Shown here piece by piece: positions 1-64,000 of a stretch of 64,000 bases of DNA. This DNA comes from Limimaricola cinnabarinus (GTDB lineage Bacteria > Pseudomonadota > Alphaproteobacteria > Rhodobacterales > Rhodobacteraceae). Numbering within the stretch: the stretch's first letter is position 1; every line of letters begins with the position of its first letter. The stretch covers positions 1 to 64,000 of the forward strand of contig NZ_KZ304952.1 of the NCBI RefSeq assembly GCF_002723615.1. Direction: 5' to 3'. A program made the position numbers and the translations under genes. A model generated the notes under the pieces. It was not told the origin of the DNA and made no database searches. It saw only the letters and a program-made list of their open reading frames with translations.

Positions 1-352
1 CGATCGCCTCGGCGGGCGGCTCGGGCAAGGGCTCGGGCGCGGGCGGCGGCGGGGTCTCCTCGGCCGGGGCCTCGGGTGCGGGCGGCGGCGGGGCCGCTTC
101 GGCGGGCGCGTCCTGCGCCGCGTCGGGCGCGGGCGGGGTCTGTTCGGTCACGGGCGTCTCGGGCGCGGGCGGCACCTCGGTCTGCGGCTGCGGCGAGGTG
201 GCGGCGACAAGGGCCGCGTATTCCTCGCCCGACACGACCGAGACGGGGGCCACGTCGAATTCCAGAGGCTCGCTGTCGAGCCCCCAGCCCATGACGAGCC
301 AGATGAGCAGGCCGGCATGGCCGATGCCCGAGATGTAGCCCCCCGCGCTCAT
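1..352 (-). CDS. tolA: TolA-like energy transducer, N-terminal part (cut by window edge)
   Basis: Reading the minus strand from ATG at 352 gives an open frame that leaves the window at base 1, so only about 117 residues are visible. The N-terminus is short with one hydrophobic segment (about residues 10-22, GIGHAGLLIWLVMGW), followed by a Pro/Ala/Glu-rich low-complexity linker, as expected for TolA, which spans the periplasm between TolQR and TolB/Pal. It lies 12 bases after tolR in the same direction, which decides the call. The C-terminal TolB/Pal-contact domain is not visible, so a generic TonB-like transducer cannot be excluded from sequence alone. Confidence 0.8.
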   Translation of the reverse strand, partial: MSAGGYISGIGHAGLLIWLVMGWGLDSEPLEFDVAPVSVVSGEEYAALVAATSPQPQTEVPPAPETPVTEQTPPAPDAAQDAPAEAAPPPPAPEAPAEETPPPPAPEPLPEPPAEAI

Positions 353-364
353 GACATCAGGCCC

Positions 365-859
365 TCAGCCGCCCGAGGGCAGCGCGGTCGGCGCGCCCGC
401 CCCGAAATCCGAGCCGCCCACATCCGTGACCAGCCCGATATTCGAGAAACCGCCCGCGTTAAGCGCGCCCATCACCTCGGCGACGCGGTTCCAGGCATTG
501 GCCCCGTCGGCGCGCAGGAAGATGCGGTTGCTCGTGCGCTCGGCGGCGATGGCCTGCAGCCGGGTGATCAGCTCGCCCTGCGGCACCTCGGTGGTCTGGA
601 TCATCAGCGCGCCCTCGGCGGTGACGGTGACGGTGAGCGGCTCTTCCTCGTCGGAGGGCAGCGCCGAGGCGGCGGTCTGCGGCAGCTCCACCGGCACGCC
701 GACGGTCATCAGCGGCGCCGCGACCATGAAGATGATCAAGAGCACCAGCATCACGTCGACGAAGGGCGTGATGTTGATCTCGGCCATCGGCTGCGCGCGG
801 CTGCGCCGCCGCCCGCGCCTGCTGCCGCCACCGCCCGATTTCATGACACCCGCGCCCAT
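365..859 (-). CDS. tolR: TolR, ExbD-family subunit of the Tol-Pal motor
   Basis: A 164-residue ExbD/TolR protein. TolR couples the inner-membrane proton channel made with TolQ to TolA, for outer-membrane constriction at division. After a basic Arg/Gly-rich start comes the diagnostic motif AEINITPFVDVMLVLLIIF (about residues 25-44), with the conserved membrane Asp that takes part in proton passage, and then a periplasmic domain of about 110 residues. It starts 1 base before the tolQ stop region and precedes tolA, the usual tolQRA order. The length is slightly above the family norm because of the Gly/Arg-rich N-terminal extension. Confidence 0.96.
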   Translation of the reverse strand: MGAGVMKSGGGGSRRGRRRSRAQPMAEINITPFVDVMLVLLIIFMVAAPLMTVGVPVELPQTAASALPSDEEEPLTVTVTAEGALMIQTTEVPQGELITRLQAIAAERTSNRIFLRADGANAWNRVAEVMGALNAGGFSNIGLVTDVGGSDFGAGAPTALPSGG

Positions 860-860
860 C

Positions 861-1535
861 TCAGCTGTCCAGCTGGCGCGACAGGATGGTCGAGAATTCG
901 TCGGCGAAGGCCTCGTAGCCGCCGATCAGCCGGTCGGCATCGGCCGAAAGCTTGTTGTAGAAGATCACCGCCGGGATCGCGGCCAGAAGGCCCAGGCCCG
1001 TGGCGAGCAGCGCCTCGGCGATGCCGGGGGCGACGACGGCGAGATTGGTGTTCTGCGCCTCGGCGATCTCGATGAAGGCGTTCATGATGCCGAAGACGGT
1101 GCCGAACAGGCCGACGAAGGGCGCGGTGGAGCCGGTGGTGGCAAGCACCGGCAGGCCGCGCTGGAGCCGCGAGGCCTCCTTGGCGATGGCCACGTCCATG
1201 CCGCGGTCGATCCGCGCCTGCGCGCCCGCGATCAGCCCGCCATCCTGGCGGTGCGAGCGGCGCCATTCGGTCATGCCGGCGACGAAGATGCGCTGCGAGG
1301 CGCCGCGCGGATCGGCGCCGATCTCGTCGAAGAGCTGGTCGAGCGGCTCGCCCGACCAGAAGGCGCGGTCGAAGCGCGCCGCCTCAGCGCGCGCGGCACG
1401 GTACTGGATCAGCTTGTCCACGATCACGGCCCAGCACCAGATCGAGGCCAGGATCAGCGCGATCATGACGAGTTTGACGGTGATCGTCGCGCGGGCGAAG
1501 AGCGCCCACATCGAAAAGTCTGCTACGTGATCCAT
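861..1535 (-). CDS. tolQ: TolQ, ExbB/MotA-family proton channel subunit
   Basis: A 224-residue protein with the ExbB/TolQ layout: a first membrane segment near residues 18-38, a cytoplasmic loop, then two more segments at about 130-155 and 165-190. The family block GLFGTVFGIMNAF followed by APGIAEALLATGLGLLAAIPAV is visible, including the conserved Thr and Pro that line the channel. With TolR it uses the proton gradient to energise TolA. It is the first gene of tolQRA and is preceded by a 175-base gap after ybgC, so it may have its own promoter as well as read-through from ybgC. Confidence 0.97.
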   Translation of the reverse strand: MDHVADFSMWALFARATITVKLVMIALILASIWCWAVIVDKLIQYRAARAEAARFDRAFWSGEPLDQLFDEIGADPRGASQRIFVAGMTEWRRSHRQDGGLIAGAQARIDRGMDVAIAKEASRLQRGLPVLATTGSTAPFVGLFGTVFGIMNAFIEIAEAQNTNLAVVAPGIAEALLATGLGLLAAIPAVIFYNKLSADADRLIGGYEAFADEFSTILSRQLDS

Positions 1536-1710
1536 CTGCCTGCTCTTTGGTGTCGCACGCGCGGCCTCTCGCGGGCCGCCTCAAGCGGCCTTAACCGATC
1601 CGGTCGGCGAAATCCACTTCGCGCTTCGCACGGAGGCGTGACAGCCGACAGGCCCCCGCCGCCCGAGACGCCCGGTTTCGGCGAAACTTCGCGCAAGCGT
1701 CGCCGCGGCC

Positions 1711-2106
1711 TCAACCGCGCGCCAGCACCTCGCGCAGCTCTGCAGGCAGCCGCGCGGGCCGGCCCGTGTCGGACAGGGCCACGAGCTGCACCCGCGCGCC
1801 GAAACAGGCGGTTTCGCCGCGGCGCACCGCCTGCTCGAGCGTGATCCGTGCGCCGCCGATCTCCACCAGCCGCGTTTCGACCGTCAGCAGGTCGTCGAAG
1901 CGCGCGGGCGTCAGGTAATCCGCTTCGAGACGCCGCACCGCGAAGACGATCCCGGTCTCGGATTTGAGCCGCGACTGGTCGATCCCGAGCCCGCGCACCC
2001 ATTCGGTGCGCGCCCGCTCGATGAATTTCAGGTAATTGGCGTAATAGACGATCCCGGCGAGATCGGTGTCCTCGTAATAGACGCGGATCTCGAAGCGGTG
2101 GCTCAT
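1711..2106 (-). CDS. ybgC: YbgC-type acyl-CoA thioesterase of the Tol-Pal cluster
   Basis: A 131-residue single-domain hotdog-fold protein. It carries the YbgC signature YYEDTDLAGIVYYANYLKFIERARTE in its first 35 residues, with the catalytic Asp in YEDTD and the conserved Tyr/Asn. The family hydrolyses short or acyl-carrier-bound acyl thioesters and is almost always next to tolQRAB. The start ATG overlaps the stop of the upstream gene by 4 bases (ATGA), so the two are translationally coupled. The Arg/Ala-rich C-terminus is ordinary for this family. Confidence 0.95.
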   Translation of the reverse strand: MSHRFEIRVYYEDTDLAGIVYYANYLKFIERARTEWVRGLGIDQSRLKSETGIVFAVRRLEADYLTPARFDDLLTVETRLVEIGGARITLEQAVRRGETACFGARVQLVALSDTGRPARLPAELREVLARG

Positions 2107-2726
2107 TGGCCCATCCGCGCGGCCAGCCGCAGCACTGTCGCCGGATCGTCGGAGGCGGCGGGCAGGACCGGGTCATAGGCCGCGCGGATGAGCGCCGCGA
2201 TCTCGGGCTTGAGCACCACCGTGCCGTCGGGCGCCGAGGCCAGCGGCGAGGTTTCGTCGAAGGCGCTTTCGGACCATGTCAGCATCGACAACACCGCCTG
2301 GCTCAGCGCCAGCACATCCGCCGGGGTTTCGAGCGCCTCGCCCTTCATCCGCAAGAACACGATCCCCGCCCGGATCGCGCCGTCGGGCTCGAAACGAAAG
2401 GCGCGGTACTGGCTCGCGTCGCCCGCCTCCAGCTTGGCAAGGAGGTCCGGCAGGCCCGGCACCAGCTTGTCGAGATCGGGGACGGCGGAAAGCTCGTCCC
2501 ATTCGCGGCAGAAGAAGACGAGCAGGTTCACGCCAAGCTCGGGATCGGTCTCGGCCATGTCGTGATCGGCGAGCTTGCACAGCGCCTGCAGCGCCGATTT
2601 CATCACGTCGAGCGTCTCGTCCTCGACCCCGAAGACGACCGGCGCGATCGGCCGGCCCCAGCGGGCGCACATGTAGCCGCCATCGCCACGGGTGAACATC
2701 GCCTCGACGGCTTTCGCATCCAGCAT
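2103..2726 (-). CDS. conserved protein of unknown function between ruvB and ybgC
   Basis: A 207-residue protein I do not recognise by name. The chosen ATG at 2726 has a strong Shine-Dalgarno (AGGAGG) 7 bases upstream; a longer frame exists but would start inside ruvB. The sequence is soluble, with no signal peptide or membrane segment. It has many acidic and hydrophobic positions, a cluster around CKLADHDMAETDPELGVNLL (about residues 47-66), and no obvious catalytic motif. It sits 64 bases downstream of ruvB and overlaps ybgC by 4 bases. I infer co-transcription with these genes but no function. Confidence 0.85.
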   Translation of the reverse strand: MLDAKAVEAMFTRGDGGYMCARWGRPIAPVVFGVEDETLDVMKSALQALCKLADHDMAETDPELGVNLLVFFCREWDELSAVPDLDKLVPGLPDLLAKLEAGDASQYRAFRFEPDGAIRAGIVFLRMKGEALETPADVLALSQAVLSMLTWSESAFDETSPLASAPDGTVVLKPEIAALIRAAYDPVLPAASDDPATVLRLAARMGQ

Positions 2727-2790
2727 GACCGGTCCTCCTGTTTCACGGGCGGGGATACGCCCCCGCGCCCCGCGCGTCCAGCCGGGCGCC

Positions 2791-3825
2791 TCAGTCGAAC
2801 AGCATGCCCTGGCTGTCGCCGGGGCCGCGCGGCACCGCCAGCCCCAGATGCCGCCACGCGGCATGGGCAAGCATCCGGCCGCGCGGCGTGCGCTGGATCA
2901 GCCCCTGTTGCAGCAAAAAGGGCTCGATCACCTCCTCCAGCGCGTCGCGGCTCTCCGACAGCGCGGCCGAAAGCGTCTCGATCCCCACCGGGCCGCCGCC
3001 ATAGGCCTCGGCGATGAGCCGAAGGTAGCGCCGGTCGGCCCCGTCGAGCCCCAGATCGTCGACGCCGAGGCGCGTCAGCGCGTTGTCGGCCAGCTCCTGC
3101 GTCACCCGGCCGTCGCCCTCGACCACCGCGAAATCGACGACCCGGCGCAACAGCCGCCCGGCGATGCGCGGCGTGCCGCGAGCGCGCCGCGCGATCTCGC
3201 GCGCGCCCTCGTCATCGGCGGGGGTGCCCAGCAGACGGGCGTTGCGGGTAACGATCTCGTGCAGCTCGTCCACGGTGTAGAATTGCAGCCGCGTCGGGAT
3301 GCCGAAGCGGTCGCGCAGCGGCGTGGTCAGCAGGCCGAGCCGGGTCGTGGCACCCACGAGCGTGAAGGGCTGCAGCTCGATCCGCACGGTGCGCGCGGCG
3401 GGCCCCTCCCCGATCACCAGATCGAGCGCGTAATCCTCGAGCGCCGGGTAGAGCACCTCTTCCACGGCGGGGTTGAGCCGGTGGATCTCGTCGATGAAGA
3501 GCACGTCGCGCGGTTCGAGATTGGTGAGGATCGCCGCGAGATCGCCCGCCTTGGCGAGCACCGGGCCCGAGGTCATGCGAAACCCCACCCCAAGCTCGCG
3601 CGAAATGATCTGCGCCAGCGTCGTCTTGCCCAGCCCCGGCGGGCCGTGGAACAGCGTGTGATCCATCGCCTCGCCGCGCTTGCGGGCGCTTTCGATGAAG
3701 ATGCGCAGATTGGCGCGCGCCTCGGCCTGTCCGATGAACTCCGAAAGCCCCTGCGGGCGCAGGGCGCGGTCGTGGTCCTCGGGAAGCCGCTCGGGGCGCA
3801 GCGCGGGATCGGGGGCGTCGGTCAT
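2791..3825 (-). CDS. ruvB: RuvB, Holliday junction branch-migration ATPase
   Basis: A 344-residue AAA+ helicase that drives branch migration of Holliday junctions together with RuvA and hands them to RuvC. Visible motifs are Walker [10 protein letters not shown] near residue 60, Walker [11 protein letters not shown] near 110, sensor 1 GATTRLG, and the arginine-finger region LRDRFG. The C-terminal winged helix includes [17 protein letters not shown]. The length and start match the family. It follows ruvA by 49 bases in the canonical ruvC-ruvA-ruvB order. Confidence 0.98.
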
Positions 3826-3874
3826 CTCATCGTCCTAAGCATCGGGCGGGCGCGGTGTAAGTGGGCGCGGCAAC

Positions 3875-4570
3875 TCACCGCTCCTTGGGCGCGAGCTTGC
3901 GCAGCGCGGCGCGGATCAGCATTGCCGTGTCGGCCTTCGGGTCCTCATGCGCGGTTTCGGCCACGGCGGCGGCGGCCTCGGACAGCCCATAGCCGAGATT
4001 GCCCAGCGCCGAGAGCGCCTCGGCCTGCGCCGCGGCGTTGCCCTCGTCCTTCTTCTTCGCGGCCTTCTTCGCGGGTTTCGGCGCGGGCGCATCGGCGGGC
4101 GCGTCGTCGATCACCGCATCGGCCTCATGGCCCGGCATCGCCGCGGGCTGCGCGCCCATCGCCATGATCGAGGGCGCCTTGTCCTTGAGCTCATTGACCA
4201 CGCGCTGCGCCGTCTTGGGGCCGACCCCCTTGGCGCGCGCCACCGCCGACCAGTCGGAGATGGCGATGGCGCGGCTCAGCCCGTCCGCGCCCAGCGCGCC
4301 GAGAATGGCGAGCGACGCCTTGGCGCCGATCCCCTGCACCGTGAGCAGCAGCCGGTGCCACTCCTTCTCCACCAGCGTCGGAAAGCCGAAGAGTTGCAGG
4401 ATGTCCTCGCGCACCAGAAGCTCGGTATAGAGCGCCACCGCCTCGCCCGGACCGGGCAGCTGCGCCAGCACCCGGTCGGAGACATAGACCACGTAGCCCA
4501 CGCCGCGCACGTCGATCAGCACGTGATCGGCGGCGCGGTATTCGAGCCGTCCGGCGATGCGTCCGATCAT
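3875..4570 (-). CDS. ruvA: RuvA, Holliday junction-binding subunit
   Basis: A 231-residue RuvA. Domain I starts [12 protein letters not shown]; domain II has helix-hairpin-helix motifs ([13 protein letters not shown] and [19 protein letters not shown]); domain III at the C-terminus ([19 protein letters not shown]) binds RuvB. The linker between II and III is longer than usual, Ala/Pro/Lys-rich and low-complexity (about residues 150-185). ATG at 4570 is chosen because it gives the canonical N-terminus and a 4-base overlap with the ruvC stop; the frame stays open further upstream but only as an antisense artefact over ruvC. Confidence 0.97.
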
Positions 4571-5088
4571 GCGCGCGCCCTCCCCGCCTCGGCCCGCGCG
4601 ACGGCGGCGGCGAAATGGCCCGCCGATTGCAGGTGATGCGCATGGCAGATCGCGATGGCGAGCGCGTCGGCGGCGTCGGCGCTGTCGAGCTTCACGCCCG
4701 GAAGTTGCAGCTTCACCATGTGCTGCACCTGCGCCTTGGCGGCGGCGCCGTTGCCGACCACGGCCTTCTTGATGGTCGAGGGCATGTATTCGCCCACCGC
4801 CAGCCCCGCCTCGGCCGGGATCATCAGCGCGATGCCGCGCGCCTGGCCGAGCTTGAGCGTCCCCGCCCCGTCGGAGTTGACGAAGACATGCTCCACCGCG
4901 GCCGCCTGGGGGCCATGTTCGGCGATCACCGCGCGCAGCTGGTGCGCCAGCGACAAGAGCCGCTCGGCCAGATCGTCGCCCTCGGAATGGCAGGTGCCGT
5001 TGGCAATATGGCGCAACCGCGCGCCGGTGCTTTCGATCACGCCCCAGCCGAGATTGCGCAAACCCGGATCGATACCGATGACTCGCAT
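4567..5088 (-). CDS. ruvC: RuvC, Holliday junction resolvase
   Basis: A 173-residue RNase H-fold endonuclease that resolves Holliday junctions. The catalytic acidic residues are in place: Asp in [14 protein letters not shown] at the N-terminus, Glu in [10 protein letters not shown], and the C-terminal Asp pair in [15 protein letters not shown]. It is the first gene of ruvCAB and its stop overlaps the ruvA start by 4 bases. The 135 bases upstream, before the next gene on the same strand, must hold the operon promoter. I saw no convincing full LexA box there. Confidence 0.97.
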
Positions 5089-5223
5089 GTGCCCCCATCC
5101 GCCGATCGCGACTGCCCTGCGCCCCGGCCCTTGTTCTACGTGGTTTTTCCGATCCCTAGCACAAAGGGCGAACGCAAGCCATGGGGCGATGACAATGGGG
5201 CGCCGGGCGATGGCGGGATATCC

Positions 5224-7257
5224 TCACAGGCCGAGCCGGGCGATCTCCTCGGCCAGCTGGCGCTGCATGTAGGGCTTGGCGAGGCGCGGCAGGTCGAGCG
5301 AGGCGCCCTCGGGCAGCTCGGCATAGCCGGTGGCCAGCAGGATCGGCAGGCCGGGGCGCAGCTCGCGCGCGCGGCGCGACAGCTCGCCGCCATTCATGCG
5401 CGGCATCGAGTAATCGGTGATCATCAGGTCGATCGGCGCGTCGCCTTCGAGCACCGAGAGCGCCTGCGGCCCGGAGCTCGCCTGGATGACGTGATGCCCC
5501 AGATCCTCCAGCAGATCGACGCTGCTCATCGCGATCAGCGCGTCGTCGTCGACGAAAAGAATGCGCAAGGCGCCGCCCTGCCGATGCGTGGCGGCGACAG
5601 CGGGCGCGGCGCGTGCCGCGGCGGGCATTTCGGCGGCGGGCAGCCACAGCTCGGCCCGCGTGCCCGCGCCGGGCCGGCTCGACAGGCGCAGCGCGCCGTG
5701 AAGCTGCTGGGCGAGACCGTGGATCATCGACAGGCCGAGCCCGGTGCCCTTGCCCAGCTCCTTGGTCGAGAAGAAGGGCTGCGTCGCCTGCTCGAGCGTC
5801 GCGGCGTCCATGCCGGTCCCGGTGTCGCTGACCGAAAGCCGCAGATAGGCGCCTTGGGCCAGATCGCCCTCCCCCGCGGCTTCGGCCAGATCGACCGCGA
5901 TGGCGAGCCGGCCGCCATCGGGCATCGCGTCGCGCGCGTTCACCGCGAGATTGAGAAGGGCGAGGTCGAACTGGGTGCCGTCGACCTGGGCCGAGGGCAG
6001 GCCTTCGGGCAGATCGAAGCTCAGCTCGATGTCGTCCCCGACCGAGCGGCGCAACAGCTCCTCGGAGCCGCGCACCAGCTCGGCCAGGTCGCGCGGCTCG
6101 ACCTTGAGCTCCTGGCGGCGCGCAAAGGCCAGAAGCCGCTGGGTCAGCGCCGCGCCGCGCTGCGCGCCCTGGATCGCGCCATCGATCAGCCGGGTTGCGC
6201 GCGCATCCTCGCCGACATGGCGCGACAGCAGGTCGAGATTGCCCAGCACCGCCATCAGCAGGTTGTTGAAATCATGCGCCACGCCACCGGTCAGCTGGCC
6301 GATCGCCTCCATCTTCTGGCTTTGCAGCAGCTGTCCCTCGGTGCGCTCGCGCTGCCGGATCTCGTCGAGCATGCGGGCATGGGCCTGCTCCAGCTCGGCG
6401 GTGCGCGCGGCGACGCGGCGTTCGAGATCCTCGGTCTGTTCGCGCTGGCTGGCTTCGGCGCTCTTGCGGGCGGTGACATCGGCGGTCAGCCCGACGAGCC
6501 GCACCGCGCCGTCCGGCTCCCGCTCGATCCGCGCCGTGGCCTCGGCCCAGCGCAGGCTGCCATCGGGGCGGATGTGCCGGAACTCGGCGCGATACTCGCC
6601 GCTGCCGCCGATCGCCGCCTCGACGGTGCCGATCACCCCGGGCCTGTCCTCGGGATGCAGGCTCGCCAGAAAATCCTCGTAGCCGAAGGGCTCGCCCTCG
6701 CTGCGCCCGAAGATCTCGCGCATCATGGGCGTGACGGTGAGCAGCTTCGTTTCGGGGTGAAGCTGCCACATGCCCAGCCGCCCGGCGGAAAGCGCGCTGC
6801 GCAGCGTGTCCTCGCTGCGGCGCAGCCGCTCGACGGCGGCGCGGGTCTCGAACTGCCGCTCGCGTCCGCGCCGCGCCGCGCGCGCGACGCTGGCGAAGGT
6901 CGTGGCGTGAAAGGGCCGTTCGAGAAAGGTGACGTTGCCGAGAAGCTCCGACAGCCGCGCGGCTTCGGGGTTGCGCTCGGGCCCGCCGCCATGGCGGGTC
7001 AGCACGACGAAGGGCAGCGCCGACCAGCTCGGCTGCGCCGCGACCGCCGCCGCGAGCGGGCCGAGATCGGCATGGCGCACCGCCTCCTCGGTCAGGATGC
7101 CGAAGGCGGCATCCGCATCCAGCGCGCCGACGAAACGGTCGAGATCGGGGCAGATCTCGGCGGGCTGGCCGATCTCCGACAGCAGCGTGGCGGCGAGACG
7201 CGCATCGCGCCCGCCGGGCATGAAGATCAGCGCCGGCGCGTCACCGGGGCAGGTCAT
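5224..7257 (-). CDS. hybrid histidine kinase (PAS, HisKA, HATPase, receiver)
   Basis: A 677-residue soluble sensor kinase. Residues 1-130 look like a receiver fold without a phospho-acceptor Asp (pseudo-receiver). A PAS/PAC domain at about 150-265 follows (GMWQLHPETKLLTVTPMMREIFG, then VGLTADVTARKSAE), then a coiled coil (270-312). The HisKA domain has His328 in GGVAHDFNNLL, and the HATPase has an N box near 438 and G boxes DTGTGMD and GKGTGLGLS. The C-terminal receiver (565-677) keeps Asp615 (MITDYSMPRMNG). Its start overlaps the end of the upstream KaiC-like gene by 17 bases, which argues for one operon and a shared pathway. No membrane segment is present, so the input is cytoplasmic. Confidence 0.93.
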   Translation of the reverse strand: MTCPGDAPALIFMPGGRDARLAATLLSEIGQPAEICPDLDRFVGALDADAAFGILTEEAVRHADLGPLAAAVAAQPSWSALPFVVLTRHGGGPERNPEAARLSELLGNVTFLERPFHATTFASVARAARRGRERQFETRAAVERLRRSEDTLRSALSAGRLGMWQLHPETKLLTVTPMMREIFGRSEGEPFGYEDFLASLHPEDRPGVIGTVEAAIGGSGEYRAEFRHIRPDGSLRWAEATARIEREPDGAVRLVGLTADVTARKSAEASQREQTEDLERRVAARTAELEQAHARMLDEIRQRERTEGQLLQSQKMEAIGQLTGGVAHDFNNLLMAVLGNLDLLSRHVGEDARATRLIDGAIQGAQRGAALTQRLLAFARRQELKVEPRDLAELVRGSEELLRRSVGDDIELSFDLPEGLPSAQVDGTQFDLALLNLAVNARDAMPDGGRLAIAVDLAEAAGEGDLAQGAYLRLSVSDTGTGMDAATLEQATQPFFSTKELGKGTGLGLSMIHGLAQQLHGALRLSSRPGAGTRAELWLPAAEMPAAARAAPAVAATHRQGGALRILFVDDDALIAMSSVDLLEDLGHHVIQASSGPQALSVLEGDAPIDLMITDYSMPRMNGGELSRRARELRPGLPILLATGYAELPEGASLDLPRLAKPYMQRQLAEEIARLGL

Positions 7258-8740
7258 CCTTGCGGACCTCCATCAGGGGCTCGCTCGACCCGACGAAATC
7301 CGGCACGCCGCGCAGGACGCCCTGGAACCCGTGCAGCGGGTCGCCCAGTTCGAGCCCCGCCTGCGAGATGCGAAATTCGCGGATCGTGTCCTCATGCGGG
7401 CCGGTGCGCTTCTTGATCACCGAGACCGCCCGGCGCACCTTGCCCAAGGCCTCGAAATAGCGCAGCAAAATGACCGTGTCGGCGATGTAGGTGACGTCGA
7501 ACGGCGATTGCATGTCGCCGACCAGCCCGTGCTGCGCCACGGTCAGATAGGTGCTCGTGCCCTGCCGGTTGAGAAACTGCAGCAGCTCGTGGATATGCAG
7601 CACGAGCGCGTTTTCCTGCGGCATCGCGGCCTTGTAGCCGTTCATGCTGTCGATGATCACCGTGTGCACGCCGTCATGGGTGACGCTGTCGCGCACCCTT
7701 TGGGCGAACTCGCCGGGCGACATCTCGGCCGCGTCGACCTGCTCGACCAGCAGCGCGCCGCTCCTGCGCAGGGCGGCGATATCCATGCCCATCTTCAAAA
7801 AGCGCGCCTCCAGCAGGCCCAGCTCCTCGTCGAAGCAGAACAGCGCCGCCTTCTCGCCGCGCGCGATGGCCGCGCAGGCGAATTGCAGCGCCACGAGGCT
7901 CTTGCCGGTGCCGGCGGGGCCGAGCACCAGCGTGCTCGATCCGCGATCTATGCCGCCGCCGAGCAGACGGTCGAACGCCTCCAGCCCGCTCGATTGCGGG
8001 CTGCGGTCATAGCCGGTGCGGTGCTCCAGCGCCACGAGCCGCGGAAACACCTCGATGCCGCCGGTCTTGATGGCGAAGTCGTGAAAGCCGCCGCGGTAGC
8101 GCTGGCCGCGATACTTGGTGACGCGCAGCCGGCGGCGCTCGGCACCGTAATCGGGCGCCAGCTCCTCAAGCTTGACCACCCCGTGCACGACGCTGTGCAC
8201 CGTGCGGTCGCGCATCTCGGCCGTCAGATCGTCGAGCATCATGACGGTCGCGTCCTGCCGGGCGAAATAATGCTTCATGGCAAGGATCTGGCGGCGATAG
8301 CGCAGCGAGCCCTGCGCCAGCAGGCGGATCTCGGAGAGGCTGTCGATCACCACGCGCTGCGGGCGCACGCGCTCGAAGGCCGCGAAGATCTGCCGCGTCG
8401 CCTCGCCCAGTTCGAGATCCGAGGAATAGAGCAGGCTCTGCTGCTGGTCGGCATCGAGCAGGCTCTCGGCCGGGACCACCTCGAAGACGGAGATCTCCGG
8501 GCCGAGCGTCCAGCCATGCGAGGCGGCGCTGTCGCGCAACTCCTCTTCGGTCTCCGACAGGGTGATGTAGAGGCAGGTCTCGCCCTGCTCCGCGCCTTCG
8601 AGCAGGAAGCGCAGGGCGGTCGTGGTCTTGCCGGTGCCGGGTGCGCCCTCGACGAGAAAGACATGGCGGCGGGTCAGCCCTCCCGCCAGCACGTTGTCGA
8701 GCCCCGGCACGCCGGTGCGCGCAAAATCCCTTGATGTCAT
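7241..8740 (-). CDS. KaiC-like two-domain RecA-superfamily ATPase
   Basis: A 499-residue protein (ATG at 8740, preceded by AAGGA; a GTG at 8767 is an alternative start). It has tandem KaiC domains: Walker A GAPGTGKT at residues 32-39 and GPAGTGKS at 274-281, each followed by catalytic acidic residues (SETEEE and FDEE). In cyanobacterial KaiC the CII domain autophosphorylates on an adjacent Ser-Thr pair; the aligned positions here are Thr417-Tyr418 (DVTYIADT). No kaiA or kaiB is in the window. Proteobacterial KaiC homologues are often linked to histidine kinases and stress traits, as here. I infer a signalling ATPase rather than a true clock. Confidence 0.92.
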   Translation of the reverse strand: MTSRDFARTGVPGLDNVLAGGLTRRHVFLVEGAPGTGKTTTALRFLLEGAEQGETCLYITLSETEEELRDSAASHGWTLGPEISVFEVVPAESLLDADQQQSLLYSSDLELGEATRQIFAAFERVRPQRVVIDSLSEIRLLAQGSLRYRRQILAMKHYFARQDATVMMLDDLTAEMRDRTVHSVVHGVVKLEELAPDYGAERRRLRVTKYRGQRYRGGFHDFAIKTGGIEVFPRLVALEHRTGYDRSPQSSGLEAFDRLLGGGIDRGSSTLVLGPAGTGKSLVALQFACAAIARGEKAALFCFDEELGLLEARFLKMGMDIAALRRSGALLVEQVDAAEMSPGEFAQRVRDSVTHDGVHTVIIDSMNGYKAAMPQENALVLHIHELLQFLNRQGTSTYLTVAQHGLVGDMQSPFDVTYIADTVILLRYFEALGKVRRAVSVIKKRTGPHEDTIREFRISQAGLELGDPLHGFQGVLRGVPDFVGSSEPLMEVRKDDLPR

Positions 8741-8852
8741 CCGAGCCGATCCTTTGAGCCGATGCACGGCTCCTACCAGCTTTGCCTGACAGCAGAAAGA
8801 CGGATCGCGCCGGGTGCCGCGCGGGACGTCACGGCCCCGCGCGGCCCTGTCG

Positions 8853-10442
8853 TCAGCCCAGCCGGGCGATCAGCGCGCCATTGGGGCCAAGCCGGACCCG
8901 GCCATCGGCCGCCTCGGCCGAGAGCGCGAAGAGCGTCTGCGCGATACCGTCGATCCCGATCTCCTGCGGCGTGGCCGAGAGATTGAAGGCGCAGACGGTG
9001 TTCTCGCCGCGATGGAAGGCCAGCACCGGCTCATCGGTTTCGACGAACATGGTCCGGCCCGTCCGCAGGTCCGGCGTCTCGCGGCGCAGCTTCAGGAGCG
9101 CGCGGTAGGTTTCGAGGACGGAGCCATCGGCGCCCGCCTGCGTGTCGACCGCGCGCGCGGCCTGCGGCGCCTTGACCGGCAGCCATGGCGCGTTGCTGTC
9201 GGAAAAGCCGGCATTCGGCGCCGAGGCTTCCCAGACCATCGGCGTGCGGCAGCCATCGCGCCCCTTGTCCTCGGGCCAGAAGTTGATGCCCTGCGGATCG
9301 GTCAGCTCCTCGAACTCCAGCTCGGTCTCGGTCTGGCCCAGCTCCTCGCCCTGGTAGAGGCAGATCGAGCCCTCCATCGACAGCAGCATCGCCGCGGCGA
9401 GCCTGGCCACCGCGTCCTGATCGCCATGCTCCGCCCAGCGGCTCACATGGCGCGGCACGTCGTGGTTCGACAATGCCCAGCAGGGCCAGCCCCTCGGGGC
9501 GAGTTTGAAGAACTGGTCGATCTGGTGGCGGAAATGCTCGGCGGTGAAGTTCGGGCCCAGCATCTCGAAGCTGTAGGCCATGTGCAGCCGGTTGGCCGAG
9601 GTGTATTCGCCCATGATCTCGATCGGATGATGGCTTTCGCCCACCTCGCCCACCAGCGTCCGGTCGTCATATTCGTCCATCAGCTTGCGCATCTTTTCGA
9701 GGAAGCCGATGTTCTCGGGCTGGTTCTTCGAGAAGATGTGGTACTGCATCTCGTAGGGCTTGATCGCCGGGGTCCCGTCGAGCCGGAAATCGGCCGGATC
9801 GTCGCGCAGATGCTTGTCGTGGAAGTAGAAGTTCACCGTGTCGAGGCGGAAGCCGTCGACGCCGCGATCGAGCCAGAAGCGCATCGTGCCCAGGAGCCAT
9901 TCCTGCACTTCGGGGTTGTGGAAGTTGAAGTCGGGCTGCTCCTTCAGGAAGTTGTGGAAGTAGTACTGCCGCCGCCGCGGCTCCCATTCCCAAGCGATGC
10001 CGCCGAAGATGGCCTGCCAGTTGTTGGGCGCGGAGCCGTCATGCTTGGGGTCGGCCCAGACATACCAGTCGGCTTTGGGGTTGTCGCGGCTCTGGCGGCT
10101 TTCCTCGAAGAAGGGGTGCTTGTCGGAGGAATGCGACAGCACCTGGTCGATCATCACCTTGAGCCCGAGCTCATGGGCGCGCGCGACCATGGCGTCGAAA
10201 TCGTCGAGCGTGCCGAAGGTCGGGTCGATATCGGTGTAGTTCGACACGTCGTAGCCCATGTCGGCCATGGGCGAGGTGAAGATCGGCGACAGCCAGACCG
10301 CGTCGGCGCCCAACTCGGCGATATGCGGCAGCCGCTCGGTGATCCCCTTGAGGTCGCCGATGCCGTCGCCATTGCCGTCCTGATAGGAGCGCGGATAGAT
10401 CTGGTAGATCACCGCACCCTTCCACCAATTCGCCTTGCTCAT
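8853..10442 (-). CDS. aglA: alpha-glucosidase, GH13 family (AglA-type)
   Basis: A 529-residue cytoplasmic GH13 glycosidase that releases glucose from short alpha-glucosides (maltose, sucrose, trehalose-like). GH13 regions are visible in order: GLKVMIDQVLSHSS, GFRLDTVNFYFHD with the nucleophile Asp, TLVGEVGE with the acid/base Glu, and WALSNHDVPRH with the third Asp. No signal peptide is present. It is divergent from a LacI-family regulator across a 100-base gap that contains a palindromic operator-like site. The family is normally part of an agl ABC-transport cluster, but no transporter genes lie beside it here. Confidence 0.93.
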   Translation of the reverse strand: MSKANWWKGAVIYQIYPRSYQDGNGDGIGDLKGITERLPHIAELGADAVWLSPIFTSPMADMGYDVSNYTDIDPTFGTLDDFDAMVARAHELGLKVMIDQVLSHSSDKHPFFEESRQSRDNPKADWYVWADPKHDGSAPNNWQAIFGGIAWEWEPRRRQYYFHNFLKEQPDFNFHNPEVQEWLLGTMRFWLDRGVDGFRLDTVNFYFHDKHLRDDPADFRLDGTPAIKPYEMQYHIFSKNQPENIGFLEKMRKLMDEYDDRTLVGEVGESHHPIEIMGEYTSANRLHMAYSFEMLGPNFTAEHFRHQIDQFFKLAPRGWPCWALSNHDVPRHVSRWAEHGDQDAVARLAAAMLLSMEGSICLYQGEELGQTETELEFEELTDPQGINFWPEDKGRDGCRTPMVWEASAPNAGFSDSNAPWLPVKAPQAARAVDTQAGADGSVLETYRALLKLRRETPDLRTGRTMFVETDEPVLAFHRGENTVCAFNLSATPQEIGIDGIAQTLFALSAEAADGRVRLGPNGALIARLG

Positions 10443-10492
10443 ATCCTGTCCTTTTCATGCCTGAAGTGCCGTCGGCTCGCGGTCAGGGTTGC

Positions 10493-10506
10493 CCGAAGCG
10501 TTTCGG
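10493..10506. promoter_or_regulatory. candidate LacI-family operator between aglA and lacI-type gene
   Basis: CCGAAGCGTTTCGG is a near-perfect palindrome with a central CG (12 of 14 positions symmetric), flanked by TTGCC and GGCAA at 10489-10514. LacI-family operators typically have this form. It sits in the divergent region, 50 bases from each start codon, so it could control both genes. Binding by the adjacent regulator is an inference. Confidence 0.6.
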
Positions 10507-10542
10507 ATTGGCAAGGTGCGGCAGCAGATCCGAGGACGAAAC

Positions 10543-11568
10543 ATGTCGGCGACACTCAAGGACATCGCAGCACTCACGGGGCTTTCGGTCACGCAGGTCA
10601 GCCGCGCGCTCAACGATCACGACGATGTCAGCGCCGAGACCAAGCAGCGCGCGCGCGATGCGGCCAAGGCGCTGGATTACCGGCCGAATCTCTCGGCGCG
10701 CCGGCTGGCCTCGGGGCGCTCTGGCATCGTCGGGCTGGTGCTGCCGCCGCAGGACAGGACCCCGCGCGACAGCATGTTCGTGCAGATGATGCGCGGGCTG
10801 TCGAGCGCCTTCTCGCGCCATGGGCGGCTCTTCGTGCTGCATGCCGCCGATGAGGGCGAAGATGTCGTGGCGGTGCATCGCCGCCTGATCGATGGGGGCT
10901 CGCTCGACGGTTTCGTGCTGATCGAGCCCGAACATGACGATCCGCGCGTGGCCTATCTGCAGGGGCGCGGCGTGCCGCTGGTGATGCATGGGCGCGACGG
11001 CCCCGCGCCCGACTACCCATTCTACGACATCGACAACCTCGCCGTGGGCCGGGCGCTGACGCAGATGCTGCTGCGCGCCGGGCATCGCCGGATCGGCTTC
11101 ATCAATGGCCGCGAAGACATGTGCTATGTCGCGCAAAGGCGGCTGGGCTGGGAGCGCGCCCTGCGCGAGGCCGGGGTCGAGCCCGATCCGGCCCTGCACG
11201 AGCACGGGCAGATGACCGAAAGCCTCGGCGCGCTTGCCACGCTGCGGCTGATGGGCCCCGAAGGGGCGCGGCCCAGCGCGCTGATCGCCGGGAACATGCT
11301 GATCGCCAAGGGGATATACACCGCGCTCTCGATGCTGGGCCTGAAAGTGCCGCAGGATGTCTCGGTCGTGGTGCATGACGACATGCTGCCGGGAGAGGAT
11401 CTTCTGGCGGTGCCGCCAAGCTCGGGCACCCGCTCGGCGCTTGCGCAAAGCTGGGAGCCGCTGGCGGCGGCGCTGATCGGCGCGATCGAGGGGCGGGCGC
11501 TGCCGAAAACCCAGCATCTGGGCGATTTCGAGATCGTCGAGGCGGGCTCGATCGCCCCGCCATCCTGA
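10543..11568 (+). CDS. LacI-family transcriptional regulator (probable AglR)
   Basis: A 341-residue regulator. The start at 10543 is chosen for the GAGGA ribosome-binding site 7 bases upstream and because it begins directly with the LacI helix-turn-helix, ATLKDIAALTGLSVTQVSRA, with the hinge region LSARRLASGRSGIVG following. Residues 60-341 form a periplasmic-binding-protein-like sugar-sensing domain. It is divergent from the alpha-glucosidase gene, so it probably represses alpha-glucoside use until inducer is bound. The gene symbol is left blank because the ligand cannot be read from the sequence. Confidence 0.93.
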   Translation: MSATLKDIAALTGLSVTQVSRALNDHDDVSAETKQRARDAAKALDYRPNLSARRLASGRSGIVGLVLPPQDRTPRDSMFVQMMRGLSSAFSRHGRLFVLHAADEGEDVVAVHRRLIDGGSLDGFVLIEPEHDDPRVAYLQGRGVPLVMHGRDGPAPDYPFYDIDNLAVGRALTQMLLRAGHRRIGFINGREDMCYVAQRRLGWERALREAGVEPDPALHEHGQMTESLGALATLRLMGPEGARPSALIAGNMLIAKGIYTALSMLGLKVPQDVSVVVHDDMLPGEDLLAVPPSSGTRSALAQSWEPLAAALIGAIEGRALPKTQHLGDFEIVEAGSIAPPS

Positions 11569-11622
11569 CGAGCGCTGTGGCAGGCCCCGAATCCACGCCG
11601 GGCCTTGCCGCTCAATCCTGCC

Positions 11623-11636
11623 CCGAAGCGGTTCGG
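11623..11636. promoter_or_regulatory. second operator-like palindrome, near copy of the aglA site
   Basis: CCGAAGCGGTTCGG matches the site at 10493-10506 in 13 of 14 positions and is embedded in CCCGAA/TTCGGG arms. It lies 55 bases after the regulator gene and about 170 bases before the DUF1127 gene. It could be a second regulator site or only a small hairpin; no T-run follows, which weakens the terminator reading. Confidence 0.4.
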
Positions 11637-11806
11637 GCCGCATGCAACAGGGAGGCGATCACCATGCATTTGCTGCAGGGCGCTGCGGCGCGGATGGCGG
11701 TGGTCGCCGGGCGCCGGGAGGGCCAGATGGGGTCAACGGGGCCGATGACGGCGCCCGCCCCCAAGCGGCCCATGCGCCGCCCGACCAGCCCCGAGGACCG
11801 CAGATC

Positions 11807-12016
11807 ATGACCAGCATCAGCACCAACCAGACCGCCCGCCCCGCCTCCTTCCTGTCGCGCCTCGTCGCCGCCGTCACCGGCCGCCGCGCGCAGCTGCGCG
11901 CCTACCGCGTCACCCGCCGCGAGCTTTCGGCCCTCAATGACCGCGAACTGACCGATCTGGGCATCAGCCGCGGGATGATCGAAGAGATCGCCACGCAGGC
12001 CGCGCGGCGCGCCTGA
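11807..12016 (+). CDS. DUF1127 small basic protein
   Basis: A 69-residue protein with the DUF1127 (YjiS-like) core in its C-terminal half: RVTRRELSALNDRELTDLGISRGMIEE. These small Arg-rich proteins are abundant in Alphaproteobacteria; some members have been tied to RNA turnover and nutrient or stress responses, but no biochemical role is established for this one. ATG at 11807 has GAGGA upstream (spacing about 11). A longer frame upstream is only a GC-rich artefact. A clear terminator hairpin follows at 12103. It appears to be transcribed alone. Confidence 0.88.
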   Translation: MTSISTNQTARPASFLSRLVAAVTGRRAQLRAYRVTRRELSALNDRELTDLGISRGMIEEIATQAARRA

Positions 12017-12102
12017 GCGATTATCGCGCAGGCGGGGGATCTTTTTCCCCTGGCCGATGTTGAGCGGCAGGATGGTTCTCCTCCCTCGCCCATCCGACAC
12101 AT

Positions 12103-12140
12103 ATGGCGGCGGCGCTCCTCCCTCGGGCCGCCGCCATTTT
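12103..12140 (+). terminator. intrinsic terminator after the DUF1127 gene
   Basis: An 11-base-pair stem, ATGGCGGCGGC pairing with GCCGCCGCCAT, with a 13-base loop and TTTT following. It lies 86 bases after the DUF1127 stop and just before the convergent end of the stressosome operon. Confidence 0.75.
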
Positions 12141-12163
12141 CGTGTCAGGTGAGGCCGTAAACC

Positions 12164-13330
12164 TCAGGGATCGACCAGCCCGAGCTGCGCCTCGTCGAAG
12201 CCCAGCTCGACGCTGAGCCCCCCGCCCTCCTCGCGGTTCTCGGTGCGAATGAAACCGGCATGCTTCTGGACCATGGTGCGGATCATGCGCCAGCCGAGCG
12301 ATTCCGAGCGCTCGGGCCGCTCCATCCCCGGCGCGAGGCCGCAGCCATCATCGGCCACGGTCAGCGTCAGCATCCCGTCGGCGCGCCTCAGGCGCAGCTC
12401 CAGCCGCCCGCGCGCGCGCCCGGCAAAGGCGTGCTTGCAGGCATTGGTCAGAAGCTCCCCCGCCGCGAGAGCGAGATCGGTCACCGCGCTGCCGGTGAGG
12501 TGCAGCGCATCCCCCTCGACCACGATCTCGATCTCCTGGTCCGAGGTGGAGAAGGCCTGTCGCGTCTGCTCGGCCACGTCGCGCAGCAAGGGCAGCAACG
12601 CCGCGCTGTCGGCGGCGGCGGCGCGCTGCAGCTGGTCGTGGATCGCGGTGATCGCCTTCACCCGCAATTCGAGATCGCGCAGGACCTTCTTCGTCTCGTC
12701 GCTCGCGGCCGCCGAGCGCGACAGCCGCATCAGGCCGGTCACCAGCGCGAGGTTGTTCTTGGTGCGGTGATGCACCTCGGCCATCAGCAGGTCGCGCTCC
12801 TCGATGGCATCGAGCAGGTCGCGGTTCTGCTGCGCCAGCATCGCCGCCGGATCGGCCCGGCGCAGCGCCGCCAGCGCCTCGCCGATGGCGGCGGCGGTCT
12901 GCGCGGTCCCGGCGGCGGGAAGGCCGGTGTCGAAGCCGGCCCGGATCCGCGTGCCCTCGGCGCCGCTCTCGATATCGAGCCTGTCTGCGATGCGCTGCAC
13001 GCCGCGCAGGCCAAGCCCCAGCCCCGGCCTGCGCGCGGCACCCGGCAGCGGCGCCGCGCCGCCGAGCCGCGCCTCGAGATCGGGGATGCCCGGCCCCTGG
13101 TCGATCGCCTCGACCACCAGTTCGAGCGCGCCCGCCCGCGGCTCCAGCGAAAGCGTCATCCGCCCGCCGCCGCCATGCTGGACGATGTTGCGCCCCAGCT
13201 CCAGAAGCGCCGTGACGATGCGGGTTTCGGCGAATTTGGCAAAGCCGCAGTGGCGCGCCACCTCCTGGCCGACCATCCGCAGCCGCACGATATCCTCGTC
13301 GGCCTCGATCTTCAGCGTGGTCAGCCTCAT
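12164..13330 (-). CDS. RsbT-like ATPase fused to HisKA_2 histidine kinase (stressosome output candidate)
   Basis: A 388-residue protein with two ATP-binding modules. Residues 1-135 are a GHKL ATPase of the RsbT/anti-sigma type (N box ELGRNIVQHGGGG, then DQGPGIPD and GLGLGLRGVQRIAD). A short helical linker leads to a HisKA_2-type dimerisation domain, EVHHRTKNNLALV, with His188 as the likely phospho-acceptor. A second HATPase follows (ELLTNACKHAF, DDGCGLAPG, SLGWRMI). The start at 13330 overlaps the upstream gene by 4 bases. HisKA_2/HWE kinases commonly feed PhyR-type response regulators in Alphaproteobacteria, so I infer that this protein passes stressosome state to a phosphorelay. No partner regulator is encoded nearby. 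Confidence 0.9.
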   Translation of the reverse strand: MRLTTLKIEADEDIVRLRMVGQEVARHCGFAKFAETRIVTALLELGRNIVQHGGGGRMTLSLEPRAGALELVVEAIDQGPGIPDLEARLGGAAPLPGAARRPGLGLGLRGVQRIADRLDIESGAEGTRIRAGFDTGLPAAGTAQTAAAIGEALAALRRADPAAMLAQQNRDLLDAIEERDLLMAEVHHRTKNNLALVTGLMRLSRSAAASDETKKVLRDLELRVKAITAIHDQLQRAAAADSAALLPLLRDVAEQTRQAFSTSDQEIEIVVEGDALHLTGSAVTDLALAAGELLTNACKHAFAGRARGRLELRLRRADGMLTLTVADDGCGLAPGMERPERSESLGWRMIRTMVQKHAGFIRTENREEGGGLSVELGFDEAQLGLVDP

Positions 13331-14325
13331 GCCGCCTCCTCGCGCGCGAGCCGGGCCACGATCACGCAGCAATCGTCGCGGCCCTTGCTGCGGTCGCGCA
13401 TGAACTGCGCCGCGATCATCGCGCAGCTGTGACCGGCGGTGGACGGCAGCTCGGCATGGCTGCGCAGCGTCGAGAGCCCGTCGCTGTGCAGGATCAGCAC
13501 GTCGCCGGGCCGTATCACCGCCTCCTCGACGGGGGGCGTGCGCACCGCGCCGCCAAGCCGGCCCTCGCGGCTGATCAGCCGCTTCACCTGGCCATTGGGC
13601 TGGACCAGCAGCGCCGCGATATTGCCGATCCCGGCCAGCCGCAACCGCCCGTCCGCCGCCTCGATCTGCGCCAGCGCCGCCACCGAGCCGCGGCTGCCCG
13701 CAAGCCGGGCCGAAAGCTCGGACAGGGTGCGCGCGGGGTCCTCGCCGCGCAGCGCCTCGAGCCCCTCGATCGCCTCCGCCGCCGCCGCCTCGGCGCGCGC
13801 GCCATGCCCCAGCCCGTCGACCGCGAAAAGATCGACCCGCCCCGAGACGTCGCGCACCAGGAGCCCGTCGCCGCAGGCGCGGTCGCCGGGGTAGTTCATC
13901 AGATAGGCGCCGACCTCGACCCCGGCGAGCACCGGGGCCGCGCCGAAGCCGCAGACCGTCACCGTGCCCTGCCCCGGGGTCGAGCGGATCTCGAAGCTGT
14001 CGGCCAGCCGCCGCATCGCGCCCAGGCCCCCGCCCGCGCTCGACCCGGTCGAGAAACCGTCCGAAAGCGCGAGATCGACATCGGGGATGCCCGGCCCGGC
14101 ATCGATCGCGGCGACCGAGACATGCGGCCCCTTGCCGGGCTGGATCTGCAGCAGAAGCTGGCCTGCGCGGGCGTGGCGCAGCAGATTGGTGGCCATCTCG
14201 GTGACCACGATGGCCAGCGCCTCGGCGCGCGTGTCGGGCAGCGCCGCCGTCTGGGCGAGGTTGCGCGCCAGGCGGCGCGCCTCGGCCACGGCGCTGGGGT
14301 CGGAGATATCGACGACATGTCTCAT
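13327..14325 (-). CDS. RsbT-like ATPase fused to RsbX/SpoIIE-type phosphatase
   Basis: A 332-residue fusion. Residues 1-130 are an RsbT-like GHKL kinase (EMATNLLRHARAG as N box, DAGPGIPDVD, GGGLGAMRRLAD). Residues 135-332 are a PP2C/SpoIIE phosphatase with metal-binding Asp170 in FAVDGLGHG, the later motif LILHSDGLSTL and the final GRDDCCVIVA. In Bacillus, RsbX dephosphorylates RsbR and RsbS to reset the stressosome, and RsbT is a separate kinase. Here one chain carries both activities. It overlaps the genes on both sides by 4 bases, so the stoichiometry is probably coupled. Confidence 0.92.
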   Translation of the reverse strand: MRHVVDISDPSAVAEARRLARNLAQTAALPDTRAEALAIVVTEMATNLLRHARAGQLLLQIQPGKGPHVSVAAIDAGPGIPDVDLALSDGFSTGSSAGGGLGAMRRLADSFEIRSTPGQGTVTVCGFGAAPVLAGVEVGAYLMNYPGDRACGDGLLVRDVSGRVDLFAVDGLGHGARAEAAAAEAIEGLEALRGEDPARTLSELSARLAGSRGSVAALAQIEAADGRLRLAGIGNIAALLVQPNGQVKRLISREGRLGGAVRTPPVEEAVIRPGDVLILHSDGLSTLRSHAELPSTAGHSCAMIAAQFMRDRSKGRDDCCVIVARLAREEAA

Positions 14326-14729
14326 GGCCTGGCCTCCATCTCGATCGTGGTTCCGACGCCGGGCCGGCTTTCGATGCGGAACGCCTCGACCAGCCGCCGC
14401 GCGCCGCCCAGCCCCTTGCCCATGCTGCGCGCGGTCGAGAAGCCGTCGGTCATCGCGCGGTCGATATCGGCGATGCCGGGGCCCTCGTCGCGGCAGCGGA
14501 TCATGATCCGCAAGGGACGCTCAAGCCGATGGATCTCGATCACCCCGCCGCCGCCATGGTCGAGCGCGTTGCGGGCGATCTCGCTCACCGCGGTGACGAA
14601 GCGGGTCTTGCGCAACGCCCGTGCGCCCATCGCATCCATCGCCTTCGACACGGCGATCCGCGCCGCGGCGATGTCGCGCTCCTGCCGCAGCTCGACGCTG
14701 GCCGCCGGCCGAGCCGGCGGGGCGCTCAC
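14322..14729 (-). CDS. rsbT: RsbT-type serine/threonine kinase of the stressosome
   Basis: A 135-residue GHKL-fold kinase. The N box has Glu50 and Asn54 (SEIARNALDHGGGG), followed by the Mg/ATP motif DEGPGIADID (Asp81) and the lid motif GKGLGGARRL. In the characterised Bacillus system, RsbT is held by the RsbR-RsbS complex, phosphorylates both on stress, and is then freed to act on its target. Length and order (rsbR-rsbS-rsbT) fit that system. It overlaps rsbS by 4 bases and the next gene by 4 bases. Confidence 0.95.
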   Translation of the reverse strand: MSAPPARPAASVELRQERDIAAARIAVSKAMDAMGARALRKTRFVTAVSEIARNALDHGGGGVIEIHRLERPLRIMIRCRDEGPGIADIDRAMTDGFSTARSMGKGLGGARRLVEAFRIESRPGVGTTIEMEARP

Positions 14730-15088
14730 GCCAGCCCCTTGGCCTTCAGGCTCCGCAAGGCATGGCTGAGCGACAGCGCCGTCTTGGAGCCGGGCAGGTC
14801 CATGCCGAGCTCGACCAATGTCATCGCCACCGCCGGGCGCATGCCGACGATGTAGGTCTCGGCCGCCAGCAGCCGCGAGATCGAGGAGAGCTGCGCCAGG
14901 ATCCGCCCGACGAAGGTATCGACGATCTCCAGCGCCGCGATGTCGATCACCACGCCGCGCGCGGCCTCGTTCACGATCCGCTCGGAGAGATCCTCCTGCA
15001 GGTTGATGATGTCGGTGTCGGTGATGTTGTCGCGGATCGCGACCAGCAGCACCTTGTCGACCGTGTAGATCGAGGCCGCCTCAGACAC
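14726..15088 (-). CDS. rsbS: RsbS-type STAS scaffold protein of the stressosome
   Basis: A 120-residue single STAS domain. The body (LQEDLSERIVNEAARGVVIDI and GMRPAVAMTLVELGMDL) follows RsbS closely. The phospho-acceptor of Bacillus RsbS is Ser59 in an Ile-Asp-Ser-Phe context; here the aligned residue is Thr58 in IVDTFVGR, so phosphorylation would be on Thr. RsbS forms the core of the stressosome with RsbR and sequesters RsbT. It overlaps rsbR by 8 bases and rsbT by 4. Confidence 0.95.
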   Translation of the reverse strand: MSEAASIYTVDKVLLVAIRDNITDTDIINLQEDLSERIVNEAARGVVIDIAALEIVDTFVGRILAQLSSISRLLAAETYIVGMRPAVAMTLVELGMDLPGSKTALSLSHALRSLKAKGLA

Positions 15089-15962
15089 GGGTGTCCTCGA
15101 CCCGGCCGATGCGGAAGCCGACGCGGCGGAACGCCTCGTCGAGCGCGGCGCGGATGGTCGGGCGGGTCGTCACCTCGCCCACATCGACGCCGAGCTCGAC
15201 CATGGTCTGGGCGATCTTGGGCGAGATGCCCGAGATGATCGCCTCTGCCCCCATCAGCCGCACCGCGGCGGCGGTGCGCAGCAGGTGCTGGGCGACCTGG
15301 GTGTCGACGACCCGCACGCCGGTGATGTCGACGATCACCACCTCGGCGGAGTGCTCGACGATGGCGTTCAGCAGGTTTTCCATCACCTCCTGCGCGCGCA
15401 TCGAATCGAGCGTGCCGATCAGCGGAATGGTCAGCACCCGCTCCCACAGCTGCACCACCGGGGTCGACAGCTCCATCATCTCGGCGCGCTGGCGCTCTAT
15501 GATCTCGTCGCGCTCGGCGATGAAATACTCGTTGATATGCATCGCGAAGGCATCGACGATCCGCCCGAAATTCGCGGCCTCCTGCAACAGCTGCTCGGGC
15601 GTGCCGGTGAGCCGCTTCTGCAGCATCTCGAACACCGGCTGCTTGAGCGCGAGGACGAAGGCGGTCATCTCCCACGGGGCCACGCCGCGCTCGGTGCGCA
15701 CCAGCGTGATCTCCGACAGCGCCAGCCGCAGATCGGACCAGATCTCCGCCTCGATGTCGACCGGCGCGTCGAGGTCGATCCGGGCCAGAGCCTCGGAAAA
15801 GGCGCGCAGCAGGTCGGCCAGCTGGCGGCGGCTCTCGCGGTCGGAGAAGAGGTCGGGGCGGCGCACGCCCTCGCGCTTCTGGGTCGCGAACCAGGCATCG
15901 AGAACGCTGTCGAAATCCTCCCGCAGGAGGCGGCTTACTTCGGTCGTCGGCGCAACGGTCAT
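15081..15962 (-). CDS. rsbR: RsbR-type stressosome sensor protein
   Basis: A 293-residue protein starting at ATG 15962 (AGGA 7 bases upstream). Residues 1-160 form a helical, globin-like N-terminal sensor domain ending in a long helix. Residues 165-293 are a STAS domain whose two expected RsbT target sites are present: Thr184 in PLIGTLDS and Thr221 in VVDTQVAQHL, matching Thr171 and Thr205 of Bacillus RsbR. It is the first gene of a five-gene, fully overlapping operon. I see no heme-ligand or flavin motif in the sensor part, so the stimulus is unknown. Confidence 0.94.
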   Translation of the reverse strand: MTVAPTTEVSRLLREDFDSVLDAWFATQKREGVRRPDLFSDRESRRQLADLLRAFSEALARIDLDAPVDIEAEIWSDLRLALSEITLVRTERGVAPWEMTAFVLALKQPVFEMLQKRLTGTPEQLLQEAANFGRIVDAFAMHINEYFIAERDEIIERQRAEMMELSTPVVQLWERVLTIPLIGTLDSMRAQEVMENLLNAIVEHSAEVVIVDITGVRVVDTQVAQHLLRTAAAVRLMGAEAIISGISPKIAQTMVELGVDVGEVTTRPTIRAALDEAFRRVGFRIGRVEDTRV

Positions 15963-16060
15963 AATCGGTCCTAGTTGGTCACGGCTGCCCATCGATATGG
16001 GTAGCCGCGCGAGAAGGAAAGCCTTGTCGCGGCATCATTCGGCGCGAACCGGCCTGCCGC

Positions 16061-17254
16061 CTATCCGCGGCCGCGCCGGCCCAGCAGCGCATCGGCCCGC
16101 CCCAGCGCCGCGTCGAGCTCATCGAAGGCCCGGTTCAGCGCGGCGCGCCCCGCCTGCGGATCGGGTGCGGGGCCTGCCGCGGGGGGCGGAGGCGGGGCGG
16201 CCACGGCAGGGCGGCGCGGCCGGGCGGCGAGCCGTTCGGCCAGGCCCGGCACCGACCAGATCCGCGCGGTGCGGCGCCGGGTGATCTCGCGCAGCAGCCC
16301 CTCCTCGACCAGCGCATCGATCAAATTGGTCGCCCCGCGCGGCGTGACCCCGATCCGATCGGCAAGCAGCGCCGAGGTCAGGCAGGGCGCAGAGGCGAAG
16401 GCCTGCGCCGCATCATTGAGCCGCGAGCGCCCGTGCCGCCCCTCGCCGCAGGCCCGCGCGCGGCGCAGCCAGTCGCGGGCCAGGCCGATCCGGCCGATCT
16501 CCCTGCCCAGCACCGTGCCCAGCCCGGCCAGCAGATCGGCGACGCCCGCCACGCTGCCCGGCGACCAGGGGCGGTAGCGGTCCACCGACAGGGCCAGCGC
16601 CGGGGTGGCGACCCAATCGGCATCCACCCGCCCAGAAAGGCCGCGCATCGGGTCCTCCTCATAGGCGACCGCCCCGCCCGGCCCCGGCGCCGCCCGGCGG
16701 CAGGCCCCCTCGACCGCCATGAACAGCGCCCGTTCGACCATCGGGTTGGCCCGGCCGCTGGCATGGGCAAAGGCGGCGCTGACCCGCAGCGCGGCGAGCA
16801 GCGGCGGATCGCCCGGGCGCAGCGCCGCCAGGGCGGGGGCGAGCGCCTCTGGCGTCATCGCCCCGCGCTCCGCCGCGCCCTCGCGCCCGGGCTCCGGCAG
16901 GCCGCCGATCCGCCGGGTGAGCCGCTCCATCGCCTCGACCGGCTGCGCCACGGGATCGCCCGGCGCCTTGAGCGCCCGGATCAGCCCCAGCGCCAGCTCG
17001 CCCGAAACGGAATCGCCGCGCCCCGTGTCGCCCCCGGCCACGCGCGGCAGCAGATCGGCCTCCGTCACCCGGCGCCCTTCGAGCGCCACGGAAGCGACCG
17101 CCTCGGCCACCGCCATTTCCGAGCGCCACAGGTTGCCCGCATCCGGGTCGGCCCGGCCGAAAGCCTCGATCCGCGCGGCGAGCACCTCGATCCGAAGCAG
17201 ATCGAGCGCCCCCGCCGCGTTGCCCGCCGCCCTGCCGCCGCTCCTGCCCGCCAT
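16061..17254 (-). CDS. DUF1612 and helix-turn-helix domain protein (RHE_PE00001 family)
   Basis: A 397-residue protein with a DUF1612 region near the middle and a C-terminal helix-turn-helix (about residues 295-345: ALLADRIGVTPRGATNLIDALVEEG). The N-terminal block NLWRSEMAVAEAVASVALEGRRV is characteristic of this family, best known from rhizobial plasmids. The C-terminus is Pro/Ala-rich. The role is unknown; DNA binding is inferred from the HTH. It lies alone between the stressosome operon and a frameshifted gene remnant next to a tRNA, which fits an acquired segment. Confidence 0.82.
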   Translation of the reverse strand: MAGRSGGRAAGNAAGALDLLRIEVLAARIEAFGRADPDAGNLWRSEMAVAEAVASVALEGRRVTEADLLPRVAGGDTGRGDSVSGELALGLIRALKAPGDPVAQPVEAMERLTRRIGGLPEPGREGAAERGAMTPEALAPALAALRPGDPPLLAALRVSAAFAHASGRANPMVERALFMAVEGACRRAAPGPGGAVAYEEDPMRGLSGRVDADWVATPALALSVDRYRPWSPGSVAGVADLLAGLGTVLGREIGRIGLARDWLRRARACGEGRHGRSRLNDAAQAFASAPCLTSALLADRIGVTPRGATNLIDALVEEGLLREITRRRTARIWSVPGLAERLAARPRRPAVAAPPPPPAAGPAPDPQAGRAALNRAFDELDAALGRADALLGRRGRG

Positions 17255-17311
17255 GGCCGCGCTTCCCTCTCATCGTCCCGCCCGGTGCAGACTGGCCCGC
17301 CGCCACGCGGC

Positions 17312-17585
17312 TTGTCCACCGGCCATGGCGCGCCCAACCGCAACGGGAGACTGTCTCCGGCCAAGGTCAAGTTGCTGCGCAAGTTCCAGCGGCATTTCGG
17401 CCCGGCTCTCTGCGAGAAGAACAGGCGGCCCTTGCTCAACCGCATCGGCCTGTCGGACGCGACCTATCCCGCCCAAGAGGGCGCTGTACGACGGGCTCGA
17501 CATCGACGAAGCCGCATTGCGGGCGCGGTGCGACGACATGGAGCGGCATCTGCGGCTGGCGCTGGATTTGCACCGCACCCCTTGA
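17312..17585 (+). pseudogene. frameshifted remnant of a small gene of unknown function
   Basis: Two reading frames join here. The first reads SPAKVKLLRKFQRHFGPALC...NRIGLSDATY to about 17483; the second continues as LYDGLDIDEAALRARCDDME... to a TGA at 17583-17585. Both halves show strongly GC-rich third positions, as in real genes of this genome, but they are offset by one base, which indicates a single-base insertion. No clear ATG or ribosome-binding site precedes the first half; a TTG at 17312 is the best guess, so the 5' end may be lost. I do not recognise the protein. A sequencing error is the alternative explanation. Confidence 0.45.
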
Positions 17586-17616
17586 CCCCAGGGCGATCGG
17601 GTGGCGGTGGGCATGC

Positions 17617-17706
17617 TGGCGGAGGAGGTGGGATTCGAACCCACGGTACGCTCTCACGCACGGCGGTTTTCAAGACCGCTGCAATCGACCACTCTGCCAC
17701 TCCTCC
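17617..17706 (-). tRNA. tRNA-Ser (anticodon UGA)
   Basis: On the minus strand the gene starts GGAGGAGTGGCAGAGTGG and ends with the acceptor strand CTCCTCC, discriminator G and encoded CCA. The anticodon loop reads CTTGAAA, so the anticodon is TGA (Ser, UCA codons). The long variable arm (GTGCGTGAGAGCGTAC) is typical of class II tRNA-Ser, and the T arm GGGTTCGAATCCC is intact. Confidence 0.96.
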
Positions 17707-17916
17707 GGCGGGCTTGCCCTAAGCACTGCGCCGCGATTCGGGAAGAGGCGGGATCACGCGATTTTCGGGGATCGGGTCGCGCTACCGGCTTTCCATGCAT
17801 CGCCACCCCCGATATGTTCGCCGCGCGTCGTGGATCGCGCCGAGATGTGCGACACCATGCCGAAACAAAAGAGCGGGCCGGACAACGGCCTGAGCGGGGC
17901 AATCGAGGGAGCACAT

Positions 17917-18720
17917 ATGCCAGCCACCATTCCTGCGCGGCCGGTCGTCATGCTGCTGGGCGCGCTGGGCGCCCTTGGCGCCTGCGGCGATGCCGGACCC
18001 GCCTCGGGGCCCGATGCGCGCCGCACCGAGATCGTCTCGCGCGACGTGGAGGCGCCGGGGGTGTTCCAGGTCACCGAACCGGGCCTGTGGGACGGGCGGC
18101 CCTCGCTGGGGGGCGTCTGGGTGGCCTATCCGGAGGTCGATGTCGAACAGATCGGCCAGGTCGTCATCCGCAACGAGGCCAATGGCCGCTTCGTGATCGG
18201 CGCGCTGTTCCGGCGCGAGCGCGAGGCGCCGGGCCCGGCGCTGCAGGTCAGCTCCGAGGCCGCGGGCGCGCTGGGCATGCTCGCCGGCGCGCCGGCGACG
18301 CTCAATGTCACCGCGCTGCGCCGCGACGAGAGCGAGGCCCCCGAAGCCCCCGGCGCCACCACCGATTTCGACGATCCCACCCCGATCGCCGCCGTGCCGC
18401 TGCCGCCGGCGGAGCCCGCCGAAAGCGCCGCCGCCGAGGCCGCACCGGCCCCCGCCCCGGCATCGCCCCCCGCGCCGCAAAGCGCGCTCGATCGCCCCTT
18501 CATCCAGATCGGCATCTTTTCGATCGAGGACAATGCCCGCAACACCGCCACCGCGATGGAGGTGGAGGGGCTGGCCGCGCGTGTCGTCGCCTCCGAGATC
18601 CAGGGCGCGACCTACTGGCGCGTCGTGGTCGGTCCCGCCGACACCGCCGCCGCGCGCGAGGCCGCGCTGGCCCGCGTCAAGGCGCTGGGCTTCACGGATG
18701 CCTATTTCGTGCGAAACTGA
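17917..18720 (+). CDS. SPOR-domain lipoprotein
   Basis: A 267-residue lipoprotein. ATG at 17917 is chosen for its GAGGGAG site (spacing 6) and because it yields a lipoprotein signal with lipobox LGAC, Cys23. A folded region follows (about 40-145), then a Pro/Ala linker, then a C-terminal SPOR domain (about 190-267: FIQIGIFSIEDNARNTA ... YWRVVVGP). SPOR domains bind denuded peptidoglycan at division sites. The next gene is a D,D-carboxypeptidase 87 bases downstream, which fits a role in septal wall processing. The middle domain has no name I can give. Confidence 0.9.
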   Translation: MPATIPARPVVMLLGALGALGACGDAGPASGPDARRTEIVSRDVEAPGVFQVTEPGLWDGRPSLGGVWVAYPEVDVEQIGQVVIRNEANGRFVIGALFRREREAPGPALQVSSEAAGALGMLAGAPATLNVTALRRDESEAPEAPGATTDFDDPTPIAAVPLPPAEPAESAAAEAAPAPAPASPPAPQSALDRPFIQIGIFSIEDNARNTATAMEVEGLAARVVASEIQGATYWRVVVGPADTAAAREAALARVKALGFTDAYFVRN

Positions 18721-18807
18721 TCCGGGAGGCGGACCGGAACCGGCCCGCCCCCGCCCCTTCCTTCCGGCCGCCGCCGCGCGGCCCGACAACCGACCGGAGC
18801 GACCTCG

Positions 18808-20061
18808 ATGATCCGTGCCGTCTTTCTTGCCGCCGCCGCGCTCATGGCCTTGGCCCCGCTGGCCCGTGTGGCGCATGCCCAGACCTTCGACACCCCGGCC
18901 CGCGCCGCCTATGTGCTCGATCACACCACCGGGACCGAGCTTCTGGCCAAGAACGCCGACGAGCCGCTGCCGCCCGCCTCGATGTCCAAGCTGATGACGC
19001 TCTACATGGCCTTCGAGGCGATCGCCTCGGGGCGGCTCTCGATCGACCAGCGCCTGCCCGTCTCCGAACACGCCGCCTCCTATGGCGGCTCCTCGATGTT
19101 CCTCGACACCACCGACCGGGTCCGGGTCGAGGATCTGCTGCGCGGCGTGGTCGTGCTGTCGGGCAACGATGCCTCCGCCGTGCTGGCCGAGGCGCTCTCG
19201 CCCGACGGGACCGAGGCGGGCTTTGCCCGGCTGATGACCGAGCGGGCGCGCGAGATGGGCATGGAGAACTCCACCTTCGCCAATTCCAATGGCTGGCCCG
19301 ATCCGCGCCAGCGCATGTCGATGCGCGATCTCGGCATCCTCGCCAGCGCGCTGATCCGCGACTTTCCGACCTTCTACCCGATGTTCGCCGAGCAGGAATT
19401 CGAATTCGACGGCCGCGTGCCCTCCAACAGCCAGAACCGCAACCCGATCCTCGGGCTCGGCATCGGCGCCGACGGGCTCAAGACCGGCCACACCTCCGAG
19501 GCGGGCTACGGGCTCGTGGGCTCGGCCAAGCAGGACGACCGGCGGGTGATATTCGTGATCACCGGGCTCGACAGCACCCAGTCGCGCCGGGTCGAGGCGG
19601 AGCGGATCGTCAACTGGTCGTTCCGCCAGTTCGCCCAGCGCGATATCGGCGAGGCCGGCACCCGGATCTCGGAGGCCGAGGTCTGGATGGGCGAGCAGAG
19701 CCGCGTCGGGCTGGCGCTGGCCGAGGATCTGTCGCTGCTGATGCCCGCCATGTCGAGGGACGACGTCGAGGCCGAGGTGGTCTATCAGGGCCCGATCGAG
19801 GCCCCGATCGAAGCGGGGCAGGAGTTGGCCGAGCTGGTCATCGCCCGCGAGGGGATGCCCGCGACGCGGGTGCCGCTGGTGGCCGAGACGGCGGTGGCGC
19901 GCGGCGGCTTCATGCCGCGGGTCAAGGTCGCGGCCTCGGTGCTGTTTAACCGCTTCGGCCCCGAGGGGCTGACCCTGCCCGGGCTCGACCCGATGGCGGT
20001 CACGCCGGCCGACGAGCCGGTGGAGACCGAGGCCGAGCCGGCCGCGGCCGACGAAACCTGA
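18808..20061 (+). CDS. dacC: D-alanyl-D-alanine carboxypeptidase (PBP5/6 type)
   Basis: A 417-residue penicillin-binding protein of the S11 family that trims the terminal D-Ala of peptidoglycan stem peptides. It has a Sec signal peptide (cleavage after HAQ, about residue 25). The three active-site motifs are Ser58-x-x-Lys61 (SMSK), Ser118-Gly-Asn120 and Lys225-Thr-Gly (LKTGHT). The C-terminal PBP5_C domain (about 285-375) is present, followed by a short acidic tail, but I see no clear amphipathic anchor helix. It heads a run with tmk, holB and tatD. The symbol is by similarity and the exact paralogue is uncertain. Confidence 0.94.
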   Translation: MIRAVFLAAAALMALAPLARVAHAQTFDTPARAAYVLDHTTGTELLAKNADEPLPPASMSKLMTLYMAFEAIASGRLSIDQRLPVSEHAASYGGSSMFLDTTDRVRVEDLLRGVVVLSGNDASAVLAEALSPDGTEAGFARLMTERAREMGMENSTFANSNGWPDPRQRMSMRDLGILASALIRDFPTFYPMFAEQEFEFDGRVPSNSQNRNPILGLGIGADGLKTGHTSEAGYGLVGSAKQDDRRVIFVITGLDSTQSRRVEAERIVNWSFRQFAQRDIGEAGTRISEAEVWMGEQSRVGLALAEDLSLLMPAMSRDDVEAEVVYQGPIEAPIEAGQELAELVIAREGMPATRVPLVAETAVARGGFMPRVKVAASVLFNRFGPEGLTLPGLDPMAVTPADEPVETEAEPAAADET

Positions 20062-20065
20062 GCCG

Positions 20066-20698
20066 GTGACAGCCGGTCTCTTCATCAGCTTCGAGGGCAT
20101 CGACGGCTCGGGCAAGTCGACGCAGGCCCGGTGCCTGGCCGAGCGCCTGCGCGCCGCGGGCCATGAAGCGCAGCTCACCCGCGAGCCGGGCGGCAGCCCC
20201 GGCGCCGAGGAGATCCGGCAGCTCCTGCTCACCGGCGATCCGGGCCGCTGGTCGGCCGAAACGGAGCTTTTGCTCTTCACCGCCGCGCGGCGCGACCATC
20301 TGGAGCGGACCATCCGCCCGGCGCTGGCCCGAGGCCATACCGTCATCACCGACCGCTTCGCCGACAGCACCCGCGTCTATCAGGGCGCCACGCGCGGCGA
20401 CCTGCGCGAGACGGTCGACCGGCTGCACGCACTGATGATCGGCGCGGAGCCGGAGCTGACCTTTCTCATTGACATGGACCCGGCCAAGGCGCTCGCGCGC
20501 GGGCTGGCGCGCGGCTCGGGCGAGGACCGGTTCGAGGAGATGGGGCTCGGCTTCCAGCAGACGCTGCGCGCGGGGTTTCTCGCCCTCGCCGCCGCAGCGC
20601 CCGAGCGGTTTCGCGTGATCGACGGCGACCGCGCGCCCGAGGCCATCGCCGCCGAGATCGCCGAAATCGCCCTGCCCCGCATCGGTTCTGCGCCATGA
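20066..20698 (+). CDS. tmk: thymidylate kinase
   Basis: A 210-residue P-loop kinase that converts dTMP to dTDP. It has the P-loop FEGIDGSGKSTQ, the DR(F/Y) motif in VITDRFADST, and a lid region with RGSGEDRFE. The start is GTG at 20066, 4 bases after the dac stop; no strong Shine-Dalgarno is seen, so coupling to the upstream gene is likely. It overlaps holB by 4 bases, a common tmk-holB-tatD arrangement. Confidence 0.96.
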   Translation: MTAGLFISFEGIDGSGKSTQARCLAERLRAAGHEAQLTREPGGSPGAEEIRQLLLTGDPGRWSAETELLLFTAARRDHLERTIRPALARGHTVITDRFADSTRVYQGATRGDLRETVDRLHALMIGAEPELTFLIDMDPAKALARGLARGSGEDRFEEMGLGFQQTLRAGFLALAAAAPERFRVIDGDRAPEAIAAEIAEIALPRIGSAP

Positions 20699-21786
20699 GC
20701 GAGGATCTTCCCGATCCGACCGGCCTGCCCGGCCTGCCCCACCCGCGCGAGACGCGGCGGCTGATCGGGCAGGAGGCGGCCGAGGCCGAGTTTCTCGCGG
20801 CACAGGCGGGCGGGCGGCTGCATTCGGGCTGGCTTCTGACCGGGCCGATGGGCGTGGGCAAGGCGACGCTGGCCTACCGCATCGCGGCGCATCTGCTGGC
20901 GGGGCGGGACGCCTCCCATGGGCTCGACATGCCCGATGACGATCCCGACCTGCGGCGCATCCGGGCCGGATCGCATCCGCGGCTCTTCGTTCTGAAGCGA
21001 GGCCCGAACGACAAGGGCGACAGGCTCTCGGCGCAGATCCGGGTCGAGGAGATGCGCAAGCTCAAGAGCTTCTTCCATCTCAGCTCGACCGATGGCGGCC
21101 ACCGCGCGGTGATCGTCGACGCCGCCGACGAGATGAACGTCTCGGCGGCCAACGCGCTTCTCAAGGAGCTGGAGGAGCCGCCCGCCAACACCACGCTGAT
21201 GCTGATCGCGCATCAGCCTTCCGGTCTCCTGCCCACCATCCGCTCGCGCTGCCGGGTGCTGCGGCTTCGCCCGCTCGCCCCTGATGCGCTGTCGCAGGCG
21301 CTGGCGCAGGCCGGGGTCGCGGATGAGGCGCCCGAGGCGCTTTCCGTGCTGGCGGCGGGCTCCGTGGGCGGGGCCGCGCGGATCGCGCAATCGGACGGGC
21401 GCGCGCTTTATGCCGCGCTGGTGGCGCTTCTGTCGGGCCTGCCGCATATCGACCGGCCCCGCGCCATCGCCATGGCCAATGCCTGCGCCGGCAAGGGGGC
21501 GGAGGCGCACTTCGCGCTGATGCTCGACCTGATCGACCTGCTGCTCACCCGCGCCGCGCGCGCCGGGCTGATGGGCGCGCCCGAAATGCAGGGCGCCGAG
21601 GGCGAGGCGCGGCTGCTGGCGATGCTGGCACCCGATGCGCGGGCGGCCCGGCGCGTGGCCGAGCTGAGCCAGGAGCTGTCGGCCCGCGCGCGGCACGGGC
21701 GGGCGGTCAACCTTGACCCTTCGGCGCTGCTTCTAGATATGCTCTTGAGGATCGAAGCGATGGCGACCGGTGTCGCCGCAGCCTGA
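20695..21786 (+). CDS. holB: DNA polymerase III subunit delta'
   Basis: A 363-residue clamp-loader subunit of the AAA+ class. The N-terminal part has a Walker A-like loop, LTGPMGVGKATLAYRIA, and a Walker B-like VIVDAADEMNVSAANALLKELEEPP block with sensor 1 SRCRVLRL. Delta' acts with delta and tau to load the beta clamp. The zinc-binding Cys cluster of enteric delta' is not visible, as is usual for shorter alphaproteobacterial versions. It is coupled to tmk by a 4-base overlap and followed 6 bases later by tatD. Confidence 0.94.
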   Translation: MSEDLPDPTGLPGLPHPRETRRLIGQEAAEAEFLAAQAGGRLHSGWLLTGPMGVGKATLAYRIAAHLLAGRDASHGLDMPDDDPDLRRIRAGSHPRLFVLKRGPNDKGDRLSAQIRVEEMRKLKSFFHLSSTDGGHRAVIVDAADEMNVSAANALLKELEEPPANTTLMLIAHQPSGLLPTIRSRCRVLRLRPLAPDALSQALAQAGVADEAPEALSVLAAGSVGGAARIAQSDGRALYAALVALLSGLPHIDRPRAIAMANACAGKGAEAHFALMLDLIDLLLTRAARAGLMGAPEMQGAEGEARLLAMLAPDARAARRVAELSQELSARARHGRAVNLDPSALLLDMLLRIEAMATGVAAA

Positions 21787-21792
21787 GGCCAG

Positions 21793-22599
21793 ATGACTTC
21801 CAAAGATTTCCAGCTCGTCGACGCGCATTGTCACCTCGATTTCCCCGATTTCGCCGAGGAACGCGAGGCGGTGATCGCGCGCGCGCTCGATGCGGGCGTG
21901 ACCCGGATGGTCACGATCTGCACCAAGCTCAAGAACGCCGACTCCGTGCGCGCCATTTCGGAGGCGCATGACCCGGTGTTCTGGGCCGTGGGCACCCACC
22001 CGATGAGCGCCGCCGATGAGCCGCTCGCCTCGGTCGAGGATCTGGTGGCGCTGGCCGAGCACCCGAAGATGGTCGGCATCGGCGAGACCGGGCTCGATTA
22101 CCACTACACTGCCGAGAGCAAGGACGTGCAGCAGGAGAGCCTGCGCATCCATATCGAGGCGGCGCGGCGCACCGGGCTGCCGCTGATCATCCATGCGCGT
22201 GACGCCGATGACGACATGGCGCGCATCCTTGCCGAGGAACACGCGGCGGGTGCGTATGAGTGCATGATGCACTGCTTCTCTTCCTCCGCGGCGTTGGGCC
22301 GCGCGGCGCTCGATCTCGGCTTCTACCTCTCGATGTCGGGCATCGCCGCCTTCCCGCGCTCGGGGGAGCTGCGCGAGATTTTCGGCAATGCCCCGCTCGA
22401 CCGGATCCTCGTCGAGACAGACAGCCCCTATCTTGCGCCGCCTCCGCATCGCGGGCGGCGCAACGAGCCGGCCTATACCGCGCATACGGCCAAGGTCGGC
22501 GCGGAGTTGTTCGGCCTGTCCCTGCCCGATTTCGCGGCGCGCACGTCCGAGAACTTCGACCGGCTCTTTGCCAAGGCCGCGGATTGGAGCCCGGCATGA
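21793..22599 (+). CDS. TatD-family metal-dependent deoxyribonuclease
   Basis: A 268-residue TIM-barrel hydrolase. Metal ligands are visible as DAHCHLDF (residues 10-17), GETGLDYHY, PLIIHARDADDD, MHCFSSS and VETDSPYLAPPP, the standard TatD set. Family members are 3'-5' exonucleases and D-aminoacyl hydrolases linked to DNA repair. Length is normal. The last codons overlap the start of the MBL-fold gene (ATGA), and holB lies directly upstream, a widely conserved pair. Confidence 0.95.
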   Translation: MTSKDFQLVDAHCHLDFPDFAEEREAVIARALDAGVTRMVTICTKLKNADSVRAISEAHDPVFWAVGTHPMSAADEPLASVEDLVALAEHPKMVGIGETGLDYHYTAESKDVQQESLRIHIEAARRTGLPLIIHARDADDDMARILAEEHAAGAYECMMHCFSSSAALGRAALDLGFYLSMSGIAAFPRSGELREIFGNAPLDRILVETDSPYLAPPPHRGRRNEPAYTAHTAKVGAELFGLSLPDFAARTSENFDRLFAKAADWSPA

Positions 22600-23396
22600 G
22601 CGACCGGCTGGAGGCGCGGATACTGGGCTGCGGCTCCTCGGGCGGCGTGCCGCGCCTCGGCAATCGCTGGGGCGATTGCGACCCCGCCGAGCCGCGCAAT
22701 GCGCGCAGCCGCTGCTCGCTGCTGCTGAGCCGTTTCGGGCCGGGCGGCGTCACCCGCGTGCTGATCGACACCTCGCCCGATCTGCGCGCGCAGATGCTCG
22801 CGGCGGAGGTCGGCGCGCTCGACGGCGTGGTCTGGACCCATGCCCATGCCGATCACGTGCATGGCATCGACGACCTGCGGATGATCGCCTTCAACATGCG
22901 CGCCCGGCTGCAATGCTGGGCCGATGCGCCGACGACCGAGGCGCTGATGGCGCGTTTCGGCTATGCCTTCGAGACGCCGCCGGGCTCGGATTACCCGCCG
23001 ATCTGCGACCTGCACCCGATCGGAGGCGAGATCAGTGTCACCGGCGCGGGCGGCGAGATCCGCCTCATGCCCTTCGACCTCGTGCATGGCAACATCTCGG
23101 CGCTGGGCCTTCGCTGCGCGGGGCTGGCCTATCTGCCCGATGTCAACGAGATCCCCGAAGCCGCCTGGCGGCATCTCGAGGGGCTCGACTGCCTGATCGT
23201 CGACGCGCTGCGCCGCGCGCCGCATCCCAGCCATGCCCATCTCGCGCTGACGCTCGACTGGATCGCGCGTGCCGCGCCGAAGCGCGCCGTGCTGACCAAC
23301 ATGCATTACGATCTCGACTACGCCACCGTCGCGGCCGAGACGCCCGAGCATGTCGTCCCGGCCCATGACGGGATGACGCTCTCCTTCGACATCTAG
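22596..23396 (+). CDS. MBL-fold metallo-hydrolase (PhnP-like)
   Basis: A 266-residue metallo-beta-lactamase-fold protein starting at ATG 22596, overlapping tatD by 4 bases. The signature THAHADHVHGIDD gives the HxHxDH zinc ligands. The N-terminus GCGSSGGVPRLGNRWGDCDP resembles PhnP-type phosphodiesterases, which cleave cyclic or nucleotide phosphodiesters. The C-terminal H in LTNMHYDLDY is also conserved. Its position next to tatD suggests nucleic-acid metabolism, but the substrate cannot be told from the sequence. Confidence 0.92.
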   Translation: MSDRLEARILGCGSSGGVPRLGNRWGDCDPAEPRNARSRCSLLLSRFGPGGVTRVLIDTSPDLRAQMLAAEVGALDGVVWTHAHADHVHGIDDLRMIAFNMRARLQCWADAPTTEALMARFGYAFETPPGSDYPPICDLHPIGGEISVTGAGGEIRLMPFDLVHGNISALGLRCAGLAYLPDVNEIPEAAWRHLEGLDCLIVDALRRAPHPSHAHLALTLDWIARAAPKRAVLTNMHYDLDYATVAAETPEHVVPAHDGMTLSFDI

Positions 23397-23468
23397 GCGA
23401 AGGGGTCTTCCCTTCGCCTTTTCGCAAACCGGCAATAGTGCGGCCACCGCCCGCGCGGAGGTCCGAAG

Positions 23469-24398
23469 ATGATCCTGCTGCTCACCGTCACGCTGCCGGT
23501 CTTTCTGGTGCTGGGCTTTGGCTATCTCGCCGCCTGGCGCGGCTGGATCGGTGAGGCGGCGATCGACGGGCTGATGAAGTTCGCCCAGGGCTTCGCGATC
23601 CCCTGCCTGCTGTTTCTCGCCATCACGCGGCTCGACCTGTCGCAGGAGTTCAACCTCCCCCTTCTGGGCAGCTTCTACGCGGGCGCCCTGGCGGGATTCT
23701 TCGCCGGGCTCTTCGGCGCACGGCTGATCTTCGGACGCGTCTGGGAAGACGCGGTGGCGATCGGCTTCGTCGGCCTGTTCTCGAACTCGCTGCTTCTGGG
23801 CCTGCCGATCACCGAGCGGGCCTACGGCGCGGATGCGCTGCAGGCCAATTTCGCGATCATCGCGCTGCATTCGCCCTTCTGCTACGCGGTGGGCATCACC
23901 GCGATGGAGCTCGTGAAGGCGGGCGGCGGGTCGCTGTGGCGGCTTCCGGGCCGGGTGTTGCGCGGCATGGGGCGCAACGCGCTGATCCTCGGGATCGGTC
24001 TCGGCGCGGTGGTGAACCTCTCGGGGCTGCCGCTGCCCGAGATGCTGATCGAGGCGCTGGAACTGATGGCGCGCGCGGCGCTGCCGGCGGCGCTGTTCGG
24101 TCTTGGCGGCATCCTCTACCGCTACCGCCCCGAGGGCGACATGCGGGTGATCCTCTATGTCGTGGCGGTTTCGCTGGTGCTGCATCCGGCGGTGGTCTGG
24201 GGGCTGGGATCGATGGCCGGGCTGTCGGTCGAAGCCTTCCGCTCGGCGATCATCACCGCGGCGATGGCGCCGGGGGTGAACGCCTATCTCTTCGCTTCGA
24301 TCTATGGCCATGCCAAGCGGGTCGCGGCCTCGGCGGTGCTGATCGGCACGGCGGCCTCGGTGCTCAGCGCGACGCTCTGGCTGGCGCTGCTTCCCTAG
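23469..24398 (+). CDS. AEC-family membrane transporter
   Basis: A 309-residue integral membrane protein with about ten hydrophobic segments, in the two five-helix repeats of the auxin efflux carrier family. The first repeat begins at residue 1 (ILLLTVTLPVFLVLGFGYLAAW). Pro/Asn breaks (FAIPCLL, FSNSLLLGLPI, APGVNAYLFA) are typical. Bacterial members export or exchange small carboxylates such as malate or malonate; the substrate is unknown here. It is 72 bases after the MBL gene and is followed by a strong terminator. Confidence 0.88.
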   Translation: MILLLTVTLPVFLVLGFGYLAAWRGWIGEAAIDGLMKFAQGFAIPCLLFLAITRLDLSQEFNLPLLGSFYAGALAGFFAGLFGARLIFGRVWEDAVAIGFVGLFSNSLLLGLPITERAYGADALQANFAIIALHSPFCYAVGITAMELVKAGGGSLWRLPGRVLRGMGRNALILGIGLGAVVNLSGLPLPEMLIEALELMARAALPAALFGLGGILYRYRPEGDMRVILYVVAVSLVLHPAVVWGLGSMAGLSVEAFRSAIITAAMAPGVNAYLFASIYGHAKRVAASAVLIGTAASVLSATLWLALLP

Positions 24399-24413
24399 GC
24401 CTGTTCAACGTGA

Positions 24414-24448
24414 AACGCCCCGCGGAATGATCCGCGGGGCGTTCTTTT
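24414..24448 (+). terminator. strong intrinsic terminator between convergent genes
   Basis: A 13-base-pair perfect stem, AACGCCCCGCGGA pairing with TCCGCGGGGCGTT around an ATGA loop, followed by CTTTTCTTG. It lies between the AEC transporter and the convergent ABC permease gene, so it may serve both strands, though the T-run is better on the plus strand. Confidence 0.85.
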
Positions 24449-24469
24449 CTTGCGTCGATGTCGCGCGGA

Positions 24470-25324
24470 TCAGCCCGGGCTCATGCCGCGCAGCCGCTCC
24501 GAGCGCCGCCGCAGCACTTCGAGCGTCACCAGAAGCACCACCGAGATCGAGATCAGCACCGTCGCGGCGGCGAGGATGGTGGGCGAGATCTGCTCGCGCA
24601 GGCCGGTGAACATCTGCCAGGGCAGCGTCTTCTGCCCGGCCGAGCCGACGAAGAGCACCACCACCACCTCGTCGAAGGAGGTGATGAAGGCGAAAAGGCC
24701 GCCAGAGACCACGCCCGGAAGGATCAGCGGCATCTGCACCTTGAAGAAGGTGCGCACCGGCCCTGCCCCGAGATTCGCCGCCGCCCGCGTCAGCGAGCGG
24801 TCGAAGCCCACCAGCGTCGCCGTCACGGTGATGATGACGAAGGGAATACCCAGCGCCGCATGGGCGAGCACGACGCCCCAATAGGTCCCCTGCAGGCCGA
24901 TCCGGCTGTAGAAGAAATACATCCCGGCCGCCGAGATGATCAGCGGCACGATCATCGGCGAGATCAGGATCGCCATGATCGCCCGGCGAAACGGCACATG
25001 CGGCTGGCTCAGGCCGATGGCCGCGAGCGTGCCCAGCGCCACCGACAGGAAGGTCGCGACCGGCGCGATCTTCAGCGAGTTCCACAAGGGCACCTGCCAG
25101 TCGGGGTTGGTGAAGAAATCGCGGTAATGCTTGGTCGAGTAGCCCTCGGGGTCCAGCGCCAGCATCTCGGGCGTGAAGGTGAAGAAGTTCTCGGCGTTGA
25201 ACGACAGCGGGATGATGATGAGGATCGGCGCGATGAGAAAGAAGAAGATCGCCGCGCAGATCACGAGGTAGGAATAATGCCAGACCTTCTGGCCGGTCGA
25301 GGCATAGGGGGGAAGTGCAGCCAT
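24470..25324 (-). CDS. potC: ABC transporter permease, PotC-type (spermidine/putrescine family)
   Basis: A 284-residue permease with six membrane segments and the BPD_transp_1 EAA loop (FDRSLTRAAANLGAGPVRTFFKVQMPLILPGV), which contacts the ATPase. It follows the other permease by 4 bases. Together with the binding protein and ATPase upstream it forms an importer of the polyamine/opine class. The N-terminus GQKVWHYSYLVICAAIFFFLIAPILIIIP matches PotC-like subunits. The exact substrate cannot be read from the permease. Confidence 0.93.
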   Translation of the reverse strand: MAALPPYASTGQKVWHYSYLVICAAIFFFLIAPILIIIPLSFNAENFFTFTPEMLALDPEGYSTKHYRDFFTNPDWQVPLWNSLKIAPVATFLSVALGTLAAIGLSQPHVPFRRAIMAILISPMIVPLIISAAGMYFFYSRIGLQGTYWGVVLAHAALGIPFVIITVTATLVGFDRSLTRAAANLGAGPVRTFFKVQMPLILPGVVSGGLFAFITSFDEVVVVLFVGSAGQKTLPWQMFTGLREQISPTILAAATVLISISVVLLVTLEVLRRRSERLRGMSPG

Positions 25325-25328
25325 TCTC

Positions 25329-26921
25329 TCAGCCTCCCAGCTTGACGTTGTCGATGCCGACGATGCGGTCGTAGAGCCAGTAGAGCGTGAGCACGAGCGC
25401 CAGCAGGATCGAGCCCAAGGCGGCCGCGAGGCCCCAGTTCAGCGAGGACGAGATGTGGTAGGCGATCCGGTTCGAGATGAACACGCCGGAGGTGCCGCCG
25501 ACGATCTCGGGCGTGATGTAGTAGCCGATCGACAGGATGAAGGCGAGGATGGAGCCCGCGCCGATGCCCGGGATCGAGAGCGGGAAGAACACGCGCCAGA
25601 AGGCGGTCCAGTCATTCGCGCCCATGGATTTCGCGGCTCGCATGTAGCTCGGCGGAATCGTCTTCATCACCGAGTAGAGCGGCAGGATCATGAAGGGCAG
25701 CAGGATATGCGTCATCGCGATCATCGTGCCGGTGGCGTTGTTGATCAGCGTCAGGCGGTTGGCGTCCGACACGATGCCGAGCCAGACCAGCGTGTCGTTG
25801 ATCACGCCCTGCTGTTGCAGCAGCACCTTCCAGGCGGAGGTTCGCACCAGAAGCGAGGTCCAGAACGGCAGGAGCACGAGGATCATCAGCACGTTGGCCG
25901 AGCGCAGCGGCAGGGTCGAGAGCAGATAGGCGATCGGGTAGCCCAGCACGATGCAGGAGAAGGTGATCGCCAGCGACATCCACATGGTGCGCCAGAACAG
26001 CTTGAGATAGATCCGCTCGTCGTCGGGACGCATCTGCGCGTCGCCGTCGGGGCCGTTCATCATGTCGATCGAGTTCAGGAAATAGCCGTCGGTATAGGCC
26101 GGGCTGTAGGTCTCGATGACCTGCCAGATCTGCGGATCGACCCAGTCCTCGTCCGATTCCTCGAACAAAGCCTTGATCGAGACGGTCTCGAAGCCGGAGA
26201 CGTCGACATCCGGGAACCCGGCCGGTGCAGCCCCGTTCGCGAGATCGCGGTAGAGCGCGGCATAGACGAAATCCTCGACATCCTCCTCGAGCGGGTCGTC
26301 CTCGTTGGCCTCGACCGTGAGCTTGACCCAGGCATCCCAGACATCGGCGGTCTGGGGCAGCGCCGCGCGGATCTCCTCGTCGGCCATCCAGTTCGACCAG
26401 GCGACCGGGTCCTCGAGCGCGGGCTCGGCCTCGATGAACTGGTCGGTGTAGATATCGGTGTCGAAGCGGCCGACATCGCGGCCGGTGCCGCGAAACAGCG
26501 AGCTGAGACCGGTCTGCTCATAGTTCAGGCGGCTGCCGAGGCGGGTGTGCGACTTGTATTCGGCGGCGATGAAGAGATCGGTGTAGAGTGCCTCGTAGAC
26601 CGGCTCGCCGGGGGCCTCCTCGGGGAGGTTCTGGTCCTCGCGCAGCGCGACCACGGTGCGCGGCAGGGTCTCGGAGACGATCTGGTTCTCGACCGAGCGG
26701 AACAGCATCTCCGCGATCGGCGCCACGAAGGCGACGAGGATGAAGATCAGCAGCGGCGAAACCAGCAGGAAGGCGCGCAGCTTCTCGCGGCGCAGCGCCC
26801 GGTTCAGGCTGTGCTTGAGAGGTCGGCCATCGGCGGCCAGCATCGGGCCGTCTTCGGTCACCTCGCCGCCCGGAAGCACCGCCATCGGCTGGCTCGGGGG
26901 TGTCGTCGCGCTGTCGGTCAT
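25329..26921 (-). CDS. potB: ABC transporter permease, PotB-type with a large extracytoplasmic insertion
   Basis: About 530 residues, nearly twice the usual PotB length. After a cytoplasmic N-terminus and TM1 (about residues 50-75) there is an acidic, non-membrane stretch of about 230 residues (rich in Asp/Glu/Trp; for example ESDEDWVDPQIWQ). The remaining five membrane segments follow from FWRTMWMSLAITF onward, including the EAA loop AAKSMGANDWTAFWRVFFPL. By topology the insertion should be periplasmic, where it could contact the binding protein. ATG at 26921 is preceded by GGAGG; an adjacent ATG at 26924 is also possible. It lies 71 bases after the binding-protein gene. Confidence 0.92.
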   Translation of the reverse strand: MTDSATTPPSQPMAVLPGGEVTEDGPMLAADGRPLKHSLNRALRREKLRAFLLVSPLLIFILVAFVAPIAEMLFRSVENQIVSETLPRTVVALREDQNLPEEAPGEPVYEALYTDLFIAAEYKSHTRLGSRLNYEQTGLSSLFRGTGRDVGRFDTDIYTDQFIEAEPALEDPVAWSNWMADEEIRAALPQTADVWDAWVKLTVEANEDDPLEEDVEDFVYAALYRDLANGAAPAGFPDVDVSGFETVSIKALFEESDEDWVDPQIWQVIETYSPAYTDGYFLNSIDMMNGPDGDAQMRPDDERIYLKLFWRTMWMSLAITFSCIVLGYPIAYLLSTLPLRSANVLMILVLLPFWTSLLVRTSAWKVLLQQQGVINDTLVWLGIVSDANRLTLINNATGTMIAMTHILLPFMILPLYSVMKTIPPSYMRAAKSMGANDWTAFWRVFFPLSIPGIGAGSILAFILSIGYYITPEIVGGTSGVFISNRIAYHISSSLNWGLAAALGSILLALVLTLYWLYDRIVGIDNVKLGG

Positions 26922-26992
26922 CATGCCTCCGGTATTGGGGGTGGGACGGGGCCGATGCGGCCCCGCCCCCTCATGCACTCAGGCGCGCGGCC

Positions 26993-28117
26993 TTACTGCG
27001 CGAGCCAGGCCTGGAACTTGGCATCCAGGTCGTCGCGGTAGTCGGCCCACCATTCGTAGTTCTGCACGAAGGCGCCTTTCGAGTTCTCGGGGTTGGTCGG
27101 CATGTGCGGCGCCATGTCGATCCCGAGTTCGGCGTGCTCGCCCACCAGCGGCGCGGAGGATTTGCGGGCCGGGCCGTAGGAGATGTACTTGGCCTGGTCC
27201 GCGAGACGCTGGGTGTCGGTCGCGAAGTAGAGGAAGTCCTTGACGCGGGCGAGCGACGCCTCGTCGAGACCCTCGGGGATGATCCAGCCGTCGAGATCGT
27301 AGGACTGGGTGTCCCACATCATGTTCACGGGCTGGTCCTGCTCGACGATCAGGCTGAACAGGCGGCCGTTATAGGTCGAGCCGAAGACCACCTCGCCATC
27401 GGCGAGAAGCTGCGGCGTGTCGGCGCCCGAGGACCACCAGATTGTCTCGTCCTTGATGGTGTCGAGCTTGGCGAAGGCGCGGTCCTGGCCTTCCTCGGTC
27501 TCGAGCACGTCATAGACTTCCTCATAGGGCACGCCGTCGCAGATCAGCGCCCATTCGAGGTTGTTGTGCGGCCGCTTCTCGAGGCTGCGCTGGCCCGGGA
27601 AGGTCTCGGTGTCGAAGACGTCGCAGACGCTGGTGGGTTCCTTGCCGTCCCATTCGGCGACATCGTTGCGATAGCCGAAGGTGTAGGAATAGGCGATCTG
27701 CGGGATGAAGCAGTCGGAGACCAGCATCTCCTCGCCGAAATCCTCGGAGGCCGGGGTGCCGTCGGGCGCGGGCGCGAGGTCCTCGTCGGGGTCGATCTCC
27801 ATGGCGAGACCCTCGTCGCACAGGCGCATCGCGTCGGCGGCGGTGGCGTCGACGAGATCCCAGGTGACGTTGCCGGCCTCGTTCTGGGCGCGCAGCTTGG
27901 CCACGGCCTCGGCCGAGCTTTCGTCCCAGGTGATCGACACCTCGGGGTGCATTTCCTGGTAGGGCTCGACATAGGCCTTGAGCTGGCTTTCCTGATAGGC
28001 GCCGCCCCAGCTGACGATGGTCATCTCATTGGCCATTTCCACGTGGCTCTCGGCGCTGGCGATGGTCGCCGTGGCCACGAGCGCGGTGCTGGCCGTCAGA
28101 AGACGAGTGATGTTCAT
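26993..28117 (-). CDS. potD: periplasmic substrate-binding protein, polyamine type
   Basis: A 374-residue secreted solute-binding protein. The signal peptide is MNITRLLTASTALVATATIASA, cleaved near residue 22. The mature part has the PotD/PotF-like opening MTIVSWGGAYQESQLKAYVEPY and closing features (AKYISYGPARKSSAP, PTNPENSKGAF). The ribosome-binding site GGGAG lies 8 bases upstream. The order ATPase, binding protein, PotB, PotC is common for this family. The ligand is probably a polyamine or related cationic compound, inferred only from family. Confidence 0.93.
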   Translation of the reverse strand: MNITRLLTASTALVATATIASAESHVEMANEMTIVSWGGAYQESQLKAYVEPYQEMHPEVSITWDESSAEAVAKLRAQNEAGNVTWDLVDATAADAMRLCDEGLAMEIDPDEDLAPAPDGTPASEDFGEEMLVSDCFIPQIAYSYTFGYRNDVAEWDGKEPTSVCDVFDTETFPGQRSLEKRPHNNLEWALICDGVPYEEVYDVLETEEGQDRAFAKLDTIKDETIWWSSGADTPQLLADGEVVFGSTYNGRLFSLIVEQDQPVNMMWDTQSYDLDGWIIPEGLDEASLARVKDFLYFATDTQRLADQAKYISYGPARKSSAPLVGEHAELGIDMAPHMPTNPENSKGAFVQNYEWWADYRDDLDAKFQAWLAQ

Positions 28118-28190
28118 GTAGAACTCCCGTTGTTTACCCGGTTCTTGGTTTCACAGGGCGCGCGGTCCGGGTGACGACGCCCCGCATTGG

Positions 28191-28218
28191 CCGCGCCCTT
28201 CCTCGGGAAGGGGCGCGG
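28191..28218 (-). other. GC-rich hairpin between the ATPase and binding-protein genes
   Basis: CCGCGCCC-TTCC pairs with GGAA-GGGGCGCGG around a short loop, giving a stem of about 12 pairs with one bulge. No T-run follows on the minus strand, so it is more likely an mRNA-processing or stabilising structure than a terminator. Such elements often raise binding-protein mRNA over the ATPase. Confidence 0.45.
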
Positions 28219-28232
28219 TTGCGCGGCCGATC

Positions 28233-29333
28233 TCAGGGATCGAGCGCGCGGCAATCCTCGGGCAACCACCCGATGCGGATTTCCTGACCCGGCTTGAGCC
28301 GCGGCTGGTCGGGGGCGTTGCGCGTCTTCATGACGAAGTCGTCATGCCCGGCGACCTTGAGCCGCGTGCGGAAGGTGTCGCCCATGTAGATGAACTCCTG
28401 CACCACGGCGGGCAGCGTGTGCGCGTCGGGGTGCAGGCGCTCGATGTTGGATTCGACCCGCTCGGGCCGGATCGAGACGCGGGTGCGCTGGCCGACATCG
28501 GTGACATTGACCGGCAGCGCGTCGATCAGCTCGCCATCGTCGAGCCGCACGAGGCAGGAATTGGGGCCGATCTCCTCGACTACGCCGTCGAGCGTGTTGT
28601 TCTCGCCGATGAACTGCGCGACGAAGCTGTTCTGCGGCTTTTCATAAAGCTCGTCGGGCGGCGCGAGCTGCTGGATGCGCCCGTCGTCGAACACCGCGAC
28701 CCGGTCGGACATGGTCAGCGCCTCGGTCTGGTCGTGGGTGACATAGACCACGGTGATGCCCAGGCGGTGCGCCAGCTCGGTGATCTCGAACTGCAACGTC
28801 TCGCGCAGCTGCTTGTCGAGCGCGCCCAAAGGCTCGTCCATCAGCACCAGCTCGGGCTCGAACACCAGCGCGCGGGCCAGCGCGATCCGCTGCTGCTGGC
28901 CGCCCGAAAGCTGGGTCGGGCGGCGGTTCTTGAACTCGCCCATCTGCACCATGTCGAGGGCGCGGGCGATCTTCTTCTCGCGCTCGGACTTGCCCAGCTT
29001 GCGCACTTCGAGCGGGAAGGAGAGGTTCTCCCCCACCGTCATGTGCGGAAACAGCGCGTAGTTCTGGAACACCATGCCGATGCCGCGCTTGTGCGGCGGG
29101 ATGTTGTTGATCGACTTGCCGTCGAGCCGGATCTCGCCATGGGTGGCGGTCTCGAAGCCCGCGAGCATCATCAGGCAGGTGGTCTTGCCCGACCCGGACG
29201 GCCCCAGCATGGTCAGAAATTCGCCCTTGGGCAGGGCAAGGTTGAGATCCTTCACGACGAGCTTCTCGCCGTCATAGCTTTTCTGTACGCGTTCGAACTC
29301 CACGAACGCTTCCGAACTCGAGCCTTGGGCCAA
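28233..29333 (-). CDS. potA: ABC transporter ATP-binding protein, PotA-type
   Basis: A 366-residue ATPase if it starts at TTG 29333, where AGGGAG lies 6 bases upstream; the frame is open further upstream, but the extra residues are not family-like. Motifs: Walker A GPSGSGKTT, Q-loop VFQNYALFPHMTV, signature LSGGQQQRIALARAL, Walker B LVLMDEPLGALD and switch His VTHDQTEALTMS. The C-terminal TOBE domain (about 285-366) includes SIRPERV. It is the first gene of the transporter operon and drives import through PotB/PotC. The TTG start is the least certain point. Confidence 0.94.
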   Translation of the reverse strand: MAQGSSSEAFVEFERVQKSYDGEKLVVKDLNLALPKGEFLTMLGPSGSGKTTCLMMLAGFETATHGEIRLDGKSINNIPPHKRGIGMVFQNYALFPHMTVGENLSFPLEVRKLGKSEREKKIARALDMVQMGEFKNRRPTQLSGGQQQRIALARALVFEPELVLMDEPLGALDKQLRETLQFEITELAHRLGITVVYVTHDQTEALTMSDRVAVFDDGRIQQLAPPDELYEKPQNSFVAQFIGENNTLDGVVEEIGPNSCLVRLDDGELIDALPVNVTDVGQRTRVSIRPERVESNIERLHPDAHTLPAVVQEFIYMGDTFRTRLKVAGHDDFVMKTRNAPDQPRLKPGQEIRIGWLPEDCRALDP

Positions 29334-29777
29334 GCCTCGCTCCCTGTTGTTGTGTCGGCGGATTATTTCCGCACTTGTAAGCAAGACTAAAGCAAGCTGC
29401 CCATTGCATTGCAACCGCTTAGCCCGACATTGGAAATTACGCTGGGTAAGACGCGCTGCAGCGCGGCGCGATCGCCCGCCCATGCTGGGGGTTGCGGATC
29501 TCAATGCGGCGGGATGACGCAGTGAAAATCGGCCAAAAACGCGACAACTTCAAATTGTATTTTCCGCGGAATGCAACCCAATGAGCTGCAATCCCTGTCG
29601 CTCATGGACAAGGGGATGTCGCAAATCGACACATTCGAAAGACAGGGTTTTGGGGGCTGCGAACGAGAAAGAGCCCGGCGATATCGCGGACTCGAAAACG
29701 GGCATGATCTGCCCGACGTCACTCTTGCTTTTCTGGGGGGGCTCCGGCGGCCCGCCGTGCCGGCGGGCCTGCCTGAA
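29334..29777. other. gene-free stretch upstream of the polyamine transporter
   Basis: About 440 bases without a supported gene, between the potA start and tRNA-Leu. It is clearly less GC-rich than its surroundings, with A/T runs around 29520-29570 and 29360-29430, consistent with a promoter region for the transporter on the minus strand. Short open frames on both strands lack ribosome-binding sites and run into the tRNA, so I do not call them. The part next to the tRNA holds a hairpin (29749-29769). Confidence 0.6.
29749..29769 (-). terminator. hairpin downstream of tRNA-Leu
   Basis: GGCCCGCCG and CGGCGGGCC form a perfect 9-base-pair stem with a 3-base loop, 8 bases past the CCA end of the tRNA on the minus strand. 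There is no T-run, so termination or 3' processing is only likely. Confidence 0.5.
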
Positions 29778-29864
29778 TGGTGCGGTCGAGAAGACTCGAA
29801 CTTCCACGGGTGTTACCCCACAGCGACCTCAACGCTGCGCGTCTACCAATTCCGCCACGACCGC
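29778..29864 (-). tRNA. tRNA-Leu (anticodon GAG)
   Basis: The minus strand reads GCGGTCGTGGCGGAATTGGT at the 5' end and CGACCGC plus A and encoded CCA at the 3' end. The anticodon stem CAGCG/CGCTG encloses loop TTGAGGT, giving anticodon GAG (CUC and CUU codons). The class II variable arm and T arm (AGTTCGAGTCT) are present. Confidence 0.95.
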
Positions 29865-30035
29865 ACGTGATCAGGTAGGATGGCGGCCTCATAGCCTTGG
29901 GCTTCGGGGGAGCGCAAGAGCGAATTTCACCGGACCCGGCGTCAAGCACGGAAAAATCGCCCGCGGCGGCGGGCTTTGACTTTTCGCCCCCCGCGCGCCA
30001 CCCCATCTGCGAGGAAAGCGAAGCGGAGCGCGGGC

Positions 30036-30710
30036 ATGGTGGACTGGATCGTGAGCGACGGGCTGACGCCCTATGAGGAGGCCGTCGCCGCCATGGAGGC
30101 CCGCGCGAAGGCGATCGCCGCAGGCGAGGCCGAAGAGGCGGTCTGGTTGCTTGAGCATCCGCCCCTCTATACCGCCGGCACCTCGGCCAAGCCCGCCGAC
30201 CTGACCGACCCCGAGCGCTTTCCGGTGCACCAGACCCGGCGCGGCGGGCAATACACCTATCACGGGCCGGGCCAGCGCGTCGCTTACGTGATGCTCGATG
30301 TCGGCAAACGCGGCCGCGACGTGCGCGCCTTCGTCAAGGCGCTGGAGGGCTGGATCATCGGCACGCTGGCCGAGCTCAACGTCACCGGCGAGCTGCGCGA
30401 GGGCCGCGTCGGCGTCTGGGTGCAGCGCCCCGACAAGCCGCTGACCGCCTCGGGCGCGGTGGCCGAGGACAAGATCGCCGCCCTGGGCATCCGCCTGCAC
30501 AAATGGGTGAGCTTCCACGGGCTGGCGATCAACGTGGAGCCGGACCTGTCGCATTTCGGCGGCATCGTGCCTTGCGGCATCGCCGAGCACGGCGTGACCA
30601 GCCTCGTCGATCTCGGCCTGCCGGTGACCATGGCCGATCTCGACATCGCGCTCGAGCGCGGCTTTGCGGCGTATTTCGAAGGCCCCCTGCGGCGCGCCGC
30701 AGCGCTCTGA
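30036..30710 (+). CDS. lipB: octanoyl-(acyl carrier protein) transferase
   Basis: A 224-residue LipB that moves octanoate from acyl carrier protein to lipoyl domains of 2-oxoacid dehydrogenases. Family motifs are present: [21 protein letters not shown], the catalytic Lys block [26 protein letters not shown] and the catalytic Cys in IVPCGI. ATG at 30036 is chosen because upstream residues are not LipB-like. It lies 145 bases before ctaD. Confidence 0.96.
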
Positions 30711-30854
30711 GCCCCTTCCGCCCCGCCCCGTTGCAATCGGTCTCCTGCGGCGTCCTGACCGTTGCCCCGGCCGCGATCTCCTTCTAGAAGGACGCCAATT
30801 GCCTGCGCGTGCTCGCGTGCGGGCCCGTCAGGCAACCAAACTCGGGAGAGCCAC

Positions 30855-32558
30855 ATGGCAGACGCCGCCATCCACGGCCACGGACATGAGGACAAGCGGG
30901 GCTTCTTCACCCGCTGGTTCATGTCCACCAACCACAAGGACATCGGGATCCTGTATCTCTTCGCGGCGGGCTTCGTGGGCCTGCTGTCGGTGATGCTGAC
31001 CATTCACATGCGGCTCGAGCTGATGCAGCCGGGCGTGCAGTTCATGTGCACCGAAAACGTCAGCGCCAACCCGATCATGACGGTGCTGCGCTCCTGGGTG
31101 CCCAGCGCCACCGAGGCCTGTACCCCCAACGGCCACATGTGGAACGTCGCGATCACCTATCACGGCGTGCTGATGATGTTCTTCGTCGTCATCCCCGCGC
31201 TGTTCGGCGGCTTCGGCAACTACTTCATGCCGCTGCAGATCGGCGCGCCGGACATGGCCTTCCCGCGGCTGAACAACCTCTCCTTCTGGATGTTCATCGC
31301 CGGCGTGGCGCTGGGCCTCGCCTCGCTCTTCTCGCCGGGCGGCAACGGCCAGGCGGGCTCGGGCGTGGGCTGGGTGCTCTACCCGCCGCTCTCGACCTCC
31401 GAGCCGGGCATGTCGATGGATCTCGCGATTTTCGCCGTCCACGTCTCGGGCGCAAGCTCGATCCTCGGCGCGATCAACATCATCACCACCTTCCTCAACA
31501 TGCGCGCGCCGGGCATGACGCTGCACAAGGTGCCGCTCTTCGCCTGGTCGATCTTCGTCACCGCCTGGCTGATCCTCCTGGCCCTGCCCGTTCTGGCCGG
31601 CGCGATCACCATGCTGCTGACCGACCGCAATTTCGGCACCTCGTTCTTCCAGCCCTCGGGCGGCGGCGACCCGATCCTCTACCAGCACATCCTGTGGTTC
31701 TTCGGCCACCCGGAAGTCTACATCATCATCATCCCCGCCTTCGGCATCATCAGCCACGTGATCGCGACCTTCTCCAAGAAGCCGATCTTCGGCTACCTGC
31801 CGATGGTCTACGCGATGGTGGCGATCGGCGTGCTCGGCTTCGTCGTCTGGGCGCACCACATGTACACCGTGGGCATGTCGCTGACGCAGCAGTCCTACTT
31901 CATGATGGCCACCATGGTCATCGCGGTGCCGACCGGGGTTAAGATCTTCTCCTGGATCGCGACGATGTGGGGCGGCTCGGTCGAGTTCAAGACGCCGATG
32001 CTCTGGGCCTTCGGTTTCCTGTTCCTGTTCACCGTGGGCGGCGTGACCGGCATCGTCCTGTCCCAGGCCGGCATCGACCGCGCCTATCACGACACCTACT
32101 ACGTCGTGGCGCACTTCCACTACGTGATGAGCTTGGGCGCCGTGTTCGGCATCTTCGCGGGGATCTACTTCTACTTCCCGAAGATGACCGGCAAGATGCT
32201 GCCTGAGCTCGCGGGCAAGATCCACTTCTGGATGATGTTCATCGGTGCGAACATCACCTTCTTCCCGCAGCACTTCCTGGGCCGTCAGGGCATGCCGCGC
32301 CGCTACATCGACTACCCGGAGGCCTTCGCCACCTGGAACCTCGTCTCCTCGCTCGGCGCCTTCCTGGCCTTCGCTTCCTTCGTGTTCTTCATCGTGGTGC
32401 TGTTCTACACCCTCGCCAAGGGCAAGCGGATCAACGTCGCCAACCCCTGGAACGAGTATGCCGACACGCTGGAATGGACCCTGCCCTCGCCGCCGCCGGA
32501 GCACACCTTCGAGACGCTGCCCAAGCAGAGCGACTGGGACCGCAGCCACGCCCATTGA
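30855..32558 (+). CDS. ctaD: cytochrome c oxidase subunit I (aa3 type)
   Basis: A 567-residue heme-copper oxidase subunit with twelve membrane segments. Visible ligands and channel features include YHGVLMMFF, the His-Tyr crosslink motif [17 protein letters not shown], the Cu-B His pair in [11 protein letters not shown], the K-channel Thr/Lys area, and the heme His pair in [13 protein letters not shown]. It is the terminal enzyme of aerobic respiration, reducing oxygen and pumping protons. The start at 30855 follows GGGAGA. As in Paracoccus and Rhodobacter, ctaD stands apart from the ctaCBGE genes. A strong terminator follows. Confidence 0.97.
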
Positions 32559-32583
32559 GGCATGGCCCGCGACATGACCCCGA

Positions 32584-32613
32584 GGGCCCGGCGGAAACGC
32601 CGGGCCCTTTTTT
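32584..32613 (+). terminator. intrinsic terminator of ctaD
   Basis: A perfect 10-base-pair stem, GGGCCCGGCG with CGCCGGGCCC, a GAAA tetraloop and six T residues, starting 26 bases after the ctaD stop. Confidence 0.95.
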
Positions 32614-32637
32614 CATCCCCCCCCGCCGGATTGCCCG

Positions 32638-33141
32638 ATGCCGCATGAATGGACGAAGCGCCCCGCCCCGCAGGGCCCCGTCGAGGCCGAGCTGCAGCTC
32701 TGGCCGCACCGCTCCCTGCCCAAGCGCGGCTTCGTCGCCTTCATCGGCGGTACGGCGGCACTGATCGCCCTGCCCTTGCTCACGATGCTGGGCACGCCGG
32801 TATTATGGGTCCTGCTGCCCTTTCTCGGCGCCGCCGTGGCGGGCATCTGGTGGGCGCTGGCGCGCAGCTACCGCGATGGCGAGGTGCTGGAGCGGCTGGA
32901 GATCCGCGACGGGACGATCCGCCTGACCCGGCGCGACCGGGGCCGCGCCGAGCGGGTCTGGGAGGCCGATCCCTACTGGGTCGAGCTGACGCTGCACGAG
33001 GGCGAGCGCCCGGTGCCCGCCTATCTCACCCTGCGCGGCAACGGGCGCGAGGTCGAGCTTGGCGCCTTTCTGCCCGAAGAGGAACGCCGGGCGCTGGCCG
33101 AGAGCCTGCAGAGGCTCCTGGCACGGCTCGGACGGCGGTGA
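32638..33141 (+). CDS. DUF2244 membrane protein
   Basis: A 167-residue protein of the DUF2244 family. Two adjacent membrane segments (about residues 30-50 and 55-75) carry the family pattern PKRGFVAFIGG and WWALARSYRDGEVLERLEI. A cytoplasmic beta-rich domain follows, with DPYWVELTLHEGERPVPAYLTLR. Family members are often encoded next to cytochrome oxidase or biogenesis genes in Alphaproteobacteria, as here after ctaD. The function is unknown. The terminator between them implies separate transcription. Confidence 0.88.
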   Translation: MPHEWTKRPAPQGPVEAELQLWPHRSLPKRGFVAFIGGTAALIALPLLTMLGTPVLWVLLPFLGAAVAGIWWALARSYRDGEVLERLEIRDGTIRLTRRDRGRAERVWEADPYWVELTLHEGERPVPAYLTLRGNGREVELGAFLPEEERRALAESLQRLLARLGRR

Positions 33142-33226
33142 ACCGCGGATGCGACACCGCGTCGTAACGTCGTCGATGGAACTCCGGTCCCGATCCGGGC
33201 ATTTTCCTGACAACGGAGGATTCGTC

Positions 33227-33379
33227 ATGCCAAAGAACACCGCGCCGAAACAACTGACCCGCCGGCTGGCCAAGGCCGGACGCGCCATCCTCGAAGGTCT
33301 GGCCGACGCCCTGCTGCCGCAGCCGCGCCCGCAGCACCGCCCGATTCCCATTCCCGTTTCCGGCCAGCGCCGCCGCTGA
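33227..33379 (+). CDS. small basic protein, 50 residues
   Basis: A short gene with a good ribosome-binding site (GGAGGA, 6 bases before ATG 33227) and a strong terminator 22 bases after its stop, which together support it as real. The product is very basic and Pro-rich at the end (KNTAPKQLTRRLAKAGRAIL, then a QPRPQHRPIPIP segment). The middle could form one amphipathic helix. I do not recognise a family; binding to RNA, DNA or membrane is possible but only a guess. Confidence 0.7.
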   Translation: MPKNTAPKQLTRRLAKAGRAILEGLADALLPQPRPQHRPIPIPVSGQRRR

Positions 33380-33400
33380 AGGCGCCTTCCCCAAGACAAA

Positions 33401-33431
33401 GGGCGGCTCCCGGTCGGGAGCCGCCCTTTTT
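33401..33431. terminator. bidirectional terminator
   Basis: An 11-base-pair perfect stem, GGGCGGCTCCC with GGGAGCCGCCC and a GGTC loop. TTTTT follows on the plus strand and TTTGTCTT on the minus strand. It lies between the small basic protein gene and the convergent DUF3008 gene and suits both. Confidence 0.9.
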
Positions 33432-33446
33432 CGGTTCCGCTTCGAC

Positions 33447-33629
33447 TCAACCCTTCTTGTCGGGCAGATCCTCGCGCTTGGTATGGGCGAAATCCTCGAG
33501 CTCGGATTCGCTCATGTCGTCGTACATCTCCTTCGAGGCACCCTTGAGGTCCTTGACCTTGGTGTCGCCCCTCTTGGCCGAAAGCGCGGCCCCGGCCGCC
33601 TTCTGCTGCGCCTTGGATTGTGCGGGCAT
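33447..33629 (-). CDS. DUF3008 small protein
   Basis: A 60-residue hydrophilic protein with the DUF3008 pattern: MPAQSKAQQKAAGAALSAKR, then VKDLKGASKEMYDDMSESEL, then a short charged tail. These small proteins are common in Alphaproteobacteria and tend to be stress- or stationary-phase-related, but their role is unproven. A ribosome-binding site (AAGGAGGA) precedes the ATG. It is monocistronic, ending at the shared terminator. Confidence 0.88.
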   Translation of the reverse strand: MPAQSKAQQKAAGAALSAKRGDTKVKDLKGASKEMYDDMSESELEDFAHTKREDLPDKKG

Positions 33630-33691
33630 GTCGGTCCTCCTTGTTCCGGATGACCGTAAAACGCGAAGCCCTGGCGCCGCGTTCCCGTGGC

Positions 33692-34150
33692 TCAGCTCAG
33701 CCGCTCGCGCACCAGCGGGCCGATTCGACCGAAATCCATGCGCCCCGCATAGCGCCCCTTGAGCGCCGCCATGACCCGGCCCATGTCGCGGATCGAGCCG
33801 GCATCGGTTTCGGCGATGGCTTCGTTCACCGCCTTTTCGACCTCCGCCTCGCTGAGCTGGCGCGGCAGGAATTCCTCGATCACCGCGATCTCGGCGCGCT
33901 CCTTCTCGGCCAGCTCCAGCCGCCCGGCCTCGTCATAGGCGCGCGCGCTTTCCTGGCGCTGCTTGACCATCTTGCCGAGGATCGCCAGCACCACCTCGTC
34001 GGGCACCAGCCCCTCCTCGCCCTCGCCGCGCGCCGCGATGTCGCGGTCCTTGATGGCGGCATTGATGAGACGCAGCGTCGAGAGCCGGTCGGCCTCCTTG
34101 GCCTTCATCGCATCCTTGAGCGAAGCGTTGATCTTGTCGCGCAGGGTCAT
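33692..34150 (-). CDS. GatB/YqeY domain-containing protein
   Basis: A 152-residue helical YqeY protein starting MTLRDKINASLKDAMKAKE at 34150; ten upstream in-frame residues are ignored because they are not family-like. Characteristic blocks are STLRLINAAIKDRDI, LAILGKMVKQRQESA, FLPRQLSEAEVE and DMGRVMAALKGRYAGRMD. The domain resembles the C-terminal tRNA-binding part of GatB, and a role with tRNA is proposed, not shown. It is divergent from carA with 151 bases between, a pairing common in this order. Confidence 0.93.
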   Translation of the reverse strand: MTLRDKINASLKDAMKAKEADRLSTLRLINAAIKDRDIAARGEGEEGLVPDEVVLAILGKMVKQRQESARAYDEAGRLELAEKERAEIAVIEEFLPRQLSEAEVEKAVNEAIAETDAGSIRDMGRVMAALKGRYAGRMDFGRIGPLVRERLS

Positions 34151-34301
34151 CTGGTCCGTTCCGGATTGTTTCAGACACAAGCGGGCACGCTAGCCGTTTC
34201 GCCGGCAGCTGACAACAAGCGCCGCGGGGTGCCGCGGCGTCTTGATTCTTCCCCGCCCTGCCCCTAGGTAGCGGCGGGTTTCAAAACAGGAGCAATGAGC
34301 C

Positions 34302-35462
34302 ATGCCGCATTCCGATCTCGGCAAGCCGACCGCCTGCCTCGCGCTCGCGGACGGGACCGTGTTCTACGGACAGGGCTTCGGCGCTCCGGGCCGCACCGTG
34401 GCCGAGCTGTGCTTCAACACCGCGATGACCGGCTATCAGGAGATCATGACCGATCCCTCCTATGCGGGCCAGGCCGTCACCTTCACCTTCCCGCATGTCG
34501 GCAACACCGGCACCACCGAGGAGGATGACGAGGCCGCCGATCCGGTCGCCGCGGCGATGATCGTCAAGTGGAGCCCGACCGAGCCGTCGAACTGGCGCGC
34601 CACCGCGACCCTGTCGGACTGGCTCGCCAGGCGCGGCCGGATCGGCATGGGCGGCATCGACACCCGCCGCCTGACCCGGGCGATCCGCCAGCAGGGCGCG
34701 CCGCATGTGGCGATCGAGCACAACCCCGAGGGCGATTTCGACATCGAGGCGCTGGTCGCGCAGGCGCGCGAGTTCAAGGGTCTCGTCGGGCTCGACCTCG
34801 CCAAGGAAGTGAGCTGCGTGCAATCCTATCGCTGGGACGAGATGCGCTGGGCCTGGCCTGACGGCTTCAAGACGCAGGACAACCCGCGTCACAAGGTCGT
34901 CGCCGTCGATTACGGCGCCAAGCGCAACATCCTGCGCAGCCTCGCCTCCTCGGGCTGCGAGGTCACCGTGCTGCCCGCCACAGCCACCGCCGAGGAGATC
35001 CTCGCGCTGAACCCCGACGGGTTGTTCCTGTCGAACGGCCCGGGCGATCCGGCGGCGACCGGCGAATACGCGGTGCCGGCGATCAAGTCGGTGCTGGAGC
35101 AGTCCGACATCCCGGTCTTCGGGATCTGCCTCGGCCACCAGATGCTGGCGCGCGCGCTGGGCGCGCAGACGGTCAAGATGAACCACGGCCATCACGGCGC
35201 GAACCATCCCGTGAAGGACACCGAGACCGGCAAGGTCGAGATCACCTCGATGAACCACGGCTTCACCGTCGACAGCCAGTCGCTGCCCGATGGCGTGGTC
35301 GAGACCCATGTCTCGCTCTTCGACGGGTCGAACTGCGGCATCCGCATGACCGAACGCCCGGTCTTTTCGGTGCAGTACCACCCCGAGGCCAGCCCCGGCC
35401 CGCAGGACAGCTACTACCTGTTCGAGCGCTTCACCGAGGCGATGGACGCGCGGCGCGGCTGA
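34302..35462 (+). CDS. carA: carbamoyl-phosphate synthase small (glutaminase) subunit
   Basis: A 386-residue subunit that hydrolyses glutamine and passes ammonia to CarB for arginine and pyrimidine synthesis. The N-terminal CPSase domain has LADGTVFYGQGFGA and GYQEIMTDPSYAGQ. The C-terminal class I amidotransferase has the nucleophile Cys in FGICLGHQ and the His/Glu pair in YHPEASPGP. Length is normal. CarB is not in the window. An aroma of read-through into the next gene is not seen; 67 bases separate it from the glycosyltransferase. Confidence 0.97.
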   Translation: MPHSDLGKPTACLALADGTVFYGQGFGAPGRTVAELCFNTAMTGYQEIMTDPSYAGQAVTFTFPHVGNTGTTEEDDEAADPVAAAMIVKWSPTEPSNWRATATLSDWLARRGRIGMGGIDTRRLTRAIRQQGAPHVAIEHNPEGDFDIEALVAQAREFKGLVGLDLAKEVSCVQSYRWDEMRWAWPDGFKTQDNPRHKVVAVDYGAKRNILRSLASSGCEVTVLPATATAEEILALNPDGLFLSNGPGDPAATGEYAVPAIKSVLEQSDIPVFGICLGHQMLARALGAQTVKMNHGHHGANHPVKDTETGKVEITSMNHGFTVDSQSLPDGVVETHVSLFDGSNCGIRMTERPVFSVQYHPEASPGPQDSYYLFERFTEAMDARRG

Positions 35463-35529
35463 GGCGTTAACGCAAGCTTAACCCAACGGGCGCGAGCATC
35501 GGGCGGCACTTTCGCGAAAGGACGCCCCC

Positions 35530-37278
35530 ATGTTCGCGCCCGATCCTCCTTGGCCCGACCAGGGCGCGCCGCCTGCCCCGGCCCATGGGCACGGCGCAGG
35601 GGGCGAGATCGACCTTGCCCGCATGCCGCCCGACCCGCGGCTGTTGCGCCGCTTCGGCGCCTTGCGGGCCCTGCGGCTGGGCGTTCTGCCTTGGCGGCGG
35701 ATCGGCGGGCGGGTGGTGATCTTGTGCAGCGCACCGCCCAGCGCCGAAGCGGTGGCGCAATGCGAGGCCGCGGGGTTCGGCGCGCCGCGCTTCGCCTCTT
35801 GCAGCGCGCCGGCCCTGCGCGCGGCGCTGCTGCCGCAGGTCGCGCCGATCCTGCTGATCCGGGCGGAAGCGCGCCTTCCTTTGGTCTTCAGCTGCCGGGG
35901 CGCGGGCCGTCGGGCGCTCTGGTGCGTCGCGCTGGCGCTGATCTGGAGTGCCGCCCTGGCGGCGGCTTTGGCGCCGGGGGTGGCGCTGGCGCTCCTGTGC
36001 GGCCTGTGCGTGGTGACGCTGAGCATCAACGCCATGCTCAAGCTGGCCGCCCTCCTGGTCATGCTGCGCCCCCCGGCAAGCAGCCCCGCGCTTGCCGCGC
36101 AATCGGCCGACCGGCTGCCGGTGGTCTCGCTGCTGGTGCCGTTTTTGCGCGAAGGGCGCATGGTCGCGCCCTTCCTCGCCCGCCTCGACCGGCTCGATTA
36201 CCCGCGCGACCGGCTCGACCTGTGCCTGATCGTCGAGGAAGGCGACGCCGAGACCCGCGAGGCGCTGGCCCGCATCTCCCTGCCCGACTGGGCGCAGATC
36301 GTCGTGGTGCCGCGCGGACGGGTCCAGACCAAGCCGCGCGCGCTGAACTACGCGCTCTTCTTCGCCCGCGGCAGCCTGATCGGCATCTATGACGCGGAGG
36401 ACGCCCCCGCCCCCGACCAGTTGATGCGCGTGGTCTCGCGCTTTGCCGCCTGCGGGCCGCAGACGGCCTGCCTGCAGGGTGTCCTCGATTACTACAACGC
36501 CCGCAGCAACTGGATCGCGCGCTGCTTCACCCTCGAATACGCGAGCTGGTTCAGGGTGATGCTGCCGGGGCTGCAACGGCTGGGGCTGGTGGTGCCCTTG
36601 GGCGGCACGACCCTGTTCTTGCGCCGCCACGCGCTCGAAGCGGTCGGCGGCTGGGACGCCCACAACGTCACCGAGGACGCGGATCTCGGCGTGCGCCTCG
36701 CGCGGCATGGCTACCGGACCGAGCTGATCGACAGCGTCACGCTCGAAGAGGCCAATGCCCGCGCCTGGCCCTGGATCAAGCAGCGCTCGCGCTGGCTCAA
36801 GGGCTATGCGATGAGCTGGGGTGTCGCCATGCACGACCCCGCGCGGCTGTGGCGCGAGCTCGGGGCCTGGCGCTTCTTCGGGGTGCAGGTGCTGTTCCTG
36901 GGCACCTTGGCGCAATTCGCGCTGGCACCGCTCTTGTGGTCCTTCTGGCTCGTGCCGCTGGGGCTGCACCCGATCACCCCCTTGCTGCCCGAAGGCAGCT
37001 TCGGCGTGCTGCTCTTCGTCTTTCTGGGGTCCGAGGCCATCACCTATGCCACCGCGGCGCTGGCCACGCATCGCGCGGGCCAGCCCCGGCTCGCGCTCTG
37101 GGCACCGACGCTGCAGATCTATTTTCCGCTGGCCACCATCGCCATGTGGCGCGCGATCTGGCAGCTGCTGCGCCGCCCCTTCCACTGGGACAAGACCCGG
37201 CACGGCGTCTTCGCGCCCACGGCCCTGCCGGTCAGCGCGCCGCCTCCACCTTCTCGGCATCGAGCTTCAGCCGGGTGA
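35530..37278 (+). CDS. membrane GT2 glycosyltransferase with N-terminal GspE_N-like domain
   Basis: A 582-residue, cellulose-synthase-like processive-type glycosyltransferase. The N-terminal 110 residues resemble a shortened type II secretion GspE N-terminal (MshEN-like) domain, including GALRALRLGVLPWRRIGGRVVI. Two membrane segments follow (about 135-180). The GT2 domain has VVSLLVPFLREG, VEEGDAETRE, the metal motif YDAEDAP, the acceptor motif TEDADLG and QRSRW. Four more membrane segments end the protein. It probably makes or exports an exopolysaccharide; the sugar is unknown. Its 3' end overlaps the convergent GntR gene by 47 bases. Confidence 0.9.
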   Translation: MFAPDPPWPDQGAPPAPAHGHGAGGEIDLARMPPDPRLLRRFGALRALRLGVLPWRRIGGRVVILCSAPPSAEAVAQCEAAGFGAPRFASCSAPALRAALLPQVAPILLIRAEARLPLVFSCRGAGRRALWCVALALIWSAALAAALAPGVALALLCGLCVVTLSINAMLKLAALLVMLRPPASSPALAAQSADRLPVVSLLVPFLREGRMVAPFLARLDRLDYPRDRLDLCLIVEEGDAETREALARISLPDWAQIVVVPRGRVQTKPRALNYALFFARGSLIGIYDAEDAPAPDQLMRVVSRFAACGPQTACLQGVLDYYNARSNWIARCFTLEYASWFRVMLPGLQRLGLVVPLGGTTLFLRRHALEAVGGWDAHNVTEDADLGVRLARHGYRTELIDSVTLEEANARAWPWIKQRSRWLKGYAMSWGVAMHDPARLWRELGAWRFFGVQVLFLGTLAQFALAPLLWSFWLVPLGLHPITPLLPEGSFGVLLFVFLGSEAITYATAALATHRAGQPRLALWAPTLQIYFPLATIAMWRAIWQLLRRPFHWDKTRHGVFAPTALPVSAPPPPSRHRASAG

Positions 37279-37885
37279 CGAAGGCGTGGCTGATATGATC
37301 GCGCAAGGCGCGGTCGGCCCCGTCGCCGTCGCCTGCCTCGATCGCGGCGACGATGGCGGCGTGTTCCTCCAGCGCGCCGCGCCCGCGCCCCTCGGCCGCG
37401 AGCGAGGTCGAGGCCAGAAGCGCCATCGAGCGATGCACGAGATCGAGCTGGCGCACGAGAAAGCGGTTGTGGCTGGCGAGGTGGATCTGCTTGTGAAAGC
37501 GGCGATTGGCGCGCGCCAGCGCGGCCGGGTCGTCGACCAGCGCGCGGTCGGCTTCGAGCATGTCGCGCAGGACGCGCACCTCCTCGGGGGCGGCATGGCG
37601 CGCGGCGAGCCTTGCTGCCAGCCCCTCCAGCTCGCCGCGCACTACGTAAAGCTCGGCCAGCTGCGTGTGATCGAGCGAGGCCACGATCAGCGAGCGCCCG
37701 TCGCGGGTCAGCATCCCTTGCGTCTCGAGCCGCTGCAGCGCCTCGCGCACCGGCGTGCGCGACACGCCGAGCCGGTCGGCCAGCTCGCTTTCGACCAGCC
37801 GGTCGCCCGGGCGGTAGGCGCCGCTGTCGATCGATTCGAGGATCAGCCCGTAGGCGTCCTTCTGCGAGGGTCTGGTGTCCTGCAT
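37232..37885 (-). CDS. GntR-family transcriptional regulator (FCD subfamily)
   Basis: A 217-residue regulator starting MQDTRPSQKDAYGLI at 37885. Residues 10-75 are the winged HTH (AYRPGDRLVESELADRLGV, then SRTPVREALQRLETQGML). Residues 85-210 form an all-helical FCD ligand domain, whose metal or ligand His residues appear in FHKQIHLAS, EEHAAIVAAI and LRDHI. It is divergent from the HAD nucleotidase gene with about 100 bases between, which is the likely control region. The effector is unknown, perhaps a small organic acid as in many FCD proteins. Confidence 0.92.
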   Translation of the reverse strand: MQDTRPSQKDAYGLILESIDSGAYRPGDRLVESELADRLGVSRTPVREALQRLETQGMLTRDGRSLIVASLDHTQLAELYVVRGELEGLAARLAARHAAPEEVRVLRDMLEADRALVDDPAALARANRRFHKQIHLASHNRFLVRQLDLVHRSMALLASTSLAAEGRGRGALEEHAAIVAAIEAGDGDGADRALRDHISHAFVTRLKLDAEKVEAAR

Positions 37886-37987
37886 GCGCGGCTTTCCGAT
37901 GGGTCGGACGACGATAGCCCCGCAAGCGGAAGGGCCGCAACCCGGCGGCGCTTGTGACGCCCGCGCCGTGCCCTTAGGGTCGCGCGC

Positions 37988-38653
37988 ATGACAGCTCTCC
38001 TCACCGACATCGCCGCCGAATTCGCCCATGTGCGGGCCTGGGTCTTCGACCTCGACAACACGCTCTACCCGCCCGAAGCCCGGCTCTTCAGCCAGATCGA
38101 GGTGAAGATGCGCGACTGGATGGTGGCGCGGCTCGGTGTCGATGCCGCCGAGGCCGACCGGCTGCGCGCCGACTACTGGGCGCGCCACGGCACGACGCTG
38201 GCTGGGCTGATGGCCGAGCACGGCCTGCCGGCGGACGAGTTTCTCGTCAATGTGCATGACATCGACCTGAGCCATCTCGATGCCGATCCGGCCCTTGCGC
38301 GCGCCATCGCCGCGCTGCCGGGGCGGCGCATCGTCTATACCAACGGCTCCGAGCCCTATGCCCGCCGCGTGCTCGCCGCGCGGGGGCTGACCGGCGCCTT
38401 CGATGCGGTCTACGGCGTGGAACATGCCGGCCTCGTGCCCAAGCCGCAGCGCGCCGCCTTCGAGGCGGTCTTCGCGCTCGACGGGCTCGCGCCCGAGCAG
38501 GGCGCGATGTTCGAGGACGATCCGCGCAACCTCGCCGTGCCGCATGCGATGGGGATGCGCACCGTGCTGGTCGGCCCGCCGCAGGACAGCCTGGCCGACC
38601 ATATCCACCACCACACCGACGATCTTTCGGGCTTTGTGTCGCAGCTGGCGTGA
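37988..38653 (+). CDS. HAD-family pyrimidine 5'-nucleotidase
   Basis: A 221-residue HAD phosphatase of the SDT1/pyrimidine 5'-nucleotidase type. Motif I is VFDLDNTLYPPEA with the nucleophile Asp, motif II is IVYTNGSEPYA, and motifs III/IV are KPQRAAF with FEDDPRNLA. The family removes phosphate from UMP/CMP-like nucleotides. It is followed 40 bases later by a UbiH-type hydroxylase gene in the same direction. Confidence 0.93.
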   Translation: MTALLTDIAAEFAHVRAWVFDLDNTLYPPEARLFSQIEVKMRDWMVARLGVDAAEADRLRADYWARHGTTLAGLMAEHGLPADEFLVNVHDIDLSHLDADPALARAIAALPGRRIVYTNGSEPYARRVLAARGLTGAFDAVYGVEHAGLVPKPQRAAFEAVFALDGLAPEQGAMFEDDPRNLAVPHAMGMRTVLVGPPQDSLADHIHHHTDDLSGFVSQLA

Positions 38654-38693
38654 CGGGCTTTCCCAGCGCAGGCACGCGGCCTATCTCCATCCC

Positions 38694-39884
38694 ATGACAC
38701 GTCAGATCGACATTCTCGTCTCCGGCGGCGGCATCGCCGGGCTCTCGGCCGCGGCCGCCCTCGGCGCGCGCGGCTTCTCGGTGCTTTGCGTCGATCCCGC
38801 GCCGCCGGTGCGCGAGATGGCCGAAACCGGCGCGGATCTGCGCTCCACCGCCTTCCTGCAGCCCGCCAAGGCGCTGCTTGATGAGGCCGGTCTGTGGGAG
38901 CGTCTCGCCCCCCATGCCACGCCGCTGCAGGTGATGCGGATCGTCGAGGCCGGGCGCGGCGCGCCCGTCATCCGCGATTTCGACGCCGCCGATCTCGGCC
39001 CCCTGCCCTTTGGCTGGAACCTGCCCAACTGGCTCCTGCGGCGCGAAATGGCCGCCCGGATCGAGGAAATGGAGCGGGTCGAGTTCCGCGCCGGGACCGG
39101 TTTTGCCGGGCTCACCCGGCGCGAGGACCGGGCGCTGGTGCGGCTCACCGATGGCAGCAGCGTTGCCGCCAAGCTCGTCATCGCCGCCGATGGGCGGGCA
39201 AGCCCGGTGCGCGAGGCCTGCGGCATCGGCCTGCGGACCCGGCGCTACGGGCAAAAGGCGCTGGCCTTCGCCGTCACGCATGAAAAGCCGCATGAGAACG
39301 TCTCGATCGAGGTGCACCGCTCCGGCGGGCCGTTCACCCTCGTGCCGCTGCCCGATCACGAGGGACGCCCCTCCTCGGCGGTGATCTGGATGGAGCCGGG
39401 GCGCGAGATCGCGCGGCTGGCGGCGCTGCCGGTTTCGGATTTCGACATCGAGGCCACGGCCCGCTCCGAGCGGGTGCTGGGGCGGCTGCATCTCGTCACC
39501 GCACGGCAGGCCTGGCCGATCGTCATGCAGACGGCGCGCGCGCTGACCGCGCAGCGGGTCGCGCTGGTGGCCGAGGCCGCGCATGTGATGCCGCCCATCG
39601 GCGCGCAGGGGCTCAACACCTCGCTCGCCGACATCGCCTGCCTCCTCGATCTCGCCACCGCGCGGCCCGAAGGCCTGGGCGACCGGGCGATGCTCGACAC
39701 CTATGCCGAGCGGCGCGCGGGCGACATCGCGCTGCGCGAACACGGGATCGACGCGCTCAACCGCCTCGCCATGGCGGGCGGGCCGCTGGCGCAGGGGCTG
39801 CGCGGTCTCGGGCTCGGCGTGATGCACGATGTGGCGCCATTGCGGCGCGGGCTGATGCGGCTGGGGCTGGGCAAGGGCCGCTAG
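38694..39884 (+). CDS. UbiH/COQ6-family FAD monooxygenase (ubiquinone hydroxylase)
   Basis: A 396-residue flavoprotein. It starts with the Rossmann motif DILVSGGGIAGLSAAAALG. The second FAD motif, normally Gly-Asp in GDAAH, reads VAEAAHVMPPIGAQGLNTSL, as in some alphaproteobacterial members. An internal DG motif is present (VIAADGRASPVRE). The family hydroxylates the ubiquinone ring during biosynthesis; which ring position it serves (UbiH, UbiF or UbiL role) cannot be told here. ATG at 38694 gives the normal N-terminus; the longer frame overlaps the nucleotidase. Confidence 0.91.
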   Translation: MTRQIDILVSGGGIAGLSAAAALGARGFSVLCVDPAPPVREMAETGADLRSTAFLQPAKALLDEAGLWERLAPHATPLQVMRIVEAGRGAPVIRDFDAADLGPLPFGWNLPNWLLRREMAARIEEMERVEFRAGTGFAGLTRREDRALVRLTDGSSVAAKLVIAADGRASPVREACGIGLRTRRYGQKALAFAVTHEKPHENVSIEVHRSGGPFTLVPLPDHEGRPSSAVIWMEPGREIARLAALPVSDFDIEATARSERVLGRLHLVTARQAWPIVMQTARALTAQRVALVAEAAHVMPPIGAQGLNTSLADIACLLDLATARPEGLGDRAMLDTYAERRAGDIALREHGIDALNRLAMAGGPLAQGLRGLGLGVMHDVAPLRRGLMRLGLGKGR

Positions 39885-39908
39885 AGCGGGGCATTGCCGC
39901 CATGAACG

Positions 39909-41983
<2,075 letters not shown>

Positions 41984-42001
41984 TCGCGCTTCGATCGCGG
42001 C

Positions 42002-42017
42002 GTTGCCGATCGGCAAC
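42002..42017. other. perfect 16-base palindrome after ilvC
   Basis: GTTGCCGATCGGCAAC, fully symmetric with no loop, lies 19 bases after the ilvC stop and 5 bases before the terminator stem. It may be an extra hairpin supporting termination, or a protein site. Confidence 0.5.
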
Positions 42018-42022
42018 TCAAG

Positions 42023-42050
42023 GGGGCGCCTTCGGGCGCCCCTGTTCATT
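42023..42050 (+). terminator. intrinsic terminator of ilvC
   Basis: GGGGCGCC pairs with GGCGCCCC around a TTCG tetraloop, an especially stable hairpin, followed by a mixed TGTTCATT tract. Confidence 0.8.
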
Positions 42051-42167
42051 TGGACAGGGGTGATCCACTATTTTCGCATGGGACCCGGTTAAGGACATGG
42101 TTTCCATGAACTTCCGCCTCATTTGGGCGCGACCTCGCTCTTGTATGATTTTACAGGAGCATGAATC

Positions 42168-42659
42168 ATGATTTCCGGTCTTACCTCCGGCATCACCTCC
42201 GGCCAGCAGTCGCCCAATCAGACCACGACTGCCTCGACGAAACCCGAGACGAACACCGACCCCGCCCCCCAGGCCGCCGCGTCGAGCAGCGAGCCCGCAT
42301 CCACCCCCTCGGATGACAGCACCGTCGCGGCCTCGGGCAACACCAGCAAAACCGAGACGGCCGCCAGCAGCACGACCCGGAGCCAAGACACGACCGCCCG
42401 CAGTTCCGCCGCAACGCAGGCGGAAGCGGAAACGACTGCCAAGGCGAACGACCTCGCGCGCTCGCAGGCCGAAGCCCAGGCTACACAGGACCGCCTGCGC
42501 CAGACCACCCTCATCGCCACGATTTCGGAGGGCGGCTCGAAAGCCCCCAAGATCGCCCCGATCGAGGACGCCCCTTCGAGCGCCAACGCGGCCACCCGCT
42601 ACGCGGCGACGAACACCCCGGCCGAGCCGGCCAAGGCCGTGGCCGAACTGCGCGCCTGA
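42168..42659 (+). CDS. low-complexity Thr/Ser/Ala-rich protein of unknown function
   Basis: A 163-residue protein with AGGAG upstream of ATG 42168 (spacing 9). The first 95 residues are almost entirely Thr, Ser, Ala, Pro, Gln and Glu with no hydrophobic core. A short helix-prone segment follows (about 90-112: AKANDLARSQAEAQATQDRLRQ), then a Pro/Ala tail. No signal peptide or membrane segment is visible. The bias is unlike neighbouring housekeeping genes. It is probably a disordered protein. I do not recognise the family. A GC-rich hairpin follows its stop. Confidence 0.7.
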   Translation: MISGLTSGITSGQQSPNQTTTASTKPETNTDPAPQAAASSSEPASTPSDDSTVAASGNTSKTETAASSTTRSQDTTARSSAATQAEAETTAKANDLARSQAEAQATQDRLRQTTLIATISEGGSKAPKIAPIEDAPSSANAATRYAATNTPAEPAKAVAELRA

Positions 42660-42667
42660 CAGGATCC

Positions 42668-42693
42668 GGGCCGGCCCCCGGGGGGGCCGGCCC
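42668..42693. terminator. GC-rich hairpin between convergent small genes
   Basis: GGGCCGGCCCCC pairs with GGGGGCCGGCCC (with extra G in the loop). No T-run follows on either strand, so a terminator function is tentative. Confidence 0.45.
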
Positions 42694-42724
42694 GCCACGA
42701 CATGCCCATGCGCTGACGATACCG

Positions 42725-43066
42725 CTAGCGCTTGATCACGTCGAACCGGTGCGTGGCCAGAACCTGGCCGTTCACCCGCAGCACCGCAATGAGATCGCGC
42801 CGCACGGGCCGGTCCACCTGAACGCGCACGGCCCTGTTGGCTCCGGCGTGAACGGGTTCGGTTCCGAGCAGGATCATCGTCCCATCCGAGGCCCTGGTGT
42901 AGATCTCCACCATCCCATTGCTCTCCGAACGCACGATGCCCACATCGACGATGGACGTCTGCTGATGGATGCGCGCCAGAGACTGGAACGAATTCTCTCC
43001 GGTCATCGCCGGCGCGCTCGTGGCCGAGGCGGCGAAGATCGCCAGAGCTAGAAGTTTCCCATACAT
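42725..43066 (-). CDS. small secreted beta-rich protein
   Basis: A 113-residue protein with a clear Sec signal peptide (MYGKLLALAIFAASATSAPA, cleavage near residue 20). The mature part is predicted beta-strand-rich: VDVGIVRSESNGMVEIYTRA, then LLGTEPVHAGANRAVRVQV and LIAVLRVNGQVLATHRF. That pattern, with a central His-Ala-Gly turn, resembles DUF7282-like sandwich domains, but this is my inference. Two inverted repeats lie just upstream (43091-43106 and 43152-43180), suggesting its own regulation. Confidence 0.72.
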   Translation of the reverse strand: MYGKLLALAIFAASATSAPAMTGENSFQSLARIHQQTSIVDVGIVRSESNGMVEIYTRASDGTMILLGTEPVHAGANRAVRVQVDRPVRRDLIAVLRVNGQVLATHRFDVIKR

Positions 43067-43090
43067 GGCTACAGCCCTTCTGGATCAGGG

Positions 43091-43106
43091 TGGGTCACAT
43101 GACCCA
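43091..43106 (-). promoter_or_regulatory. palindrome upstream of the small secreted protein gene
   Basis: TGGGTCA-CA-TGACCCA, two perfect 7-base arms around a 2-base centre, 25 bases before the start codon at 43066. Position and symmetry suit a repressor operator overlapping the promoter or leader. Confidence 0.5.
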
Positions 43107-43738
43107 TGCAGACAGGCTGCGCCTCGTTCGATCACGTGGCGAGCCTTCTCGCATCACGATGAGGATCGGCTATCGTGATGAAGCTCTCCTCTTGAAATCG
43201 CCTCGCGCGTCACCGCTGGGCCGGAGCGCGCGGTGGCGAACATCGAAACGGTCCGAACCGCACCGACTTCAACCCCAAGGCAGACCGGAACGGTCCCGCC
43301 CTTGTGACTGGACCGTGAACGGCATCGGCATATCACGGCTTCGCGTCCCATCATTCGCACCATTCACGCCAGCACCGCCCGGATCGCGGGTCTTTGCCGG
43401 CCTTTCGGTGAGTCGTTACAGTCCACGCATCGGTCATGGATCTTGCCGCGGCAGCGCGGCGAAGCAGCTTCATGACATCGCAGCCGACACCGGCCCACTG
43501 CCTCCCCACCTGCCTGCTCGGCCTGATCCGGGGCGGCACCTTCGCCGTGCTGCGGTGGCAATGCTCTGGCCGATGCAGGCGGTGCGCCGGCCGGTGCCCG
43601 CGCCTCGCCGCGCACTCACGAGGTACCTGCTGGCAATCGGCCTGACCTCGGCCGCGCTGGCGGCGCTGATCCCGATGGGCCTTGGGATCAGCCGAAGGGC
43701 CAACCTGCGCGCGCTCGTGGCCCGCGCAGGTCGGGGCC
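43107..43738. other. gene-poor stretch before glmM, with one inverted repeat
   Basis: About 630 bases without a convincing gene. A 9-base-arm inverted repeat (CATCACGAT ... ATCGTGATG, 11-base loop) occupies 43152-43180. The plus strand from about 43562 has an open frame of about 85 codons with one hydrophobic segment (RYLLAIGLTSAALAALIPMG) and GC-rich third positions. It has no good ribosome-binding site and runs into the 3' end of glmM, so it may be the end of a decayed gene. The rest shows neither a consistent coding frame nor mobile-element ends. Confidence 0.55.
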
Positions 43739-45082
43739 TCAGGCGACCGACTTCACCTCCGACACGATGCCGTCGACGACCTGCGACAGAAGCGCGTCAT
43801 CCTCGCATTCAGCCATGACGCGGATCAGCGGCTCGGTGCCCGACTTGCGGATCAGCAGCCGCCCCTTGCCGTCCAGAAGCCCCTCGGCCTCGGTGATCGC
43901 GGTCTTGACCGAAGCGGCGTCCAGCGGGTCCTGATCCGGCGCGTAGCGCACGTTCTTGAGCAGCTGCGGCACCCGCTCGAACTGGCGCACCAGCGCGCTG
44001 GCGGGCCGGCCCGTCTCGATCATCGCGGCAAGGAATTGCAGCCCCGCCAGCAGCCCGTCGCCGGTGGTGGCGTAATCGGTCATCACGATATGGCCCGACT
44101 GCTCGCCGCCCAGGTTCCAGCCACCGCGGCGCATCGCCTCGACGACGTAGCGATCGCCGACCTTGGTGCGCTCGAGCTTCAGCCCGCGCGCGGTCATGAA
44201 GCGCTCCAGACCGAGATTCGACATCACGGTCGCCACCAGCGTGCCGCCCTGCAAGCGGTCGGCCTCGGCCCAGCGGCCCGCCATCAGCGCCATCAGCTGG
44301 TCGCCATCGGCGATCTGGCCGGTCTCGTCGATGATCATCACCCGGTCGGCATCGCCATCGAGGCAGATCCCCAGATCGGCGCCCTCCTGCAGCACCCGGG
44401 CCGCGGCGTGACGCGGCGCGGTGGAGCCGCAGTTCTGGTTGATGTTGGTGCCGTCGGGGTCCACCCCCACCGGGATCACCGTCGCGCCCAGCTCCCACAG
44501 CACCTCGGGAGCGACCTTGTAGGCCGCGCCATTGGCGCAGTCGATCACCACCTTGAGCCCGTCGAGACGCCTGCCCTGCGGGAAGGTCGCCTTGACCCGC
44601 TCGGCATAACGGAAACGGCCGTCATCGACGCGCTTGGCGCGGCCGATATTGACCGCCTTGGCCGGCTCGATCTCGCCCGCGACGATCGCCTCGATCTCGG
44701 CCTCGGCCTCGTCCGAAAGCTTGAAGCCGTCGGGGCCGAAGAACTTGATGCCGTTGTCGTGATGCGGGTTGTGGCTGGCCGAGATCATGATGCCGACATC
44801 GGCGCGCATCGAATGGGTCAGAAGGCCCACCGCTGGCGTCGGCACCGGGCCGAGCAGCAGCGCGTTCATGCCGGTCGAGGTCAGGCCCGCAGTCAGCGCG
44901 TTCTCGAACATGTAGCCCGAAAGCCGGGTGTCCTTGCCGATCACCACCCGGTGGCCGTTCGAGCCGTCATTGCGGAAGTACCGCCCCGCGGCAGCGCCGA
45001 TCCGAAGCGCGATCTCGGCCGTCATCGGCCAAGTGTTGGCGGTGCCGCGCACGCCGTCCGTGCCGAAGAGCTTGCGTGTCAT
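43739..45082 (-). CDS. glmM: phosphoglucosamine mutase
   Basis: A 447-residue alpha-phosphohexomutase that interconverts glucosamine-6-P and glucosamine-1-P for peptidoglycan and LPS. The start [16 protein letters not shown] is canonical, with the active-site Ser in [14 protein letters not shown], the metal loop [10 protein letters not shown], the sugar loop GGEQSGH and the phosphate loop [12 protein letters not shown]. It overlaps the upstream folP by 4 bases, forming the common folB-folP-glmM operon. The open frame continuing upstream is antisense to nothing real. Confidence 0.97.
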
Positions 45083-46074
45083 TCGTCCCATCCCATTACT
45101 GCCCTGAGCAGGCTCAGCGCCTGCCGCGTTTCTTCCACGTCGTGTACCCGCAGCACATGCACGCCCTGCTGCGCCGCCAGAAGCGCCACCGCGACCGAGC
45201 CGGGCATCCGCGCCTTCGGCGTCTCGGCGCCCGACAGCGTGCCGATGAACCGCTTGCGCGAGACCCCGAGCAGCAGCGGCAGGCCGAAGTCGTGAAATAG
45301 CGGCAGCGCCCGCAACAAGGCAAGGTTGTGCTCGAGATCCTTGCCGAAACCGATGCCCGGATCCAACAGCAGCCGCTCGCGCGCGATGCCCGCCGAAACG
45401 GCGGTCTCGATCCGGGCGGCCAGCGCATCCCGCACCTGCGCCACGACATCGTCGTAGCGCGGCGCGCGCTGCATGTCGGCGGGCGTGCCGCGGGCATGCA
45501 TCAGGCACAAGGGCACTCCCGCCTCGGCCACCACCCCGGCCAGCTCGGGATCGAAGCTCAGCGCCGAGACGTCGTTGATCATGTCGGCACCCTCGGCAAG
45601 CGCCGCGCGGGCGACGGCGGATTTGCGGGTGTCGATCGAGAGCGGCACGCGCATCCCCGCGGCCCGCAGCTCTGCCACGACCGGCACCACGCGGGCGATC
45701 TCCTGCGCCACCGGCACCTCGGCCGCGCCCGGCCGGGTCGATTCGCCGCCGATATCGAGGATCTCGGCCCCTTGGGCCACGAGCGCATGGGCCCGCGCCA
45801 CCGCCGCCTCGTGCGTGGCGTGATCGCCGCCATCCGAAAAGCTGTCGGGCGTCACGTTCAGAATGCCCATGAGCCGGGGGCGGTCGAGCGGCAGCCCGCA
45901 AAGCGGCGGGCGCGGCGCGCTGAGCCGGGCGCGCGTGGCGGGATCGAGCGCGGTGGCGGCGCGCGGCGCGCCATCGTGATCGAGCTGCGCGAAGCGCGGG
46001 CCCGACTGGCCGGCCAGCGGCAGGCCCTCCTCCGGCGAACCCGGCCAGAGCGGCAGCGGCACGGCCCGGCTCAT
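45079..46074 (-). CDS. folP: dihydropteroate synthase
   Basis: A 331-residue DHPS, the sulfonamide target, which joins p-aminobenzoate to dihydropterin pyrophosphate. Motifs: [49 protein letters not shown], the [12 protein letters not shown] block and GVSRKRF. An N-terminal extension of about 65 residues before the barrel is longer than the Escherichia coli enzyme, but the start at 46074 overlaps folB (ATGA) and is therefore likely correct. It is coupled to glmM. Confidence 0.96.
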
Positions 46075-46958
46075 GCCTCTTCGCCGGGCAGCGCCAGCCT
46101 GCGCAGGGGGCGTGTCGTCGCCGGGGCCGCCGCGCCGACCAGCACGATCTCGCGCGCATCGAGCGTCTCGGCCAGCCAAGCCGCGAGATCGGCCGCCCCG
46201 GTCCCGGACGGCCCGTCAAGCGCGCTCACGGCCATGCGTGCGGGCGCCCAGATCGTCGCGGCGCCCTTGCGCTGGGCCCAGTCGATCTCGGTGCGGTTGT
46301 CGCGCACCTCGACCTGCGGCAGCCCGGCCGAAAGCCGCCATGCCGCCTGGTCGAGCGCCAGAAGCTCGATCCGGCCCTGGGCCGCGGCGTCGTCGAGTGC
46401 GAAGCCCAAGGGCTCCGCCTCGACGCAGATCAGCAAGGGCGCGGCCTGTTCGAGGAGCGCCGCGCTCCATGCCGCCGGATGCGCCGCCGCCTTTGCGGAA
46501 ACCAGCGCCAGCACCGGACGCGGCGGGCGCGAGGCCGGGCGCGCGCTCGGCCCTGCGCGCATGATCTCGACCCCGAGGGCGCCGGGCCCACGGTCGAGCT
46601 TGCGGATGCGCACGAAGACCCGCTCGGCCTGCGGCTCCGCGAGGATGCGCTCGGCGATCCGCTCGGCCAGGGTTTCGAGCAGGTCGAGCCGCTCGACGGC
46701 CAGCGAATCGGCCACCGCCTCGGTCAGCCGGTCATAGGAGAGGATGCGGTCGACATCGTCGCCCGCGGGCGCGGAAGCCGCCAATTCGGCCACGATGTCG
46801 AAGGCGAGGCGCTGCGTCGCGCCGCGCTCGGCGCGGAATGCGCCGATCTCGACCTCGATGACATGATCCTGAAGCAGGATGCGATCCCGCAGGCCCGGGG
46901 CCGTGGCAGCGGCACGGGCCTGCGGATGCTCGAAAGCGTGGCGTGTCTCGTCGGTCAT
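46071..46958 (-). CDS. folB: dihydroneopterin aldolase with C-terminal extension
   Basis: A 295-residue protein. Residues 20-135 are a FolB domain ([59 protein letters not shown]), which releases glycolaldehyde from dihydroneopterin. Residues 145-295 are an added domain rich in Ala and Leu with Trp residues ([25 protein letters not shown]). I do not recognise it. FolB alone is about 120 residues, so the extension is a fusion. It starts the folB-folP-glmM operon. Confidence 0.9.
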
Positions 46959-47025
46959 CTAGGCCCCTCCGGGCTTGCGGGCATGGGGCATCTAACGCTC
47001 CCCTGCCCGCCCGGCAAGCGGAGCC

Positions 47026-47751
47026 TCAGTTCGAAGCGGTGCGGGTCGCCTCGCGGTAGAACAGATGCGCGCCGATCGCCGCCGTCTGGGGGATGCGCCC
47101 GGCCCAGGAGGGGTTCACCGCCGTGGTGTGATAATGCGTGGCGCCGCCGGTCAGCTCGCGCGGGCCGTCCTCGATCATGATCTGGGCGATCCGGCCGAGC
47201 TTCTTCCAGGAGCGACCGTCATTGACCGTGTCGGGGATGCCGTCGCAGGTATAGGAGAACTGGCAGGCATATTTGCGGCCCGTGCCCTGGTTCACCACGC
47301 CGCAGATCGAGCCGGGATAATCGGGGCTGTCGACCCGGTTGAGGATCACCTCGGCCACCGCGAACTGCCCTTCGAGCGATTCGCCGCGCGCTTCGAAATA
47401 GAGCGCCTCGGTCAGGCATTCCCATTCGGCGTTGCCCTTGGCAGAGGGCAGCGCCGCCATCAGCGCGTCGTAATCCTGGCTGGTCCGCGAGACGATGCTC
47501 AGACCGCGATCGGCCGCGGCGGGAAGCACCTCGCCTTCGGACGCGGCCATGGCGGGAACGATTTCGCCCGCATCGCGTTGTTGACCCAGAAGCAGGGACA
47601 GGCGGGTTTCCGCATCGAGCGAGACACCCCCCTCGTTCTGTGCCGCAGCGAGGGCATCCTCGCTGGCGGTGGCTGGTGCTGCGGCCGCGAATGTCGCAAG
47701 ACAAGCCATCGCGCCAAAGCTGGGCAGGCGCAGAAAGTTCAGTCGCTTCAT
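47026..47751 (-). CDS. secreted cell wall hydrolase (SleB/Hydrolase_2 family)
   Basis: A 241-residue exported protein (signal peptide about residues 1-29, ending PATAS). The C-terminal half carries the Hydrolase_2 fold of SleB-like lytic transglycosylases: ALYFEARGES with the catalytic Glu, AVAEVILNRVDSPDYP, GTGRKYACQFSYTCDG, and ATHYHTTAVNPSW. In Alphaproteobacteria these act on peptidoglycan in vegetative cells. A weakly conserved linker precedes it. It is transcribed alone, downstream of folB on the same strand. Confidence 0.92.
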   Translation of the reverse strand: MKRLNFLRLPSFGAMACLATFAAAAPATASEDALAAAQNEGGVSLDAETRLSLLLGQQRDAGEIVPAMAASEGEVLPAAADRGLSIVSRTSQDYDALMAALPSAKGNAEWECLTEALYFEARGESLEGQFAVAEVILNRVDSPDYPGSICGVVNQGTGRKYACQFSYTCDGIPDTVNDGRSWKKLGRIAQIMIEDGPRELTGGATHYHTTAVNPSWAGRIPQTAAIGAHLFYREATRTASN

Positions 47752-47930
47752 TGCAGTATCCCCGGTTCCTCGCGGTATGCCCCGCGCTGGCAGGGGGGGA
47801 GGTATGGGATCGGGTCTGCCGTGTCTACCTCAGCGTCACCCGGGCCGCAGGGAACCGGCGATTCTCTGCCACAGGTGCAAGCAGAAAATCGCCATTTCCT
47901 GCATGGAACTATACGATAGTGGTGTTTTTG

Positions 47931-50480
47931 TCAGCCTCGCCCCTTGTCCGACAGCGCCAGCTGCGCGGCGGCCAGCCGGGCCACGGGAACGCGGAAGGGC
48001 GAGCAGGAGACATAGTCGAAGCCCTGTCGGCGGCAGAATTCGATCGCGGTCCGCGAGCCGCCATGTTCGCCGCAGATCGACAGGGTGACATCCGGCCGCC
48101 CGGCCCGGCCGCGCTCGGCGCCGATCTTGAGAAGCTCGCCCACGCCGTCGAGATCGAGGCTGTGAAACGGGTCCTCCTCGTAGACGCCGTTCTTGACATA
48201 GATCGACATGAAGCGCCCCGCATCGTCGCGCGACAGGCCGTAGGTCATCTGCGTCAGGTCGTTGGTGCCGAAGGAGAGGAAGGCCGCGTGCTGGGCGATG
48301 TCGGCGGCGCGCAGCGCCGCGCGCGGCGTCTCGACCATGACACCGAGCCGGTAATCGAACTCGACCCCCGAATGCGCGCGCACCTGCGCGGCCACCGCAT
48401 CGATGCGCGCCTTGACCAGCTCGACCTCCTTCATCGCCGAGACCAGCGGGATCATCACCTCGGGCACCACCGCCTCGCCGTCGCGGCTGGCCTGCACCGT
48501 CGCCTCGAAGATGGCGCGCGCCTGCATCTCGTAGATCTCGGGCACGGTGATCCCGAGCCGCACGCCGCGCATCCCCAGCATCGGGTTGTATTCGGTCAGC
48601 GCCGCGACCCGCGCCTCCACATCCGACAGGGTCACCGCCAGCCCGTCGGCCAGATCGCGCATGCCGGCGCGGTCCGAGGGCAGGAATTCATGCAGCGGCG
48701 GGTCGAACAGGCGGATGCAGACCGGCTGGCCCTGCATGATCTCGAACAATCGCGCGAAATCGGCGCGCTGCATCGGCAAAAGCCGCTCCAGCACCGCGCG
48801 GCGCGCCGCCTCGTCCTTGGCAAAGATCATCTCGCGCATCATGCCGATGCGCCCCTCCTCGAAGAACATGTGCTCGGTGCGGCACAGCCCGATTCCCTGC
48901 GCCTGGAAATTGCGCGCGGTCTGCGCGTCGGCGGGGGTGTCGGCATTGGCGCGCACGCCGATGTCGCGGAAATCATCGGCCCAGTCGAGCAGGCGGCGGA
49001 AGGCGCCGTCGAGCACCGCCTCGAACATCGCGGGCTCGCCCGCCAGCACCTCGCCCGAGGTGCCGTCGAGGGTGATGACATCGCCCTCCGACAGCCTGCG
49101 CCCGCCCGGCGCCACCACCTGCCGCCGCTTGGGGTCGAAGGTCAGCTCCGAAGCGCCAACCACGCAAGGCAGGCCGAGCCCGCGGCCGATCACCGCCGCA
49201 TGGCTGGTGATGCCGCCGCGAATGGTCAGCACGCCCTCGGCGGCGTGCATGCCGCGAATATCCTCCGGCGTCGTCTCGCGCCGCACGAGGATGCAGGGCT
49301 CGCCCCGCGCGGCAGAAGCCTGCGCCGCATTGGCCGAAAACACGATCCGCCCCGTCGCCGCCCCCGGCGAGGCGGCGATGCCCGAGACGATCAGGTCGCG
49401 CGGCGCCGAAGGATCGACATGGCGGTGCAGAAGCTCCGACAGCGCCTGCGGCTCGACCCGAAGCACTGCCTCCTCGCGCGGGATCATCCCGTCTTCGGCC
49501 AGCGCCACCGCGATGCGCACGCTCGCGCGCGAGGAGCGCTGCACCCGCACCGCATCGAGCACATGCAGCTTGCCCTCATGCAGGGTGAACTCGATCTGCA
49601 TCTCCTCGCGCAGCCTTTCGCGGCACAGATGCCCCATCCGCAAGAGCCGCTCGAAGGCCTCGGGGCACAGCTCCTCGAAGGAGGGCCCGCGGTCGTCGCG
49701 GGTCAGGTAGATCGCCCCGGCATCCGCCTTGAGCGCGTCGCGCCCCTGGCTCTGGCTGAGATATCGCCCGGTGACCTGCGGCTGGCCGGTCTGGCTGTCG
49801 ACGAACTGGATCACGCCCGAGCCGCATTCCCCCTGCCCCACGCCGAGCGCCATCTGCTGCACCACGAGGCCGAGACCGGCATCGGCGGGCGCGCCCTTGG
49901 CCTGCCGCAAGAGCCGCGCCGTCGTCCCCTCCCAGGCGCGGGCCATGGAGCGCAGCACCTCGCAAAGCTGCACGGTGATGTCTTGCGGAAAGGGCTCCTC
50001 GGCCTCGGCCTCGTAGGCGGCGAGGGCCGCGCGCAGCGCGCCGGGACCGGGCCGGTCGGGAATGTCGAAGCTGTCGGGATCGAGCCGCGCGACATGCACG
50101 GCCCAGCTCTGGATGAAGCGCAGATAGAGCGAGGTCGCGGCCTCCTCGCCCACCTCGTCGCACATGCGGGCATGGGTGAGATCGGTCATGCCGATATTGA
50201 GGATCGCGCCCGGTCCGCCCCAATCGGGGTCCTGGCTCGACGGGCGCACCGACAGGAGCGGCGCCTCGTCGAAATGGCGCATGATCTGCGACAGGTCGGG
50301 TATCCGCCCCTGCGCGATCGCATGCACGCAGGAAAACGACAGCGCCACCGTGGTCGGCAGCGGCAGCCCCATGCGCACCAGACGCTGCAGGCATTTGGCC
50401 CGGCCACCATGACGCGAGGCCGACATGTCGGCCTCGGAGGTGATCAGCAGGATCTTCGGATCTCGTGGCAATTGCTGCAC
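47931..50480 (-). CDS. PEP-utilising enzyme, pyruvate phosphate dikinase-like
   Basis: An 849-residue protein if it starts at GTG 50480, preceded by AAGGAG with 7-base spacing. The N-terminal ATP-grasp part is shorter than in true PPDK (it begins DPKILLITSEADMSASRHGG and keeps LLSVRPSSQDPDWGGPGAILN). The swivelling domain has the phospho-His in GGITSHAAVIGRG near residue 430. The C-terminal PEP/pyruvate barrel has IGLCRTEHMFF, SFGTNDLTQMTYG and the Cys-containing ICGEHGGS. It is probably a PPDK-like paralogue with altered nucleotide handling; the substrate is not certain. Confidence 0.88.
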   Translation of the reverse strand: MQQLPRDPKILLITSEADMSASRHGGRAKCLQRLVRMGLPLPTTVALSFSCVHAIAQGRIPDLSQIMRHFDEAPLLSVRPSSQDPDWGGPGAILNIGMTDLTHARMCDEVGEEAATSLYLRFIQSWAVHVARLDPDSFDIPDRPGPGALRAALAAYEAEAEEPFPQDITVQLCEVLRSMARAWEGTTARLLRQAKGAPADAGLGLVVQQMALGVGQGECGSGVIQFVDSQTGQPQVTGRYLSQSQGRDALKADAGAIYLTRDDRGPSFEELCPEAFERLLRMGHLCRERLREEMQIEFTLHEGKLHVLDAVRVQRSSRASVRIAVALAEDGMIPREEAVLRVEPQALSELLHRHVDPSAPRDLIVSGIAASPGAATGRIVFSANAAQASAARGEPCILVRRETTPEDIRGMHAAEGVLTIRGGITSHAAVIGRGLGLPCVVGASELTFDPKRRQVVAPGGRRLSEGDVITLDGTSGEVLAGEPAMFEAVLDGAFRRLLDWADDFRDIGVRANADTPADAQTARNFQAQGIGLCRTEHMFFEEGRIGMMREMIFAKDEAARRAVLERLLPMQRADFARLFEIMQGQPVCIRLFDPPLHEFLPSDRAGMRDLADGLAVTLSDVEARVAALTEYNPMLGMRGVRLGITVPEIYEMQARAIFEATVQASRDGEAVVPEVMIPLVSAMKEVELVKARIDAVAAQVRAHSGVEFDYRLGVMVETPRAALRAADIAQHAAFLSFGTNDLTQMTYGLSRDDAGRFMSIYVKNGVYEEDPFHSLDLDGVGELLKIGAERGRAGRPDVTLSICGEHGGSRTAIEFCRRQGFDYVSCSPFRVPVARLAAAQLALSDKGRG

Positions 50481-50551
50481 TGCGGCACTCCTTGTCGCCG
50501 CAAGATAGGCCGTGCAGGGCGATCCGCCAAGCACGGCCTGTCCGGCAGGCC

Positions 50552-52612
50552 TCAGCCTTCGATCTTCGTCAGGTCCGCCACCGCACCGCAGGTGGTGCGG
50601 ATGCGTGACAGAAGGTTGAGCCGGTTGCGGCGCAGCACCTGGTTGTCGGAATTGACCTGCACCGCCTCGAAGAAGGCGTCGATCGGCGCGCGCAAGGATG
50701 CCATCGCGCCCATCGCGGCGCCGAAATCCTCGCGCGCCATCGCATCGTCGATCTTCGGCTGCGCGCCGTCGAGCGCGAGGAACAGCGCCTTTTCCTCGGC
50801 GCTCTCGGCGAACTTGGCATCCGCGCCGAAGGAATACTCGACCCCGTCGCGCTCCTCGGCCTGCGCGAGGATATTGTTGGCGCGCTTGAAGCCCTGCGTC
50901 AGGTTCTCGCCATCCTCGGTCTTGAGGAAGGCCGCGAGCGCCTCGGCGCGGGCCACCAGAAGCGTCAGGTCGTCATTGCCGGGCATGGCGATGCAGGCGT
51001 CGATGACGTCATGCGGGATGCCCTCGGCACGCAGGTGGACCTTGAGCCGGTCGTGGAAGAAGGAGAGGAGATCGTCGGCGCTGGCACGTTCGTCGGCGGC
51101 CCCGATCAGCTCGCGCAGCCTGAGCCGCAGCCCGTTCGACAGCACCAGACGGATCACGCCCAGCGCCGCGCGGCGCAGCGCGAAGGGGTCCTTGGAGCCG
51201 GTGGGCTTCTCGTCGATCGCCCAGAACCCCGCCAGCGTGTCGAGCTTGTCCGCAAGCGCCACCGCGACCGAGACCGGGGCGGAGGGCACGGCGTCGGAGG
51301 GGCCGAGCGGCTGGTAGTGCTCCTGCGCGGCGGCGGCGATCTCGGGCTTCAGCTCCTGGGCTTGGGCATAATAGCGCCCCATCAGCCCCTGCAGCTCGGG
51401 AAACTCGCCGACCATCTCGGAGCGCAGATCGGCCTTGGCGATCCTCGCGGCCTTTTCCGCGTCATCGGCATCTGCCGAGACCTGCGGCGCGATCTCGCGC
51501 GCCAGCGCGGCGATGCGGGCGATGCGGTCGGATTGGGAGCCGAGACGGTTGTGAAAGGTCACGTTCGACAGCCCCTCGGCCATGCCTTCGAGCCCGTGAT
51601 CCTTCACCACGCGCAGATCGTTCTCCCAGAAGAACTTGGCATCGGCGAGCCGGGCCGACAGCACCTTGCCGTTGCCCGCGAGGATGGTCGCGCCGTGATC
51701 GCGCGTCTCGATATTGGCGACGGTGACGAAGCGGGTGATCCTGCCGGTCTTGGGATCGCGCACCGAAAAGAACTTCTGGTGCTCCTTCATCGAGGTCTGC
51801 AGCACCTCGGGCGGCAGGCCGAGGAATTCCTCGCCGATCTCGCCCATCAGCACGACGGGCCATTCCACGAGCCCCGCGACCTCGTCCAGAAGCCCGCGAT
51901 CCTCGACCAGCTCCAGCCCTTGGGCAAAGGCCTGGGAGGAGGCTTCGGACCAGATCGTCTCGGCCCGCTCATCGGCGCGCAGCATGACATGGGCGCGCTT
52001 CAGCTTCGCCTCGTAATCCTCGAAGGAGGTGACGGCGAAGGCGTCGGGCCCCATGAAGCGGTGGCCGCGCGTGGTGTCGCCGGCCGCGATCCCGGCCACC
52101 TCCATCGGCACGACGCGCGCGCCCTGCTCATCCGACAGGATGCACAGGATCGAATGCAAGGGCCGCACCCAGCGCAGATCGCCCGCGCCCCAGCGCATCG
52201 ATTTGGGCCAGGGGAAGTTGCGGATCGCGGCCTCCAGCACCTCGGCCAGGATGGCTTCGGCGGGCCGCCCCTTATGCGTGATCCGCGCGAAATAGGCCTG
52301 GCCCTTCTTCTCGTCGCGGATTTCCAGCTGCTCCTTCGTGAGACCGGTGGAGCGCAGGAAACCTTCGAGCGCCTTCTCCGGCGCGTCGGTACGCGGGCCC
52401 TTGCGCTCCTCGGTGGTGTCGCGGCTGGCTTCGGAGAGCCCCTCGACCGAGAGCGCGAGCCGGCGCGGCGTGTGGAAGGCGCCGGCGGAGGCATAGGTGA
52501 GACCGGCCTCGACGAGGCCGTCGGTCACCATGCGCTTGAGGTCCTCGGCGGCGCGTTTTTGCATGCGCGCGGGGATTTCCTCGGAAAACAGTTCGATCAG
52601 CAGGTCGGGCAT
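50552..52612 (-). CDS. glyS: glycine-tRNA ligase beta subunit
   Basis: A 686-residue beta subunit that provides tRNA binding for glycyl-tRNA synthetase. The start [21 protein letters not shown] is canonical at 52612 and overlaps the DUF6446 stop (TGATG). Other family blocks are PKSMRWGAGDLRWVRPLH, EHQKFFSVRD, LADAKFFWENDLR and [12 protein letters not shown]. The HD-like and anticodon-binding C-terminal parts are present. It completes glyQ-DUF6446-glyS. Confidence 0.97.
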   Translation of the reverse strand: MPDLLIELFSEEIPARMQKRAAEDLKRMVTDGLVEAGLTYASAGAFHTPRRLALSVEGLSEASRDTTEERKGPRTDAPEKALEGFLRSTGLTKEQLEIRDEKKGQAYFARITHKGRPAEAILAEVLEAAIRNFPWPKSMRWGAGDLRWVRPLHSILCILSDEQGARVVPMEVAGIAAGDTTRGHRFMGPDAFAVTSFEDYEAKLKRAHVMLRADERAETIWSEASSQAFAQGLELVEDRGLLDEVAGLVEWPVVLMGEIGEEFLGLPPEVLQTSMKEHQKFFSVRDPKTGRITRFVTVANIETRDHGATILAGNGKVLSARLADAKFFWENDLRVVKDHGLEGMAEGLSNVTFHNRLGSQSDRIARIAALAREIAPQVSADADDAEKAARIAKADLRSEMVGEFPELQGLMGRYYAQAQELKPEIAAAAQEHYQPLGPSDAVPSAPVSVAVALADKLDTLAGFWAIDEKPTGSKDPFALRRAALGVIRLVLSNGLRLRLRELIGAADERASADDLLSFFHDRLKVHLRAEGIPHDVIDACIAMPGNDDLTLLVARAEALAAFLKTEDGENLTQGFKRANNILAQAEERDGVEYSFGADAKFAESAEEKALFLALDGAQPKIDDAMAREDFGAAMGAMASLRAPIDAFFEAVQVNSDNQVLRRNRLNLLSRIRTTCGAVADLTKIEG

Positions 52613-53133
52613 CAATAGGTCCCTTCGGGTGGGGTCGGGCAGCCGGCGGGGGCCGGGTCGCCGTCGAAGACGACCTCGCCGCAGACGTTGATCTGGTTCC
52701 AGGCGAGGCCGCGCCCGTCGGGCATCACCGCGAGCACGCGGTCGATGCCGTAGGGCTCGTTGAGCTTCCAGACATAGGCCTTGGCCTGCCCGCTCTCGAG
52801 CGCCTCGCCCACCTCGCGCGCGTCGAAGCAATCGAACCAGCCGGGCGCGACCAGCGGCTCGGCGCGCTCGTGGATCACGGCGTTGTCGAAGGCGCTGGCA
52901 TCCTCGATCTGCATGCAGGCGCGAAAGCGGATGGGCGAGCTGTCGCTGTCGATCGCGCGCAGATCCGAAACGGCGACGCGCACCGGCGCGGCCCGGTCGT
53001 CGAGCACCACCACCTCGCCCACCTGCGCGGGCGTCAGCTCCTCGTAATAGGCATAGACCTGCAGGTACCACATCAGCACGCCCGACAGGAGCGCGAAAGC
53101 CAGCAGCACCGAGATGACGATGCGGGTGATCAT
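52612..53133 (-). CDS. DUF6446 membrane-anchored protein between glyQ and glyS
   Basis: A 173-residue protein with one N-terminal membrane segment ([19 protein letters not shown]) and a soluble domain with paired Cys residues ([35 protein letters not shown]) that could form disulphides outside the cytoplasm. It is the DUF6446 family, found between glyQ and glyS in Rhodobacterales. Overlaps of 4 bases with glyQ and 1 base with glyS show tight coupling. Why a periplasm-facing protein should sit in a tRNA-synthetase operon is unknown. Confidence 0.9.
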
Positions 53134-54050
53134 GCGCTCGCACCGCCCGCACGGGTGGTGACGAAGGCATCGGCGCAGGCCTTGGCCAGCGCCCGGACGC
53201 GGCCGATATAGGCCTGCCGCTCGGTGACCGAGATCACGCCGCGCGCATCGAGAAGGTTGAACAGGTGCGACGCCTTGATCGCCTGGTCATAAGCGGGATG
53301 CGCCATGACGATGCGCTTGCCGGTGCGGGGGTCCTCGGCCGGGGCCGCGAGGATCTTCGCGCATTCGGCCTCCGCGTCCTCGAAATGCCGCAGCAGCATC
53401 TCGGTGGTCGCGGTGTCGAAGTTGTGGCGCGAATACTCTTCCTCGGTCTGGCGGAAGACATCGCCGTATTTCAGCGCGATCGGCGCGTCGGGGTCGTTGA
53501 ACGGCATCTCCATGACGTGATCGACGCCGAGCACATACATCGCCAGCCGCTCCAGCCCGTAGGTCAGCTCGCCCGAGACGGGGCGGCAGTCATGCCCGCC
53601 GACCTGCTGGAAATAGGTGAACTGCGAGACCTCCATGCCGTCGCACCAGACCTCCCAGCCAAGGCCCCAAGCGCCCAGCGTCGGGCTTTCCCAGTCATCC
53701 TCGACGAAGCGGATGTCATGCAGGGTCGGGTCGATGCCGATGGCGCGCAGCGAGCCGAGATAGAGCTCCTGCAGGTCCGGCGGGCTGGGTTTGATGATGA
53801 CCTGATACTGGTAGTAGTGCTGCAGCCGGTTCGGGTTTTCGCCGTAGCGCCCGTCGGTCGGGCGGCGCGAGGGCTGCACGTAAGCCGCGGCCCAAGGGTT
53901 CGAGCCGAGCGCGCGCAGCGTCGTGGCCGGGTGAAAGGTCCCCGCGCCCACCTCCATGTCGTAGGGCTGCAGCACGGCGCAGCCCTTCGAGGCCCAGTAG
54001 GACTGCAGCCGCAGGATGATCTCCTGGAAGGAACGGGGAGCGTCGGTCAT
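53130..54050 (-). CDS. glyQ: glycine-tRNA ligase alpha subunit
   Basis: A 306-residue class II catalytic subunit. Family blocks are [61 protein letters not shown], and [28 protein letters not shown]. It activates glycine and works as a tetramer with GlyS. It is the first gene of the three-gene operon, divergent from the protease-like gene with 179 bases between. Confidence 0.97.
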
Positions 54051-54229
54051 CTGGGGGCCTCTCGCGGGGGGTCACGGATCGCGGGCCTGCTTACGGCGCG
54101 CCGCAGACAGGGTCAATCATGGCGCGGGGGCGCAACAGCCATGCCCGGTGCGGCGCTTTGGCATGGTCCCCGGCCGGCGCGGTGCTATGGTCCATGGCCA
54201 TATCCAGCACAACGGAACGCGCGATTCAC

Positions 54230-55990
54230 ATGAAACGATTGCTTGCAGCCCTGCTCGCCACGGGCTTTTTCACCGGGCCCGGCTGGGCGCAGGATGGCGG
54301 CGTCTGGCTTCAGGTCGAGGCGCTGCCGACGCTGAACCGGGCCGAGAACCGCGCGCGCGCCTATGCGGGGCGGTTCGACGCCGTTTCGGGCTATGCGCTC
54401 GACGGCGGCTGGTACGGCATCGCGCTGGGCCCTTACGACAGCGCCGAGGCGCGGCGTCTCCTGAGCCAGCTGAAGGCCCAAGGCGCGATCCCGGGCGATG
54501 CCTTCCTTGCGGATGGCGCGCAGTATCGCGGGCGTTTCTGGCCGGTCGGCGCGCGCGGGGATGCGGAAGGCGCGCAGGCCGCGACATCGGCCCAGACCCA
54601 GGAGCAGACCCCCGCCGCCGCGCCCGCCCGGCCGGAGGCCCCGGCCGAGCCCGCCGACGCGCCCGAAGAGACGCTGGCCGAGGCCCGCGCCTCGGAGGCG
54701 GCGCTCGACCGGGCCGCGCGCGAAAGGCTGCAGGTCGCGCTGCGCTGGGCCGGGGTCTATGAGGCCGGCATCGACGGCGCATTCGGCGCGGGCACCCGCG
54801 CCGCCATGGCCGAATGGCAGCGGCAGAACGGCCATGAGGCCACCGGCGTGCTCACCTCCGCGCAGCGTGCCTCGCTGCTCGAGGCCTATGACGCGGTGCT
54901 CGACGGGCTCGACCTTGCGCCGGTGCGCGACGCGCAGGCCGGGATCGGGATCGAGATGCCGACGGCGCTGGTGGCGCGCGACGAGGTGCGCCCGCCCTTC
55001 GTCACCTATGCGCCCAGCGGCGATCTGCCGGTGCAGGTGCTGCTGATCTCGCAGCCCGGCGATGCGCGGCGCTTGGCCGGGCTTTACGAGATCATGCAGA
55101 CGCTCGAGATCGTGCCGCCCGAGGGGGCGCGCGGGCTCGACGCGCGCAGCTTCGTGATCGAAGGCGCGGACGAGACCCGCGCCACCCATGTCGAGGCGAC
55201 TTTGGAGGGTGGCGCGATCAAGGGTTTCGCCTTGGTCTGGCCTGCCGGTGACGAGGCGCGCCGCTCGCGCGTGGTCTCGCGCATGGCGGCGAGCTTCGAG
55301 AGCCTGCCCGAGGTGCTGGAGCCCGGCGAGGTTCCCGCCGACGAGGCGCAATCGGTCGATCTCGTCTCGGGGTTGCAGGTGCGTCGGCCGTTGCGCGAAC
55401 GCGCGGGCGTCTTCGTCGATGAGGCGGGCAGCGTCGCCACCACGGTCGAGGCGATCGCGGAGTGCGGCGATATCGCGATCGACGGCATGCGCGGCGCGAC
55501 CGTGGTGATGCAGGATGCGGGCTCGGGGCTGGCGCTGCTGCGCCCCGCTTCGCCGCTCGCGCCGCGCGGTGTCGCCACATTCCAGACCGGCGTGCCGCGG
55601 ATCGACGACAAGATCGCCGTGGCGGGCTTTCCCTATGGCGGCGCGATCTCGGTCGCGGCGACCACCTTCGGCCGGCTGGCCGATATTCGCGGCCCGGGCG
55701 GCGAGGAGGATCTCAAGCGGCTCGCGCTGAGCGCGCAGCCCGGCGATGCGGGCGGGCCGGTGCTCGACATGGGCGGCGCGGTGCTGGGGCTCTTGCTGCC
55801 GGGCGACCGGCAGGAGGGGCGGATGCTGCCCCCCGGCGTCGCGCTCGCGCTCGAAAGCGAGGCGGTGGTCGCGGCGCTCGAAGCCGAAGGCATAGCGCCG
55901 CAACGCACCGAGGCGCGGGGCCAGAACACGGTCGAGGCCGTGGCGCGGCGCGCGGGCGAGATGACGGCGCTGGTGAGCTGCTGGGAGTGA
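54230..55990 (+). CDS. exported protease-like protein (SPOR-like, PG-binding and degenerate trypsin domains)
   Basis: A 586-residue protein. The signal peptide ends near residue 20 (GPGWAQ). A SPOR-like domain (about 25-107: VWLQVEALPTL, WYGIALGPY) is followed by a Pro/Ala linker and a peptidoglycan-binding helical module (160-222: LRWAGVYEAGIDGAFGAGTR). The C-terminal half has a trypsin/S1C-like fold (391-586), but the catalytic positions read Glu407 (for His), Gly433 (for Asp) and Ala507 (GDAGGP for GNSGGP). It is therefore very likely a pseudo-protease that binds wall or protein partners. ATG at 54230 gives the best signal peptide. Confidence 0.87.
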   Translation: MKRLLAALLATGFFTGPGWAQDGGVWLQVEALPTLNRAENRARAYAGRFDAVSGYALDGGWYGIALGPYDSAEARRLLSQLKAQGAIPGDAFLADGAQYRGRFWPVGARGDAEGAQAATSAQTQEQTPAAAPARPEAPAEPADAPEETLAEARASEAALDRAARERLQVALRWAGVYEAGIDGAFGAGTRAAMAEWQRQNGHEATGVLTSAQRASLLEAYDAVLDGLDLAPVRDAQAGIGIEMPTALVARDEVRPPFVTYAPSGDLPVQVLLISQPGDARRLAGLYEIMQTLEIVPPEGARGLDARSFVIEGADETRATHVEATLEGGAIKGFALVWPAGDEARRSRVVSRMAASFESLPEVLEPGEVPADEAQSVDLVSGLQVRRPLRERAGVFVDEAGSVATTVEAIAECGDIAIDGMRGATVVMQDAGSGLALLRPASPLAPRGVATFQTGVPRIDDKIAVAGFPYGGAISVAATTFGRLADIRGPGGEEDLKRLALSAQPGDAGGPVLDMGGAVLGLLLPGDRQEGRMLPPGVALALESEAVVAALEAEGIAPQRTEARGQNTVEAVARRAGEMTALVSCWE

Positions 55991-55993
55991 GGC

Positions 55994-57589
55994 TCAGGCC
56001 AGATCCGGCGTGAGCCGGATCAGCGTCGGCGTCTGGGCGGCAAAGGCGCGCTCCAGCGCCGGGGCGATCGCATCGAGGCTCTCGGGCGTCTCGGCCCCCG
56101 CCCCCCAGGCGCGGGCCAGCGCGCAGAAATCGGGGTTGCGCTGATGCACCGCATGCGGCGCGATCTGCGCCGCGCGCATGCTGGCCTCGATCTCGCCCAG
56201 GCGCTCGTTGTCCCACACGATGAGCGGCAGCGGCAGGCCCAGCTCGACCGCGGTGCCCAGCTCCTGGATCGTGTATTGCACGCCGTAATCGCCCGCCAGC
56301 GCCACCACCGGCACGTCGGGCCGCCCCACCGCCGCGCCGATCGCGGCGGGCAGCGCATAGCCCAGCGTGCCGAAGCCCGATGGGTGATGCCACAGCCCCG
56401 GCGCGGGCGCGGGCCAGGCCTCGACCGCGGCATAGGCGATCTGGGTCATGTCCGAGAACACCATGGCCTCGGGCGGCAGCGCCTCGCGCAGCGCGTCGAT
56501 CACCGCCAGAAGGCCCGGGCGCTCGGCGTCGATCTCCGCGAACCAGCGGCGGCGCGCGGCCTCGATCCGCTCGGGCCGCCAGCCCGCTGCCGGCGCGCCC
56601 GGCCCCAGCGCCTCGGTCAGCATCGCCATCCCCGCCGCCGCATCGCCCGCCAGCCGCAGCTCGGAGCGCGCATCGGCAGCAAGGATCGCGGGATCGAGAT
56701 CGAGCCGGATCACCCGCGCCTGCTCGTCGAAACCGGGCGCGGCGCGCCACAGATCGGTCTCGGACAGGGCGCAGCCCGCCACCAGCACCACGTCGGCATG
56801 GGCGATCTCGCGGGCGCTGTCGGGCCGGGCGAGAAAGCTGCCGAAATGCAGCGGATCGCCGGGTGCTATGACACCCCGCCCGGCGGTGGTCACGAAGCTC
56901 GCCGCCCCCAGCCGCGCGGCCAGGGCGCGCGCCTCGCGCGCGGCCCCCGCGCAGCCGCCGCCGAGGATCATCAGCGGGCGGCGCGCCTCGGCCAGAAGCC
57001 GCGCGGCGCGGGTGACGAGGCCGGGATCGGGGGCGGAGGGGCTTTGCGGCCGCAGGGCGGGCGGCGGCTCGGGCGCGTCCCCCTCCAGCAGCGGGATCGG
57101 CAGCTGCAGATGCACCGGGCGCGGGCGCCGCTCGCCGAAGCCCGTGAAGGCCCGGTCGAGCAGCGCATAGGCGTGCTCGGCATCGCGCGCCTCCTCGGAC
57201 CAGGCCGTGACCGCCGCCGCCGCGCCGCGCTGGTCGCGCATCTCGTGCAGCCGGTGATCGGCCGCACCGCCATTCGGCAGGCAAGAGGAAATGGCCAGCA
57301 CCGAGACGCTGTCCGACCAGCTCTGCCCCAAGGGTGTCATCAGGTTGCACAGCCCCGGCCCCGAGATCACGCAGGCCACGCCCGGCCGCCCGGTGGCGCG
57401 GGCATAGCCGTCGGCCATGAAGCCCGCCCCCTGCTCGTGGCGCGCCAGCACGTGGCGCAGCCCGGCCGCATCGAGCCCGCGATAGATTTCCTGGTTGTGG
57501 ACGCCCGGGATGCCGAACACCAGCTCGACGCCGCGCTCGGCCAGGGCCCGGGCCAGTTGCACCCCGAGGGGGCGGCGGATCTGCTGCAT
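55994..57589 (-). CDS. ThDP-dependent decarboxylase, AruI-like
   Basis: A 531-residue thiamine-diphosphate enzyme of the acetolactate-synthase superfamily, closest in pattern to 5-guanidino-2-oxopentanoate decarboxylase (AruI) of arginine catabolism. The catalytic Glu region is FGIPGVHNQEIYRGL ... VLARHEQGAGFMA; the ThDP motif is LAGDYGVQYTIQELG ... IVWDNERLGEI. The start at 57589 overlaps the trkH stop by 1 base (TGATG). AruI assignment is by similarity; acetolactate synthase itself is unlikely because the FAD-binding features are weak and no small subunit is near. Confidence 0.85.
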   Translation of the reverse strand: MQQIRRPLGVQLARALAERGVELVFGIPGVHNQEIYRGLDAAGLRHVLARHEQGAGFMADGYARATGRPGVACVISGPGLCNLMTPLGQSWSDSVSVLAISSCLPNGGAADHRLHEMRDQRGAAAAVTAWSEEARDAEHAYALLDRAFTGFGERRPRPVHLQLPIPLLEGDAPEPPPALRPQSPSAPDPGLVTRAARLLAEARRPLMILGGGCAGAAREARALAARLGAASFVTTAGRGVIAPGDPLHFGSFLARPDSAREIAHADVVLVAGCALSETDLWRAAPGFDEQARVIRLDLDPAILAADARSELRLAGDAAAGMAMLTEALGPGAPAAGWRPERIEAARRRWFAEIDAERPGLLAVIDALREALPPEAMVFSDMTQIAYAAVEAWPAPAPGLWHHPSGFGTLGYALPAAIGAAVGRPDVPVVALAGDYGVQYTIQELGTAVELGLPLPLIVWDNERLGEIEASMRAAQIAPHAVHQRNPDFCALARAWGAGAETPESLDAIAPALERAFAAQTPTLIRLTPDLA

Positions 57590-59037
57590 CACGATCTCCA
57601 GAATTCGCGGGTGACGACGACCAGAACCACCAGCAGTTCGAGCCGGCCGATGAACATGGCCATGATGAGAATCCACTTCGAAGCATCCGGCAGCGGCGCG
57701 AAATTGCCCGCCGGGCCGATGATCGGGCCGAGGCCGGGGCCGACATTGGCGATCGAGGTCGCCGCCCCCGAGACGCTGGTGATGAAATCGAGCCCGGTGA
57801 GCGACAACAGCACCGAGGTGATGCCGATCGAAACGATGAACACCACGAAGAAGGACATGACCGAGGAGAGCACGTCCACCGGCACGGGCCGGCCGTCATA
57901 GCGCGGGGTGAAGACGCCATGCGGCTGGTGGATCTTGCGGATCTGCGCCGCGATCGAGGCGAAGAGGATCTGGTAGCGGAAGATCTTGACCGAGCAGGCG
58001 GTCGAGCCGGCGCAACCGCCGATCAGCCCCAGAAAGAAGAACATCGCCACCGGGAACGGCCCCCAGCCCATGTAGTCGGCATTGGCGTAGCCGGTGCCGG
58101 ACATGATCGAGATCACGTTGAACAGGGATTCGCGGAAGGCCGTCTCGGTGAAGCCGTGGCTGTAATCGGCCAGCGAGAGCGAGATCAGCAGCACGCTCGC
58201 CATGATCGTCAGGAAGAAGTCGCGCACCTGCGTGTCGCGCAGCAAGGGCCGCGCTTGGCCCGCGGCCAGCTGCACGTAGCGCACGAAGGGCAAGGCCGCG
58301 AGAAACATGAAGACCGAGGCCACGTAATGCACCCCGGCGCCGTAGCCCGAGAAGGAGGCGTCCGAATTGGCGAAGCCGCCGGTGGCGATGGTGGTCATCG
58401 CGTGCACCGCCGCGTCGAAGGGCTCCATCCCGGCGGTGATGTAGGCCAGCATGCAGGCCAGCGTCATGCCGACATAGATCCCCGCGATGCCGCTGGCGAT
58501 CTCGGCGGCGCGCGGCAGGATCTTGCCCATCGTCTCGAAGGCCTCGGAGCGGAACACCTGCATGCCGCCGACCTTCAGCTCGGGCAGGAACACCATCGCC
58601 ACGACGATGATGCCGATGCCGCCGAGCCATTGCAGGATGCCGCGCCACAGCAGGATGCCGCGCGGCAGATCGTCGAGCCCGTTGAGCACGGTGCCGCCCG
58701 TCGTGGTGATGCCCGACATCGCCTCGAACACCGCGTCTGTGACGCTGGCCCCGGTGGCGCCGAGGATGAAGGGCAGCGCCCCGAAGAAAGGCAGCGCGAT
58801 CCAGACCGACGAGGTCAGCAGGAAGGTCTGGCGCAGGGTCAGCTTGGGCTTCACGCCGTTCTGGCACGACAGCGCCATCAGGATGCCGGTGAGCAGCGTC
58901 AGCACCGCGCTTTCGAGAAAGACCGGCCAATGGCCGTTCTGCGCCGCGATATCGGCCAGCATCGGGCCCAGCATGGTCAGGCCCAGCACTGCCAGAAGCA
59001 GGCCGTTCACATATCCGACGGGGCGCAGGTCGATCAT
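57589..59037 (-). CDS. trkH: TrkH-family potassium uptake channel
   Basis: A 482-residue membrane protein with ten or more hydrophobic segments and the four pore-loop filter motifs of Trk/Ktr channels (ATGASVTDAVFEAMSGITTTGG, TMTTIATGGFANSD, VISIMSGTGYANADY, ATSIANVGPGLG). It takes up potassium with a TrkA regulatory subunit, which is not in this window. It is directly followed by the AruI-like gene with a 1-base overlap, an unusual partner that may simply share transcription. Confidence 0.96.
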   Translation of the reverse strand: MIDLRPVGYVNGLLLAVLGLTMLGPMLADIAAQNGHWPVFLESAVLTLLTGILMALSCQNGVKPKLTLRQTFLLTSSVWIALPFFGALPFILGATGASVTDAVFEAMSGITTTGGTVLNGLDDLPRGILLWRGILQWLGGIGIIVVAMVFLPELKVGGMQVFRSEAFETMGKILPRAAEIASGIAGIYVGMTLACMLAYITAGMEPFDAAVHAMTTIATGGFANSDASFSGYGAGVHYVASVFMFLAALPFVRYVQLAAGQARPLLRDTQVRDFFLTIMASVLLISLSLADYSHGFTETAFRESLFNVISIMSGTGYANADYMGWGPFPVAMFFFLGLIGGCAGSTACSVKIFRYQILFASIAAQIRKIHQPHGVFTPRYDGRPVPVDVLSSVMSFFVVFIVSIGITSVLLSLTGLDFITSVSGAATSIANVGPGLGPIIGPAGNFAPLPDASKWILIMAMFIGRLELLVVLVVVTREFWRS

Positions 59038-59102
59038 GCCGGAGCGTTGGCCCAGCCCCCCTGCCCTGTCAAGCGAAGGGCGCGGCGAGGCCGCGGAACG
59101 TG

Positions 59103-59132
59103 GCGCGCCTGCCGCGTCGGCGGCAGGCGCGC
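59103..59132 (-). terminator. perfect 13-base-pair hairpin after folE2
   Basis: GCGCGCCTGCCGC and GCGGCAGGCGCGC pair perfectly around a 4-base loop, starting 5 bases after the folE2 stop on the minus strand. No T-run follows, so termination may be partial or the structure protective. Confidence 0.6.
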
Positions 59133-59136
59133 GGCC

Positions 59137-60255
<1,119 letters not shown>

Positions 60256-60287
60256 GAGGGAAATCCTCCGGTCGGGTCGACCCCCAC

Positions 60288-60316
60288 CATATAGGAGGTC
60301 TGCGAGTGATGTTCAG
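60288..60316 (-). promoter_or_regulatory. candidate sigma-70 promoter of folE2
   Basis: On the minus strand, CTGAAC (plus 60311-60316), a 17-base spacer and TATATG (60288-60293) match -35 and -10 elements reasonably and end 33 bases before the GTG start. It is the best promoter-like pair I found in the window. Confidence 0.55.
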
Positions 60317-60335
60317 GCCCCCGGCCATCCGCCCG

Positions 60336-60352
60336 GCCCGGTTCGTCCGGGC
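60336..60352 (-). terminator. short hairpin directly after metZ
   Basis: GCCCGG and CCGGGC around a 5-base loop, immediately after the metZ stop. It lacks a T-run, so it is only a possible terminator. Confidence 0.4.
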
Positions 60353-61528
60353 TCAGATGGCCGCGATGGCATGCCTCAGATCCTCGATCAGATCCTCGGC
60401 ATCCTCGAGCCCGACAGACAACCGGATCAGACCCGGTGTGATTCCAAGTGCCGCTTTCTGAGGCTCCGGCAGCCTTTGATGCGTGGTCGAGGCCGGATGG
60501 GTGGCGATTGACTTGGCATCGCCAAGGTTGTTCGAAATGATCACGATGTCGAGAGAATTCAGAAGCTTGAACGCGGCTTCGCGCGAACCTGCGTCAAATA
60601 CGACAACGGTGCCGCCCGCCCCCATCTGCCGCATCGCCAGATCGTGCTGCGGATGCGCGGGCAACCCCGGATAGGCGACATGGGCGAGCTTGTCTTCCTG
60701 CGACAGCGCCTCGGCGATGCGCTGCGCGCTCTCGGTCTGCGCCTTGACGCGCAGCTCGATCGTCTCGAGCCCCTTGAGCATCAGCCAGGCGCTGAAGGGC
60801 GAGAGCGAGCCGCCGGTGTGCTTCATGTAGGGCTCGACCGTGCCGCGGATATGCTCCTCGGTGCCCAGGATCACGCCGCCCAGCGCCCGGCCCTGGCCGT
60901 CGATATGCTTGGTGGCCGAATAGACCACCACGTCGGCCCCCTGGGCGATCGCGTCGGAATAGACCGGCGTGGCAAAGACGTTGTCGCAGACCACCTTGGC
61001 GCCGACCGCATGGGCCAGCTCGGCCACGGCGGCGATGTCGACCACCTCCAGCGCCGGGTTCGAGACGCTCTCGAAGAACACCGCGGCGGTGTCCTCGCGG
61101 ATGGCGTCCTTCCATTCGTCGATGTTCTTGCCGTCGACGAAGGTGACCTCGACGCCGTAGCGCGGCAGGATCTCCTCGAGGATGTAGAGGCAGGAGCCGA
61201 ACAGCGCGCGGGCCGAGACCACGTGATCGCCGGCCTTGAGCATCGAGGTCAGCGCGCCGTTGACGGCGGCCATGCCGGAGGCACAGGCAAAGGCGGCCTC
61301 GGCCCCTTCGAGGCTCGCCAGCCGGTCCTCGAACATCTTGACCGTCGGGTTGCCGTAGCGGGCATAGATGAACTCGTCGCCCTCGATCTTGAGAAAGCGC
61401 TGCTCGGCGGCCTCGGCGGTCTCGTAGACGAAGCCCTGCGTCATGAAGATCGCCTCGCTCACCTCGCCATACTGGCTGCGGCGCGAGCCTGCGTGAACGG
61501 CGCGGGTGCGTTTGCGATACTCGGTCAT
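60353..61528 (-). CDS. metZ: O-succinylhomoserine sulfhydrylase
   Basis: A 391-residue PLP enzyme of the Cys/Met metabolism family, forming homocysteine from O-succinylhomoserine and sulfide. The PLP Lys is in VVYSATKHIDGQGRALGG; other blocks are YARYGNPTVKMFEDRLA and ASGMAAVNGALTS. The start at 61528 has GGAGG upstream (spacing 8). The long open frames opposite it and upstream are artefacts. It is separated from the next gene by the GST promoter region. Confidence 0.95.
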   Translation of the reverse strand: MTEYRKRTRAVHAGSRRSQYGEVSEAIFMTQGFVYETAEAAEQRFLKIEGDEFIYARYGNPTVKMFEDRLASLEGAEAAFACASGMAAVNGALTSMLKAGDHVVSARALFGSCLYILEEILPRYGVEVTFVDGKNIDEWKDAIREDTAAVFFESVSNPALEVVDIAAVAELAHAVGAKVVCDNVFATPVYSDAIAQGADVVVYSATKHIDGQGRALGGVILGTEEHIRGTVEPYMKHTGGSLSPFSAWLMLKGLETIELRVKAQTESAQRIAEALSQEDKLAHVAYPGLPAHPQHDLAMRQMGAGGTVVVFDAGSREAAFKLLNSLDIVIISNNLGDAKSIATHPASTTHQRLPEPQKAALGITPGLIRLSVGLEDAEDLIEDLRHAIAAI

Positions 61529-61703
61529 GTCTCGGCCTCCGGGCCCGGTTGTTGCGGCGCGCCCCCCGGGAAGAGACGCCCTGTCTGACGCCGCGATAGC
61601 CCCCGCCCCGGTTTCGGTCAAGCGGGCCATCCGCCGCCGAGCGCGCGCTTGCAATCGCGGCCTCAACTGCCAGTCTCGCCCCGTCACAGCAGGAGACCCG
61701 TCC

Positions 61704-62405
61704 ATGCCCGCCCCCATCGATCTGCATTACTGGCCGACGCCGAACGGCTGGAAGGTCTCCATCGCGCTCGAGGAGATGGGCCTGCCCTATGCGGTGCATC
61801 TCGTCGATATCGGCGCGGGCGACCAGCGCCGGCCCGACTTCCTCGCGATCTCGCCCAATGGCCGCATGCCCGCGATCACCGATCCCGAGGGCCCCGATGG
61901 CGCGCCGGTCTCGCTCTTCGAGAGCGGCGCGATCCTGCAATATCTCGCCCGCAAGACCGGCCGTTTCTGCGGCGCGACCGAGCGGGAGCGCATCGCGGTG
62001 GACCAGTGGCTGATGTGGCAGATGGGGGGGCTGGGGCCGATGGCGGGACAGGCGCATCACTTCCTGCACTACGCCCCCGCCATGTCGCCGCCCCAGGACA
62101 TCCCCTATGCCAAGGACCGCTACCGCGCCGAGGTCGCCCGGCTCTACGGTGTGCTCGACCGGCAGCTCGCGGCGAATGAATTCGTGGCCGGGGCGGAGTT
62201 CACCATCGCCGACATGGCCTGTTTCCCATGGGCGCGGCTCTGGGCACGGCAGGAGCAGAAGATCGAGGATTTCCCGCATATGCGCCGCTGGCTCGACACG
62301 CTGGAGGCCCGCCCCGCCTGCGCGCGCGGCGTCGCGCTGCATCTCGACAAGCGGCAGGGCACGGCCAGCCCCGACCAGCAGAAACACATGTTCGGGCAGC
62401 GTTAG
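61704..62405 (+). CDS. glutathione S-transferase (YghU/YfcG-like)
   Basis: A 233-residue GST with an N-terminal thioredoxin domain (IDLHYWPTPNGWKVSIALEE; SPNGRMPAITDPEGP and the ESGAILQYLA glutathione-binding motif) and an all-helical C-terminal domain (VDQWLMWQMGGLGPMAGQAHHF, FTIADMACFPWARLW). The pattern resembles YfcG/YghU proteins, which have disulphide-reductase activity. AGGAG lies 8 bases before ATG 61704. It is divergent from metZ and convergent with yciB. Confidence 0.93.
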   Translation: MPAPIDLHYWPTPNGWKVSIALEEMGLPYAVHLVDIGAGDQRRPDFLAISPNGRMPAITDPEGPDGAPVSLFESGAILQYLARKTGRFCGATERERIAVDQWLMWQMGGLGPMAGQAHHFLHYAPAMSPPQDIPYAKDRYRAEVARLYGVLDRQLAANEFVAGAEFTIADMACFPWARLWARQEQKIEDFPHMRRWLDTLEARPACARGVALHLDKRQGTASPDQQKHMFGQR

Positions 62406-62415
62406 ACACGCGAAA

Positions 62416-62439
62416 CGCCGGGCGCCATGGCGCCCGGCG
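62416..62439. terminator. 24-base perfect palindrome between convergent GST and yciB genes
   Basis: CGCCGGGCGCCA-TGGCGCCCGGCG, perfectly symmetric. On the minus strand TTT follows; on the plus strand the T tract is weak. Its position between two converging genes supports a bidirectional terminator. Confidence 0.7.
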
Positions 62440-62473
62440 GTCGATCGCTTTCGGAACGGCGCAGCCCGCGCGG

Positions 62474-63073
62474 CTACTCCTCGGGCTGGATCATGTAGCT
62501 CTGCAACGCCGCAATCTGCAGCCACAGGAAGACGAAGAGCACCGCCGGAAAGGCGAAGGTCTCGATCTTGACCCACATCTCCTCGGACTGGGTGCGCCAG
62601 ACGAACTCGTTGGCCAGCGCCAGCGCCGCGAACATCGCCGCCAGCCTCCGGGTCAGCTTGAGCCAGCCCTCGTGGCGCATCGGCAGCGCCTCGCCCATCA
62701 TCCATTCGAGCGGGCTGCGGCCCAGCGCCAGCCCGGCCCCGAGGATCGCGGCGAAGAGGCCGTAGACGATGGTGGTCTTCATCATGAAGAACCGCTCGTC
62801 GTTGAACCACGCGGTCAGCCCGCCGAAGAAGATCACCATGAAGGCGGTGAAGACCTGCATCCGGCTCAGCGCCCCGGTCAGCGCCCAGAGCGCCGCCATC
62901 GCGGCGAGCAGGATCGGGATGAAGATCAGCGTGGCGAGGATGAAGCCCGAATACTCGGTCCCCGCGATCACGAAGCTGTCCTCCTTGAGCCGCAGATAGA
63001 CGAGGAAGAAGGCCAGCGTCGGGCCCAGTTCCAGCGCCTGCTTGAGCCAGGGGCTGATGTTGCGTTGCGCCAT
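62474..63073 (-). CDS. yciB: YciB/IspZ-family inner membrane septation protein
   Basis: A 199-residue membrane protein with about five segments, of the YciB (septation protein A) family that acts in envelope growth and division. The family pattern is LELGPTLAFFLVYL, FILATLIFIPILLAAM, and KTTIVYGLFAAILG with the C-terminal LANEFVWRTQSEEMWVKIE. ATG at 63073 follows AAGGAG (spacing 7); 29 extra in-frame residues upstream are not family-like. It commonly lies next to ftsY; here mgtC is between them. Confidence 0.93.
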   Translation of the reverse strand: MAQRNISPWLKQALELGPTLAFFLVYLRLKEDSFVIAGTEYSGFILATLIFIPILLAAMAALWALTGALSRMQVFTAFMVIFFGGLTAWFNDERFFMMKTTIVYGLFAAILGAGLALGRSPLEWMMGEALPMRHEGWLKLTRRLAAMFAALALANEFVWRTQSEEMWVKIETFAFPAVLFVFLWLQIAALQSYMIQPEE

Positions 63074-63228
63074 CCACGGTCTCCTTGGTCCTGCCGGCAC
63101 CAGCGCGCCGATCGCGGCCAGACATAGGCATTCGCGCGCCCGGGGGCCAGTCTCAGGCACCGCGACGCGCCCGGAACGCGGCCCGGTGATCCGCCGTTGT
63201 CACACAAACGTCAGAGGAGTCCCGCCCC

Positions 63229-63714
63229 ATGTTCGAAGCGTTGCAAGCCGATCTCGCCTCCGGTTTTAAGGCCACCGGCCCATGGGTGGCGGCAATGCGC
63301 CTGATGGCGGCGATCGTGCTGGCCGGGCTGATCGGCGTGGAGCGCGAATGGCGCGGCAAGCCCGCGGGCCTCAGGACCCACATCCTCGTGGGCCTCGCCG
63401 CCGCGCTCTTCGTGATGCTGGGACAGGAGGTCACGCAGCTCGATTTCGGCGGCACCGACGACAAGCGGATCGACCCGCTGCGCCTGATCGAGGCGGTGAC
63501 CTCGGGCGTGGCCTTTCTCGCGGCGGGCATCATCTTCACCACCAAGGGCGAGGTGCGCAACATCACCACCGGCGCGTCACTGTGGCTCGCCGGCGCGGTG
63601 GGCCTGGGCTGCGGCGCGGGACAGATCCCGCTCGCCGCGATGGCGAGCGTGATGGTGGTGGTGGTGCTGATGCTCCTGCGCGAGGTCGAGCGGATGCTCG
63701 GCTGGCACGACTAG
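63229..63714 (+). CDS. MgtC/SapB-family membrane protein
   Basis: A 161-residue protein with about four to five membrane segments. The MgtC signature is visible: AIVLAGLIGVEREWRGKPAGLRTHILVGL, then VTSGVAFLAAGIIF and GASLWLAGAVGLGCGAG. It lacks the long cytoplasmic domain of virulence MgtC, as SapB-like members do. Its role is in magnesium or stress adaptation by family, unproven here. Its stop overlaps the convergent ftsY stop by 3 bases. Confidence 0.93.
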   Translation: MFEALQADLASGFKATGPWVAAMRLMAAIVLAGLIGVEREWRGKPAGLRTHILVGLAAALFVMLGQEVTQLDFGGTDDKRIDPLRLIEAVTSGVAFLAAGIIFTTKGEVRNITTGASLWLAGAVGLGCGAGQIPLAAMASVMVVVVLMLLREVERMLGWHD

Positions 63715-64000
63715 GCCAGATCGCCCTCCGCCCCGGTGAGCGCGCGGGCGAATTCCTCGGGGTCGAAGGGTGCCAGATCGTCGATCTGCTCGCCCACCCC
63801 GATCGCATGGATCGGCAGGCCGAAGCGGTCGGCCAGCGCCACGAGAACGCCGCCGCGCGCCGTGCCGTCGAGCTTGGTCATCACCAGCCCCGAGACATCG
63901 GCGATGTTGCGGAAGATCTCGACCTGCGAGAGCGCGTTCTGCCCCGTCGTGGCGTCGAGCACCAGCAGCGTGTTGTGCGGCGCGTCCGGGTCCTTCTTGC
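63711..64000 (-). CDS. ftsY: FtsY signal-recognition-particle receptor, C-terminal part (cut by window edge)
   Basis: About 96 C-terminal residues of the FtsY GTPase NG domain, running out of the window at 64000. The visible motifs are LLVLDATTGQNAL (G3-associated), GLVMTKLDGTARGGVLV (G4/G5) and IHAIGVGEQIDDLAPFDPEEFARAL, the conserved end. FtsY docks SRP-bound ribosomes at the membrane. The neighbours mgtC (convergent) and yciB (same strand) fit the ftsY-yciB linkage of this order. Confidence 0.96.
   Translation of the reverse strand, partial: KKDPDAPHNTLLVLDATTGQNALSQVEIFRNIADVSGLVMTKLDGTARGGVLVALADRFGLPIHAIGVGEQIDDLAPFDPEEFARALTGAEGDLA

Follow-up and report, generated by a model that had tools for sequence, protein, structure and literature searches.

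A five-gene stressosome unit encoding its own histidine kinase suggests a link to the alphaproteobacterial general stress response

The stressosome is a bacterial stress-sensing complex best known from Gram-positive bacteria, and alphaproteobacteria use a general stress response that is distinct from stressosome systems. In the window analysed here, a stretch of 64,000 nt from Limimaricola cinnabarinus, the minus strand carries a series of genes for RsbR, RsbS, RsbT, an RsbT-RsbX fusion (TX) and an RsbT-like/HisKA_2 histidine kinase (TK; Table 1). The five genes are all adjacent, each is open and complete, and the four successive junctions from RsbR to TK overlap by 8, 4, 4 and 4 bases. The Pfam domains in this order are RsbRD_N plus STAS, STAS, HATPase_c, HATPase_c_2 plus SpoIIE, and HATPase_c_2 plus HisKA_2 plus HATPase_c, all above the cut-off for named families. 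For comparison we used the seven proteins of the annotated sigB operon of Listeria, and E-values against Listeria refer to those seven; the best matches were RsbR for RsbR, RsbS for RsbS, and RsbT for each of the three RsbT-type domains, namely T1 (RsbT), T2 (in TX) and T3 (in TK). Open frames, domains, Listeria matches and overlaps together confirm the five-gene stressosome operon with overlapping junctions that the original prediction had described.

Table 1 Genes and domains of the stressosome cassette in the window.
Feature	Coordinates	Strand	Description
rsbR	15081..15962	-	RsbRD_N sensor-like domain and STAS; PF14361 E 6.9e-17, PF01740 E 7.2e-15
rsbS	14726..15088	-	Single STAS domain, PF01740 E 1.5e-10; 38.5% to Listeria RsbS
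rsbT (T1)	14322..14729	-	Stand-alone switch kinase; 37.7% to Listeria RsbT, E 1e-21 (set of seven)
rsbT-rsbX fusion (TX)	13327..14325	-	T2 (13954-14304) and RsbX-type PP2C (13351-13842); PF13581, PF07228
TK	12164..13330	-	HisKA_2 histidine kinase with a fused RsbT-like domain; 51 intact loci have full-length relatives
T3 domain of TK, residues 1-138	12917..13330	-	RsbT-type; retains catalytic Glu44/Asn48/Asp77 and Arg18 but not the lid motif
HisKA_2 dimerisation/phospho-acceptor domain of TK	12557..12778	-	PF07568 E 2.7e-15; His188 at 12767-12769
Catalytic ATPase domain of TK	12194..12478	-	PF02518, residues 285-379

RsbR, which shares 41.7% over 127 aa with its Listeria counterpart, is encoded together with the STAS protein RsbS and the RsbT kinase, and itself combines a variable N-terminal domain with a STAS domain. 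We amended its start, preferring 15962 over the in-frame ATG at 15992 on the basis of the other-genus orthologues only, which it suits better: 8 of 9 of these alignments start no earlier than residue 11, and those within the genus are mixed. Thr231 and Thr263 of RsbR (numbered from the 15992 start) are, by motif, what we take to be the phospho-threonines and were found in 52 and 51 of 52 aligned rows, respectively; the presumed phospho-site of RsbS, Thr58, likewise assigned by motif, is Thr in 50 rows and Ser in 2. Judged by residue identity alone, both STAS proteins carry putative phospho-acceptors. T1 keeps the lid motif DGFST, the motif as well as the Glu and Asn being present in 52/52 rows. 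The phosphatase domain of TX matched RsbX (E 6e-11) far better than RsbU (E 0.24) in the Listeria set of seven, and the metal-binding residues Asp153, 170, 282, 317 and 318 of this RsbX-type PP2C are each kept in all 52 rows.

The cassette is flanked by an HTH protein (RHE_PE00001 match below the cut-off), a DUF1127 gene and a LacI-type regulator. Pfam and NCBIfam scans of the neighbours detected no adjoining sigma, anti-sigma or anti-anti-sigma gene, which bears out the claim that a sigma-B type output is missing next to the operon, and within the operon there is no RsbU, RsbV, RsbW or sigma gene. Elsewhere in the genome no stand-alone RsbW-type ATPase was found at E ≤ 0.001, the remaining HATPase_c_2 matches at this threshold residing in frames of at least 353 aa. 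The cassette therefore resembles the Listeria SigB operon in its relatives of RsbR, RsbS, RsbT and RsbX and differs from it in lacking RsbU, RsbV, RsbW and SigB and in having two extra T domains. A conserved neighbour as the stressosome output was rejected as well, since no neighbour gene was common to all genera in 15 loci plus the window. A gene of 479-551 aa downstream of TK is common to the Sulfitobacter loci and Salipiger pallidus, and both of those that were scanned (L145, L161) encode aldehyde dehydrogenases. ABC transporter ATPases, a common family, are encoded by four upstream frames that have relatives in 13-16 other loci.

In a GTDB scan we kept 80 loci, comprising 51 with full-length TK and flanking sequence, one truncated at the end of a contig, and 28 kinases without the RsbT-like part that match only the kinase half of TK. 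All 51 intact loci contain the same five genes in the order R-S-T-TX-TK, and they stem from four orders (Rhodobacterales, Sphingomonadales, Hyphomicrobiales and Rhodospirillales). This comparison across relatives, suggested at the outset, supports the view that the kinase belongs to the unit and is not merely a gene next to it. Close RsbS proteins (at least 60% identity) and TK occur in an identical set of 11 genomes among the 292 of the order sample. The five proteins have concordant distance matrices (Mantel r 0.82-0.97, with none of 500 permutations as high for any pair), a concordance that shared ancestry alone also gives. In a class-wide sample with at most five candidates scored per genome, full-length TK was found in 2 of 385 genomes, and 13 further genomes matched the kinase half only. 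A presumptive wider T fusion in Flavobacteriales (L185) was ruled out, as it proved to be a TPR-HisKA_2 kinase accompanied by a LytTR regulator.

In the tree, the T1, T2 and T3 domains each cluster as one group, moderately supported for T1 and T2, and both the tree and the Listeria comparison assign T3 to the RsbT group and not to the RsbW/SpoIIAB group (RsbT E 1e-21 versus RsbW E 0.13 in the set of seven). The RsbT lid motif, scored as [DE]Gx[ST][ST] in 52 rows, is present in all T1 domains, in 48 T2 domains and in none of the T3 domains. The suggested splitting or duplication of the RsbT role hence holds in part: all three domains are RsbT-type, but T3 never shows the lid motif. The ATP lid expected in the N-terminal domain of TK is there as a stretch, and the RsbT motif within this stretch is gone. 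The residues of the T3 nucleotide site are invariant across the 52 rows, and among retained residues are Arg18 (50/52) as well as Glu44, Arg47 and Asn48 (each 52/52). By alignment and equal spacing, the columns of Arg18 and Glu44 correspond to Arg20/Glu46 of SpoIIAB and Arg23/Glu49 of RsbW, which are described as lying near or at the STAS partner (PMC10345196, PMC7340262). Because the lid motif is missing throughout, we did not file T3 as an RsbT kinase; its sequence fits a docking copy of RsbT better than an active switch kinase, and loss of the motif might also mean a lost STAS contact.

The kinase core of TK appears intact. Its H-box reads H188-R-x-x-N192, so the original prediction named the correct histidine, and H188 as well as the ATPase residues N296, D327, G329, G331 and G346 are kept in 51/52 rows. 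This HRxxN motif is carried by the kinases that activate PhyR (PMC5898713). The highest-scoring NCBIfam model for TK was PhyK, with 86 bits far below its cut-off of 750, and Pfam gave no match to RsbU_N, the domain of known stressosome kinase modules. In an AlphaFold2 model the T3 part reached block-mean pLDDT values of 81-95 except for residues 91-110 (below 50 at residues 99-105), and the domain arrangement is not reliable, given a pTM of 0.54 and the low confidence of the linker and the H-box (pLDDT 54-59, residues 161-190). With the whole model as query, Foldseek returned HisKA_2 and other kinases, the best being 4r39 (EL346); a single-sequence fold (P0004) with a mean pLDDT of 49.8 was set aside.

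The genome search proposed initially for PhyR and NepR located both in Limimaricola. In two species of Skermanella, a PhyR gene comprising the full set of three Pfam domains precedes the rsbR frame, with a gap of 16 bases. Of the three full-length PhyRs in each genome, this operon-heading one matches Limimaricola PhyR best. The arrangement is, as far as our search could find, the first genomic connection between a stressosome and PhyR, and the two loci may perhaps reflect one event. In Limimaricola, PhyR probably needs kinases other than that of its own locus, as judged from sequence, because among six HisKA_2 kinases (the pattern found the H-box in 6 of 8 tried) the G1-like motif was missing only in the one at the phyR locus. 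NepR was present in 17/17 TK genomes tested; its occurrence in 11/11 genomes with TK versus 186/281 without (p 0.012 by genome, 0.099 by genus) was rejected as proof of PhyR wiring, being weak at the genus level. A scan upstream of rsbR with an EcfG-type promoter consensus was also set aside: loose matches occurred in 8 of 51 loci (3.4 expected), and the strict search (0/51, with 0.2 expected by chance) had no power.

A histidine kinase with its own copy of the RsbT domain, encoded within a stressosome unit, therefore suggests that TK feeds the alphaproteobacterial general stress response. We give a probability of about one half to a self-contained five-gene stressosome with a histidine kinase output, in which T3 docks on STAS domains and phosphate goes to PhyR. 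By family, RsbR and RsbS would form the STAS shell, T1 would be the switch kinase, and RsbX, tethered via T2, would reset the switch. T3 has lost its resemblance to a Ser/Thr kinase yet keeps the face that grips the STAS partner in the RsbT fold, and may park TK on unphosphorylated RsbS/RsbR. Upon stress, T1 would phosphorylate RsbS (Thr58) and RsbR, TK would be released or re-arranged, and its helical linker would let the HisKA_2 core autophosphorylate on His188. The phosphate would then pass to PhyR, either in one step or via a single-domain regulator, and EcfG would be freed from NepR. We infer the docking of T3, the direction of switching, phosphotransfer from TK and, outside Skermanella, PhyR as the target. 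The earlier proposal of a stressosome controlling a two-component phosphorelay, perhaps PhyR-type, is thereby supported in part, by the kinase within the unit, NepR and PhyR in the genome and the PhyR heading the Skermanella operon. More tentatively, the RsbT fold might serve as a docking tag with which T1, the RsbX phosphatase and TK compete for the same STAS sites, making the complex a switchboard to PhyR-NepR-EcfG. If so, two stress systems usually ascribed to different phyla would be one pathway in many Alphaproteobacteria.

A less probable alternative keeps the docking and assigns TK to another receiver elsewhere, for example a single-domain regulator, the Skermanella arrangement being lineage-specific. 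The genome has 34 receiver matches, several of them single-domain receivers beside other HisKA_2 kinases, and in Salipiger mangrovisoli (L157) the next frame upstream of rsbR, 267 bases away on the same strand, is a 125-aa single-domain receiver. In 48/51 loci no receiver was found adjoining the cassette, with a narrow model that drew on 19 of 30 receiver loci and may miss divergent receivers, and with less than 1 kb available on one side in three of the 48. Against this, the receiver gene nearest to the cassette, close enough for an operon, is that of PhyR (two loci), and HWE/HisKA_2 kinases have repeatedly been tied to PhyR (PMC5898713, PMC12148442). That T3 instead pairs with RsbT or T2, so that stress-freed RsbT activates TK as RsbT does RsbU in Bacillus, we consider improbable: RsbW dimerises via helix 1/strand 1 (PMC7340262), in the classic system RsbT, once set free, activates a partner (PMC12143880) and lid loss suits a domain that has given up phosphorylating STAS proteins, but the STAS-contact Arg is among the best-kept T3 columns outside the nucleotide site and TK has no RsbU_N match. 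Mere co-transcription of TK, with T3 a relic and the output elsewhere, would fit the universal loss of the lid motif and is very unlikely given the invariant nucleotide site, the fusion retained in every intact locus and the fact that we saw no other signalling output gene common to many loci.

A stressosome feeding a two-component kinase is already published for other architectures, Heinz et al. 2022 having proposed it for other Proteobacteria including Ruegeria (PMC9237108); the RsbT-like/HisKA_2 fusion and the link to PhyR appear to be new. As described there, rsbRSTX modules followed by a histidine kinase/REC (Dongia, Ruegeria, Vibrio) are likewise minimal stressosomes without sigma-B, with a globin-coupled RsbR, a single-domain RsbX and an output with RsbU_N or no recognised link. 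In the present cassette, one RsbT-type domain is joined to RsbX and another to the kinase, which is HisKA_2, and a neighbouring receiver is mostly not found. A locus of the same order (L125) has a single-domain X, an RsbU_N-HisKA kinase and a REC. The output has also moved to a new effector in the RsbU_N-histidine kinase and RsbU_N-GGDEF proteins of Gammaproteobacteria and Moorella, which are reported to carry the receptor for RsbT (PMC12143880), whereas TK carries a copy of RsbT itself. TK resembles the Paks of Sphingomonas melonis, HWE/HisKA_2 kinases with HRxxN mostly encoded away from phyR and described as cytoplasmic, and it has no Pfam domain suggesting a membrane sensor; its input domain is RsbT-like, a feature given for no Pak as far as that account goes (PMC5898713).

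The targets of stressosome control in Gram-negative bacteria are described as little known (PMC9237108, PMC4976288), with a link to iron metabolism in Vibrio vulnificus (PMC9237108). The RsbT copy in TK offers a directly testable physical link from the stressosome to its output, and the phyR heading the Skermanella operon names a candidate target. Full-length TK was absent from the 4 phage records. The T3 domain alone was found in 102 plasmid records, 58 of them from Phaeobacter; among the 40 of 102 listed, the non-Phaeobacter records carry annotations as anti-sigma factors or ATP-binding proteins, or lack a listed gene. In Phaeobacter inhibens DSM 17395 the cassette is located on a 262-kb plasmid (PGA1_RS18475 to RS18495) and is therefore testable in a named, cultured strain. 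Its genes are annotated there merely as STAS or ATP-binding proteins.

The five genes overlap at their junctions by 8, 4, 4 and 4 bases and encode, in this order, RsbR (with RsbRD_N and STAS domains), RsbS, a stand-alone RsbT (T1), a fusion of an RsbT-type domain (T2) to RsbX, here called TX, and a fusion of a further RsbT-type domain (T3) to a HisKA_2 histidine kinase, here called TK. The host genome is Limimaricola-like (Rhodobacterales), and its nearest relatives found were Limimaricola species. We compared the gene products with seven proteins from the annotated sigB operon of one Listeria record, and the E-values given here are valid for that set of seven. RsbR and RsbS found their Listeria counterparts, RsbT was the best match for T1 (1e-21), T2 (8e-16) and T3 (1e-21, versus 0.13 for RsbW). 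In TX, the phosphatase part resembled RsbX more closely than RsbU. The coordinates, overlaps and Listeria matches all agree with the original prediction of a stressosome operon of five genes with overlapping junctions. The gene upstream of rsbR gave an RHE_PE00001 family match below the cut-off and a weak match to HTH. Each of the six other wide Limimaricola loci contains a relative, which adjoins rsbR in the five for which the frame is listed.

Coordinates of the operon and of other features discussed in the text
Feature	Location	Strand
Five-gene operon	window:15962 to 12164	minus
Gene upstream of rsbR	window:16061-17254	
Kinase at the phyR-nepR locus (L093)	G000 (genome of the window) contig C1:438897-440795	
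Putative ECF sigma factor frame	L093:4143-4790	
Receiver-like frame (L106)	G000 contig C3:181293-181652	
Single-domain receiver, Salipiger mangrovisoli	L157:4666-5043	same as rsbR
Second stressosome type	L125:4727-6279	
Plasmid-borne cassette, Phaeobacter inhibens DSM 17395 (L227)	NC_018291.1:79498-83316	
Histidine kinase, Notoacmeibacter	L207:3256-5073; L176:3184-4965	divergent from rsbR
Aldehyde dehydrogenase, Sulfitobacter and Salipiger pallidus	L145:9280-10719; L161:9158-10813	same as TK

TK was present in all eight genomes of the genus, with one copy split across two contigs, and in 11 of 292 genomes of the order Rhodobacterales, from 6 of 112 genera. A close RsbS (60% identity or more) occurred in exactly the same 11 genomes, and a distant one (31-35%) in three more. 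The same gene order was seen in the window and in fifteen wider loci. A scan of GTDB contigs returned at least 590 stretches with at least 552 relatives, and among the best 80 of 552 the full cassette was found, in order, in 51, and was interrupted by a contig end in one (L131), whereas in 28 (L179-L206) the match was confined to the kinase half of TK; more cassettes, or TK outside one, may exist among the weaker relatives. With the cassette complete and ordered in 51 of the best 80 relatives, the kinase gene is part of the operon rather than a chance neighbour, as had been proposed. Across these 51 loci and the window, the distance matrices of the five proteins correlate pairwise with r of 0.82 to 0.97, which fits joint inheritance of the cassette, though common host ancestry contributes. 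The cassette is a real, widespread and strictly conserved stressosome variant. Judged by record titles, with the order checked for four genera, its hosts belong to the Rhodobacterales, Sphingomonadales, Hyphomicrobiales and Rhodospirillales, and Alloyangia pacifica KcN7-14 carries it twice (L154, L156). PLSDB contains 60 plasmid records, 58 of them from Phaeobacter, that match at least 80% of the TK length. One copy of the cassette lies on the 262-kb plasmid of P. inhibens DSM 17395, where its genes are annotated just as STAS or ATP-binding proteins. The copies of Sagittula (L160, Rhodobacterales) and Novosphingobium (L162, Sphingomonadales) cluster together in T1, T2 and T3, a shared grouping that suggests cassette transfer between orders.

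In trees of the T domains from 20 loci, computed with and without the Listeria proteins, T1, T2 and T3 each formed one group. With the Listeria proteins, RsbW/SpoIIAB fell outside, T1, T3 and canonical RsbT came together (92/82), and support was 59/84 for T1 and 72/88 for T2; without them, the values were 95/86 for T1, T3 and RsbT, 81/85 for T1 and 88/91 for T2, and the lone long SpoIIAB branch landed beside T2. The predicted presence of three RsbT-class domains therefore stands as far as grouping and matches go, but T3 departs in its lid: the motif [DE]Gx[ST][ST] was found for T1 in all 52 rows, which comprise the window and the 51 loci, for T2 in 48 and for T3 in none. Absence of the ATP lid from the N-terminal domain of TK had been named beforehand as an argument against its wiring to the stressosome; the lid stretch is present, but its motif is missing throughout. 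T1, T2 and T3 all retain the catalytic Glu and the Asn of the Mg site. An Arg 26 residues before the Glu (52/52 in T1 and T2, 50/52 in T3) corresponds to SpoIIAB Arg20 by alignment and to RsbW Arg23 by equal spacing, and T1 and T3, unlike T2, have in all rows a further Arg three positions beyond the Glu. SpoIIAB Arg20 lies near the partner site, with Glu46 as the base (PMC10345196), and RsbW Arg23 and Glu49 hydrogen-bond to RsbV (PMC7340262). From this conservation and these contact residues, we infer that in T3 the surface that faces STAS is preserved and the kinase lid abandoned, which makes a good case for docking of TK via T3. In the kinase half, all four boxes (H, N, G1, G2) are intact. 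In an AlphaFold2 model (49 sequences, mean pLDDT 83.9, pTM 0.54), T3 is folded and followed by a low-confidence lid (residues 99-105 under 50) and by helices leading into the HisKA_2 core, with a pLDDT of just 54-59 for residues 161-190 (linker and H-box).

Proteobacterial rsbRSTX modules have been proposed to feed phosphorelays, with RsbU_N domains on some output proteins, by Heinz et al. 2022 (PMC9237108), and PMC12143880 makes the same point for kinases. The present cassette differs in that T is fused to the phosphatase and to the kinase, the kinase is of another family (HisKA_2) and an own receiver is usually absent. A second stressosome type occurs in the same order (L125, L126, L127, L226). 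One locus, L125, has an RsbU_N-HisKA kinase, together with distant RsbR and RsbS, a single-domain RsbX and a REC protein. Its R-S-T-X order recurs in L126 and L127, where a REC gene lies about as far away, and the RsbT of L226 bears a full lid motif. In the portions seen of the open-licence literature on stressosomes, Alphaproteobacteria, Roseobacter and Phaeobacter inhibens, neither an RsbT-histidine kinase fusion of this kind nor a link between stressosome and PhyR was found described.

The genome of the window contains a single NepR, next to which lies a PhyR carrying the full set of three Pfam domains; a frame judged by eye to be an ECF sigma factor lies between NepR and a kinase gene. The H-box pattern was found in six of the 8 HisKA_2 kinases tried, and this neighbouring kinase, alone among the six, has no G1-like motif. 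It thereby resembles Sphingomonas PhyT/PhyP, which, according to PMC5898713, have a degenerated ATPase domain and act downstream of other kinases, the Paks, and it looks more like a phosphotransferase than like a kinase. Outside the operon, this genome yielded no stand-alone RsbW-type ATPase. A 119-aa receiver-like frame without the N-terminal part of the domain may be a single-domain regulator that is degenerate or has a wrongly placed start.

In Skermanella stibiiresistens and S. aerolata, the rsbR frame is preceded by a gene that encodes PhyR_sigma2, PhyR_sigma-like and receiver domains and stops 16 bases short of the frame's first start codon. The product of this gene, with 45% identity to the Limimaricola PhyR, is the best of three full-length PhyRs per genome. 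No nepR-like frame was apparent by eye beside it at either locus, so phyR seems, from gene arrangement, to be part of the stressosome operon. TK might instead phosphorylate another receiver, such as a single-domain regulator: in Salipiger mangrovisoli the next frame upstream of rsbR, 267 bases away, encodes a 125-aa single-domain receiver, a possible TK partner in that lineage, which suits a relay to PhyR as well as this rival target. Beside the cassette, no receiver was detected in the other 48 of the 51 loci, among which L138, L139 and L152 have less than 1 kb on one side. NepR was present in 17/17 TK genomes versus 20/35 others in one genome set, and in 11/11 versus 186/281 in the order sample (p 0.012 by genome, 0.099 by genus), a co-occurrence compatible with PhyR as the target but no proof of it. 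The case for PhyR as the TK output is suggestive, not conclusive. Two Notoacmeibacter loci carry a 5TMR-PAS-HisKA histidine kinase gene divergent from rsbR, followed by a gene for a 127-aa receiver. In Sulfitobacter and Salipiger pallidus, the gene after TK encodes an aldehyde dehydrogenase, at a distance of about 155 and about 45 bases, respectively.
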